A stretch of 47,440 nt of DNA from Rhodospirillales bacterium (GTDB lineage: Bacteria > Pseudomonadota > Alphaproteobacteria > Rhodospirillales > UBA2165), in contig DUBF01000215.1 of assembly GCA_012960465.1 (NCBI GenBank), forward strand, positions 1-47,440. The letters run 5' to 3'. How positions within the stretch are numbered: the first letter of the stretch is position 1; each line of letters begins with the position of its first letter. Positions 1 to 47,440 of the stretch are shown here, piece after piece. A program made the translations under genes and the position numbers. The notes beneath the pieces are model-generated. The model saw nothing but the letters and a program-made list of their open reading frames with translations, made no database searches and was not told where the DNA came from.

Positions 1-135
1 GCGGTTTATGCTTTTGGTCACATGATTAGTGTTAGATGAAGGTATAAGAGCGTTTCCAATATAATTGCTGATGAATAGTAAACAAAAAGCAAATATTATA
101 GCTCCCAAAACAAAGTTTACTTTTATTTTACTCAT
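1..135 (-). CDS. Membrane-anchored cytochrome c, N-terminal part only (CycM-like)
   Basis: The first 45 codons of a gene read leftward off the window start. The visible peptide begins MSKIKVNFVLGAIIFAFCLL and continues into ISNYIGNALIP, a short basic head and one hydrophobic segment (about residues 8-30), fitting the uncleaved anchor of membrane cytochrome c proteins of the CycM type. The haem motif would lie beyond the window and is not seen. An AAGGA ribosome site sits 7 bases before the ATG. It is divergent from kdsB; a cytochrome c gene divergent from kdsB-pheA is a recurrent alphaproteobacterial arrangement, and that context supports the call. From the peptide alone only a membrane anchor can be claimed. 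Confidence 0.55.
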   Translation of the reverse strand, partial: MSKIKVNFVLGAIIFAFCLLFISNYIGNALIPSSNTNHVTKSINR

Positions 136-341
136 TTTCTAATCCTTCGTCTCATTGTTAACTTTTTTCTGTTAGTATAATCGTAGCTTTAATTTTTACG
201 CCTAAAACCAATCTAAAAGCAATCAAAACGCGTATTAGTGAGACAAATAGCTAAATATTTAAACTCGGTATAGAATTTGGCAAATAAACTGTATATAGAA
301 AGCTTTACCAAATGAAATATATATTTCAGGGATAAATTAGA

Positions 342-1136
342 ATGACAGAGCGTAACCCCTTAATCGTTATTCCGTCTCAGGTTGATGAAAACGGTATACC
401 AAAAAAACAACTTCTAGATATCCATGGTAAACCTATGATTGTTCATTCGTGGAACAGAGCAATTGAAGCTAGTTGCGGAAATGTAATTGTTGATTGTGTA
501 GATGATGAAATAGCTGATGTAGTGAGGGAAGCTGGTGGATATACGTATCAAACTGATTCTGATCATCATTTAAAGACCCATAATTATAGGACAGAATCTG
601 GAGCAGATAGAGTTGCGGCGACGGTTAATAAGTTTGACCGTTTTTATTGCCACGATATTATTATCAATCTTCACGATGATCTGCCGGCGATTGATCCTAA
701 ATATATTCGCGCCTTGTTATACCCTTTAGCCAATTACGCAGTAGCTATTGCAACCCTTGTATGTCCGATGCAGGAGGGTGATGAAACTGATACCACTGTT
801 GTAAAGGCAACGGTAGAATGGGAAGAAGGGCGAAATGTTAGTTGGATAGCGGCCTCTAAAATTGGCCAGATAAAAGATCTGAGTCGGGATGTAGCTGATT
901 TAGGCAAAGGTCCTTACTTTCACCACATCCCAATTTATGCCTATCAACGGCCCCAACTCGATCGGTTTGTTAGTCTTGAGCCGACAGATAGCGAGTTAAA
1001 TCAGCGTATTGAAGGTAAAAGAGCGCTTGAAAATGGCATGCGTATGGATGTTGCACTTATAGATACCAAACCACTTGATGTTGATTGGGAAAATGAGGTC
1101 GAAGAAGCAAGAGAACTACTTGATAAATCGCTTTAA
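342..1136 (+). CDS. kdsB: 3-deoxy-manno-octulosonate cytidylyltransferase-like protein
   Basis: Members of this family activate Kdo with CTP to give CMP-Kdo for the lipopolysaccharide inner core, in the cytoplasm. The 264-residue protein keeps the family layout: a nucleotide-binding start ending in DIHGKPMIVH (about 26-35), the sugar-site segment TESGADR (84-90), a metal/CTP segment NLHDDLPAIDP (109-119), the HHIPIYAYQRP block (194-203) and a C-terminal DTKPLDVDWE. Several usually invariant residues differ: the arginine of the N-terminal PAR motif is Gln (PSQ, 11-13), and the usual QGDEP reads LHDDLP. It may therefore prefer another ulosonic acid. A CAGGGA ribosome site lies about 10 bases before the ATG. 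It probably starts an operon with pheA, 52 bases downstream. Confidence 0.8.
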   Translation: MTERNPLIVIPSQVDENGIPKKQLLDIHGKPMIVHSWNRAIEASCGNVIVDCVDDEIADVVREAGGYTYQTDSDHHLKTHNYRTESGADRVAATVNKFDRFYCHDIIINLHDDLPAIDPKYIRALLYPLANYAVAIATLVCPMQEGDETDTTVVKATVEWEEGRNVSWIAASKIGQIKDLSRDVADLGKGPYFHHIPIYAYQRPQLDRFVSLEPTDSELNQRIEGKRALENGMRMDVALIDTKPLDVDWENEVEEARELLDKSL

Positions 1137-1188
1137 AATAAGTGAATTGATGGACAATTAGGTGTCGCCCCGTTATACGGGAGGCGTT

Positions 1189-2058
1189 ATGATTAGCGAG
1201 CTTAACAATAAAATAGCCTTCCAAGGTGAATTTGGTGCGAACGGGGATCTCGCATGCAGAGCTGTGCACAGTGATATGGAGACATTACCTTGCCATACTT
1301 TTGAGGATACTTTTACAGCGGTCCGAGAAGGTCAGGCAAGATATTTATTAATTCCTATTGATAATACGGTTGCCGGGCGTGTTGCGGATATCCATCATTT
1401 GCTTCCAGATTCTGGTTTGAACATTATTGGCGAACATTTTCAACGGGTGGAGCATCATTTGTTAGTCGTTAAGGGTACTAAATTAGAAAATTTAACGCAC
1501 GTTCACAGCCATGTACATGCACTTAATCAATGTAAAAAAGCCATTCGGGACTATGGTCTGGAGCCAATGGTGCATGTTGATACGGCCGCCGCCGCCCGTG
1601 AAATTTCAGAGCGTGGGGAGAGAGCTCATGCCGCAATTGCATCTGAGCTTGCTGGCGAGATTTATAGTCTGGATTCACTCCGTGCTAATATTGAAGATGC
1701 TGATCATAATACGACGCGTTTTTTATTGATGGCTCAAGACCCGCTAATGCTATCGCCTGATGATGGTGATTTAATAACGAGTTTTGTGTTTCGTGTTCGC
1801 AATGTGTCGGCTGCTCTATTTAAAGCCCTTGGCGGATTTGCAACTAATGGTGTGAATATGATTAAGCTCGAGAGTTATCTCGTTGGTGGGGGATTCGTTG
1901 CAGCGCAGTTTTATGCGGAAGTTGAGGGTCATCCTGAAAAGAAAGATGTACGTTTAGCGTTGGAAGAGCTCTCGTTCTTTACACATGAGGTGCGTTTTTT
2001 AGGAGTTTATCCTCGTAATCCCGCTCGTGATATTATTAACAAAAATGGTGCTGAGTAA
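1189..2058 (+). CDS. pheA: Prephenate dehydratase
   Basis: It converts prephenate to phenylpyruvate in phenylalanine biosynthesis. The protein is a monofunctional dehydratase with no chorismate mutase domain: the catalytic domain runs from about residue 8 (IAFQGEFGANGDLA) to the conserved NTTRF motif (174-178), whose Thr and Phe are catalytic in the family. A C-terminal ACT domain follows (about 197-275), with LESYLVGG where most homologues have an ESRP phenylalanine-binding motif. I chose the ATG at 1189 because GGGAGG stands 4-5 bases before it; a GTG at 1162 would add nine unconserved residues. It ends inside the start region of the thioesterase gene, so the two are probably translated together. 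Confidence 0.9.
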   Translation: MISELNNKIAFQGEFGANGDLACRAVHSDMETLPCHTFEDTFTAVREGQARYLLIPIDNTVAGRVADIHHLLPDSGLNIIGEHFQRVEHHLLVVKGTKLENLTHVHSHVHALNQCKKAIRDYGLEPMVHVDTAAAAREISERGERAHAAIASELAGEIYSLDSLRANIEDADHNTTRFLLMAQDPLMLSPDDGDLITSFVFRVRNVSAALFKALGGFATNGVNMIKLESYLVGGGFVAAQFYAEVEGHPEKKDVRLALEELSFFTHEVRFLGVYPRNPARDIINKNGAE

Positions 2059-2470
2059 TTTCCCGATGCTAACGAAATTTTCTGGCTGTACTTTTCGCGA
2101 AGTAAATCGCGTTGTAGTAACTCAAAATCTTTGTGATGAACTCGGTCATATGAATATTCAGCACTATTATGCCACCCTTAGTGATGGCATGTTCAAGGTC
2201 ATGGCTCTTATTGGTATGCCAAAAGAAGATATTCCGATGCGGCGTACAAGCTTTGCACTTCATAAAGAAGAGGCAGAATTTATTGATGAACTTAAAGAAG
2301 GTGATGAGTTCTATATGGCGACAGCGCTCGAGCATATAGGTAGCAAATCTATTATCTTCCAAAATCGTTTCTTTTGTGCATCAGATGATCATATATTGTT
2401 CCGTGCAAAATTTATTTCTGTCTATATGGATTTAAACACTCGCGCTGGGGCCCCTCGAGAAAAAGATTAA
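2045..2470 (+). CDS. Acyl-CoA thioesterase, 4HBT hotdog fold
   Basis: A small hotdog-fold protein, probably a thioester hydrolase acting on acyl-CoA or a related substrate. The signature is CDELGHMNIQHYY near residues 29-41, matching the D-x3-H-(V/M)-N motif of 4-hydroxybenzoyl-CoA thioesterase-like proteins, followed by the long helix and strands with FALHKEEAEF. The ATG at 2045 overlaps the end of pheA by 14 bases; the ATG at 2066 (MLTKFSGC) is an equally good start, and a GTG at 2027 is less likely. It is the last gene of the kdsB-pheA group and is followed 35 bases later by an intrinsic terminator. Substrate unknown. Confidence 0.75.
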   Translation: MVLSNFPMLTKFSGCTFREVNRVVVTQNLCDELGHMNIQHYYATLSDGMFKVMALIGMPKEDIPMRRTSFALHKEEAEFIDELKEGDEFYMATALEHIGSKSIIFQNRFFCASDDHILFRAKFISVYMDLNTRAGAPREKD

Positions 2471-2505
2471 AATAGCTGGTAAAACTACAATTAGACCTAT
2501 AAATC

Positions 2506-2530
2506 AAGACGTCCCAGGGCGTCTTTTTTT
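2506..2530 (+). terminator. Intrinsic terminator after kdsB-pheA-thioesterase
   Basis: A perfect six-base stem AAGACG / CGTCTT encloses an eight-base loop and runs directly into seven T residues. It lies 35 bases after the thioesterase stop and most likely ends the kdsB-pheA-thioesterase transcript. Confidence 0.85.
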
Positions 2531-2890
2531 ATGTCTAAAATACACTGATACCGGGCATTACAGCGATATTACGTGTTCCTATCACTTCCGGTCAGTACCA
2601 ATTAATACCTTGTAATCTCGAGCAATCCTGGGTACATATTTTGTTTTAATATTTAAAATGCTTTAGTACAAGTACATACAGACAATACTTCGGAATCACC
2701 ATACCGGAGGCGATTAAAGTAGCAGCGTTAAACGAAATCCCGCAATATTTAGAAGGTCGATAGTACATAATCACATCATCCTTTGTTTTACGAGCGGATA
2801 TCCAATTATCTAATTATTTTTGGTAAAACACCTATTTTGGTAGGTCAAATCCGATTATCCATGTGTGTTATCTGGAATTTTATGTGACAA
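2531..2890. other. Intergenic stretch with possible coding remnants
   Basis: No complete gene is visible here. Two short plus-strand stretches read like protein rather than random sequence: one around 2547-2613 (TDTGHYSDITCSYHF, then a stop) and one around 2660-2763 ending in IPEAIKVAALNEIPQYLEGR and a stop. They are in different frames, have no start codon or ribosome site, and may be debris of decayed genes or chance. No promoter or RNA structure stands out apart from the terminator at the left edge. Confidence 0.25.
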
Positions 2891-3820
2891 CTAATTTTCA
2901 GATACCCAGCAATCAATAAGCCATCTTGAGATTGATAAATTGGTCGGTGGTAGTATTTTACGGTTTGTTGCCATTTCTAAAACTTCTGCACGCGAAAACC
3001 ATCTGGCCTCAGCAAGTTCCTCATCATGGCAGATTATTTCGGTTGTTACAGCTTGAGCTCTAAACCCCAACATAATTGAGGCCGGAAATGGCCAGGGTTG
3101 GGATGCTTTGTAGACTACGTCAACTACTTGAATATTAGTTTCTTCGAAGACTTCGCGAACCACTGCTTGTTCTAGCATCTCACCTGGTTCAACAAAACCA
3201 GCAATAGTTGAGAACCGCAAGCCTTGAAATTTTTTATTATGGCCGAGAAGGCATTTGTCTTCTGTCGGATGGGTTACTAACACAATAACGGCAGGGTCTG
3301 TGCGTGGAAAATGGGATTTGTCACATTCTGAGTTTAAACAAACTCGTTCATGCCCTGCGCGGCTTGATTTTGTCGGATGGCCACAGGTTCCACAAAATTG
3401 ATGTCCTTGATGCCAGTATATTAGGGCGCGAGCGTAGGCAAGATAACCAGCCTTGATTGGATTAAGAGTGGTCGCTAATCGGCGTAAATCTTCAAAACTT
3501 GTTTCTTTCGGTAGTATAGTCGAATGAGGGTCTTCAACATGGGAGAGATCGGCGGCGCAGTAAATAATATCATCTTTGATACCAAGAAATACCAGCGTTC
3601 TTGTGTTTCTGCGCACAATATCAGCCGCGTTACCTGATAAAATAGCCGCATTTGGACGACTATTAGCGTTACCACTGGTGATAATAAGGCTTTGATTTCG
3701 CCAAACTGGAATAATTCGAATCGCGTCGCCGTCTAAACTAGAGGATAGCCAATTGTCATCCATTCTAAGGTGGTGGGCACGGTCTAGTGTAATGTTATCG
3801 TAGTAAAATCTTGAACTCAT
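2891..3820 (-). CDS. nudC: NAD(+)/NADH pyrophosphatase, RNA deNADding Nudix enzyme
   Basis: It hydrolyses NADH or NAD to nicotinamide mononucleotide and AMP, and in characterised relatives removes NAD caps from RNA 5' ends. The 309-residue protein has the full NudC layout: an N-terminal domain, a zinc ribbon with Cys143, Cys146, Cys161 and Cys166, the Nudix box from Gly208 (GFVEPGEMLEQAV then REVFEE), and the family-diagnostic SQPWPFPAS (240-248) that distinguishes NudC from other Nudix proteins. It is transcribed leftward, divergent from the cupredoxin-like gene, sharing the region 3821-3949. No strong ribosome site is seen before the ATG. Confidence 0.92.
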   Translation of the reverse strand: MSSRFYYDNITLDRAHHLRMDDNWLSSSLDGDAIRIIPVWRNQSLIITSGNANSRPNAAILSGNAADIVRRNTRTLVFLGIKDDIIYCAADLSHVEDPHSTILPKETSFEDLRRLATTLNPIKAGYLAYARALIYWHQGHQFCGTCGHPTKSSRAGHERVCLNSECDKSHFPRTDPAVIVLVTHPTEDKCLLGHNKKFQGLRFSTIAGFVEPGEMLEQAVVREVFEETNIQVVDVVYKASQPWPFPASIMLGFRAQAVTTEIICHDEELAEARWFSRAEVLEMATNRKILPPTNLSISRWLIDCWVSEN

Positions 3821-3907
3821 ATGCTCATGTATACATGGCTTGCTTGATCAGGCAATCAACTCTTTTATGGTAGGTGTTGTCATTTGTATTATTGCTTATT
3901 TATTTAG

Positions 3908-3922
3908 CAACAATTATTGTTG
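3908..3922. promoter_or_regulatory. 7-1-7 inverted repeat, possible Fur-family operator
   Basis: CAACAATTATTGTTG is a perfect dyad with seven-base arms around one central base, lying 27 bases before the cupredoxin-like ATG in a divergent promoter region. Fur-family metalloregulators bind 7-1-7 repeats of similar AT-rich character (arm TGATAAT in Escherichia coli). That a metal regulator acts here is inference. Confidence 0.35.
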
Positions 3923-3949
3923 TACTCTAAACTATAAGTAACAGGTAAA

Positions 3950-4510
3950 ATGGCAGGTAAGTTGTATTTGAAACAGTATAAATTTATAAGTTACATCAAG
4001 CATGCTCCCTTTTTACTTGCAATAGGACTATCGTTTACTGCCTGTACCGGGGAAAATATTTATGCCAATCTGACTAGTGAATCTTACATAAGTGCTCCAC
4101 AAGAAATAATTGAAGCTGCTGATTGGGGGGCCGCCAAGACCTTTGAACTTCGTATTCGTCAGAATGAGTTTCGTCCGGCTATTATTCGTTTAACGCAAGG
4201 CGAGCCATATATTATGCTTGTTGAAAATCGAGATGATATAACACATATGTTGGTAGCTGAAGATTTTTTCAAGACTATCGCAATCCGTAAAATATTATCG
4301 CAAACACTGGAAATTAGTGATATTAATTTAATTGGGCTCCACCTAAACCCAGGAGAAATTAAAGAAATCCATTTTATACCGGCCCGAGATGGTTGGTTCG
4401 ATTTTGAAGGTGGGCACGGGCCGGGAATTTTTGCTACTGATTATATCTTTTCACCGTTAAGTCTTGGAGTTATCAAAGGGATGGTAGGTTCTTTTGTCGT
4501 GGAAGAATGA
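3950..4510 (+). CDS. Secreted cupredoxin-like protein, probable lipoprotein
   Basis: A 186-residue exported protein. The N-terminus has a hydrophobic segment FLLAIGLSF (21-29) followed by TAC (Cys32), a plausible though imperfect lipobox, so it may be anchored in a membrane facing the periplasm. The rest resembles the cupredoxin_1 fold: FELRIRQNEFRPAIIRL, then an EN-x-D-x3-H segment (ENRDDITHM), then a late GGHGPG. Candidate metal ligands are these histidines and methionines; the cysteine that normally completes a type 1 copper site is absent, so it may carry copper differently or not at all. It stands alone between nudC and the SRP RNA gene; a 7-1-7 dyad lies upstream. Function unproven. Confidence 0.55.
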   Translation: MAGKLYLKQYKFISYIKHAPFLLAIGLSFTACTGENIYANLTSESYISAPQEIIEAADWGAAKTFELRIRQNEFRPAIIRLTQGEPYIMLVENRDDITHMLVAEDFFKTIAIRKILSQTLEISDINLIGLHLNPGEIKEIHFIPARDGWFDFEGGHGPGIFATDYIFSPLSLGVIKGMVGSFVVEE

Positions 4511-4549
4511 GCGCCAGGCAATAATAGTTTTAATTTGGGAGGATAGAGC

Positions 4550-4580
4550 TTGCCACCCCTCCCCCAAAATCTGCTATAAT
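4550..4580 (+). promoter_or_regulatory. Promoter of the SRP RNA gene
   Basis: A consensus -10 TATAAT at 4575-4580 with an extended TG two bases before it, and a TTGCCA -35 candidate at 4550-4555 (19-base spacer), sit just upstream of the SRP RNA. The position predicts a start near 4586-4588, the first bases of the mature RNA. The same transcript may continue into dnaX. Confidence 0.7.
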
Positions 4581-4585
4581 TACTT

Positions 4586-4685
4586 TGGGAGGTCGACTAC
4601 GGACGAACTGCTCGCCAACCCGGTCAGATCCGGAAGGAAGCAGCCGTAACGGGTTTTGTTTTGGGTCGTAAGTTTGATCTCCCAC
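4586..4685 (+). ncRNA. ffs: Signal recognition particle RNA, 4.5S type
   Basis: The RNA component of SRP, which binds Ffh and targets nascent membrane proteins. The diagnostic apical domain is present: GGTCAGATCCGGAAGGAAGC, followed by AGCC, at about 4622-4645, carrying the conserved GGAAG and asymmetric-loop elements. The ends pair: TGGGAGGTC at 4586-4594 with GATCTCCCA near 4676-4684, and the middle CCAACCCGG with the ACGGGTTTTG side, giving one long hairpin of about 100 nt as in other proteobacterial 4.5S RNAs. A strong promoter lies immediately upstream. Its place just before dnaX is a conserved alphaproteobacterial arrangement. Confidence 0.93.
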
Positions 4686-4730
4686 CTTAATTATTTGGTT
4701 AATTGTGTCATAGAAAATGTGTGCGATAGA

Positions 4731-6485
4731 ATGAGTGATGCTGGAATAGCCACCAATATAGACGATTCTGAATATAAAGTTTTGGCGCGAAAATATCGCC
4801 CAAGTAGTTTTAACGCCCTCATTGGTCAAGATGCCATGGTCCGGACGCTAAAGAATGCTTTTGAATCCGGCCGTGTTGCCCATGCGTTTATGCTAACCGG
4901 AGTTCGCGGTGTTGGTAAAACAACGACGGCTAGGATTATTGCCCGTGCACTCAATTGTGTGGGAGTTGATGGCTCCGGTGATGCTACGGTTGAGCCCTGT
5001 GGTGAATGCGAACCTTGCCAAGCTATTGCAGAAGACCGTTTAGTAGATGTTTTGGAAATGGATGCTGCCAGTCGAACCGGTGTGGATGACGTTAGAGAAT
5101 TAATTGAAGGTGTGCGTTATAAACCTGTTTCTGCACGGTATAAAGTTTATATTATTGATGAAGTCCATATGTTGTCTCCTAATGCATTTAACGCATTATT
5201 AAAGACGTTAGAAGAACCACCAGCTCATGCTAAATTTATATTCGCAACAACTCAAATCCGTAAAATTCCAGTGACAGTTTTATCGCGTTGTCAGCGGTTT
5301 GATCTTCGTAGGGTTGATGTTGAGACCCTCAGTGCTAATTTTAAATGGATAGCTAAAGAAGAGGGCGTTGCAATTACCGATCCGGCTATAGCACTGATAG
5401 CCCGTGCCGCTGATGGCTCTGTCCGAGATGGGCAAAGCCTTCTCGATCAAGTTATCGCGACAGGCATAAAAGAATCTCAAGAATTAGGTGAGGATACCGT
5501 TCGCGAAATGTTGGGTCTCGTCAACAGAGAACATAGTTTTGATTTATTTGAATTAGTTATGTCGGGGAATATTGCGGATGCTCTTGAACAACTCGATTGC
5601 GATTATGCGAATGGAGCGGATCCAATTCTAGTTTTGAAAGATTTACTCGACGTTATTCATTGGTTGGCTAGGATCAAGGTAACGCCGCAGATTGCAGACG
5701 GTTTGTTAGTGCCAGAAGTAGATTCTAAGCGGAGTAAAGATATCACCAAACGTCTATCAATGGCAGCACTTACTCGGGCTTGGCAGATGTTATTAAAGGG
5801 CTTACACGAAGCGCAGGTAGCTTCGTCACCAATTCATGTGGCTGAAATGATTTTGATCAGGCTTGCTTATTTGGCGGATCTTCCGACTCCCGTGGATGCC
5901 CTAAAGGCGATGGATACTGAACCTGATCAGAAGACGCAAAAAACTGATCCTGGTTCGATAGCAAGTTCTAGTGTTGGCCAGAGTAGTAGTACTCAATCAG
6001 CCGCGGTCTTGAAAGTTGAGTCTAAATCTTATGTTGACCCGGAAACACTTGCCGATGACTCAGGCTCAGACAACCCTGAAACCTTTGATGAAGTGATAGC
6101 GCTTGCTGATAAAATGAATGAGCGTGTTTTACGAGCTAACCTTATTAGTAATGTTCACCTGGTTCGGTTTAAACCGGGCACTATTGTATTCCAGCCAGGC
6201 AAAAGTATGCCGCGTGAGTTTAGTCAAGAATTAACCCGTTTTTTAAACGATGTCACGGATCGGAGATGGGTGGTAACGGTCTCTCTAGACGAGCAAGGTG
6301 CGGAGACGTATCAACAGCGTAAGAATGCTATGGAAGCGTCGCGTCTTCGAGAGGTAACTGCATTGCCTTTTGTACAGTCTGTTTTGGAGGTATTCCCGGG
6401 TGCGGAAATCAGCGAGGTAAGAGATATCGGCGGACATTTGGATTTGTTGGAAGAGGTTGAAGTAGAAAGTACAGATAATACTTAA
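4731..6485 (+). CDS. dnaX: DNA polymerase III subunit gamma/tau
   Basis: The clamp-loader ATPase that loads the sliding clamp and, as tau, links polymerase cores to the replicative helicase. From the ATG at 4731 the protein has 584 residues: KYRPSSFNALIGQ (21-33), Walker A GVRGVGKTT (57-65), zinc cysteines including 90, 93 and 96, Walker B IIDEVH (141-146), the LLKTLEEPP segment (156-164) and the SRC sensor (185-187). A variable linker near 395-450 is followed by a C-terminal tau-like domain. The upstream extension of the frame overlaps the SRP RNA and is not coding. I see no clear ribosomal slippage site for a separate gamma form. It heads dnaX-ybaB-recR. Confidence 0.95.
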   Translation: MSDAGIATNIDDSEYKVLARKYRPSSFNALIGQDAMVRTLKNAFESGRVAHAFMLTGVRGVGKTTTARIIARALNCVGVDGSGDATVEPCGECEPCQAIAEDRLVDVLEMDAASRTGVDDVRELIEGVRYKPVSARYKVYIIDEVHMLSPNAFNALLKTLEEPPAHAKFIFATTQIRKIPVTVLSRCQRFDLRRVDVETLSANFKWIAKEEGVAITDPAIALIARAADGSVRDGQSLLDQVIATGIKESQELGEDTVREMLGLVNREHSFDLFELVMSGNIADALEQLDCDYANGADPILVLKDLLDVIHWLARIKVTPQIADGLLVPEVDSKRSKDITKRLSMAALTRAWQMLLKGLHEAQVASSPIHVAEMILIRLAYLADLPTPVDALKAMDTEPDQKTQKTDPGSIASSSVGQSSSTQSAAVLKVESKSYVDPETLADDSGSDNPETFDEVIALADKMNERVLRANLISNVHLVRFKPGTIVFQPGKSMPREFSQELTRFLNDVTDRRWVVTVSLDEQGAETYQQRKNAMEASRLREVTALPFVQSVLEVFPGAEISEVRDIGGHLDLLEEVEVESTDNT

Positions 6486-6509
6486 AAAATTATAGGGGTG
6501 GTAAGAAGA

Positions 6510-6833
6510 ATGAAGAACCTTGGGCAAATGATGAAGCAAGCACAAGAAATGCAATCAAAAATGAATGAAATGCAGAATAAACTTGCTGAAATGGAAGTAA
6601 TTGGTTCTTCTGGAGCAGGTATGATTGAGGTTACTCTCAGCGGAAAAAGTAATGTGCGCAAAATAAAGATTGATCCGAACGTTATTAATCCAAACGATCC
6701 AGAGGTTCTCGAGGATCTTATCGTTGCAGCCTTCAATGATGCTAAGTCAAAGGTTGAGGCTAAGGTCAGCGATAAAATGGCTGAAATGACTGGCGGTATT
6801 CAATTGCCACCTGGTTTCAAATTACCATTTTGA
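6510..6833 (+). CDS. ybaB: YbaB/EbfC family nucleoid-associated protein
   Basis: A small DNA-binding dimer of the YbaB/EbfC family. The 107-residue protein begins MKNLGQMMKQAQEMQSKM, a Met- and Gln-rich helix typical of the family, followed by the strand pattern with GAGMIEVTLSGKSNVRKIKI and the DPEVLEDLIVAAFNDA helix. The GTG at 6498 lies within the ribosome-binding region AGGGG, so the ATG at 6510 is the likelier start. It sits between dnaX and recR, the classic order; a role in recombination or replication restart alongside RecR is suggested by context only. Confidence 0.92.
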   Translation: MKNLGQMMKQAQEMQSKMNEMQNKLAEMEVIGSSGAGMIEVTLSGKSNVRKIKIDPNVINPNDPEVLEDLIVAAFNDAKSKVEAKVSDKMAEMTGGIQLPPGFKLPF

Positions 6834-6942
6834 GGTATTTTATTTTATCAAACCGTCCCAGAATAGTTTTCTGACTAAAACTACTGTTATGAAGTTTGGC
6901 TTTGCTGTTCTTTGCGGAGATAGATGATATGAGGCTAATAAT

Positions 6943-7536
6943 ATGGGTGTTAATGAGATAGATCGTCTGATCCAAGTTCTTTCAAAATTACCGGGACTTG
7001 GTCCTCGCTCCGCTCGTCGGGCATCTCTGCATCTTATTAAAAATCGGGAAGCCATATTAAAACCCCTGGCGCTCGCTATGGAAGCTGTAGCAGAGAACAT
7101 TCAAACATGCTCGACCTGTGGAAACCTTGATGCCGCTGATCCATGCTCCATATGTACGAATTCGAAACGTGATGGAAATATTATTTGTGTGGTTGAAGAG
7201 GTTGCTGATCTCTGGGCCTTGGAGCGATCTGCGACTTACAATGGATCATACCATGTTTTGGGCGGTGTACTATCGCCCTTGGATGGTATTGGGCCTGATG
7301 ACTTGATGCTTGATGGCTTATTAGCACGTGCTAAAGTAGGAAGTGTGGTTGAAGTTATCCTAGCTACGAGTGCGACTGTTGATGGAAAAACGACGGCACA
7401 CTACATAACAGGACTGCTCGTTAATTGTGCTGTTAACGTAACGGCTTTGGCGCATGGCATTCCTGTCGGCGGCGAATTAGATTACTTGGATGATGGTACT
7501 TTGAGTGCAGCTATGAAGGAGCGCCGTGGTATTTAA
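6943..7536 (+). CDS. recR: Recombination mediator protein RecR
   Basis: Works with RecF and RecO to load RecA at gapped DNA. All parts are visible in 197 residues: a helix-hairpin-helix start with [17 protein letters not shown] (about 15-31), a four-cysteine zinc finger (Cys56, Cys59, Cys68, Cys71), a Toprim domain from about 80 ([15 protein letters not shown]) and the C-terminal [16 protein letters not shown] segment. The length is standard for RecR. It follows ybaB after a 109-base gap and ends the dnaX-ybaB-recR group; it is convergent with xerC, 78 bases away. Confidence 0.96.
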
Positions 7537-7614
7537 ATGCTTTTTGGATTGGTTAATTCTTAACAAGTTTTTCAAGCATACAGGTAATAGATATGTAACT
7601 AGGTTTGGATAAAT

Positions 7615-8571
7615 TTAAGCTCTTGGATGTGATTCTTGGAATACTTGGATGAGATGCGTTAGGTCAACATCGGTATAACGTTGGGTCGTTGAGAGGGATT
7701 CGTGACCAAGTAATTCCTGAATTGTACGAAGGTCGCCACCGCGGGCCAGTAAATGAGTGGCAAAACTATGGCGAAGTGCGTGTGGTGTTGCTGTAACCGG
7801 AAGTCCGAGAGCCATTCGTAATTTTCTAACTTGGCGTTGAATGACACCGGCATTGAGTCGTCCCCCTTGAGCCCCAATAAAAAGTGGTCCCTTTTCATGT
7901 AAATTGCTTGGGCATATACTTATGTAGTAATTGATTGAATTGATCACTATCGGTAGAATTGGAACGACACGTTGTTTTTTACCTTTGCCATTTATAATAA
8001 TAATATTATCCGATGGTAGGTCTTCAACATTCAAATTTAAGGCCTCGCTTATTCTTAGACCGCAACCATAAAGTAGGACTAGGATAGCTAAATCTCGGGC
8101 AGAAATCCAGGGTGTGGGATGTAATTTTCCAATCATATCAATTGCTTTTTTAGCCTCTGGTTGGGAGAGGGGCTTTGGAATAGAACGCGGGAGTTTTGGT
8201 GTTTTAACTGCTTTGATTGCGGCATTATGTGCAATTTCATTGCGATCTAAATACTTATAAAAACTCCTTATAGTTGATATCGCTCGTGCAGTTGAAGCAT
8301 GGGACAGTCCAATATTGTGACGCATTGCGAGATAGCTTCTAAAATCAGCAATGGTAAGTCCATCGATCTCATTTAATCCAGGTGGAAATCCCAGATGGTT
8401 AGTTAAATAAGAAAAAAAGGCCGAAATATCTCTGCTATAGGCATCTAGAGTATGATTTGAACAGTTACGCTCAATCAACATCCAGCAATTCCATTCTTCA
8501 ATTACTTTGCGTACGGTGGGTTCTGCGCTATAGTTTATTGATTCTTTTGAGTTTATTTGTTGGCTAACCAT
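7615..8571 (-). CDS. xerC: Tyrosine recombinase XerC
   Basis: One of the two site-specific recombinases that resolve chromosome dimers at dif. The 318-residue protein has an N-terminal SAM-like core-binding domain (about 20-115) and a catalytic domain with the complete tyrosine-recombinase set: Arg173 (LLYGCGLRISEALNL), Lys197 region, His264 and Arg267 (HALRHSFATHLL), His290 (LLGHESLSTTQRYT) and nucleophile Tyr299. It overlaps the DUF484 gene by 19 bases, so the two are translationally coupled. The neighbour, not the sequence itself, favours XerC over XerD. Confidence 0.92.
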   Translation of the reverse strand: MVSQQINSKESINYSAEPTVRKVIEEWNCWMLIERNCSNHTLDAYSRDISAFFSYLTNHLGFPPGLNEIDGLTIADFRSYLAMRHNIGLSHASTARAISTIRSFYKYLDRNEIAHNAAIKAVKTPKLPRSIPKPLSQPEAKKAIDMIGKLHPTPWISARDLAILVLLYGCGLRISEALNLNVEDLPSDNIIIINGKGKKQRVVPILPIVINSINYYISICPSNLHEKGPLFIGAQGGRLNAGVIQRQVRKLRMALGLPVTATPHALRHSFATHLLARGGDLRTIQELLGHESLSTTQRYTDVDLTHLIQVFQESHPRA

Positions 8572-9263
8572 CTGTGTAATGTTAACTCCAGCACTCGGGT
8601 TAAGAAAATTAATAAATCAGTTCCTTGGCCGCCATGGAACGCTCCTCGATTCCGAGATCCAAGTGCAAGTAAACCATTAGGGATCCCGAAGCCGGGTTGC
8701 AATCTGCCAAGTGCTGCTGATTTGACAAGACCTGCAGCTTCACCAAAGACAGCGCCATCGTCTTTGGTATGCTCAATCAATTGTACAAACTCATTAACAC
8801 CGCCAAGGACTTTATTGACGGTTCCGGGCGAAATCCAGCGGACATTCGTTTTATCAAGGTATTGGAAATTTTCTTCTCCAGTTTCTAGGCAAAGTGATGT
8901 AGCATCGATGTCCAGTAACAATGGCAGGTCAAAAAAAACTACATGAATGAGCCGTTCAAGATCGTTAGCACCTAGAATAGCAATTACGGCTGCGTGGGTG
9001 CGGGTTTGGATCATCATGTTTGAGCGGGTTGTTGAAATCAGTAAATTAGTAGCATCTTTCAGATCGGTTGATTCATCTCGCATTCGATCCAGCATCGAAG
9101 TTTGTATATCGACAACATTTCCACCAACACCACCTTCCCATCTAGAAGGTGGAGCTAAGATATTTAGTAAGTCTGGATGCTCTATTAGAAAATCTGGATT
9201 TTCACGCAGATAATCCGAAACCTGTAACCCGTCAACTTTAATCTTTCCAGACTTTCTGATCAT
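8553..9263 (-). CDS. DUF484 family protein
   Basis: A 236-residue cytoplasmic protein of the DUF484 family, which has a GAF-like fold and unknown function. Family features are DYLRENPDFLIEHPDLL (about 18-34) followed by a PP-x-R-x-GG segment and VVDIQ with MLDRMRDE, and a C-terminal GSRNRGAFHGGQGTDLL. Genes of this family regularly lie next to xerC in proteobacteria, as here, with a 19-base overlap. That suggests a link with chromosome dimer resolution, but it is association only. It follows the transaldolase-like gene after 31 bases. Confidence 0.88.
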   Translation of the reverse strand: MIRKSGKIKVDGLQVSDYLRENPDFLIEHPDLLNILAPPSRWEGGVGGNVVDIQTSMLDRMRDESTDLKDATNLLISTTRSNMMIQTRTHAAVIAILGANDLERLIHVVFFDLPLLLDIDATSLCLETGEENFQYLDKTNVRWISPGTVNKVLGGVNEFVQLIEHTKDDGAVFGEAAGLVKSAALGRLQPGFGIPNGLLALGSRNRGAFHGGQGTDLLIFLTRVLELTLHRWLANK

Positions 9264-9294
9264 ATTTTATCCCCTTTGTGCTCTGCTTAATAGC

Positions 9295-9951
9295 TTAAAG
9301 TATACTTTGACCTGTGCTGGTCCAATCTTTTAAGAATGATTCTAACCCTTTATCCGTTAACGGATGGTTATAAAGTTGACGTAGTGCGGATGGTGGGATG
9401 GTGACGATATCTGCACCTAAGCTGGCAGCATCGACAACATGTTTCGGAGATCTTATCGAGGCAACGAGCACCTGGGTAGTAAATGTTGGGTAATTAGCAT
9501 AAATTTTGCATATGTCTGAAATTAATTCCATACCATCCAACCCAATATCATCGAGCCGGCCGACAAATGGGGAAATAAAGGACGCCCCTACCTTGGCGGC
9601 TAAAATGGCTTGGGCTGCGGAAAAGCAAAGCGTTACATTTATCATTGTTCCTTCATCAGAGAGTACTTTGCAGGTTTTAAGGCCATCGATAGTAAGAGGT
9701 ACCTTGATCACCACATTCTTGGCAATTTTAGCCAGTTTGTGACCTTCTTTGATCATTGTTGGCGCATCGGTTGCGGCCACTTCGGCACTAACAGGACCAT
9801 CAATGAAGGAACAAATTTCTTCAATAACATCTACGAATTCTCGTCCTGATTTAGCAATTAGTGAGGGATTAGTGGTTACTCCATCAATCATACCGGTTTC
9901 GGCTAAATCGCGGATTTCGTTAACATCAGCTGTATCAATAAAGAATTTCAT
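9295..9951 (-). CDS. fsa: Transaldolase of the small TalC/FSA type
   Basis: A 218-residue aldolase of the compact transaldolase/fructose-6-phosphate aldolase subfamily, forming a Schiff base with a sugar in central carbon metabolism. Visible marks are [12 protein letters not shown] at the start (Asp6), [13 protein letters not shown] (24-36), the lysine nucleophile Lys83 in NVVIKVPLT, and the late [20 protein letters not shown] with [10 protein letters not shown]. Size and motifs cannot separate transaldolase from fructose-6-phosphate aldolase activity; the genomic context (divergent from priA, upstream of DUF484-xerC) is the one usually annotated as transaldolase in Alphaproteobacteria. A GGAGTG ribosome site precedes the start. 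Confidence 0.88.
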
Positions 9952-10018
9952 AAGATATTATTTCACTCCTTAAATTTCGAATATTGTTCTTTGAAGAATT
10001 GTAGCTACAGTGTACCTG

Positions 10019-12235
10019 ATGACTAGTTCCAGTTCCACCTCGATTGATCTTAGCCATACGTTAGAACGCGTAAACGTTTTGCTTCCTTTGCCTTTTGGTC
10101 ACGCTTATACATATGCAGTACCGAACAATTTATTGACTGAATACCCTTTGAAAAATGGAGACTTTGTCTCTGTGCCATTAGGCTCTAGAGAAGTGTATGG
10201 AGTGGTATGGGGCGGTAAGGTGAGTGATGTGGCACCTGAGAAAATTAAATTTATAATATCAAAGATTAATACACCGCCGATGCCCGAAAGTACGCGGCGA
10301 TTCGCTGAATGGGTGTCCAGGTATAATATGGCTTCTCTTGGTTCAGTATTGAAAATGTTGATGAGTGTTCCAGATGCACTAAAGCCACCAAGACAAATTA
10401 TAGCTTATTCTCTTCACACTAAAATGCCAGAAATAAAAATGACGCCGGCCCGGCTTAAGATCGTTGAAGTACTAAAGGGCCGCGATCCTTTATCGGCAAA
10501 AGCCATTAGTGAATTATCTGACGTTAGCCAAAGCGTTGTTAAAGGTTTGTTCAAAATAGGTGCACTGCGCAGGGTCAATTTACCTTTCCAATCCATATTT
10601 GAGACGCCTAATTGGGAATCCCCAGGCCCGACATTAAACGATGAACAAGCGTTGGCGGCCCAAAAGATCAGAGCGGATGTAAAAAAAGCTCAATTTACCG
10701 TGAATGTTTTAGAAGGTGTACCCGGCTCGGGTAAAACTGAAGTTTATCTTGAAGCCATATGTGAAGCCTTGTCTCAAGGTAAGCAGGCCTTAGTTTTATT
10801 ACCTGAAATAGCTTTAGGAGCCCAATGGTTTGAGCGCTTTGAAAACCGCTTCGGGTGTGCGCCTGCACAGTGGCACTCAGATTTAACTCAAGCAAAGCGT
10901 AGAATAACCTGGCGGGCGGTAGCGACGGGTGCGGCTAAAGTTGTTGTTGGCGCGCGATCGGCTTTGTTCCTTCCTTACCAAAACCTTGGAGTTATAATAA
11001 TTGACGAAGAACATGACCAATCCTTCAAACAAGAAGATGGTGTAATTTATAATGCCCGAGATATGGCTGTAGTTCTTGCGAATCTCAGTAAAATTCCAAT
11101 TACTTTAGTTTCCGCGACGCCGTCGCTTGAAAGTTTGCAAAATGTTGCTCAAGGACGCTATAAGCACTTCAATCTAACGGATCGTTACGGTGGTGCGCAA
11201 TTACCGGATATATCCATTATTGATATGCGTGAAGATAGGCCTGATCCTGGCAAATGGCTATCACCAAAACTCATCGAAGCGTTAAGGGTAACCTTTGATG
11301 CCGATGAACAAGCGCTGTTGTTTTTAAACCGGCGCGGTTACGCGCCTTTGACGCTCTGCAAAGGCTGTGGACACCGTTTTCAGTGTCCGCAATGTACTGC
11401 TTGGCTGGTTGAACATCGCTTTATTGGTCGTTTACTGTGCCATCATTGTGGTTATCAGGTTACTCCACCCCAAAAATGCCCGAGTTGTGATAAAGAAGAT
11501 CAGCTTTTTGCCTGTGGGCCAGGCGTTGAGCGCATAGCCGAGGAATTTATGGAACTTTTCCCAGAAATACGGGCCGAAGTTGCTGTAAGTGACAACCTTC
11601 ATACTCCAGGTCAAGCTCAGAATTTGGTTCATCGAATGGAAAACCGAGAGATAGATTTGGTTATAGGCACACAGATTGTGGCTAAGGGTTACCACTTTCC
11701 ATATCTTACATTAGTGGGTGTTATAGATGCCGATGTTGGGCTTACGGGTGGTGATATCCGCGCACTTGAGCGAACTTATCAATTGCTTTATCAAGTATCC
11801 GGACGTGCTGGACGAGGTGATCGTCCCGGTCGAGTGTTGGTCCAGACCTACGATCCAGAGAATGCCGTTATGCAGGCCCTTAAGAACGCAGATCACAAGA
11901 ATTTTATTCAAACGATGACCCGTGATCGAGAACGACACCATATGCCACCGTTTGGTCGTTTGGCAGGAGTTATAATTTCTGGCAAGGATGAACATGCTGT
12001 TGATCAAGGTGCTCTTAATTTAGCTCGCACGGCACCACATGATCATGGTATTATGACGCTTGGGCCAGCACCCGCACCTCTTGCTTTATTGCGGGGTCAA
12101 CATCGCCGTCGTTTTCTCGTTAAGGCTAACAAAGAGGTAAATATCCAGGCGCGTATACGTTCTTGGCTAAAAGCGACAGTGATACCGCGGAAAGTGCGAG
12201 TGCAACTGGATATTGATCCCTATAGTTTTTTGTAG
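10019..12235 (+). CDS. priA: Primosomal protein N', replication restart helicase
   Basis: PriA recognises abandoned replication forks and reloads the replisome. From the ATG at 10019 the protein has 738 residues: an N-terminal 3'-DNA-binding domain with VLLPLPFGHAYTYAVP, Walker A GVPGSGKTEVY (234-244), DEEH box (329-332), the SATPS motif III, and a zinc-binding insert with eight cysteines between about 447 and 490 (CKGCGHRFQCPQC, CHHCG, CPSC). The helicase C-terminal motif VSGRAGRGDRPGRVLVQTY is intact. A GTG nine bases earlier is a possible alternative start; neither has a clear ribosome site. It is divergent from the transaldolase gene, 58 bases away, and followed by a terminator. Confidence 0.96.
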   Translation: MTSSSSTSIDLSHTLERVNVLLPLPFGHAYTYAVPNNLLTEYPLKNGDFVSVPLGSREVYGVVWGGKVSDVAPEKIKFIISKINTPPMPESTRRFAEWVSRYNMASLGSVLKMLMSVPDALKPPRQIIAYSLHTKMPEIKMTPARLKIVEVLKGRDPLSAKAISELSDVSQSVVKGLFKIGALRRVNLPFQSIFETPNWESPGPTLNDEQALAAQKIRADVKKAQFTVNVLEGVPGSGKTEVYLEAICEALSQGKQALVLLPEIALGAQWFERFENRFGCAPAQWHSDLTQAKRRITWRAVATGAAKVVVGARSALFLPYQNLGVIIIDEEHDQSFKQEDGVIYNARDMAVVLANLSKIPITLVSATPSLESLQNVAQGRYKHFNLTDRYGGAQLPDISIIDMREDRPDPGKWLSPKLIEALRVTFDADEQALLFLNRRGYAPLTLCKGCGHRFQCPQCTAWLVEHRFIGRLLCHHCGYQVTPPQKCPSCDKEDQLFACGPGVERIAEEFMELFPEIRAEVAVSDNLHTPGQAQNLVHRMENREIDLVIGTQIVAKGYHFPYLTLVGVIDADVGLTGGDIRALERTYQLLYQVSGRAGRGDRPGRVLVQTYDPENAVMQALKNADHKNFIQTMTRDRERHHMPPFGRLAGVIISGKDEHAVDQGALNLARTAPHDHGIMTLGPAPAPLALLRGQHRRRFLVKANKEVNIQARIRSWLKATVIPRKVRVQLDIDPYSFL

Positions 12236-12239
12236 CTGT

Positions 12240-12259
12240 AGCAAAACTATTTTGCTTTT
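12240..12259 (+). terminator. Intrinsic terminator after priA
   Basis: AGCAAAA pairs with TTTTGCT around a three-base loop and is followed by TTT, starting five bases after the priA stop. The stem is AT-rich, so strength is uncertain, but the position separates priA from the ATP synthase operon. Confidence 0.55.
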
Positions 12260-12491
12260 AACCCATTGAAATTAGGTGTAGATTTTGGTGCATTTGCGGC
12301 CAATTTTTGGCGTCTTGCGGTCTCGGAATGAGTATGGTAGACAACGGTCGCTCTCTGCTAAGTTCACCGCAAATTGGTTACTTTAAAATTTTGTTGGTGG
12401 ATCTTTCTTTGGAAGTATTTTTTTGTACGAGTTCCCATATTGCTTAGGGTGCATACTGAATCTTAAGAAAAAAAGTTGAGGAAAAGCTTAA

Positions 12492-13064
12492 GTGCCTTCA
12501 GAAATTACAGCAGTTGAAACGGATGTTAATGGATTATCGGGTCGTTACGCTACCGCGTTATTTGATTTGGCTAAAGATGCTTCCGCTCTAGATCAAGTCG
12601 CGGATGATTTGCGACAAATTGAAGAAATAACCGCTGTAAGCGATGATCTTAAACGGATGATACGATCTCCCGTGATTTCACGTGCCAACCAATCCTCTGC
12701 TTTGCGGGCAATTCTTGAGAAGGTTGGAGCCTCATTATTAACCCTAAATTTTGTAGGGGTGGTTGCTTCTAATCGCCGCCTATTTGTGCTTGCAGAGATA
12801 ATTAAAGATTATTTAAAAATACTTTCAGTAAGGCGCGGTGAAATGACGGCCGATGTGTCGTCTGCAAAAGCTCTGTCAGAAAGCCAGAAAGCTGAATTAG
12901 TGACTGCTTTGCAGAGCTCCGTTAATGGAAAAATATCTTTAAATTTGAAGGTTGATCCGGACCTACTTGGTGGTCTGGTTGTTAAAATTGGTTCACGTAT
13001 GGTTGACTCGTCTCTTCAAACTAAATTGCAACAATTAAAACTCGCCATGAGAGGTGTTGGATAA
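12492..13064 (+). CDS. atpH: ATP synthase F1 subunit delta
   Basis: The delta subunit (OSCP) sits on top of F1 and joins it to the peripheral stalk. The 190-residue protein shows the family start [20 protein letters not shown] (about 14-33) and the C-terminal [21 protein letters not shown] segment. The start codon is GTG, supported by GAGGA nine bases upstream; an ATG alternative is not seen nearby. It opens an atpHAGDC operon that has no F0 genes, the split typical of Alphaproteobacteria. Its stop overlaps the atpA start by one base. Confidence 0.95.
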
Positions 13065-14596
13065 TGGAAATCCGGGCTGCGGAGATATCCGCAATACTCA
13101 AAGAACAAATTCAAAATTTTGGTACAGAGGCAGAAGTCGCAGAGGTTGGACAGGTACTGTCCGTTGGTGATGGTATAGCTCGTGTTTATGGTTTGGATAA
13201 AGTCCAGGCAGGTGAAATGGTAGAATTCCCAGGCGGTATTAGGGGTATGACCCTTAACCTAGAGGAAGACAACGTTGGCGTTGTTATTTTTGGTGATGAT
13301 AGGACTATTAAAGAGGGTGATACTGTAAAGCGTACAGGTGACATTGTTGATGTGCCTGTTGGTAAAGAGCTTCTTGGTCGCGTAGTTGATGCGTTGGGTA
13401 ATCCTATAGACGGCAAGGGCTCAATAGAATCTTCTGAGCGTGGTCTTATTGAGGTTAAGGCACCCGGCATTATTCCTCGAAAATCTGTCCATGAACCTAT
13501 GCAAACAGGTTTGAAAGCAGTTGATAGTTTAATTCCAGTTGGCCGTGGTCAGCGCGAATTAATTATTGGCGATCGTCAAACGGGTAAAACAGCTATTATA
13601 ATTGATACAATATTGAATCAGAAGAAAGTTAACGATGCAGCAAAAGATGATTCGGATAAACTTTTTTGTATCTATGTTGCAGTTGGTCAAAAACGTTCAT
13701 CAGTTGCCCAATTAGTCAAAGTACTTGAAGAACATGGTGCAATGGATTACTCGATTATTGTTGCGGCGACGGCTTCTGAGCCTGCCCCGATGCAGTTTTT
13801 AGCACCATATGCTGGTTGTACCATGGGAGAGTTTTTCCGGGATAAAGGTATGCATGCCGTCATATTTTATGACGATTTAACAAAACAAGCTGTTTCATAC
13901 CGTCAAATGTCCCTGCTGCTTCGTCGGCCTCCCGGACGCGAAGCATATCCTGGGGATGTGTTTTATCTCCATTCTCGTTTGCTTGAGCGCGCAGCAAAAA
14001 TGAGTGATAAAATGGGTGCGGGTTCTTTGACTGCATTACCGGTGATTGAAACTCAAGGTAATGACGTATCGGCATACATTCCTACTAATGTTATTTCAAT
14101 TACCGATGGTCAAATTTTCCTCGAAACAGATTTATTTTATAAAGGTATTCGACCAGCGGTTAACGTTGGTTTATCTGTTTCTCGTGTGGGCTCTGCGGCT
14201 CAAGTGAAAGCTATGAAGCAGGTCGCGGGATCTATTAAGCTAGAATTGGCACAATACCGTGAAATGGAAGCCTTTGCCCAATTTGCTTCTGATTTGGACG
14301 CCTCTACCCAACAATTGCTTGCTCGTGGTGCACGTCTTACTGAAGTTTTGAAACAAGGTCAATTTACACCTTATGCCATGGAGGAACAGGTTATCTCATT
14401 ATTTGCTGGTGTGCGGGGTTTCCTCGATACTATTGAAATAAAGGATATCGTCCGTTTTGAGCAGGCCCTTTTGAGTAGTATACGTGAAAAAGGCGCTGAT
14501 ATATTGGCAGCTATCCGTGATGAAGAAGCAATTTCTGATGAAACCGATGAAAAGCTTAAAACTTTCATAGGTGATTTTGTCAATTCGTTTGCGTAA
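13064..14596 (+). CDS. atpA: ATP synthase F1 subunit alpha
   Basis: The regulatory nucleotide-binding subunit of the F1 hexamer on the cytoplasmic side of the membrane. The 510-residue protein begins [16 protein letters not shown], as in alphaproteobacterial AtpA, and contains the beta-barrel domain, Walker A GDRQTGKT (169-176), the [15 protein letters not shown] region, and the [20 protein letters not shown] signature. Length and motifs are complete. It starts on the last base of the atpH stop codon, indicating tight translational coupling. Confidence 0.98.
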
Positions 14597-14630
14597 CGCT
14601 CGCTTAAATCGAGGATATTGGTAATAAGCC

Positions 14631-15536
14631 ATGCCTAATCTAAAAGAGTTAAAGAACCGAATAACAAGCGTGAAGTCTACGCAAAAGATAACTTCTGCTA
14701 TGAAAATGGTGGCTGCATCGAGGTTAAAACGGGCTCAAGAAGCGGCAGAAACTGCCCGACCCTATGCAGAAAGGATGGGGCGTATGATGACGTCAATTCT
14801 TGAAAACTCTGGAGCAATTATTGGTGGAAATAAGCTATTAAGCGGTACCGGATCAGAAGATGTTCATTTGATTGTGGTTGTGACATCGGACCGCGGACTT
14901 TGTGGCGGCTTTAATTCAAGTATCTCGCGTGAATCTCGACGCCATATTCGCGATCTCAAAGCCGAGAGCAAAAATGTAAAAATTCTATGTGTTGGTCGTA
15001 AGGGGCGTGATCAGCTTAAACTCGAATTTGGTGATGCTATCCTTGAGACCTATGAGGGGATAGGTAAGACAGGTATTAAATTTGACGAGGCTCAGGGGAT
15101 TTCTGGTAAAATTATTGAAATGTTTGATGCTGGTGAATTTGATATATGTACTATCATATATAATAGGTTTGTTTCTGTAATTTCCCAGGAAGTGACCTCA
15201 TCGCAGATTATTCCCGTTAGGCTGCCAGAAGACGATGTTGCTAAAGCGAAGAATGAAAGTTCGGGAGATGCGGACGTTACTGCATCCTTCGAGTTTGAAC
15301 CTTCCGAAGAAGAAATTCTGACTTATTTGTTACCTTCGAACTTGAATGTTCAAATTTTTCGTGCGCTTCTTGAAAGTTTAGCTTCCGAACACGGTGCTAG
15401 GATGTCTGCAATGGATAATGCAACGCGCAATGCTGGCGATATGATTGATGACCTGTCAATGATTTATAATAGATCGCGTCAGGCTAAAATTACTAGTGAA
15501 TTGATTGAAATTATTTCGGGCGCTGAAGCGCTCTAA
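14631..15536 (+). CDS. atpG: ATP synthase F1 subunit gamma
   Basis: The central rotor shaft that turns inside the alpha-beta hexamer. The 301-residue protein has the two long terminal helices of the family: MPNLKELKNRITSVKSTQKI with TSAMKMVAASRLKRAQ at the start, and the C-terminal SEHGARMSAMDNATRNAGDM segment. The central Rossmann-like part includes TSDRGLCGGFNSSI. It follows atpA after 34 bases with a GAGGATATT ribosome region. Confidence 0.97.
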   Translation: MPNLKELKNRITSVKSTQKITSAMKMVAASRLKRAQEAAETARPYAERMGRMMTSILENSGAIIGGNKLLSGTGSEDVHLIVVVTSDRGLCGGFNSSISRESRRHIRDLKAESKNVKILCVGRKGRDQLKLEFGDAILETYEGIGKTGIKFDEAQGISGKIIEMFDAGEFDICTIIYNRFVSVISQEVTSSQIIPVRLPEDDVAKAKNESSGDADVTASFEFEPSEEEILTYLLPSNLNVQIFRALLESLASEHGARMSAMDNATRNAGDMIDDLSMIYNRSRQAKITSELIEIISGAEAL

Positions 15537-15544
15537 CTCGATAG

Positions 15545-16978
<1,434 letters not shown>

Positions 16979-16980
16979 AA

Positions 16981-17400
16981 ATGGCTAATATAGCTAAAAC
17001 TAAGGTCGTATTTGAGCTTGTCACACCAACGGCGCTGGCCGTATCCGAAGATGTCGATATGGTTGTGGTCCCGGGTATTGAAGGTGACTTTGGTGTTCTG
17101 CCTGGCCATACACTGGTTTTGACGACAATCCGCCCGGGTGTGATTAGCATGTATATAGGTGACGAAATCACCAAATCACTTTTTGTTGAAGGAGGCTTTG
17201 CCGAAGCTAATCCTGAAGGCTGTACAGTTTTGGCAGAGGGTGTAACCGATATAGCCGAGATTTCTGCTGAAGATGCTCAAGCTCGTTTAGTAGCTGCTAG
17301 AGACGCTCTTGTTAATTCAGATGACACTACCGCAGATAACGAAGTCAAGGTTGCTGAAGCTATGGTAATAGCAGCGGGTGGTAACGCCACTCAGCATTAA
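16981..17400 (+). CDS. atpC: ATP synthase F1 subunit epsilon
   Basis: The epsilon subunit of the central stalk, which couples rotation and can inhibit ATP hydrolysis. The 139-residue protein has the N-terminal beta-sandwich (KVVFELVTPTALAVSEDVDM, then VVPGIEGDFGVLPGHTLVLT) and a short C-terminal part with EDAQARLVAARDAL; beyond about residue 120 it is low in conservation. It begins two bases after the atpD stop. No convincing terminator follows within the 208-base gap before the next gene. Confidence 0.95.
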   Translation: MANIAKTKVVFELVTPTALAVSEDVDMVVVPGIEGDFGVLPGHTLVLTTIRPGVISMYIGDEITKSLFVEGGFAEANPEGCTVLAEGVTDIAEISAEDAQARLVAARDALVNSDDTTADNEVKVAEAMVIAAGGNATQH

Positions 17401-17608
17401 TTTATTCAACTAGTAGTAGGTTATTTGTTTCAGCGAGTTCGTGTTTGATTTCACAAAATGTGCTGCGCAATAAGATTAAATTCCAAAAACCTAGAATTTT
17501 AATAATTGTCCTCCTCAAAGCTTTATAAATTCATTATGATTTACGCTGTTACCTGGGATTACGTTTGTCTATCGGGTTTCGTTTAATTTTTTATGAGGGA
17601 AGGAAGTT

Positions 17609-19258
17609 ATGAATGCTGCGGAGCTCGTAGCTGAAATTTTGAAACGTGAGGGCACTAAGTTTTTATCCTGCTATCCTCGTAATGCATTAATTGAGGCTGG
17701 AGCAAAAATAGGTATTAGGCCTATTTTATGCCGGCAAGAACGTGTTGGTGTTGGCATTGCCGATGGTTACACCCGGATAAAACGCGGCACCGTGAACGGT
17801 GTATTTGCGGCTCAAGCGGGCCCTGGTATTGAGAATGCATTTCCTGGTGTTGCGCAAGCTTTTGCCGAAAATGTCCCAATCTTAGTTTTGCCTGGTGGCG
17901 CGGGATTGGGGCGTCAGAATCAACACCCTACTTTTAGTGCTGTAGACGTATTTAGGCCAATTACAAAAATGGCGGCACGTGCTCATTCAGTCCAGGAGTT
18001 GCCGACACTTCTCCGTAAGGCCTATCACGCGATGAGAACAGGTAAGGGCGGCCCCGCTTTAATTGAAATTCCAGTCGAGGTTTGGGGTCAGGAGTTTAAG
18101 GGTCAGTTAGAATACGAGCCGGTTCAGCCTTTGAGGGTTGCGCCAGACCCCATTGCCGTAAAGCAAGCAGCGAAGATTTTGGTTGAAGCCAAACACCCTT
18201 TATTGTGGGCCGGTCAAGGAATTTTATACGCTGGTGCTAGCGACGCTCTTATTGAATTGGCGGAGCTTCTAGTGGCCCCAGTAATGACAACTAATCCAGG
18301 GAAAAGTTCATTTCCTGAGAACCATCCTTTAGCATTAGGCGCGAGCACGCGATCTCGCCCGCGTATGTTGGTCGAACAAATGGGTCTGGCGGACGTCGTT
18401 TGTGCGATTGGCTCTAGCCTAACTAAGACACCTTTTGGGCCTGGGATTCCGGCGGATAAGCGAGTTATACACGCAACCAATGATGCGGCTGATATTAATA
18501 AGGACTACCGTTCAGAAATTGGTCTGGTTGGTGATGCTGTTTTGGTGCTTGAAGGCTTAATTACGGAAATTCGTGCACTGACCGGTGGACCTGATGCTAC
18601 TAAGTTTAATATTTTAACTACTCAAATCGCGACTGTTAAAAAGAAATGGAAGGCTGATTGGAAGTCGCAATTCATCTCTGACGAGGCGCCGATAAATCAA
18701 TACCGTATTATTGGTGATCTGATGAGTGCGGTTGATCCTGGGGATGTAATTATCACCCATGATTCAGGGAGCCCCCGAGAGCAGCTGCTACCTTTTTGGG
18801 AGTCAACCAGTCCCGGCTCATACTTAGGCTGGGGTAAATCTACCCAGCTCGGTTACGGATTGGGTATTAATATTGGTGCCAAGCTGGCGGCACCGGATAA
18901 GTTGTGTATCAATATCATGGGTGACTCGGCGATCGGTATGACTGGTATGGATTTGGAAACCGCAGCCCGCTATGGTATTGGAATTCTTACCATTGTCTTT
19001 AACAATGGTGTTATGGCAGCAGAGCGAGATGTGTTGATTGAAGCTGATGAAAAGTATGGTGCAATGAAGGTAGGTGGTAATTATTCAGTTGTTGCTGAGG
19101 GCCTTGGTGTTGCATCGCTCCGAGTTGAGAAGCCTGATGACTTCCTGCCAGCTCTCGATGAAGCAAAAAAAATTACCGCCTCGGGCGCACCGTTCTTGAT
19201 CGAATGTATGGTCAAAGAGGGTTATGAATTTTCTCGTGATGCTCTCCCTGGATTATAA
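17609..19258 (+). CDS. Thiamine diphosphate-dependent enzyme, acetolactate-synthase-like
   Basis: A 549-residue ThDP enzyme of the acetolactate synthase/benzoylformate decarboxylase superfamily. The N-terminal PYR domain carries the cofactor-activating Glu44 in CRQERVGVGIADGYTR; a central domain follows (about 185-320); and the PP domain has the metal/ThDP motif GDSAIGMTGMDLETAARYG, from about residue 438, ending in FNN. Real acetolactate synthases have a small regulatory subunit gene next door; none is present, so this is more likely a decarboxylase or C-C bond enzyme acting on another 2-oxo acid. GGGAAGGAAG precedes the ATG. A class II aldolase gene follows on the same strand, suggesting a shared pathway. 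Substrate unknown. Confidence 0.8.
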   Translation: MNAAELVAEILKREGTKFLSCYPRNALIEAGAKIGIRPILCRQERVGVGIADGYTRIKRGTVNGVFAAQAGPGIENAFPGVAQAFAENVPILVLPGGAGLGRQNQHPTFSAVDVFRPITKMAARAHSVQELPTLLRKAYHAMRTGKGGPALIEIPVEVWGQEFKGQLEYEPVQPLRVAPDPIAVKQAAKILVEAKHPLLWAGQGILYAGASDALIELAELLVAPVMTTNPGKSSFPENHPLALGASTRSRPRMLVEQMGLADVVCAIGSSLTKTPFGPGIPADKRVIHATNDAADINKDYRSEIGLVGDAVLVLEGLITEIRALTGGPDATKFNILTTQIATVKKKWKADWKSQFISDEAPINQYRIIGDLMSAVDPGDVIITHDSGSPREQLLPFWESTSPGSYLGWGKSTQLGYGLGINIGAKLAAPDKLCINIMGDSAIGMTGMDLETAARYGIGILTIVFNNGVMAAERDVLIEADEKYGAMKVGGNYSVVAEGLGVASLRVEKPDDFLPALDEAKKITASGAPFLIECMVKEGYEFSRDALPGL

Positions 19259-19365
19259 AGAGGAGATAGATCTTGCTATATTTTTGAAGGAATTGACGAA
19301 ATTGATTAACTCTCAAACACGGTATTTTAAATTTAGGTTAGAACATAAATTGTGGGGAGTGGTAT

Positions 19366-20160
19366 GTGAGTAAAAGTAATAATAAAGCTACTGTCGATGG
19401 ACAGGAAAGACTAGATATTGGTCCTATCGAACAGAATATTCGTGAAAGTATTGCTAAACACGACTGGTCTACACAGCTTAAGATCGCCTTGGCTTGTCGC
19501 AAATTAGCGAGTGAAGAACATGCTCAAACGTTAGCGGGTCAAGTTACGGTGCGGGCAAAAAATAATACGTTTTGGACTAATAATTTAATGGGCGGGTTTG
19601 GCAATCTTACGCAAAGTACGGTTATCCGGGTTAATGAAGATTTAGAGGTTATCGAAGGCGACGGTATTCCCAATCCTGGTATGCGTTTTCATTTATGGGT
19701 CTATAATGCACGTCCTGACATAAATTCGATTGTTCATACCCACCCACCCTTTGCTTCAGCGCTTGCGATGACCGGCAAGGAGTTAGCTGTAGCTCATATG
19801 GATGTGGCGATGTTTTATAAAGATTGTGCCTATTTATCTGATTGGCCTGGGGTTCCTTTCGCTGATGAGGAAGGGCGACTGATTTCCGAAGCGCTTGGTG
19901 ATAAACATTCACTTCTATTAGCTAGTCACGGCTTGCTCACTACCGGAAACAATATTGAAAAAGCAACCTTCTTGGCAATACAATTTGAGCGTGCCTCTAG
20001 GTTGCAGTTGCTTGCAGAAAGTGTTGGGCCGATCAAACCAATCAAAGATAAGCATGCTCAGGAAGCCCATGATTTTCAGTTGACTGAAGGTGTGCTTAAA
20101 GGAAGCTTTAATAGTTGGGCATCTCAATTATTAAGGGAGCAGCCTGATGTTGAAGGTTAA
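19366..20160 (+). CDS. Class II aldolase/adducin domain protein
   Basis: A zinc-dependent aldolase-fold protein of 264 residues. The metal-binding histidines are visible as His124 and His126 in IVHTHPPFASAL and His188 in ASHGLL, so an active metal site is plausible; relatives cleave or decarboxylate phosphorylated or unphosphorylated sugars and hydroxy acids. The start is GTG with GGGGAG six bases upstream; the overlapping ATG at 19364 is out of frame and stops at once. It follows the ThDP enzyme and converges on the BenE-like gene, overlapping it by four bases at the stop codons. No substrate can be named. Confidence 0.8.
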   Translation: MSKSNNKATVDGQERLDIGPIEQNIRESIAKHDWSTQLKIALACRKLASEEHAQTLAGQVTVRAKNNTFWTNNLMGGFGNLTQSTVIRVNEDLEVIEGDGIPNPGMRFHLWVYNARPDINSIVHTHPPFASALAMTGKELAVAHMDVAMFYKDCAYLSDWPGVPFADEEGRLISEALGDKHSLLLASHGLLTTGNNIEKATFLAIQFERASRLQLLAESVGPIKPIKDKHAQEAHDFQLTEGVLKGSFNSWASQLLREQPDVEG

Positions 20161-21395
20161 GGCTCGTTAGTATTGAAGGCTTGTCGCTCTAGTAGCCATG
20201 ATATCGTAAGGCCAAAAACCAAGCCCCAGAATGGCGCTCCGATGTTGAAAATTGGTTGGTCAGCCATAGTGATTAAAAAACAAAGCAATGCGCCAAGACT
20301 AAAGTTACCACTAAAAGATACAACGAACGACGTTTGTAGTATCCGTAACAGGGCTAAACCTGCTAAGGTCGAGATAAATGCGGGCGGAGTGGCTAGCATA
20401 AGTTTGGTAAATAGTGGTGCATATAAGCCAAATAAAATCGCTAATAAGCAAATTATAAAAGCAGCAATGTATTGCTGGTGCCGTTGGCCGCCGCTCGACA
20501 GGATAGCATTCACCGGCCCTGTTAAACATGTTGATACCGAACCAAAAATTGCGGTTATCATCGAGCCAGCGCCACAAACGGCGGTAATCGTATTTACCGG
20601 TGGGGTGTGACCTTTAGCAGTGAGTATTGCGATACCTTGGGCATTTTGTGCGGCCAGAACTGTAACGGCTAACGGGACTACCAATTCAAATATCGCGGCC
20701 CAAGAAAAGACTGGAACATAGATATTGGGTGAAGTGATGGTAAAGCTAAGCTCGTTCACTGGTATTGAGGTGTCCGTAAATACCAGGGTAATCAGTCCAA
20801 CAATCAGAACGCCAATCATTGGTGGTAAGCGGCGCGATAGAGCTTCATTTAAGGATAAAGCGATAAATGCTAGGGTCATGGGTATCGCAATCCATGGGCT
20901 TTGTCCAATAGCTTTGATCCAATCAAGGCCAAAATTTAAAAATACCCCGGCGACCATCGCCATAATGATTGGCATCGGTAGAAGTCCCATGATTTTCTTT
21001 ACCCAGCCACTTAAACCAAGGAATAGAAGCAGTATGCCTGTGCCGTAAAAAGCCCCAATCACTTCTGGATAACTAAGGTGTTCCAGTGCGGGTCCAACGA
21101 GAACTGTTCCTGAGATTGTCCAAAAAAATACCAGAGGCTGGCGATAAATGAGTGAAATGATTATACCAAGGATACCGTTCAGCACGAACGCGCCAAATAT
21201 CCAGGATGCCATATCACCTTCGGATAAGCCGCCCTTTATGCCCACTCCTAACATAATAGCAACGGGTGCCGAGGCGGCAAATAGAAAGGCGATTACAGCG
21301 TTACTAATATGAATAAAGGATATATCTGCGTAGATATTTCTTAAGTTAGGCAGGGGCTGATTGGTAGTCTCTAAATTCAAGGAAACCTCTGGCAT
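20157..21395 (-). CDS. BenE-family transporter (benzoate/H+ symporter-like)
   Basis: A 412-residue integral membrane protein with about 11-12 hydrophobic segments. It matches the BenE family: the conserved AAQNAQGIAILTAKGHTPPV block (about residues 245-264) followed by NTITAVCGAGS, and GTGILLLFLGLSGWVKKIM. Named members import benzoate with protons, but many BenE proteins have unknown substrates and no aromatic-ring genes are present here, so benzoate is not supported. The gene is on the opposite strand from its neighbours and stands alone; its stop overlaps that of the class II aldolase by four bases. Confidence 0.82.
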   Translation of the reverse strand: MPEVSLNLETTNQPLPNLRNIYADISFIHISNAVIAFLFAASAPVAIMLGVGIKGGLSEGDMASWIFGAFVLNGILGIIISLIYRQPLVFFWTISGTVLVGPALEHLSYPEVIGAFYGTGILLLFLGLSGWVKKIMGLLPMPIIMAMVAGVFLNFGLDWIKAIGQSPWIAIPMTLAFIALSLNEALSRRLPPMIGVLIVGLITLVFTDTSIPVNELSFTITSPNIYVPVFSWAAIFELVVPLAVTVLAAQNAQGIAILTAKGHTPPVNTITAVCGAGSMITAIFGSVSTCLTGPVNAILSSGGQRHQQYIAAFIICLLAILFGLYAPLFTKLMLATPPAFISTLAGLALLRILQTSFVVSFSGNFSLGALLCFLITMADQPIFNIGAPFWGLVFGLTISWLLERQAFNTNEP

Positions 21396-21578
21396 ATTGT
21401 TTAAGATTGAACATCAAATTAAACTGCATTCGGAGAACTTACAAATTGAAAGTTATATAGAGGTGTATGGTTATATCAATATTCAATGATCGTTATAAAT
21501 CTAACTATGTGGTAACAATTCTTTTATAACTGTTCTATTATTGATCAAATTAGTTTTAATAAATATGAAAGACGATGG

Positions 21579-21959
21579 ATGACCAAGGAATTATTTGTAA
21601 ATGGCACGTTGATGAAAGATCTTGCGCTTCATAGAAATTTGGCTGGGGCCGAGTTTTTGGGCGAGTTTGAGACAGAACGGCGTTATCGTCTTTATTCTAT
21701 CAATGATGAGCACCCAGGGATGTTTGAAGTTCAAGAAGGTGGTGTTGCGGTCGCCGGCGAAATGTATCGTATGAGCGACGAGATTTGGCAACAAGTTGAA
21801 GAAGGTGAGCCGCCGGATCTTTATTGTGGTCCGGTAAAGTTGGCGAATGGTCAGATGGTCGATGGTATTTTATTTGATCGGGAAATTGCCCAAGCTCATC
21901 ATAAAGATATCTCAGAGTATGGTGATTGGAGAAAATATATAAGGTCTAAAAACAAATAA
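21579..21959 (+). CDS. Gamma-glutamylcyclotransferase-fold protein, allophanate hydrolase C-terminal-like
   Basis: A 126-residue single-domain protein. LFVNGTLMKDLALHRNLAGA (5-24) followed by EFLGEFETERRYRLYSI is the pattern of the gamma-glutamylcyclotransferase-like fold, and in detail recalls the C-terminal domain of allophanate hydrolase rather than classic cyclotransferases. The late residues MVDGILFDREIAQ fit the same family. It has no amidase domain, so it cannot itself hydrolyse allophanate by the known route. The gene lies 89 bases upstream of a biuret-hydrolase-like amidase and may share a transcript; the neighbourhood suggests a urea- or biuret-related role, which is inference. Confidence 0.7.
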   Translation: MTKELFVNGTLMKDLALHRNLAGAEFLGEFETERRYRLYSINDEHPGMFEVQEGGVAVAGEMYRMSDEIWQQVEEGEPPDLYCGPVKLANGQMVDGILFDREIAQAHHKDISEYGDWRKYIRSKNK

Positions 21960-22048
21960 TTTTTGGGTCGAGTATTGTGATAATTTGAAAAAATTGATCG
22001 ATATGTTATATTTTGTAGTATTAATCATATTAAAGGGCAGGAAGAAAT

Positions 22049-22726
22049 ATGTCTCAGTTAACAACCATTGACGCCGAGCCATACGCGCTTTCGTTTGAGA
22101 CAAAGACAACAGCTCTCTTGCTTATCGACATGCAGAGAGATTTTCTTGAGCCGGGCGGTTTTGGAGAGATGCTGGGCAATGATGTTTCTCTTCTTAGAAA
22201 AACAATCGAGCCCTGTAAAGCAGTTCTAAAGGCAGCTAGAAAAAGCGGGTTGACGGTTATTCATACCCGCGAAGGCCATCGTCCTGATCTAACAGATGCA
22301 CCTTTAAGTAAATTGAATAGAGGTAATTTGGCAACGGGGATAGGTGATGAAGGCCCGATGGGTCGCATTCTTATTCGAGGCGAAATTGGTCACGACCTTA
22401 TTCCAGAGTTAATGCCGACTGATGGCGAGCCGGTAATCGATAAGCCTGGGAAAGGCGCATTTTATGAAACTGATTTGCATTTAATTCTCCAAAATCGAGG
22501 GATTAAGACGCTGATTGTATGCGGCGTAACAACTGAAGTGTGTGTCCATACAACTGTCCGTGAAGCCAACGATCGCGGCTATGAGTGCATTGTATTGGAA
22601 GACTGCGTTGGCAGTTATTTTCCTGAATTTCATAGCGTAGGTATTACAATGATAAAAGCACAAGGAGGAATTTTTGGCTGGGTGTCTGATGCTAAATCGG
22701 CTATCTTGGCAATTACTAACGGCTAA
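22049..22726 (+). CDS. Cysteine hydrolase, isochorismatase family, biuret hydrolase (BiuH)-like
   Basis: A 225-residue amidohydrolase of the isochorismatase-like family. The catalytic triad is visible as Asp27 (LLIDMQRDF), Lys132 ([10 protein letters not shown]) and Cys165 ([11 protein letters not shown]). Beyond the triad, [11 protein letters not shown] (71-81), [23 protein letters not shown] and [10 protein letters not shown] (171-180) recall biuret and triuret hydrolases as I remember them, and Gln205 (KAQGG) sits where BiuH has a substrate-contacting glutamine. Those enzymes turn biuret into allophanate and ammonia. A GGCAGGAAG ribosome site precedes the ATG. It lies between the allophanate-hydrolase-tail-like gene and a permease. 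Related ureido or amide substrates remain possible. Confidence 0.75.
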
Positions 22727-22739
22727 ATTTCTTAGTCTC

Positions 22740-22755
22740 TATTATTATAATAATA
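22740..22755. promoter_or_regulatory. Perfect AT-only palindrome before the permease gene
   Basis: TATTATTATAATAATA is a perfect 16-base palindrome 48 bases before the permease ATG. It contains a TATAAT-like string and could be a promoter element or operator, but AT-rich spacers produce such repeats by chance. Confidence 0.25.
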
Positions 22756-22802
22756 AGTCTAAAATGCGTGAAGTATATTTAAACAGTTAAGGGAATAGAA
22801 TC

Positions 22803-24338
22803 ATGAGTAGTAAAACACCTTTATGGTCATCTGGCGATCTTAATGCTTTTTTTGGCCTTGGAACTAACGTTCTTGTTAATTTGCTAGTCCTAACGGGGCT
22901 ACTAAAATATGTTATAAAAATTCCAGATGTAATATTATTTGGCCACATTCTACCCGCCGTTGGCCTGATGTTATTTCTTGGTAATATTTACTATGCCCTT
23001 ATGGCGAAAAGATTGGCGGATAGCACCGGACGATCCGATGTCACCGCGCTACCATCCGGACCAAGTGTACCACACATGTTTATTGTGGTTTTTGTCATCA
23101 TGTTGCCGATTGCCATCCAAACCAAAGATCCAATTAAAGCTTGGGAAGCTGGGCTAGCATGGGTGTTTATTGAGGGTATTGTTCTATTTGCTGGAGCTTT
23201 TATAGCGCCGACTATTCGGCGTTTAACACCACGGGCAGCTTTATTAGGAACGTTAGCTGGTATTTCAATCACTTTTATTTCTCTCAGACCGGCGATGGAA
23301 ATTTTTGAAACACCCATTATTGGCATGATTTCATTGATTATTATTTTAGGTGCTTGGTATGGTGGTGTAAAATTCCCCGGTAAACTACCTGGTGGTTTAG
23401 TTGCAATTGGTGTTGGTACTCTTCTTGCCTGGTTAAGCTATTTATTTGGTTGGGGCTTTGGAGGAATGAACCCGGCGGCAGTACAAAGTTCTTTAGGAAA
23501 CATCGGGTTTTCTGTGCCATTGCCTGCTTTTGGTCATGTATTTTCAGGATTTGAATTTTTGGCCTTCATCGTAGTAACCGCTATTCCTTTCGGTGTTTAT
23601 GATTTTATTGAAGCTATGGATAACGTGGAAAGTGCTTCCGCAGCTGGTGACGAGTATAGCGTTAAAGAAACACTGATGGCTGAAGGTAGTATTAGTCTTG
23701 TTGGTACATTGCTGGGCAGCCCATTTGCTAATGCAGTTTATATTGGTCATCCCGGCTGGAAATCCATCGGAGGCAAGATTGGCTATTCCATAGTGACTGG
23801 CATCATGGTACTTGCCTTAACTTGGTTGAGTGTTGTCTCGTTATTACTCGATCTCATTCCTGTCGTCGCAATTATTCCAATTTTACTCTATATTGGAGCT
23901 TTGATCGGAGCACAGGCGTTTCAAGCAACACCCTCTAATCATGCGCCTGCAGTCATTTTTGCCTTTGTGCCTCATCTTGCAGCTTGGGCTAAGACATTGA
24001 TTGATGGAGCCCTTGGGGCAGCGGGTACAAACGCTGGAGCTGTTGGCATGGGTAAGCTCGCACAAAATGGAGTACTTTACAAAGGCCTCGAAGCCCTAGG
24101 TGGCGGTGCTATTATTACCGGTCTTATATTTGGCGGTATAGTTGTCATGTTAATTGATCGCAAACCAAATGGCGCAGGAGTATTCTGTCTTATTGGTGCC
24201 GTGTTAGCGTTCTTTGGGTTCATACACGGGCCCGCCGTTGGTATGGCTGTTTCGCCAATGATTGCTCTGAGTTATGTCCTTATGGCAGTTATTTGTTTTG
24301 GCTTTACTAAAATGGAGCTTGAGGCGCCAGACGCTTAA
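22803..24338 (+). CDS. NCS2-like (xanthine/uracil/azaguanine type) permease
   Basis: A 511-residue membrane protein with 13-14 hydrophobic segments, in the broad nucleobase:cation symporter-2/AzgA group. Family-like parts are GRSDVTALPSGPSVPHMF (about 75-92), the conserved acidic PFGVYDFIEAMDNVESASAA segment (about 262-281), where substrate and proton are handled in relatives, and GTLLGSPFANAVYIGHPGWK. The substrate should be a small nitrogen-rich compound, but the sequence does not say which. It follows the biuret-hydrolase-like gene by 76 bases and is closed by a strong terminator, so gamma-glutamylcyclotransferase-like protein, hydrolase and permease probably form one unit. Confidence 0.75.
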   Translation: MSSKTPLWSSGDLNAFFGLGTNVLVNLLVLTGLLKYVIKIPDVILFGHILPAVGLMLFLGNIYYALMAKRLADSTGRSDVTALPSGPSVPHMFIVVFVIMLPIAIQTKDPIKAWEAGLAWVFIEGIVLFAGAFIAPTIRRLTPRAALLGTLAGISITFISLRPAMEIFETPIIGMISLIIILGAWYGGVKFPGKLPGGLVAIGVGTLLAWLSYLFGWGFGGMNPAAVQSSLGNIGFSVPLPAFGHVFSGFEFLAFIVVTAIPFGVYDFIEAMDNVESASAAGDEYSVKETLMAEGSISLVGTLLGSPFANAVYIGHPGWKSIGGKIGYSIVTGIMVLALTWLSVVSLLLDLIPVVAIIPILLYIGALIGAQAFQATPSNHAPAVIFAFVPHLAAWAKTLIDGALGAAGTNAGAVGMGKLAQNGVLYKGLEALGGGAIITGLIFGGIVVMLIDRKPNGAGVFCLIGAVLAFFGFIHGPAVGMAVSPMIALSYVLMAVICFGFTKMELEAPDA

Positions 24339-24351
24339 CTCCAAAAATTTA

Positions 24352-24393
24352 ATTGGGCTGGTCGAGATTTCTTGGGCCAGCCCGATTTTTTTT
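24352..24393 (+). terminator. Strong intrinsic terminator after the permease
   Basis: ATTGGGCTGG pairs with CCAGCCCGAT (one G-T pair) around a loop of about 13 bases, followed by a run of eight T residues. It begins 14 bases after the permease stop and clearly ends that transcript. Confidence 0.92.
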
Positions 24394-24419
24394 AGAGAAT
24401 AATAAAGTAATTTCTCTAA

Positions 24420-24566
24420 CTATTAACTTTCAGCACAATTTTACCCGTTGGTGACTTTGCTGGCGAGGTTATTGGATTTGATTACCGCAAGGGGATTATT
24501 ACCAGGCCTGATGATTTATATAATGATTTGAGCCCTACTTCTGGGACTCATGCTACCAAAAAGTAA
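24420..24566 (+). pseudogene. Orphan C-terminal coding remnant
   Basis: Between the permease terminator and the DapA-like gene a 48-codon frame without a start codon reads like a real protein end: the peptide includes GDFAGEVIGFDYRKGIITRP followed by DDLYNDLSPTSGTHATKK and a stop. Polar, motif-like composition with few rare codons contrasts with the AT-rich spacer around it. It has no ribosome site and follows a strong terminator. I read it as the surviving 3' end of a deleted gene; I do not recognise the family. Chance remains possible. The rest of the 24394-24691 spacer shows nothing else. Confidence 0.4.
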
Positions 24567-24691
24567 GGCCAAAAGATAATGTAAAAAAACATAACTCGTG
24601 GTTATTTTGTTTTTTACGGTCAGTATCATTATAACAACCTAGCTGTAGGCTAAAGTGTATGGTTCTTTTCTAAAACTGGGATAAGAAAACG

Positions 24692-25648
24692 ATGATCAAG
24701 TATAAGAAATCCGAGGCAAAGGAATACGCCCAAGAGCATTTTCGTGGAATTTTTGCCGCTGGCATGACCCCCTTTAAAACCGATGGCTCGACAGATGAAG
24801 AGGGACTGCGTAGTAATCTACATCATTGGATTGATGATCTTGGTATTGACGGTCTTTTTATTAATGGCAAACAGGGCGAATTTTTTTCAATGACGCTCGC
24901 CGAGCGTAAGAGACAATTTGAAATAGTTATCGAAGAGGTTGGTGATAGCTGCCGGACTATAATGTCTTGTTCTGACGAGAATTTGGGTACGGTTCTTGAA
25001 CTTGGTCGCCACGCTCAGAATATTGGCGCAGACTGGATTATTGTGCACGCGCCCCCTCTCTATTTTCATAAAAATGTAGATGCGGTACTCAAAGAATACT
25101 ATCGTTATATCGCCGAACAGTTAGATATTGGTATCGCAATTTGGCATCAACCCGACTATAACTATATCGTCGAGCCTGAAGTTTGTAGCGATATTGCCAA
25201 GCTTAAAAATATTGTTGCTATTAAATATAGTGTTGACCGTGATCGATACGCTCGACTTACCGATATGACCCGTGGCAAACTGATAGTTAGTACATCATCT
25301 GAAGATCTATGGCTGGAAAATATTACTGAGTTGGGGTGGCAAGTCTATCTTTGCTCTACACCACCTTTTCTGATGCAGACTAAGTTAGATCAAAGAATGA
25401 ATGAATATACTCGTTTGGCGATGGCTGGAGACGTTGCTAAGGCTCGAGTCGTGCGTGATAGTCTTAATCCTGTGCGTGAGGCCCTAAAGAACACTCGTCC
25501 GCCAGACAAGCCTCAAGCCCAACAAAAATACTGGGCTGATCTTCTTGGCCAAGTTGGCGGTTTGGTGCGCCGACCTCTTCTAAACCTAACAGATGAGGAA
25601 AAGGTGATTGTTAAAACAGCATTTGATACTTGCGGGTTGCAAGTATAA
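24692..25648 (+). CDS. Dihydrodipicolinate synthase/N-acetylneuraminate lyase family protein
   Basis: A 318-residue TIM-barrel aldolase of the DapA family, which forms a Schiff base between a lysine and a 2-oxo acid. GIFAAGMTPFKTDGSTDEEGL at the start, NGKQGEFFSMTLAER (58-72) and the Schiff-base Lys178 (IVAIKYS) are all in place. The catalytic tyrosine of the usual YN-x-P motif is replaced: the segment reads AIWHQPDYNY (149-158), with Trp151 at that position. It is therefore unlikely to be the lysine-pathway enzyme and is better seen as a lyase of unknown substrate. It is transcribed alone, convergent with the alpha/beta hydrolase gene. Confidence 0.8.
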   Translation: MIKYKKSEAKEYAQEHFRGIFAAGMTPFKTDGSTDEEGLRSNLHHWIDDLGIDGLFINGKQGEFFSMTLAERKRQFEIVIEEVGDSCRTIMSCSDENLGTVLELGRHAQNIGADWIIVHAPPLYFHKNVDAVLKEYYRYIAEQLDIGIAIWHQPDYNYIVEPEVCSDIAKLKNIVAIKYSVDRDRYARLTDMTRGKLIVSTSSEDLWLENITELGWQVYLCSTPPFLMQTKLDQRMNEYTRLAMAGDVAKARVVRDSLNPVREALKNTRPPDKPQAQQKYWADLLGQVGGLVRRPLLNLTDEEKVIVKTAFDTCGLQV

Positions 25649-25732
25649 ACGAAAGATAAATCTGAGTTGGATCTTTAAGTGACAGATATTTTGAGCAAAA
25701 AATATTTTCCTTTATAAATTATTTATGGAAAT

Positions 25733-26740
25733 CTACGGCAAAGCTCTGATCCATTTGACCATTTCCTGAATAGCAAAAGCTGTTTGGTTTGGTGACACTA
25801 TATTTCCCGCGATTATATGAGAATAAAGATCGTCTAGTTCCGTCATGGTTACGTTAATAGTTGTTTTAGTACCGCCCCATTTGCGCGCAATTCTTTTGGT
25901 TGCTTGAGGCTCAACGACTTTATCTTCCAATGAGTAATAAAAAAGGGCTGGGATATTAACTCTACCAAAATCTTTTCCTGCAACAGCTTTCACGATTGCT
26001 GCCATAGGAATTGTTGCGACAGTTGGATATGAAGTTGTCCAAAATTTAGAATGCTGTTTGTTGCGAGGAGTGGAACTGCGCATTCTTCCCGCAACAAGAG
26101 GAACCCACCAACGAGCAGCAGGCCATGTGAGAAGCCTCGCAAGCGGATTATTAATTCCAAAGTTAGGTGAAATAAAGATAATTCCAGAAATATTGCGAGA
26201 TAAATTTGGGTCTAACGCAGCAGCAGCAGTTAGAGTTGACCCAGTGGAAGTGGATATAACAATGACCTTATCTCCTATCTGGCGACCAATTTCCAGGGCC
26301 TCAGCAATATCAGACATCCAATCCGCAACAGTTGGTTCTGCCATTGCCATTGGGCCACGACCATGACCAGTTAGCCGAGTAAAATATAAGTTAGCTTCCA
26401 GAATGTTTGCAATCTTATCCGGGACCGGACGAATTTCCTCAGAAGTTGCAGAAAAACCATGAATATAAATTAAAGAGAGGGGTGTCTTTTTACCGATTTT
26501 GTTGGCCCAAATAATACGTTTTTCGACACCCACTATTAAATCATCAAATTTTTTTTCTCGCATGGATAGGTAATTGTTAAGGTTCTCACCAAGTTTTTTA
26601 GCATCAAAACTCGCCTCTAATTTCGCCGGTTCTTGTGGTCCAAAAAGCCATATACCTAGCACCACAGCGCTAAGGAATAATAATAGTTTTTTTATAGTGT
26701 TTATAATTACATTTCTCATCTTTGTTGGTGTATTCTCCAT
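25733..26740 (-). CDS. Membrane-anchored alpha/beta hydrolase
   Basis: An exported serine hydrolase of about 335 residues. From the ATG at 26740 a basic head is followed by one hydrophobic segment LLLFLSAVVLGIWLFG (about 19-34), a signal anchor or signal peptide, so the enzyme probably works outside the cytoplasmic membrane. The hydrolase part shows the oxyanion segment SLIYIHGFSATSEE, a nucleophile elbow ISTSTGST in which the first glycine of G-x-S-x-G is Ser, an acid residue in YSLEDKVVEP and a late histidine in DDLYSHIIAG. It resembles lysophospholipase/carboxylesterase-type proteins; substrate unknown. An upstream ATG at 26797 would add 19 unconserved residues. Confidence 0.75.
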   Translation of the reverse strand: MENTPTKMRNVIINTIKKLLLFLSAVVLGIWLFGPQEPAKLEASFDAKKLGENLNNYLSMREKKFDDLIVGVEKRIIWANKIGKKTPLSLIYIHGFSATSEEIRPVPDKIANILEANLYFTRLTGHGRGPMAMAEPTVADWMSDIAEALEIGRQIGDKVIVISTSTGSTLTAAAALDPNLSRNISGIIFISPNFGINNPLARLLTWPAARWWVPLVAGRMRSSTPRNKQHSKFWTTSYPTVATIPMAAIVKAVAGKDFGRVNIPALFYYSLEDKVVEPQATKRIARKWGGTKTTINVTMTELDDLYSHIIAGNIVSPNQTAFAIQEMVKWIRALP

Positions 26741-26981
26741 TTGTTTAACATCCAAGTATAAGCGCTTTAATTTTAAAAGCCCAATTGGCGTAAACATCTC
26801 CAGCTATTGAAACCGGTATCTTTCAATTTTAAAACTTATAAAAGATGCAAAATTATTCATAGAAGTATCCTCTTTGAGTTATTTTACTTATCTACTGGTG
26901 TGTTAGAACCTAAACGTATATCCATTATGGGGTTATATTAAAATTTTGCTATCTTTTGATTTCTAGGAAATGTTTATATAT

Positions 26982-26995
26982 TAGGTATATACCTA
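26982..26995. promoter_or_regulatory. Perfect 14-base palindrome before the MetE-like gene
   Basis: TAGGTATATACCTA is a perfect palindrome 31 bases before the ATG of the MetE-C-like methyltransferase, where a repressor would block transcription. Unlike the other dyads in this window it includes G/C positions, so chance is somewhat less likely. The cognate regulator is not in the window. Confidence 0.4.
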
Positions 26996-27026
26996 GAGTT
27001 CTAGATAATGTATCGGGAGAAAATAA

Positions 27027-28157
27027 ATGGCGCAGAGGAAGAAACCACCTTTTCGAGGTGATCATGTTGGGAGTTTATTGCGACCAGAAGAACTTTTAGA
27101 ATCTCGCACTAAAATGAAGGCTGGCCAAATTTCAGCTGAAGAGTTACGAAATCACGAAAACGAATGCATTAGAGAAGTCATTAAGTTACAAGAAAATGCA
27201 GGTTTAATGTCAATTACTGATGGTGAGTTTAGACGTGAAAGCTTTCATGTTGATTTTATAGGTCAAATTAAAAATGTTACGTCGAATTGGGATATTGATC
27301 GGGCTTTCCAGCTTACAAAGGATGATAAAGCAGGCAAAGATAAACAAATGCCTTATATCCCATATATTGATGGTAAAATGGATCGACCTAATGGTGGCAT
27401 TGAAGTTGAAAATTATAAATTTACCAATTCGCTGACCGATCGAACGGTGAAGGTTACTATGCCTTCGCCGACCATGACCCACTTCAGAGGAGGTCGCGAA
27501 GCTATTAATAAAGAAGTTTATCCTGATATGCAGGATTTTTTTTCTGATTTAGCACGACTTTATCGTGAAGAATTGGCCGATTTAGACTCGTCTGGCTGCA
27601 CTTACGTTCAATTTGATGATACTAATCTGGCGTATCTTTGTGATGAAAAAATGAGAGAAAATGCGCGTCAGTTGGGTGAGGATCCAGATGAATTACCGGC
27701 AACCTATGCCGCTTTGATCAATGATTCAATTCGAGATCGGTCAGACAATATGTCTGTATGTATACATCTCTGTCGCGGCAATGCCAAGAGCCGGTGGTTT
27801 GCTTCGGGGGGCTATGAGCCGGTTGCTGAGAAGATGTTCAATCTAACGGATGTCGATGGTTTCTTTTTAGAATATGATGATGAACGTTCAGGAGGTTTTG
27901 AACCCCTGCGTTTTGTGCCTAAGGGCAATAAATTGGTAGTACTCGGATTAGTTACGACAAAATTTGGTGTAATTGAATCTAAAGATGAGCTTAAACGACG
28001 GGTCGAAGAGGCGTCAAAATATGTAGATATTGATCAATTAGCCCTATCACCGCAATGCGGGTTTTCTTCAAATGCGGTGGGTAATTTGATTTCAGTAGAT
28101 GACCAAATCTCTAAAATTCAATTAGTTATGGAAACTGCAGAAGAAATTTGGGGCTAA
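27027..28157 (+). CDS. Cobalamin-independent methionine synthase family protein, MetE C-terminal-like
   Basis: A 376-residue TIM-barrel protein corresponding to the catalytic half of MetE, without the N-terminal folate-binding duplicate. Zinc-ligand residues are visible: His247 and Cys249 (SVCIHLCRGN), Glu282 (FFLEYDDER) and Cys344 (LSPQCGFSS). The start FRGDHVGSLLRPEELL is typical of the stand-alone group, whose members transfer methyl groups to or from thiols, sometimes from xenobiotic or osmolyte donors rather than methyltetrahydrofolate. Homocysteine as acceptor is plausible but unproven. GGGAGAA lies upstream of the ATG and a 14-base palindrome sits in the promoter region. The next gene is a broken VOC gene on the other strand. 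Confidence 0.82.
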   Translation: MAQRKKPPFRGDHVGSLLRPEELLESRTKMKAGQISAEELRNHENECIREVIKLQENAGLMSITDGEFRRESFHVDFIGQIKNVTSNWDIDRAFQLTKDDKAGKDKQMPYIPYIDGKMDRPNGGIEVENYKFTNSLTDRTVKVTMPSPTMTHFRGGREAINKEVYPDMQDFFSDLARLYREELADLDSSGCTYVQFDDTNLAYLCDEKMRENARQLGEDPDELPATYAALINDSIRDRSDNMSVCIHLCRGNAKSRWFASGGYEPVAEKMFNLTDVDGFFLEYDDERSGGFEPLRFVPKGNKLVVLGLVTTKFGVIESKDELKRRVEEASKYVDIDQLALSPQCGFSSNAVGNLISVDDQISKIQLVMETAEEIWG

Positions 28158-28192
28158 AAGTAGTTAAAACAGCTGGAGAAGACCAGTACAAA

Positions 28193-28772
28193 TTAGGAGG
28201 AGATTTTAACTAACTCTTCTTGGGAAGTCCCGGCACGATAACGACTAATATAGTCGTCAGGGTCAATGGGGATACCTGAAATATTATTTTTTATATGCAT
28301 CAGTTTCAAAATAGGCTCGGAAATCCTCTTCTTTTGCAAAATTCATGCACGTCATCTCTGCTTAGTTACCATCAAGATCTTCATAATAGAAGCTTGTCAT
28401 TACGTCATGGTTCCATTTTTGGATCGGCATAATCCCCCGTTCTTTAAGGCGGTCATAGCGCATAAATAATTCATCGAAATTACCGTGAGCTAGTTGAAAA
28501 TGATGTAGTCCAGGATCCTCATTGGCCCGCTTTTTTGTACCGTCGACTTCAAAAACACCCAGCATTTGAGCATAAGGATAAACACCGTATAGCTTAAAAA
28601 AAGCGATTTGTTGAGATTTGGTCCAGGATGGTTCCTTTGGGCGTTCACGAATAAAGGATGGCTCCATATCCAGCGTAACAGTATACCAATCCTTCATTTC
28701 GTCGAAGCGACTCGTTTTTAAAACTACCTCGCTAATCGATGGTGCTGAAATATTTTCAGTATTGCCAGACAT
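28193..28772 (-). pseudogene. VOC-family (glyoxalase/extradiol dioxygenase fold) gene, disrupted
   Basis: The intact part (28362-28772, 136 residues) is a vicinal-oxygen-chelate protein with GLHHFQLAHGNFDEL and a final FYYEDLDGN. The family continues here with a metal-ligand glutamate, but a TAA at 28362-28364 interrupts. Past the stop the same frame reads AEMTCMNFAKEEDFRAYFET, supplying that glutamate, until a second stop. Removing one base from the run of six A residues (28287-28292, minus strand) restores a frame reading NNISGIPIDPDDYISRYRAG and ending naturally at 28193, as VOC relatives do. So one nonsense change and one frameshift separate this from a full-length gene of about 192 codons. 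The truncated product should lack one metal ligand. Confidence 0.78.
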
Positions 28773-28849
28773 ATTTTATACCCTCGCCTAAATTTACATA
28801 CAGTTTCGTTATATAAACTAGATCATCTCTATAAACTCAAATTACACGC

Positions 28850-30010
28850 TTAATTAATACACTCCTTTATGGCAGACAGTATTTTTTTAGCGTTCTCTTC
28901 ACGAGCCCCTTCCCCCATAACACCTATGCGCCATAATTTACCCGCAAAAGCTCCGAGACCTGCGCTGATCTCAATATTATATTTGTTGAGTAATTTGCTC
29001 CTAATAGTGCCATCATCAATGCCTTCAGGTAGTTTGATTGTTAGTAATTCGGGTAAGCGTATTGATTCTTCAACAAGCATTGAGAAGCCCATTTCTTCCA
29101 TACCTGATACAATAATATCAGAAACCGTCTTATGGCGGGCCCAGACATTTTCCAAGCCTTCTTGGACCACCTTCCGGAGTGCTTCGTGAAGGCCCATTAA
29201 TGCATTGACTGGCGCCGTATGATGGTAGGTCCGGGCACCGCTCTTCTCGTCTCCTTGCCAATAGCCGGTTACTAAAGAAAGATCTAGCAACCAGCTTTGA
29301 ACGGGGGTCTCTCGATTAAGAATAAAATTAACAGCTTGATCACTGAAAGTCACAGGTGATAGTCCGGGGGGGCAGGAGAGACATTTTTGGGAACCTGAAT
29401 AAACACTATCGGCACCCCAGACATCAACATTAACGGGAACACCCCCTAAGGATGTTACAGTATCGACAATAGTCATGGCATTGTTATCTTTAGCCAGACG
29501 GCAGATCTCAGAGGCATTGGATAGTGCGCCTGTCGATGTCTCAGCGTGGACAAAGCCAACTATTTTTACATTGGGATTAGATTTAAGTGCTTTTTCAACC
29601 TTATTTGGGTCGACGGCTTTGCCCCAATCGTCTTCGGTAATAATAACGTTTGCGCCTGCTCGTCTTGCGACTTCAGCCATTCTAGTTCCAAATACGCCGT
29701 TAATTGCAATTATTACTTCGTCGCCAGGCTCAATCATGTTGTTTACGCAGGCTTCCATACCTAATGAACCGGGACCTGAAACAGGGAAGGTCATATTGTT
29801 ACTTGTCTGAAAAATATAGCGTAGCATGTCTTTTAACTGATCCATCATGGTAATCATGTCAGGATCAAGGTGTCCAATTGTCGTCTGGGACATTACTTTA
29901 AGGACATCTTCATGAACACGAGACGGCCCAGCACCCATTAGTAACCGCTCGGGAGGATGAAACATGTCGACCAATGGTCGTTCGTTCATGAGGGCAGTGT
30001 TTGCTGACAT
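28850..30010 (-). CDS. Class V aminotransferase (alanine/serine-glyoxylate type)
   Basis: A 386-residue pyridoxal-phosphate enzyme of the alanine-glyoxylate/serine-glyoxylate aminotransferase group. It begins with the family signature LLMGAGPSRVHEDVLKVMSQ and GHLDPD (47-50 region), has Asp183 (TIVDTVTSLGG), which holds the pyridine nitrogen, and the Schiff-base Lys209 in YSGSQKCLSCPPGLSPV. Relatives transfer amino groups to glyoxylate or pyruvate; pyridoxamine-pyruvate and 2-aminoethylphosphonate enzymes share the fold, so the exact donor is open. It lies upstream of the broken VOC gene on the same strand (77-base gap), so the two may once have formed one transcript. Confidence 0.85.
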   Translation of the reverse strand: MSANTALMNERPLVDMFHPPERLLMGAGPSRVHEDVLKVMSQTTIGHLDPDMITMMDQLKDMLRYIFQTSNNMTFPVSGPGSLGMEACVNNMIEPGDEVIIAINGVFGTRMAEVARRAGANVIITEDDWGKAVDPNKVEKALKSNPNVKIVGFVHAETSTGALSNASEICRLAKDNNAMTIVDTVTSLGGVPVNVDVWGADSVYSGSQKCLSCPPGLSPVTFSDQAVNFILNRETPVQSWLLDLSLVTGYWQGDEKSGARTYHHTAPVNALMGLHEALRKVVQEGLENVWARHKTVSDIIVSGMEEMGFSMLVEESIRLPELLTIKLPEGIDDGTIRSKLLNKYNIEISAGLGAFAGKLWRIGVMGEGAREENAKKILSAIKECIN

Positions 30011-30126
30011 AGCTTTTAAATCCTTTTATTTAAAATAATTATATATGGCTTTAAATTAGCAGAACTAATTTGTCACGAAATTACTAGTTGTCAATTTGTT
30101 GTATTTAAGAACTAATCTGTATGAGG

Positions 30127-30151
30127 TTTAAAAATAATTATTATTTTTAAA
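30127..30151. promoter_or_regulatory. AT-only inverted repeat, 12-1-12
   Basis: TTTAAAAATAAT (30127-30138) and its exact complement ATTATTTTTAAA (30140-30151) flank one base in the divergent region between the aminotransferase and the small gene at 30307. The inner seven bases of each arm (AAATAAT) match five of seven positions of the E. coli Fur arm. A regulator site is possible; chance is also possible in such AT-rich DNA. Confidence 0.3.
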
Positions 30152-30306
30152 AACAGGTGTGATCCTAATCCGATTGGTAGTTCTAACCGTGGTCTACGTT
30201 GTTTAAATAGATGTGGCTAATTTTGATTTCCGATACCTGATAAAAAATTCGACAAATTACTCGCCTGTTATATAAATCATGAAATTTTATTTTTTGGGAG
30301 GCTATT

Positions 30307-30651
30307 ATGTCAAAATATATTTTGATTGCTAGTATGGATATTGAACCTGAGAAAGAGGAAATATTTAACGAAGTGTACGATACAGAGCATATACCTGGTA
30401 TTTTAAAAGTACCTGGTGTCATCAGTGTTGAAAGATTAAAGTCGCAGCCTATGAAGATGCATTTTGGAGGTAAACTTCAAGATATGGATATATCGGGCGA
30501 GCCAACCTATACCGCAATTTATCAAATTGAAGGACCGGACGTTCTCACAACAGAAGAGTGGGGTAAGGCCGTGGAAGCTGGCAGATGGCCGACTGAAGTG
30601 CGACCATTTACATCAAATCGGCAATTTGCACTTCGCAAATCAATCAATTAA
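30307..30651 (+). CDS. Small dimeric alpha/beta-barrel (EthD/DUF4286-like) protein
   Basis: A 114-residue cytoplasmic protein. EIFNEVYDTEHIPGILKVPG (19-38) is the typical signature of ferredoxin-like dimeric alpha/beta-barrel proteins of the EthD/DUF4286 kind, which often accompany catabolic enzymes and bind small ligands, sometimes without known activity. A strong GGGAGG ribosome site stands six bases before the ATG. It is the first gene of a short plus-strand run with the DUF2141 gene (51-base gap). The promoter region contains a 25-base AT dyad. No specific function can be assigned. Confidence 0.65.
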   Translation: MSKYILIASMDIEPEKEEIFNEVYDTEHIPGILKVPGVISVERLKSQPMKMHFGGKLQDMDISGEPTYTAIYQIEGPDVLTTEEWGKAVEAGRWPTEVRPFTSNRQFALRKSIN

Positions 30652-30702
30652 GTAAATTTTTTTATGATGCGGAGCTATGATAGATAAACAGACTGCATAA
30701 TT

Positions 30703-31116
30703 ATGAAAATAATATTTCTTTTAATTGCGCTAATAATTCCCAATAAGCTTTGTGCTGCTGATTTTGAGATTACAGTTAAGGGTTTACGAACTGATAAAGG
30801 TCAATTACGGCTGGCAATCTTTAATGATCCACAAGAATTCCCCCGTGGCGATGAAATTCGTAGCCTCAATATTAAAGCTAAGTCAGGTGAGGTGATTGCC
30901 ATTTTTAAGAATATGAAACCTGGTGTATATGCTCTAGCAATTCATCACGATGAGAACATTAATAAAGAGATGGATACTAATTTTATAGGTCTACCAAAGG
31001 AGGGTTACGGGTTTTCAAATGACGCAAGGGTATTTTTTGGCCCTCCGAATTTTAAAGCAGCTTCTTTTATTATAGGTGAAAAATTTAAAAAAATTAGCCT
31101 TCATATTGTTTATTAG
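30703..31116 (+). CDS. DUF2141 family exported protein
   Basis: A 137-residue secreted protein. Residues 1-18 (MKIIFLLIALIIPNKLCA) form a clear signal peptide cut before ADFEI. The mature part follows the DUF2141 pattern: GQLRLAIFNDPQEF, PGVYALAIHHDENINKEMDT and then GLPKEGYGFSNDARV. Members are small periplasmic beta-sandwich proteins of unknown function; the His- and Asp-rich HHDENINKEMD stretch could bind a metal but this is untested. It follows the EthD-like gene on the same strand and converges with msrB. Confidence 0.8.
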   Translation: MKIIFLLIALIIPNKLCAADFEITVKGLRTDKGQLRLAIFNDPQEFPRGDEIRSLNIKAKSGEVIAIFKNMKPGVYALAIHHDENINKEMDTNFIGLPKEGYGFSNDARVFFGPPNFKAASFIIGEKFKKISLHIVY

Positions 31117-31187
31117 TATAGGCCAAAATATCTAGCTTATTTAGTTGAATAATTATGTTAATGAGGTCACTCAAATGCATAAAGGTC

Positions 31188-31586
31188 CTAAGCGTTCTCT
31201 TGTAATTTTAATGATAAAGAATTTATACAGTAACGAAGCCCTGTGGGTTGAGGGCCATCTGTAAAAACGTGGCCTAAATGAGCATCGCATGCCGCACATA
31301 AAACTTCGGTACGAACCACTCCCAGGCTGTGATCAGATTTAGCTGTAATGGCTTCCTTGTTTACGGGTTGCCAGTAACTCGGCCAACCAGAACCTGAATC
31401 AAACTTATGTTCAGAAGAAAAAAGTGCTGCGTCGCAACAGCTACATTGGAACATACCAGCTATTTTACAATCGTTATATTCTCCAGAAAATGGTCTTTCA
31501 GTGCCGCATTGTCGGGTAACGTAGAACTGCTCAGGCGTTAATAACAGTTCCCATTCATTGTCGGTTTTAATTATTTTTTTCACCAT
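31188..31586 (-). CDS. msrB: Peptide-methionine (R)-S-oxide reductase
   Basis: It repairs methionine-R-sulfoxide in oxidised proteins, using thioredoxin. The 132-residue protein carries both CxxC zinc pairs (Cys48/Cys51 and Cys97/Cys100), [14 protein letters not shown] (62-75), [18 protein letters not shown] with the nucleophile Cys120, and NSLSL after it. Length and motifs are those of a stand-alone MsrB with no MsrA fusion. It is divergent from a hypothetical gene at 31715; the promoter region between them holds a 21-base perfect AT dyad. The thioredoxin reductase gene trxB of the same redox chain lies 9 kb away. Confidence 0.95.
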
Positions 31587-31656
31587 AGTTTATACTCCTA
31601 ACCAGTGAGATTATCTCAATCGTAGCTCGGTAATTTATCGGAGACAAACGCACTTG

Positions 31657-31677
31657 TATTATTTTATTAAAATAATA
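31657..31677. promoter_or_regulatory. AT-only inverted repeat, 10-1-10, between msrB and a hypothetical gene
   Basis: TATTATTTTA and its exact complement TAAAATAATA flank one base in the 128-base divergent region. It could be an operator shared by both genes. Evidence is symmetry and position only. Confidence 0.28.
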
Positions 31678-31714
31678 GTCTTTAGGCTATTTTACATTAA
31701 ATTTAGAGATATCT

Positions 31715-32101
31715 ATGGCAGAAATAATAATAACGTCAGGTCTCGGTAAACCTATGCCACTTCAAGAGTTGACCATTTTGAAAGAGGTGGATAATTCTAA
31801 GGATTGGAGTTCTGCTAGCGTTTTTGTGCTTGGCGGAGTCCGTAAGGGTGCTGATGGCAAGCTTCGATTTCAGATCAGAAAAGTTAGCCATGTTGATGGT
31901 GATCTGGGCAAAGAACTCAGAAAGTATATAGGAAAATATCCGGGTTTTCGGTTTAAATTTTTTCGATCGACGCGGAATGCCTACAATAAAGAATGTCAGA
32001 TTTATCATACCTTCAATCCTACTGAGAATGTTACGCATCCGACTAGACCAAGGCATACAAAGTTCGTATGTTCCGTAGCGGATTGCACTGGATCTGATTA
32101 G
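31715..32101 (+). CDS. Hypothetical protein, 128 residues
   Basis: I do not recognise a family. The protein has no signal peptide or membrane segment, begins MAEIIITSGLGKPMPLQELT, contains a basic, aromatic stretch (KYPGFRFKFFRSTRNAYN, about 74-91) and ends with two cysteines in VCSVADCTGSD. Alternating hydrophobic patterns suggest a small mixed alpha/beta domain. There is no strong ribosome site before the ATG. It is divergent from msrB and convergent with the racemase-like gene. The absence of homopolymer bias and a full-length open frame argue that it is real. Confidence 0.6.
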   Translation: MAEIIITSGLGKPMPLQELTILKEVDNSKDWSSASVFVLGGVRKGADGKLRFQIRKVSHVDGDLGKELRKYIGKYPGFRFKFFRSTRNAYNKECQIYHTFNPTENVTHPTRPRHTKFVCSVADCTGSD

Positions 32102-32139
32102 GCGAAGAAAAAAACTTTGATATCTATTTATTGTTAAAG

Positions 32140-32886
32140 TTATTTTTCTGTTAGGAGTTGGCCAAATCCTTCGATAGGATCATTTATTTTTGCCGCACGT
32201 AAACTGGCCCAAAATGTAGCAGTATTACTTGAGATTACTGGTTTTTTTAATTTTTTTTCAAGTTCTTCAATAATTTGCGCTGATCCGAAATTTGCACAAC
32301 TTATTAAAATTGCTTCAGCATCTTTATGATCGACCGCAATTGCATGGTTATAAATCTCTAAAGGTGATATTTGTCCAAAACGTCTTCCTAATGCCATACC
32401 CGTGTCTTTAAAATCCATACCGATCATAGCAACCACTTCTATCCCAAAACTTTTGAGAAATATTTTTTCATGCTCGTTGGCAGCTTGGGTATACGGTGTA
32501 GCTAACGCTATTTTTGAAATGTTTAGCTCTTTAAGCGCCTTTATAATTGAGCCGGCTGTTGAAACCGCAGTTACTCCTGAGACATCTTCTAGTTTATTTA
32601 TAAGCAGTTCGCTTGGACAGGCCATTGATCCAACTGTACAATTATAGGCTACTACGTTTACACCGCATCCCTTGAGTTCAATTAATCGTATTTCTAGGTC
32701 CTCCATTAAACTTTTGAATTTATCTTTTTCTGGATTAAAATGGATTGGCATCCTCGTAAAATGGACGGTTACCCCTGGAGGTTTCATAGTATTGAATTCA
32801 GGTTCTGTAATAGTGTTTTCGGTGGGTGTTATAATGCCAATTTTAGCTCGCCATCCGAGAGGCTCCTTAATATCATTAATATTCAT
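32140..32886 (-). CDS. Asp/Glu racemase superfamily protein, maleate isomerase-like
   Basis: A 248-residue enzyme of the cysteine-dependent racemase/maleate isomerase/arylmalonate decarboxylase group. The start GIITPTENTITEPEF (17-31) matches the substrate-carboxylate loop of maleate isomerases, and both catalytic cysteines are present: Cys83 (VAYNCTVGS) and Cys197 (ISCANFGSA). Two cysteines favour isomerase or racemase over decarboxylase. The gene lies 29 bases after the flavin monooxygenase gene on the same strand, so they probably share a transcript; maleate isomerases close some pyridine-ring pathways. Substrate not determined. Confidence 0.78.
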   Translation of the reverse strand: MNINDIKEPLGWRAKIGIITPTENTITEPEFNTMKPPGVTVHFTRMPIHFNPEKDKFKSLMEDLEIRLIELKGCGVNVVAYNCTVGSMACPSELLINKLEDVSGVTAVSTAGSIIKALKELNISKIALATPYTQAANEHEKIFLKSFGIEVVAMIGMDFKDTGMALGRRFGQISPLEIYNHAIAVDHKDAEAILISCANFGSAQIIEELEKKLKKPVISSNTATFWASLRAAKINDPIEGFGQLLTEK

Positions 32887-32915
32887 TATGTTTCTTTGTT
32901 CCTATAAAAAAATAA

Positions 32916-34025
32916 TTAGATAGGATGACGTAATCCTATTCTTTCTAGTCGAGGGAGTACTTCATCGCGAAAGTACGGTAATTCATCGAGGAAATTAACA
33001 AGACCCATGGCAATCCCACAAAAACCGGCCTCACTCAGCATTTTTATTTTACTCGTAACCGTATCGGGATCACCAATTAGAGGGTAGCCACTGTTACCGC
33101 CAGCCATTCGTAATTTGATATCTGCTTTAACGGCATCAGAAAGATCAGGGTTATCTTTTATACCACGGCCGACATACATTTTTTCTACGGCCTCTTCATT
33201 AGCATTTTCCACTGCGTAATAGTGATGGAATTCTTCAGCTTCGCGATTAGTGGGACGGCAAACACAGTAGGCATTTGTAAAAACGTCAACATTTCGGTTA
33301 AGCTTTTCCGATAGTTTTTTTACCTCTTGGATTTCTGTTTTTGCGGTACTCATTTTCTGTATGGCTCGGAATAGATAATCAGCATTGCGAACGGCAAAGT
33401 TTAAGCCTGGGCCGGATTGCCCTGCATTCATGATGATTGGCCTAGGTTGGCTAATTGGTTTAGGTTTAGCTTGAACGTTCTTTAAATGAAAAAATTTACC
33501 TTTGAAGCTAAAAGGCTTTTCTTCCTGCCAGATATTAGTAACAATTTTTATCCATTCTTCCCCCAGTTCATAACGTTCTTGATGAGCATCCAGGTTAATA
33601 CCTAGCATTGCAAACTCTTCCTGATTCCAGCCACATACTATATTGAGGCCAAATCGACCTCGACCAATATGATCAGCTGTTACCATTTGTTTAGCAGCAA
33701 ATACCGGATTGACCATTGCGACGTGCAAAGTCGAAAAAATTTTTATTTTTTCTGTCGCGGCCAATAAACCTGCAGCCCAAACCAATGTTTCAAAAGAGTT
33801 ACCATTATGGTCACTCTCACCGCCATATCCGGCCCACCTACCCAAAGGAATCATAAATTCTATACCAGCCTCATCCGCCATTTTAGTTAAATTGAGGTTG
33901 TTATCCCAGGTTGGTGTCCATCGTTCTTTAGCATTGGTTGCTGCAATACCACCTGAACAATTAGCTGCAAAAAGACCGATTTTAAATTTATTGTCTTTGA
34001 TTTGCGAATGAACCGAACTTATGAT
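32916..34025 (-). CDS. LLM-class flavin monooxygenase, RutA-like; start codon missing or non-canonical
   Basis: A bacterial-luciferase-like FMNH2-dependent monooxygenase, close in layout to pyrimidine monooxygenase RutA: FAANCSGGIAATNAKERW, DEAGIEFMIPLGRWAGYGGE, GRGRFGLNIVCGWNQEEF and IIMNAGQSGPG. The first ATG (33881) would cut off about 47 residues that carry the conserved first strand (FKIGLFAANCSGG). The frame is open back to a TAA at 34026-34028 but contains no ATG, GTG or TTG. A perfect GGAGG (34034-34038) stands eight bases before an ATC and eleven before an ATA, so initiation at ATC or ATA, or a mutated start, is implied. It follows uvrB by about 30 bases. Confidence 0.75.
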   Translation of the reverse strand: MISSVHSQIKDNKFKIGLFAANCSGGIAATNAKERWTPTWDNNLNLTKMADEAGIEFMIPLGRWAGYGGESDHNGNSFETLVWAAGLLAATEKIKIFSTLHVAMVNPVFAAKQMVTADHIGRGRFGLNIVCGWNQEEFAMLGINLDAHQERYELGEEWIKIVTNIWQEEKPFSFKGKFFHLKNVQAKPKPISQPRPIIMNAGQSGPGLNFAVRNADYLFRAIQKMSTAKTEIQEVKKLSEKLNRNVDVFTNAYCVCRPTNREAEEFHHYYAVENANEEAVEKMYVGRGIKDNPDLSDAVKADIKLRMAGGNSGYPLIGDPDTVTSKIKMLSEAGFCGIAMGLVNFLDELPYFRDEVLPRLERIGLRHPI

Positions 34026-34055
34026 TTAACCAACCTCCAAATAAAATGGCACGAA

Positions 34056-36239
34056 TTATATTCGTCGCCTTTTCTTTTTTTTTGATTTATAACCTGTTAT
34101 ACGGTTCTGACTTTGTGGTTTTTTCTGCCGTAACTTGGTTTTATCTAAGCCTGCCTGTGCAGCAGCTAATTTAGAGATGCCGGGTTTATTAAGCCCGAGT
34201 TCGACAGCCTCTAGCCGTCTAATTTCATCTCGAACTCGAGCAGCTTCCTCAAATTCCAGGTTACCTGCAGCTTCTTTCATTCGATCGTTAAGGTTTTTTA
34301 TGTGGGTTTGGTAATTACTACCCACTAGTTCAATTTCGCCAGAAACGCCCGTGTCAACAGTAACATAGTCCATTTCATAAACACTTTCCAAGATATCGGA
34401 GATACCCTTTTTTACCGACTCTGGGGTGATACCGTGTTTATCATTATAGGCTCGTTGTTTTGAGCGGCGGCGATTAGTTTCGCCAATTGCGTATTCCAAA
34501 CTGTTAGTTATTTTATCCGCATATAATATAACCCGGCCGTCGATGTTACGTGCAGCCCTTCCAATCGTCTGAACTAAAGAGGTCTTTGAGCGCAAGAAGC
34601 CTTCTTTATCGGCATCTAATATTGCCACCAAGGCACATTCTGGGATATCCAATCCTTCCCGTAACAAATTAATACCAATTAACACGTCAAATGCACCTAA
34701 GCGAAGATCGCGGATAATTTCGATCCGCTCAAGTGTATCGATATCAGAATGTAGGTAGCGCACTCTTATCCCAGCTTCGTGCATAAATTCTGTTAGGTCT
34801 TCTGACATTCGTTTGGTAAGAGTTGTGACTAATACACGCTCACCTTTTTTTGCGCATTCGCGACATTCAGATAACAAATCATCAACCTGGGTTTCAATCG
34901 GTCGTACAATACAAGGCGGATCAATCAAACCTGTAGGGCGAACCAATTGTTCAATAAAGACACCACCGGTTTGATTAAGTTCCCAAGGGCCTGGTGTAGC
35001 TGAAATACACATTGTTTGTGGGCGCATCGCCTCCCATTCTTCAAATTTAAGTGGTCGGTTATCGAGACAAGATGGCAGACGAAACCCGAACTCATGTAAC
35101 GTCGTTTTACGTGAGAAGTCTCCTTTATACATTGCTCCTAGTTGAGGGACTGTAACGTGGCTTTCATCTAGAACAACCAATGCATTTTCAGGCAAATACT
35201 CGAAGAGTGTAGGCGGCGGTTCTCCTGGATTCCGTCCCGTTAAATATCGAGAGTAATTCTCAATTCCAGAGCAGTGCCCAGTAGTTTCTAACATTTCTAT
35301 ATCAAATGTTGTACGCTCCTCAATACGTTGGGCTTCTAATAATTTCCCTTGTTTCTCAAAATCTGAAATAACTTTCTTAAGCTCCCTTCTAATTTTTGGA
35401 ATTGCCTGTAAGATTGTTGGGCGTGGTGTTACGTAGTGACTATTTGGATAAATGGTTACATCATCCAGAGTTTCAATTTTTTCGCCTGTGAGGGGGTCGA
35501 TTTCCCAGATCGCTTCGATCTCGTCTCCAAACATGGATAGACGCCATGCCCGATCTTCAAGGTGGGAAGGAAAAATTTCAACTACGTCGCCTTTTACGCG
35601 GAATGTACCCCTGTAAAAAGCCGTATCATTTCGCGTATATTGAAGTTCAACCATACGTTTTAATAGTGTGTTGCGATCAATATGTTGGCTGGTTATTAAC
35701 CTCTCAGTCATTTTAGCATAAGTTTCGACGGCGCCTATGCCATAAATACACGAAACCGAGGAAATGATGATTACGTCACTTCGTTCCAGTAAAGCGCGTG
35801 TAGCTGAGTGACGCATACGATCGATCTGCTCGTTGATGGATGCATCTTTTTCGATGTAAATGTATGTCCGAGGTACATAAGCTTCGGGTTGATAGTAGTC
35901 ATAATAGGATACAAAGTATTCAACCGCGTTTTTTGGAAAAAACTCTTTCATTTCACCATATAGTTGGGCAGCAAGTGTCTTGTTTGGTGCCAAAATTAAG
36001 GTCGGGCGGTTAACTTCCTGGATAGCTCTGGCAATTGTGAAGGTCTTACCGGACCCCGTAACACCAAGTAAAACCTGGTCCTTCTCACCTGCATTTAGAC
36101 CGGCAACCAGTTTTTCTATAGCCTCAGGCTGATCTCCCGATGGCTTAAACGCTGAGACGACTTTTAGCGGTATTCCTGATTTTATTATTGGGCGTTTTTG
36201 AGGTACAAAATATATATCGTTTGGGGTGAGGCTTTGCAT
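34056..36239 (-). CDS. uvrB: Excinuclease ABC subunit B
   Basis: The helicase-like damage-verification subunit of nucleotide excision repair. In 727 residues it has Walker A GVTGSGKT (59-66), the beta-hairpin region with [20 protein letters not shown] that clamps one DNA strand, helicase motifs including [10 protein letters not shown] and [18 protein letters not shown], and a C-terminal UVR domain ([20 protein letters not shown]) for UvrA/UvrC contact. The tail ends in a very basic [10 protein letters not shown]. It is longer than many UvrB proteins at the C-terminus. It is divergent from the aminotransferase gene and is followed closely by the flavin monooxygenase gene on the same strand. 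Confidence 0.97.
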
Positions 36240-37779
<1,540 letters not shown>

Positions 37780-37780
37780 A

Positions 37781-38299
37781 ATGTTTTTGCAAATAAGAAC
37801 GGGAGAAATGGGAAGAATAATTTTTATTGCCAGTGCGTTAATAACTGGAAATTCCCAGGTTTTGTCTGCCGAGAATTATTCATTGGGTAACCTTCAAATC
37901 TCTAATATTTGGGCCCGGGCAACCCCAGGTCGTGCTAGGACAGCGGCAGTTTATATTGAGAGGATACATAATTCTGGCGGACAAATTGATAGTCTTATTT
38001 ACATGAGCTCACCCCTAGCAAGAAAAAATTTAATCCATAAAACAATCGTTGAGGATGGAATTGCCAAAATGAGCCATGTTAAGGTGCTAAAGATCCATGC
38101 TGGACGTTCTGTGAGTCTTAAACCTGGCGGCTTGCATATCATGATGTTAGGTATTCAAAAATCACTCAAGCGAGGATTTAAGTTTCCAATGATACTTGAG
38201 TTCAAAAAAGCTGGCAAAATTAAAGTCGTCGTAGAAGTTAAAAATATTGGCTCGTCTTCCATGATGAAAATGGACCATAAAAAAAAGCATCAGCATTAG
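37781..38299 (+). CDS. Periplasmic copper chaperone PCu(A)C
   Basis: A secreted copper(I) carrier that delivers metal to cytochrome c oxidase assembly. The N-terminus holds a signal peptide ending near VLSA-EN. The PCuAC domain follows: NIWARATPGRARTAAVYIE, the ligand histidine in LIHKTIVEDGIAKM with the next methionine, and LKPGGLHIMMLG with the second His-x-Met pair. The C-terminus is rich in Met, His and Lys (MMKMDHKKKHQH), an extra metal-binding tail. GGAG stands four bases before the ATG at 37781; an ATG at 37808 is an alternative. The Sco gene downstream fits one copper-delivery unit. Confidence 0.88.
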   Translation: MFLQIRTGEMGRIIFIASALITGNSQVLSAENYSLGNLQISNIWARATPGRARTAAVYIERIHNSGGQIDSLIYMSSPLARKNLIHKTIVEDGIAKMSHVKVLKIHAGRSVSLKPGGLHIMMLGIQKSLKRGFKFPMILEFKKAGKIKVVVEVKNIGSSSMMKMDHKKKHQH

Positions 38300-38311
38300 C
38301 TGATAAAGTAT

Positions 38312-38449
38312 TCAATTGATAGGAATACCGCAAAGGGTGAGTAAGGAAGGCATGCTAGAAGCTACTCGCCCAAAAAAGGGTAGCGCAGCAACAAAAATTA
38401 AAAAAATTAGGCCGGCGACAATAAATACGTATTTGACTTCTTTATCCAT
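38312..38449 (-). CDS. Possible small single-span membrane protein, 45 residues
   Basis: A minus-strand frame between the PCuAC and Sco genes encodes MDKEVKYVFIVAGL followed by a hydrophobic run to ALPFFG, then a short polar tail. A charged head and one about 20-residue transmembrane helix look like a real small membrane protein. Against this, there is no good ribosome site and its start is only 18 bases from the Sco start in the opposite direction. If real, the copper-assembly neighbours suggest a link with cytochrome oxidase. Uncertain. Confidence 0.35.
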   Translation of the reverse strand: MDKEVKYVFIVAGLIFLIFVAALPFFGRVASSMPSLLTLCGIPIN

Positions 38450-38467
38450 TTTAGATTTATAAACCTT

Positions 38468-39076
38468 ATGCATAAAAATTTCTACGTTATAATGTCTATT
38501 TTAGGGTTTGTTATAATTACCGCTGCTGTTTTTTTTGCTTCGGAATTTTTTGCAAGCAAGTGGGAGTCTGAGCGTTTATTAAAAGCAGAGCTAAAAGATT
38601 CGTCCGGTAACTCGTGGAATCTCTCGAAGTTAAAAGATAAATTTGGGATCATTTATTTTGGTTACACTTACTGTCCTGATATCTGTCCTACTGCTTTGAA
38701 TGATCTTTCCATTGCATTAGAAGGTATGGGGCATGATCGACATTTATATCAGCCAATATTTATTTCTGTTGATCCCGGCAGAGATACTCGACAAGTTATT
38801 AAGGAATACATTCTGCATTTTGATCAGAATTTACTGGGGTTAACCGGAACTTCAACCCAATTAAAATCATTTACCTTTAATATTGGGGCCACTTTTGCTC
38901 TTCAGAAAAAAGGTCCGAGTGATCAGGACTACGTTGTTAATCATACAATTGGTTACTTTATGGTGACGTCGACAGGACAAAAACTCCCAGTGCCTATTAG
39001 AAAAAATCCAAAAGAATTGAGAAAAGTGATAATTAAAGTAAAGAATAAGATCCTAGAAAATATAACTGGTGAATAA
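38468..39076 (+). CDS. SCO1/SenC family copper-binding protein
   Basis: A membrane-anchored thioredoxin-fold protein that helps load the CuA site of cytochrome c oxidase. An N-terminal membrane segment (about 5-25, YVIMSILGFVIITAAVFFA) is followed by the Sco domain: FGIIYFGYTYCPDICPTALN with copper ligands Cys69 and Cys73, SVDPGRDT, and the third ligand His159 in VVNHTIGYF. All three ligands are present, so it should bind copper. It follows the PCuAC chaperone gene by 168 bases, a usual partnership. No strong ribosome site is visible before the ATG. Confidence 0.93.
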   Translation: MHKNFYVIMSILGFVIITAAVFFASEFFASKWESERLLKAELKDSSGNSWNLSKLKDKFGIIYFGYTYCPDICPTALNDLSIALEGMGHDRHLYQPIFISVDPGRDTRQVIKEYILHFDQNLLGLTGTSTQLKSFTFNIGATFALQKKGPSDQDYVVNHTIGYFMVTSTGQKLPVPIRKNPKELRKVIIKVKNKILENITGE

Positions 39077-39421
39077 AGAAATAGAAAAAACTTCTTTCAG
39101 ATAATGAATTAAGTATGAAGCTGTGGAAATCGGTATTCCAGCTTGCCTACTCTTTTCTTTGGCGCGAGATGGTTCAACAAACCCATAGCGTTCTGGAAAA
39201 TGCGTCAACACAGAGACCTAATTTACCTTAATCAATACTCAATATAAGCATTAGATAAATTTAAGTTTGTTTATTGTCTAGGGTGGTGACTTTTAGAGGT
39301 GCTCAGCTTTAAATTGGATTTTTCATTTTAACATTCTTAGTATCACCTTTTAACTAGTGAAATAAATATCTGTTTATGTCTAATGGTTATTTCTTTTAAT
39401 ATTTAAATTTGCGGGACATTC
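39077..39421. other. Intergenic stretch after the Sco gene
   Basis: No supported gene. A 38-codon plus-strand frame at 39115-39231 begins MKLWKSVFQLAYSFLW and is mildly protein-like but lacks a ribosome site. The rest is AT-rich with no repeat or terminator hairpin that I can see on the plus strand. The minus-strand transcript from the right ends at 39422. Confidence 0.35.
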
Positions 39422-39453
39422 AAAAAAAAGCTGGAAAACGTTAGTTTTCCAGC
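39422..39453 (-). terminator. Strong intrinsic terminator on the minus strand
   Basis: GCTGGAAAAC and GTTTTCCAGC (39430-39453) form a perfect ten-base stem with a four-base loop; on the minus strand eight T residues follow directly (39422-39429). It ends the lysR transcript or a separate small RNA. Confidence 0.93.
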
Positions 39454-39607
39454 AAGTTTAACAGGGAGGTTTCACGTCTGGGAGACGTAGGATCAAAAGA
39501 CCCTTCCTTTAGAAATAATATCTAAAGGAGCGCCGCAAGAAGCGTCGCGTGGGCAGTGTATAACCTTACTTGGACCTCGCTACTATAGCTGTTTAGACAT
39601 CTCACCC
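39422..39607 (-). ncRNA. Candidate structured RNA with its own terminator, possibly 6S-like
   Basis: The minus strand from about 39607 to 39422 is more G+C-rich than its surroundings and folds readily: CCTTTAGA / TCTAAAGG, ACGTCT / AGACGT, GGGTC / GATCC and GCGACGC / GCGGCGC hairpins, a long-range GAGGT / ACCTC closing pair, then a perfect ten-base terminator stem and T run. It has no open frame. TGAGATGT near the 5' end and GGCGCTCC in the middle also occur in Escherichia coli 6S RNA at similar relative places, which suggests, but does not prove, an ssrS homologue. Alternatively it is the 3' untranslated part of the lysR mRNA. Confidence 0.45.
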
Positions 39608-39651
39608 ATGCATATTTTGCATACGTAGTTTAATTAGTTACAATAAAGGGA

Positions 39652-40548
39652 TTATTTGCGATTTTCGAGGATTTTTCTCACTAAAAAATCCCTAAAAACA
39701 GCAATTCGTGCAGACTGTCTAAGCTCTTCGGGATATACAAAATAGACATCAGTTTGTGGCGATTGTAACTCAGGTAAAATATGCACGAGGTTTGACGAGC
39801 CTTCAGTAAAATAATCGGGAAGTGCTCCAATACCAACACCGCTTCTAACGGCTCTATATATACCATAAATATTGTTCACTTGTAGAACAGGTTTGCGGCG
39901 ATCGCCCTTCGCCCCCGCACCTTGTAAGAAGTTAAGAGCTGGTAATAGGTCTTTTTGATCTCCAACCTCTTCACCAAAGGTGATGAGATTGTGCGTATCC
40001 AAATCTTCCGGTGTTTTTGGCATTCCATGTAATTGTAAATACTCAGGAGAAGCATAAACATTATAATGAATTTTCATGAGATGGCGTTGAACGAGATCAG
40101 GTTGGCGGGGCGGGGTTAAACGAATAGCCACATCAGCCTCACGCATAGCAAGATCCAAATCGTCGTAGACTAGTAGGATAGTTAAATCAATTTCTGGATA
40201 AAGATCCATAAATTCTTTAATTCGCGGTGTTAGCCAGACCGAGCCAAAACCAATAGTGGTTGTTATTTTAAGGGAGCCTTCTGGACGTTCTTTACTTTCA
40301 GTTAAACGAGCTTCGGTCATAGCAACTTTGTGAAAAACGTCATGGGCTGTTAGGTAGAGATCCTCGCCATGCTCGGTTAATATAAGGCCCCGAGCATGTC
40401 GATGGAATAATACTATGTTTAAGCTTTGCTCTAGCCCGCTAATTTGACGGCTGATTGCTGATTGGCTCAGATTTAAGGCCTCACCAGCGTGCGTGAAGCT
40501 ACCAGCTTCTGCTACAGCATGAAAAATTCGAAGCTTATCCCAATCCAT
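39652..40548 (-). CDS. LysR-family transcriptional regulator
   Basis: A 298-residue DNA-binding regulator. The N-terminal winged helix-turn-helix is clear: MDWDKLRIFHAVAEAGSFTH (1-20) with GEALNLSQSAISRQISGLEQ, then the linker helix. The effector domain (about 90-295) starts LKITTTIGFGSVWLTPRIKE and includes VRSGVGIGALPDYF. The inducer cannot be told from sequence. A lysR gene of this kind next to trxB recurs in Alphaproteobacteria. It follows trxB by 119 bases on the same strand, so it may be co-transcribed or have its own promoter. Confidence 0.92.
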   Translation of the reverse strand: MDWDKLRIFHAVAEAGSFTHAGEALNLSQSAISRQISGLEQSLNIVLFHRHARGLILTEHGEDLYLTAHDVFHKVAMTEARLTESKERPEGSLKITTTIGFGSVWLTPRIKEFMDLYPEIDLTILLVYDDLDLAMREADVAIRLTPPRQPDLVQRHLMKIHYNVYASPEYLQLHGMPKTPEDLDTHNLITFGEEVGDQKDLLPALNFLQGAGAKGDRRKPVLQVNNIYGIYRAVRSGVGIGALPDYFTEGSSNLVHILPELQSPQTDVYFVYPEELRQSARIAVFRDFLVRKILENRK

Positions 40549-40667
40549 TTCTTAGTCCCACTATATTTTTTAATTGTCCTAGAAAGAACAAAACAAACAT
40601 AGATATAAGCTGATCAGTAATTTCTATATTTTATCTACGAATGCTTAGGAATTATATAGTAATATTA

Positions 40668-41639
40668 TTATTGAGCCGCCATCGTTGTTTGATTTACTAT
40701 GTTAGCTAAGTATTTTTCGGTCTCAAGTGCAGCCATACAGCCTGTACCGGCGGCAGTTACAGCTTGGCGGAATTTATTATCTTGAACATCACCTGCTGCA
40801 AAAATACCTGGAATATTGGTTGCCGTGCTATCCGGTTGTGTAATCAAGTAACCTTCTTCATCCATTTTTAGTTGGTTAACGAAGATGCTGGTGTTAGGTT
40901 GGTGACCAATAGCAATGAAAACTCCTTCAAGGCTGTATTCTGTAATGTTATCGGTTTTAATATTTCGGACCCTTATGCCAGTTACTTCGGGCATTGGACC
41001 CTCGTGTTTGCCCATAACTTCCTCTAGAGCAGAGTCCCAAATGATTTCAATCTTAGGATTGGCTAATAGGCGTTTTTGTAACATTTTTTCAGCACGTAAG
41101 CTATTTCGGCGATGGATAAGCATAACTTTGGTGGCATGTTTTGTCAGATAAATAGCCTCTTCTACAGCAGTATTTCCGCCACCAACAACGGCAACTTGTT
41201 TGCCGCGGTAGAAAAAACCATCACACGTCGCACAAGCAGAAACTCCAAAGCCCTGATATTTAAGCTCACTATCTAAACCGAGCCATTTTGCTTCTGCTCC
41301 AGTTGAAATAATCAAAGCATTACATGTGTAAGTATTACCCGAATCACCTGTTAGTTTGAATGGTTTTTTTTGCAGATTGGCCTCAATAATTAAATCGGAT
41401 ATCATGTTGGTACCTACGCCTTCGGCTTGTGCTTGGATTTGCTCCATTAGCCAAGGGCCTTGTATAATCTCGGGAAAGCCTGGAAAATTTTCAACGTCTG
41501 TAGTAATGGTCATTTGACCACCGGGTTGCATTCCATGGATTAGAGTGGGCTCTAAATTAGCTCGGGCTGCATAGATGGCAGCGGTAAGACCCGCGGCCCC
41601 AGAACCTAGAATAAGTACATCATAATGGTGATCGGACAT
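40668..41639 (-). CDS. trxB: Thioredoxin reductase
   Basis: An NADPH- and FAD-dependent enzyme that reduces thioredoxin. The 323-residue protein has the FAD-binding GSGAAGLTAAIYAARA (12-27), redox-active cysteines Cys136 and Cys139 in ACATCDGFF, the NADPH-binding GGGNTAVEEAIYL (153-165) with HRR at 176-178, and the C-terminal AAGDVQDNKFRQAVTAAGTG. All features of the low-molecular-weight TrxB class are complete. It is divergent from the lrp gene, with 215 bases between starts, and upstream of lysR. MsrB, encoded in the same window, depends on the same thioredoxin system. Confidence 0.97.
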   Translation of the reverse strand: MSDHHYDVLILGSGAAGLTAAIYAARANLEPTLIHGMQPGGQMTITTDVENFPGFPEIIQGPWLMEQIQAQAEGVGTNMISDLIIEANLQKKPFKLTGDSGNTYTCNALIISTGAEAKWLGLDSELKYQGFGVSACATCDGFFYRGKQVAVVGGGNTAVEEAIYLTKHATKVMLIHRRNSLRAEKMLQKRLLANPKIEIIWDSALEEVMGKHEGPMPEVTGIRVRNIKTDNITEYSLEGVFIAIGHQPNTSIFVNQLKMDEEGYLITQPDSTATNIPGIFAAGDVQDNKFRQAVTAAGTGCMAALETEKYLANIVNQTTMAAQ

Positions 41640-41854
41640 AGGTAATACAAACTCCGTTTATTACTCGTTTAAAAAGAAATAACATAGGAAGCGTTCGGGT
41701 TCGATGCAAGGGAACAATATACTAGCTTTGTATATTGATAGGAAAATTTTTATGATTAAAAATATTTATACGTAAAATTTATGTATAAATTGAAATAATA
41801 TTGCGTGTTTTTCTATCCCGTCCTAAACTATAATCGAATTTGAGGATAAAAATC

Positions 41855-42355
41855 ATGGTGCGTGTAAAGCTGGATTTTATTGATCGTAATATTTTACGTC
41901 AGTTACAAGATGAAGGTCGAATAACAAATGTTGAATTGGCTAACAGGGTTGGCATCTCTGCTCCGCCCTGCTTAAGGAGGGTTCGAGCACTTGAAGAAGC
42001 TGGTTTTATCAGAGGCTACCATGCAGATATAGAGCCAGGAGGACTCGGTTATAACGTCACAGTTTTTGCCCAAGTAGGATTAACTAGTCAAGCTGAGCCA
42101 GATTTGGTTGCTTTTGAAGATCTTATAAATTCCTGGCCCGAGGTCCGCGAATGTTACATGTTGGCGGGTGAGACGGATTTTATACTCAAGGTTGTGGCTG
42201 AGGATTGGGAAATATATCAAATCTTTGTGATGAAAAAACTTACCCCTGCGCCGAACGTAGCCCATGTAAAATCTTCTCTTACTATTCGCTCCTCTAAATC
42301 TAAACCAGGGGTGGCTATTGATATCTCTCCAAATGGAGAAATGCAAGAGGAGTAG
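41855..42355 (+). CDS. Lrp/AsnC-family transcriptional regulator
   Basis: A 166-residue feast/famine regulator. The N-terminal helix-turn-helix is KLDFIDRNILRQLQDEGRIT followed by NVELANRVGISAPPCLRRVR; the C-terminal RAM ligand-binding domain includes VRECYMLAGETDFILKVVAE. GAGGAT stands eight bases before the ATG at 41855; a TTG at 41840 overlaps that ribosome site and is rejected. The gene is divergent from trxB, a conserved alphaproteobacterial pairing; its targets, probably amino acid metabolism genes, cannot be read from sequence. Confidence 0.92.
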   Translation: MVRVKLDFIDRNILRQLQDEGRITNVELANRVGISAPPCLRRVRALEEAGFIRGYHADIEPGGLGYNVTVFAQVGLTSQAEPDLVAFEDLINSWPEVRECYMLAGETDFILKVVAEDWEIYQIFVMKKLTPAPNVAHVKSSLTIRSSKSKPGVAIDISPNGEMQEE

Positions 42356-42462
42356 TTATCTTTTATTCTTTTTACGAGTTAGCAGTGAAGCGTTTATCGA
42401 AAGTTGCCATTTGTCATAAATAAAATAATACATGAAACCTATATCTAAAAGGAAATTCTCAT

Positions 42463-42654
42463 ATGAGCAAAACGAGAGCTCGCGAAAGGGCTAAAGCAAG
42501 AAAAGGAAAAAAGCGGATTGCCAATCCTGTTCTTGCCGCGCAAAAATTTTCATCTGGACGGTTTAACCCTGAATCAAACTCCATTAAAAGCCCACGTGTC
42601 ACTAATGTTAGAAACTTAAGCGTTACCAAACGCGGCGCAAACAGGTCGAGTTAA
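42463..42654 (+). CDS. Small very basic hypothetical protein, 63 residues
   Basis: A short protein rich in Lys and Arg, starting MSKTRARERAKARKGKKRIA and ending TKRGANRSS, with no hydrophobic segment. A good AAGGAAA ribosome site stands 8-10 bases before the ATG, which supports translation. The charge and size suggest binding to nucleic acid or the ribosome, but I recognise no family. It lies between the lrp gene and greA (opposite strand) and has its own spacing on both sides, so it is probably transcribed alone. Confidence 0.6.
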   Translation: MSKTRARERAKARKGKKRIANPVLAAQKFSSGRFNPESNSIKSPRVTNVRNLSVTKRGANRSS

Positions 42655-42746
42655 ATTGTTAATCTAAATCACATCGTATTTTTGTAATGAATGATTTTCC
42701 TGGAATTATACACATAAAAAGTATGGCTCTCTTTTCTGTATTGAGC

Positions 42747-43220
42747 TTACTTATATTCCACCTTGATGATTTCGTATGATTTCGAGCCGCCTGGGGTAGT
42801 TACTTCAACGCTGTCGCCAAGTGATTTTCCTATAAGAGCTCGTGCAGTTGGTGAGGTTATTGATAATAAGCCGTTTTCAATATCCGCTTCATAAGTACCA
42901 ACGATTTGAAATGTAGATTTGTCATCGGTATCTTCATCAGCTAGCTCAATTGTTGCACCAAAACGCACTATATCACCAGATAGTTTTGTTGGATCAATCA
43001 CGTCTGCTAGGCTTATGACCGATTCTAGCTCCTTGATGCGGCCCTCAATAAAACTTTGTTTTTCACGCGCAGCATGATATTCGGCATTCTCAGATAGATC
43101 GCCGTGTTCACGGGCAACCTCAATTGCCTTAATAACTTCTTGGCGGTCATTAAACTTTAGCTGCCGTAATTCCTCTTCGAGTGCGGCTAGTCCACCAGCT
43201 GTCATTGGAACTTTTTCCAT
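42747..43220 (-). CDS. greA: Transcription elongation factor GreA
   Basis: It rescues backtracked RNA polymerase by stimulating transcript cleavage. The 157-residue protein has the N-terminal coiled coil ([20 protein letters not shown] onward) with the acidic tip [19 protein letters not shown] (39-57) that enters the polymerase secondary channel, and the C-terminal FKBP-like domain including [18 protein letters not shown]. All usual features are intact. It is downstream of carB on the same strand with a gap of 72 bases, the conserved carAB-greA order. Confidence 0.96.
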
Positions 43221-43292
43221 AACCTAAACCTTTTAAACAAAAATAATACACCCCACGGTACGTTATCGTGGGTTGTTTCAAAATAAAACTAA

Positions 43293-46200
43293 TTATAAAG
43301 ACTGATTAACATAGAATTGCAGCGGCTTAACTTCAAGTCCATTATAATTATCCGATTGATTAATTTTTAGTACTTTAATTGCGCTGATAGCAGCAGCAGC
43401 ACCGGTAATAGTAGTGTATTGTGGTACATTATTTAAAAGTGACGAATTTCGTATAGAAAAACTATCAGCAATAGCCTGTGGCCCCTCTGTTGTGTTAATG
43501 ACCATTTGTACTTCACCCGAAAGAATTGCGTCAACGCAATGGGGGCGCCCTTGAAGCACTTTATTAACCAATTTAGTTTTAATACCAGCATCCGTGAGAA
43601 ATTTAGCCGTGCCGCCGGTTGCTAAAATTTTGAAGCCAAGTTCTTGAAGTTCATAGGCAATTTCTTTGGCGATCCTTTTATCACCATCTTTGACGGAAAT
43701 GAAGACCGTTCCTTCTGACGGTAATATTACTCCAGCGCCTAATTGAGATTTTGCAAAAGCGCGAGGAAAATCTGAGTCGATACCCATTACTTCGCCAGTT
43801 GATTTCATCTCTGGTCCTAAAATTATATCAACGCCCGGGAAACGAGAGAATGGGAAAACCGCCTCTTTTACTGCGACATGATTAGGTTTGAGAATTTCAG
43901 TTAAATTAAAGTTGGAGAGTTTCTCGCCAGCCATAATCCGAGCAGAAATTTTGGCAATAGGAACGCCAGTCGCCTTTGCAACAAATGGAACGGTTCGACT
44001 GGCACGAGGGTTTACTTCAAGTATAAATATTATGTCATTTTGTATCGCAAATTGGATATTCATTAGACCTATAACATTAAGCCCTATGGCTAAAACCTTT
44101 GTTTGTTTGCGCAATTCTTTAATTATTTGGTTTGATAAGGAGTGGGGTGGCAAAGAGCAAGCACTGTCGCCTGAATGTATACCGGCTTCTTCAATATGTT
44201 CCATAATGCCGGCAACGTAAACTTCGTTACCATCACAAATTGCATCGACGTCAACTTCAATTGCGTCACGTAAATACCAATCGATGAGTATCGGATTTTC
44301 ACCAGAGATAGTAACTGCCATTTCCATATATTGGCGTAAGCCTTTAACATCGTGTACAATTTCCATTGCCCGACCGCCTAAAACATAAGATGGGCGGATT
44401 ACCACCGGATAGCCTATTTTGTCAGCTATTCTCTCTGCTTCACTCGTGGACCGCGCAATTCCATTGGGTGGTTGTTTGAGGCCTAGTTTTCCGAGTAATT
44501 TCTGGAATCTTTGTCGGTCCTCAGCTAGATCAATCGCATCTGGTGACGTACCTAAAATATTTACTTCTGCCTTTTCTAGTGCTGCTGCAAGTTTTAATGG
44601 TGTTTGGCCACCAAACTGTACAATTACACCATGGATAGTTCCACGGGCTTTCTCAGCACGAATTAGTTCAATAACATCTTCGTTAGTCAGCGGTTCAAAA
44701 TATAGCCTATCTGAAGTATCATAATCGGTTGAAACTGTTTCTGGATTGCAGTTGACCATAATAGCTTCATATCCCGCATCTTTCATCGCGTAGGCAGCAT
44801 GGACACAGCAATAATCAAATTCGATGCCTTGACCAATACGGTTTGGGCCTCCGCCTAAGATAATAACTTTATTTGAATCAGTTGGGTTGACCTCACTTTC
44901 AGGTATGTTTAGGCCATCTCCTTCGTATGATGAATACATATAAGAAGTCTGTGTCGGGAACTCAGCTGCGCAAGTATCAACTCGTTTATAGATTGGGTGC
45001 ACACCTAAATTATTTCTTAAAGAATTGATATTTGATTCAGATATACCGGTAAGTTTAGCCAGGCGCGCATCAGAAAAACCCATTTTTTTAATTGCCAATA
45101 GATTGGATTTATCTTTAGGAAGGCCGTTGATCCGAATACTTTGTTCTGTATCGACAATAGTTTTGATTTGATCTAGGAACCACGGATCAAATTTTGATGT
45201 GTTATGAATGTCTTCAAGACTAAGGCCATGCCTCATTGCTTGGGCAACATATAATATGCGATTAGGATGATGCTGGGATAAGGCCGCTCTAATACTATCC
45301 GGATCTGGTGCACCATTAATTTCGATTTCGTCAAGACCGTTCAGTCCAATCTCCATTGAACGCAGACCTTTCTGTAAACTTTCTGCAAAGGTCTGACCGA
45401 TTGACATCGCTTCGCCAACAGATTTCATAGCCGTTGATAATAGTGCTTCGGCTTGTGGAAATTTCTCGAATGTAAAGCGTGGAATTTTGGTTACGACATA
45501 ATCAATAGTGGGCTCAAAGGCTGCTGGTGTTGAGCCTGTGATATCGTTGCTTAATTCGTCTAATGTATATCCAACAGCCAATTTAGCAGCTATCTTGGCA
45601 ATTGGAAAGCCTGTTGCTTTTGATGCAAGAGCGGAAGATCGTGATACTCTTGGGTTCATTTCAATAATTACAAGGCGTCCATCTTTGGGGTTAATTGCGA
45701 ATTGTACATTAGAGCCGCCGGTATCGACCCCAATTTCTCGCAACACGGCAATTGAGGCATTGCGAAGGATCTGGTACTCTTTGTCGGTTAATGTGAGAGC
45801 GGGGGCAACTGTGATTGAATCACCCGTATGTATGCCCATCGGATCAACGTTTTCGATTGAACAGATAATTATACAGTTATCGGCATGGTCGCGGATAACT
45901 TCCATTTCAAATTCTTTCCAGCCAATAATTGATTCTTCAACTAACACGGAGTTTACTGGAGATGCCGCAAGACCCATTGCTATAATATGATCATATTCCG
46001 TTTTATTATATGCAACTCCTCCACCAGCTCCGCCGAGTGTAAAACTTGGACGAATGATCGCCGGTAGACCAATCTTTTCTAGTGCATTAGCGGCTTCATC
46101 TAAATTTTCTACTAATGATGAAATTGGACTTTCCAGACCAATTTTATCCATCGCATTTTTGAACTTTAGTCTGTCTTCGGCTTTATCAATACTTTCGGCC

Positions 46201-46556
46201 TTAGCTCCAATTAATTCAACATTATGTTGCTCAAGTGTCCCATTTTTCCATAGTGTCATTGCTGCATTAAGACCAGTTTGACCGCCCATAGTCGGTAAAA
46301 TTGCATCCGGCTTCTCTTTTACGATAATCTTTTCAATAAACTCCGTTGTTATTGGCTCGATGTAAGTTGCATCCGCTGTATCAGGATCAGTCATTATTGT
46401 TGCAGGATTTGAATTCACTAAAACAACTCGATATCCTTCTTCGCGTAAAGCTTTACATGCTTGTGCTCCAGAATAGTCAAACTCACAAGCTTGACCAATA
46501 ACAATTGGTCCAGCTCCAATAATCATAATGGTCTTTATGTCTGTTCTTTTTGGCAT
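43293..46556 (-). CDS. carB: Carbamoyl-phosphate synthase large subunit
   Basis: It makes carbamoyl phosphate from bicarbonate, ammonia and two ATP, for pyrimidines and arginine. The 1087-residue protein has the two homologous ATP-grasp halves, each opening with a [13 protein letters not shown]-type loop ([20 protein letters not shown] and [19 protein letters not shown]), ATP-grasp residues such as FALGG-type segments [12 protein letters not shown] and [12 protein letters not shown], and a C-terminal MGS-like allosteric domain (about 940 onward, [20 protein letters not shown]). It starts one base into the carA stop codon (TAATG overlap), giving tight coupling with the small subunit. greA follows. 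Confidence 0.98.
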
Positions 46557-47440
46557 TAACTTCTCATTAATTCTATAAATTCATCAAACAGATAGTTACT
46601 ATCTTGGGGGCCGGGAGATGCCTCGGGGTGATGTTGGACGGAGAAAATTGGTTTTCCTTCAACCCTGATCCCTTCGAGTGTACCGTCGAATAGAGAGCGG
46701 TGAGTTTCAATAACACCTTTAGGTAAGCTTTCTGCTTCTACGACGAAGCCATGATTTTGGGAGGTAATTTCGACTTTTGAGGTTTTAAGGTTTTTAACGG
46801 GGTGGTTGGCACCATGGTGACCATGGTGCATTTTTCTTGTCTTTGCGCCAAGCGCTAAGGATAACATCTGGTGTCCAAGACAGATGCCAAAAATAGGCAG
46901 GCCATTGTCAAGAAGTCCTTTGATTGTTGGAACAGCATAAATACCAGTTGCAACTGGATCTCCGGGACCGTTAGAAAGAAACACCCCGTTGGGTTTTATT
47001 TTTAATATATCTTCAGCTGATGTATACGCAGGTACAACTGTTATTTGGCAACCAGTCGCAGCTAAGCAACGAAAAATATTTTGTTTTGCACCAAAATCCA
47101 TTGCGACCACATGGAGGCCCATTCCAGAATTTTGGTCAGAGTCATTTTTGATTGACCAAGTACTATCGTTCCACTTGTAAGGTTGGGCACAGGTAACTTC
47201 CTTTGCTAGGTCCATACCTTCAAGACCGGCAAATTCTTTGGCCTTCTTGAGCGCTATGTCAGGATCTACCGAACTATTTACAATGGTTGCATTAGAGTAT
47301 CCAATATCCCTAATACGCCGTGTTAGGCGCCGGGTATCAATTCCCGTGACGGCTGGTAAATCATGTGATTTCAGCCAAAAATCAAGATGTTGGGTGGAGC
47401 GCCAGTTGGAAGGATTGCTGATATCTGAAGCAAATACGCA
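46556..47440 (-). CDS. carA: Carbamoyl-phosphate synthase small subunit, 5' end outside window
   Basis: The glutamine amidotransferase subunit that feeds ammonia to CarB. The visible 294 residues run to the window edge without a start, so the gene continues to the right. The part nearest the edge reads [20 protein letters not shown] and [14 protein letters not shown], the linker of the small-subunit domain; the class I amidotransferase domain has the nucleophile in [16 protein letters not shown] and the His-Glu pair in [15 protein letters not shown] methionine at codon 47215 is internal, not the start. It overlaps carB by one base. Confidence 0.97.

Follow-up and report, generated by a model that had tools for sequence, protein, structure and literature searches.

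Which compound is taken up and hydrolyzed by the products of a compact row of three genes in a Rhodospirillales genome, and which enzymes would complete its breakdown? The row lies in the window, i.e. the whole stretch of 47,440 nucleotides that was analyzed, and consists of three consecutive ORFs on the plus strand, which are separated by gaps of 89 and 76 bases and followed by a hairpin with a T run (Table 1). A preliminary description had proposed a ureide-type uptake and hydrolysis module closed by a strong terminator, and both the gene order and the terminator were confirmed: the terminator stretch folds with −23.1 kcal/mol, whereas shuffled versions average −10.2 (z −4.8), and none of 200 shuffles equaled it. 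The consensus scan alone gave 4 terminator-like sites in the region (3.3 expected), and promoter-like sites were no commoner there than by chance (11 observed vs 9.3 expected). The proposed type of module is likewise supported, and the genes are conserved together: within the best 80 of at least 580 stretches encoding relatives (out of at least 592 listed), a permease homologue is located at most 2 kb from the hydrolase gene in 60 loci. Several loci contain all three genes. Loci and genomes named below partly overlap, e.g. L049 and L156.

Table 1 Features of the three-gene row in the window.
Feature	Position	Strand	Basis	Proposed role
Stand-alone AH_C domain protein, 126 aa	21579..21959	+	PF21986	Proposed N-carboxylate decarboxylase
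TrtA-type cysteine hydrolase, 225 aa	22049..22726	+	Residues and clade	Proposed triuret hydrolase
UraA-fold membrane transporter, 511 aa	22803..24338	+	Predicted fold	Proposed triuret importer
Intrinsic terminator, hairpin and T run	24345..24397	+	Folding energy vs shuffles	

The second gene encodes a protein with an isochorismatase domain (PF00857, 162.2 bits, cut-off 27), which had been described as a BiuH-like amidase with Asp27, Lys132 and Cys165. This triad is present, as are the two segments of 11 and 10 residues named with it, and aligns with D24, K129 and C162 of TrtA from Herbaspirillum sp. BH-1 (PDB 6XIX), which is likewise an isochorismatase-like cysteine hydrolase and with which the window hydrolase also shares the substrate contacts and the six residues that separate TrtA from BiuH (PMC7948467). 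All 14 positions checked, including triad, substrate contacts and discriminating residues, are TrtA-like; F35, N41, A134, E160, Y187 and I205, plus Q202, are of the TrtA kind, and the BiuH consensus is found at 0 of the six. The designation as BiuH-like was thus given up, since, in addition to these residues, the protein remains below the cut-off of the BiuH equivalog NF050097 (277.9 bits, cut-off 370) and does not fall within the BiuH clade (40 leaves, support 91). In the tandem BiuH-TrtA locus L136, which served as a control, BiuH reaches 413.5 bits on this model and the adjoining TrtA 239.2 bits. The nearest solved structure is TrtA 6xix with 281.6 bits, compared to 242.2 bits for BiuH 6azo. 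After removal of identical hydrolase sequences, the TrtA pattern DQFFNEKKAECYQI was found in 102 of 160 aligned rows, TrtA 6xix among them, and the BiuH pattern DQFYYEKKSDCTQV in 38, which include BiuH 6azo. An assignment to RutB was also rejected (121 bits, cut-off 378).

In the tree, for which support values were re-checked as splits, the window hydrolase is located inside a TrtA clade that comprises 111 leaves (support 99). Because its score is too low for the BiuH equivalog and its residues are those of TrtA, we expect, judging from its sequence, a TrtA-type enzyme with triuret as the substrate. The clade splits into a classical group with 6xix (20 leaves, support 99) and a sister group with the window hydrolase (91 leaves, support 84); the latter is thus not part of the subclade with the only characterized TrtA, and its substrate could therefore have shifted. 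One member of the 111-leaf clade, L151, is without the TrtA pattern.

The product of the first gene had been called allophanate-hydrolase-tail-like, which agrees with its match to the AH_C domain PF21986 (108.2 bits, gathering cut-off 27), the C-terminal domain of AtzF; the nearest solved chain is 5c5z with 82 bits. As noted before, the amidase domain is missing: none was found on the tail protein or on seven other surrounding proteins scanned, and the AtzF model TIGR02713 is matched over the tail only (57.6 bits, cut-off 511; a control protein from L047 reaches 817 bits). In allophanate hydrolase, the AH_C domain decarboxylates. According to the available part of PMC5770610, the N and C domains of allophanate hydrolase catalyze sequential reactions. 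N8, T10, L11, D43, H45 and E77 occur in all 20 compared rows of stand-alone or TrtA-fused AH_C (19 distinct, L055 and L190 being the same contig), whereas all 10 compared AtzF tails carry A10, H11, I77 and R or K45. The window protein has T10, L11, H45 and E77 and is devoid of the invariant residues of AtzF tails, so that a function as decarboxylase does not follow from descent alone. Seventeen positions are conserved in both groups, and positions 10, 11, 41, 43, 45 and 77 separate them; by these residues, stand-alone AH_C is a subfamily distinct from AtzF tails. This difference at positions fixed in each group had been missed in the preliminary description.

With regard to the substrate of AH_C, relatives provide two hints. 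In Cupriavidus agavae (L068, 354 aa) as well as Cupriavidus sp. 2SB (L074, 355 aa), a single continuous ORF encodes both AH_C and TrtA, which suggests that AH_C acts on carboxybiuret. Among the 76 TrtA-type loci for which 5 kb were available on either side, stand-alone or fused AH_C and AtzF were each found singly (22 and 14 loci) and together in none, and this exchange suggests that AH_C acts on allophanate; the independent-pairs test for AH_C vs AtzF had 3 pairs on supported branches (9 on all), too few to reach significance. The two hints disagree. Over the 80 loci, at least 21 stand-alone AH_C were counted, a lower bound because two matches (L065 and L126) had no ORF assigned and L068 and L074 are fusions; an AH_C query from L126, which contains 7 stops, also fed this count and was left out in the analysis of the 76 loci.

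The third gene had been described as an NCS2-like permease, and this term holds at the level of the fold only, since the UraA fold was matched and no sequence family was. The permease had no hit in Pfam up to E 1 or in NCBIfam up to E 0.1. None of the 38 members of its family matched PF00860 (NCS2) at E 0.1 (a control permease in L213 reaches 254 bits), and the single member with a Pfam match hit an unrelated family (E 0.09). The predicted fold (mean pLDDT 86.4) aligns with UraA 5xls at Z 24.4 and 3.1 Å over 318 residues with 16% identity, involving model residues 5–374, a match that barely tests the residues after about 375. According to this model, the protein is a transporter of the UraA fold (SLC23/SLC26/SLC4 type).

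TrtA has been described as feeding a hydrolytic route via BiuH and AtzF, its product being carboxybiuret (PMC7948467). Neither BiuH nor AtzF was found in the window genome (draft, 98.8% complete): one TrtA/BiuH-type hydrolase was detected at E 1e-40, and the best TIGR02713 match of 201 bits is below the cut-off of 511. The missing AtzF amidase and the departure from the cyanuric acid route, which had been expected, are both supported. The best amidase, on contig C103, was rejected as AtzF; it is probably GatA, because the two ORFs flanking it resemble, by eye, GatC and GatB. The genome contains one allHFGK set, on contig C41, for a carbamoyltransferase and a carbamate kinase, and a urease alpha subunit (984 bits, cut-off 680). 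Its sole AllG match falls inside the main TrtA-linked AllG clade (33 leaves, support 89) and branches separately from E. coli K-12 AllG; AllG of four TrtA loci (L069, L091, L104 and L110) is placed outside this clade. The preliminary description had missed allHFGK, urease and the AH_C-TrtA fusion, because they lie outside the window.

In relatives, the gene row runs on into allH where the window has the terminator. In the same-genus genome G290, AH_C, TrtA, permease, AllH, AllF, AllG and AllK are encoded in one row. L049 has this row too, and L056 matches it up to the end of its contig; allH follows the permease gene after about 0.1 kb in L049, L056 and L186. Within 41 related genomes (own genome included; counted per genome, uncorrected for descent), AllG is present in all 10 with a window-type TrtA (at least 75% identity), in G304 as two part-matches, compared to 5 of the 31 others, among which G292 and G317 with more distant TrtA/BiuH-type matches (at most 58%) were placed. 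Close stand-alone AH_C (at least 64%) is found in 9 of the 10 and 1 of the 31; in the tenth, G301, which is without it, a full AtzF adjoins TrtA. The set is also retained when split across contigs, namely as AH_C-TrtA-permease and AllHFGK in the window genome, as TrtA-permease and AH_C-AllHFGK in G313, and as TrtA-AllHFGK and AH_C in G124. Of the 76 full-flank loci, 24 have AllFG alone, 26 BiuH alone, 1 both and 25 neither, and stand-alone or fused AH_C accompanies 17 of the 25 with AllFG vs 5 of the 51 without. The distribution of AllFG needs 3 changes only on the tree, and independent-pairs tests of AllFG against BiuH, AH_C and cupin relied on 2 pairs when limited to supported branches and on 3 when all branches were used, too few to reach significance. 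Fisher tests on the locus and genome counts disregard descent and are not taken as proof.

From sequence comparisons, we somewhat favor the reading that the three genes represent the front half of a triuret pathway, the back half of which would be provided by allHFGK and urease elsewhere in the genome. The permease would import triuret, from which the TrtA-type hydrolase would strip the terminal NH3, yielding carboxybiuret. Stand-alone AH_C would then release an N-carboxylate as CO2. A carbamoyltransferase of the AllFGH type would transfer a terminal carbamoyl group to phosphate. Two orders are conceivable: either AH_C converts carboxybiuret to biuret, and AllFGH would turn biuret and phosphate into urea and carbamoyl phosphate, or AllFGH first converts carboxybiuret and phosphate to allophanate and carbamoyl phosphate, and AH_C would release urea and CO2 from allophanate. 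With AH_C the products would be identical in both orders; with AtzF replacing AH_C in the second, allophanate would be converted to NH3 and CO2. Carbamoyl phosphate would yield ATP via AllK, and urease would split urea. We infer the substrate of the hydrolase, the transport of triuret, decarboxylation by AH_C, the action of AllFGH on biuret or carboxybiuret and the partnership of the C41 set; in hand are the sequence family, the residue set, the tree position, the fusion in relatives, the neighborhoods and the parts in the genome. The pathway would be a variant of the known triuret route. The wider proposal of a phosphorolytic, ATP-yielding triuret path with a re-tooled AH_C, a new (carboxy)biuret carbamoyltransferase AllFGH and an uncharacterized family of UraA-fold importers, a path that would also occur on E. 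coli plasmids with a cytosine-type permease instead, is put forward tentatively, with a chance that we place slightly below even.

A BiuH function of the hydrolase, as in the preliminary description, with allophanate as the end product that decays to urea, is very improbable. Homology to BiuH exists, as seen in the score on the BiuH model, in 238–250 bits against solved BiuH chains and in the shared domain family and triad (PDB 6AZO; NF050097), but the equivalog cut-off, the six residues and the tree speak against this assignment, and window-group hydrolases may have a further hydrolase nearby that shows the BiuH pattern, e.g. in L087 and L126. Oxaluramide is a purine oxidation product. It is an amide similar in shape to triuret. 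Conversion of oxaluramide to oxalurate by the hydrolase, with AllFGHK in its known oxalurate role, is unlikely, although in the available text of PMC11326118 AllFGH is characterized only as an oxalurate/oxamate carbamoyltransferase, and although in G313 a purine/uracil-type permease (PF00860) adjoins the AH_C-AllHFGK part, as do ORFs resembling, by eye, xanthine dehydrogenase subunits. This reading would leave AH_C, and AtzF in its place, idle; the TrtA residue set is retained, the 26 loci with BiuH and no AllFG nearby come from the window and classical groups, and most AllG of the module branch separately from E. coli K-12 AllG, the oxalurate type.

Somewhat less unlikely, albeit still improbable, is a path in which triuret is cleaved and spontaneous decarboxylation ends it at biuret, AH_C and AllHFGK being mere neighbors for other ureides. 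The spontaneous decarboxylation of carboxybiuret has a half-life of about 20 min (PMC7948467), and 19 of the 76 full-flank loci have TrtA and permease only, TrtA thus often being carried without partners nearby. Partial sets also exist: G302 carries AllHFG of the C41 type plus a shortened AllK, but neither TrtA nor AH_C, G027 likewise keeps AllFGK-type genes without a TrtA match, G308 has AH_C without TrtA or AllG, and G007 has AH_C without TrtA. On C41, another isochorismatase-family gene adjoins AllH; because of this gene and the partial sets in G302, G308 and G007, the C41 set may serve a different ureide. However, the AH_C-TrtA fusions, the presence of AllG in all ten genomes with a window-type TrtA and the retention of the parts across split contigs argue against mere neighborhood and for the triuret pathway proposed above.

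Compared to known systems, window-group loci often combine a UraA-fold permease, stand-alone AH_C and AllHFGK, whereas in classical TrtA loci BiuH occurs with a Bmp-type ABC transporter and often with AtzF. AllFGH and AllK of E. coli K-12 have homologous subunits in the rows of relatives and on C41; AllFGH catalyzes the reversible conversion of oxalurate to oxamate plus carbamoyl phosphate and, per its discoverers, is unlike known transcarbamylases (PMC11326118, available text), whereas AllG of the relatives is on a separate branch and its linkage is with TrtA rather than with allantoin genes. Co-location has already been reported for comammox triuret/biuret genes and for biuH of ammonia-oxidizing archaea, both beside allFGHK, and was read as triuret/biuret and oxalurate pathways in parallel; the available text mentions neither a stand-alone AH_C nor the permease described here (PMC12625717). 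Genomic region GR 29 of E. coli BEN2908, with a RutB-like hydrolase and homologues of FdrA, DUF1116, carbamate kinase and CodB, was taken as pyrimidine use, as far as the accessible part of PMC12928451 goes. Its operon type appears to match that of the plasmid copy in L132, the hydrolase homologue of which falls in the TrtA clade. If the proposed pathway is true, triuret would be an energy source as well as a nitrogen source for bacteria, stand-alone AH_C would gain a function, the substrate range of AllFGH would widen, and the E. coli operon and the nitrifier clusters, taken in the available texts as pyrimidine and oxalurate use, would have to be reinterpreted (PMC12928451, PMC12625717). In 10 of 18 tandem BiuH-TrtA loci (L136–L149, L172–L175), a cupin gene adjoins TrtA; this gene may be TrtB.

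Three plus-strand open reading frames and, behind the third, a terminator-like hairpin were found where the preliminary description had placed them, and are compiled in the following table.

Genes of the window row and the hairpin that closes it. AH_C is the tail domain of the allophanate hydrolase AtzF.
Feature	Position	Strand	Match or score
Lone AH_C domain protein	21579-21959	+	PF21986, 108 bits
Isochorismatase-like hydrolase	22049-22726	+	PF00857, 162 bits
Membrane protein (permease), predicted UraA fold	22803-24338	+	structure match, Z 24.4
Stable hairpin with T run, after the permease gene	24345-24397		z -4.8

The third gene had been described as an NCS2-like permease, with which the predicted fold agrees, whereas no Pfam or NCBIfam family matched the protein; it belongs to an unnamed transporter family. 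Tandem pairs of this permease occur in three relatives (L060 2283-5524, L064 5491-8707, L069 8780-12030), the more distant copy being 43-47% identical to that of the window. The gap that separates the terminator from the following gene contains an open stretch of 48 codons (24420-24566), which is possibly a gene remnant.

The hydrolase had been read as similar to the biuret hydrolase BiuH, a label that fails on equivalog cut-off, residue pattern and tree. It reaches 277.9 bits on the NCBIfam BiuH equivalog (cut-off: 370); in a tandem locus with both enzymes, BiuH scores 413.5 and the triuret hydrolase TrtA 239.2, so that the model separates them in that example. Among solved chains, TrtA (6xix, 281.6 bits) is the best match, compared to 242.2 bits for BiuH (6azo). 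The excerpts of PMC7948467 name the TrtA active-site residues and six positions that distinguish TrtA from BiuH; when 160 sequences were aligned, the window hydrolase carried the TrtA letter at 14 of 14 checked positions, the full TrtA pattern being present in 102 rows and the BiuH pattern in 38. In the hydrolase tree (supports are single values, SH-aLRT according to the tool's description), it falls outside the BiuH clade (40 leaves, 91) and within the TrtA clade (111 leaves, 99), which splits into the classical TrtA enzymes including 6xix (20 leaves, 99) and their sister group with the window hydrolase (91 leaves, 84). To our knowledge, no member of the latter group has been characterised. 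Judged from sequence, the identity of the window hydrolase as TrtA type is well supported, and triuret is its expected substrate.

Scanning 84,980 species, each represented by one genome, yielded at least 592 stretches, at least 580 of which encoded relatives; the best 80 of these (66-81% identity) were kept for comparison. The grouping of hydrolase and transporter proposed earlier held among these best 80 of at least 580, with a permease homologue at most 2 kb from the hydrolase in 60 of the 80 loci. The relative's locus L049 has the order AH_C, TrtA, permease, AllH, AllF, AllG, AllK, i.e. it continues into carbamoyltransferase (AllFGH) and carbamate kinase (AllK) genes, for which Pfam gives the names AllH and AllG as well as CoA-ligase and amino acid kinase domains. 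This order is kept in L056 up to AllG, where the contig ends, and all seven genes recur identically arranged in G290, which belongs to the same genus as the window's genome. The conjugative plasmid NC_023327.1 of E. coli (L132 8995-17173) carries TrtA-AllH-FdrA-AllG-carbamate kinase-AH_C-cytosine permease-LysR, which a Photobacterium plasmid matches as far as the permease; hydrolase matches at E 1e-30 occur in 291 plasmid records, including 78 from Escherichia, one of which was inspected. The window row is a real, conserved TrtA-type triuret module, which in several close relatives extends into carbamoyltransferase and carbamate kinase; beyond the hydrolase identity, our reading is a testable hypothesis.

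The window row ends after the permease, and AllHFGK lie on a separate contig, C41, where AllK, AllG and AllF are 55, 61 and 51% identical to those of L049 and AllH is also present. Its AllG, the sole match of the genome at E 1e-30, groups within the principal clade of TrtA-linked AllG (33 leaves, 89) in a tree of 44 proteins, apart from E. coli K-12 AllG and YahG; the closest row stems from G302, which has no TrtA match. Four TrtA loci (L069, L091, L104, L110) have AllG proteins that fall outside that clade. C41 AllHFGK could also serve another ureide. A second isochorismatase-family gene (L134 10829-11515), whose product matches no NCBIfam family at E 1e-20, adjoins AllH on this contig next to an ORF resembling an aminotransferase by eye. 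The genome encodes urease and has eight isochorismatase-family matches, of which a single one is a TrtA/BiuH-type hydrolase at E 1e-40. No allophanate hydrolase scored above the cut-off, in agreement with the missing AtzF amidase described earlier.

Window-type TrtA (at least 75% identity) is present in 10 of 41 related genomes, including the window's own. All ten have an AllG match (two part-matches in G304) and nine a close stand-alone AH_C, the tenth (G301) having a full AtzF adjoining TrtA; among the other 31, AllG occurs in five (G300, G302, G309, G322, G328) and a close stand-alone AH_C in one (G308). The set is divided in three ways: AllHFGK apart in the window's genome, TrtA and permease apart from AH_C-AllHFGK in G313, and AH_C separate from the rest in G124. 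Among 289 genomes of the class drawn separately, five have a stand-alone AH_C of at least 64% identity. Besides the window's own, these are G187 and G124, which also have TrtA, and two without a TrtA match, AH_C adjoining AllFGK in G027 and lying on a short contig in G007. In L179 (82-7598), from a genome without a TrtA match, AH_C and AllFGK accompany a creatininase-family enzyme and an ORF that looks transposase-like by eye. In L213 (3378-16001), from G313, AH_C-AllHFGK adjoins a purine/uracil-type permease (PF00860) and ORFs resembling xanthine dehydrogenase subunits by eye, a hint that the substrate may derive from purines.

A locus was available for 108 TrtA-type rows, and 76 of these loci have 5 kb on both sides. 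They comprise 24 loci with AllFG without BiuH, 26 with BiuH without AllFG, 25 with neither and one (L110) with both. Stand-alone or fused AH_C accompanies AllFG in 17 of its 25 loci, compared to 5 of the 51 lacking AllFG, and never occurs together with AtzF (0/76; singly 22 and 14). The cupin that accompanies classical TrtA is present in none of the 25 AllFG loci and in 13 of the 51 others. TrtA with the permease alone, in 19 of the 76, counts against the association, and since too few independent pairs are left once descent is considered, none of these counts proves exclusion. L110, an Anaerolineae contig (6441-14995: AH_C, TrtA, BiuH, AllFG, ABC transporter genes), is the sole locus with both AllFG and BiuH among the best 80 of at least 580 relatives.

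Biuret and carboxybiuret carry an N-carbamoyl amide comparable to that of oxalurate. According to the excerpts consulted, TrtA converts triuret to carboxybiuret and NH3 (PMC7948467), E. coli AllFGH was assayed for the formation of oxalurate from oxamate and carbamoyl phosphate (PMC11326118), and carboxybiuret and allophanate spontaneously lose CO2 to give biuret and urea, respectively (PMC6219798). AH_C might take off the N-carboxylate before or after carbamoyl transfer, and either order would yield urea, CO2 and carbamoyl phosphate. An AH_C-TrtA fusion in a single ORF of two Cupriavidus species (L068 9635-10699, L074 9614-10681) ties AH_C to the hydrolase and favours carboxybiuret as its substrate, while five loci with a full AtzF instead of AH_C (L047, L048, L058, L157, L188) and six BiuH loci with AH_C favour allophanate.

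In excerpts of PMC12625717, trtA/biuH of comammox bacteria and biuH of ammonia-oxidising archaea are co-located with allFGHK and read as two pathways; a similar operon of E. coli BEN2908 is interpreted as pyrimidine use in those of PMC12928451. Searches of the open-licence literature led to PMC12625717 alone for triuret with carbamoyl phosphate and for biuret with carbamate kinase, and to PMC7948467, PMC12625717 and PMC9800807 for triuret with transporter and allophanate; of six papers found for the stand-alone tail, none concerns its function judging by the title.

Comparing 20 stand-alone or TrtA-fused AH_C rows (19 distinct) with ten AtzF tails, we found 17 common conserved positions and differences fixed in each group (T10-L11 versus A-H, H45 versus R/K, E77 versus I), with N8 and D43 fixed only in the former, which is therefore a distinct subfamily. 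As a guess, the change at position 45 would suit a substrate carrying a single carboxylate, such as carboxybiuret or allophanate, instead of two. The AH_C protein of the E. coli plasmid is similar to the solved protein 5c5z. In 10 of 18 tandem BiuH-TrtA loci (e.g. L136 9936-10220), the gene after TrtA encodes a ChrR-type cupin, which is a candidate for the carboxybiuret decarboxylase TrtB.
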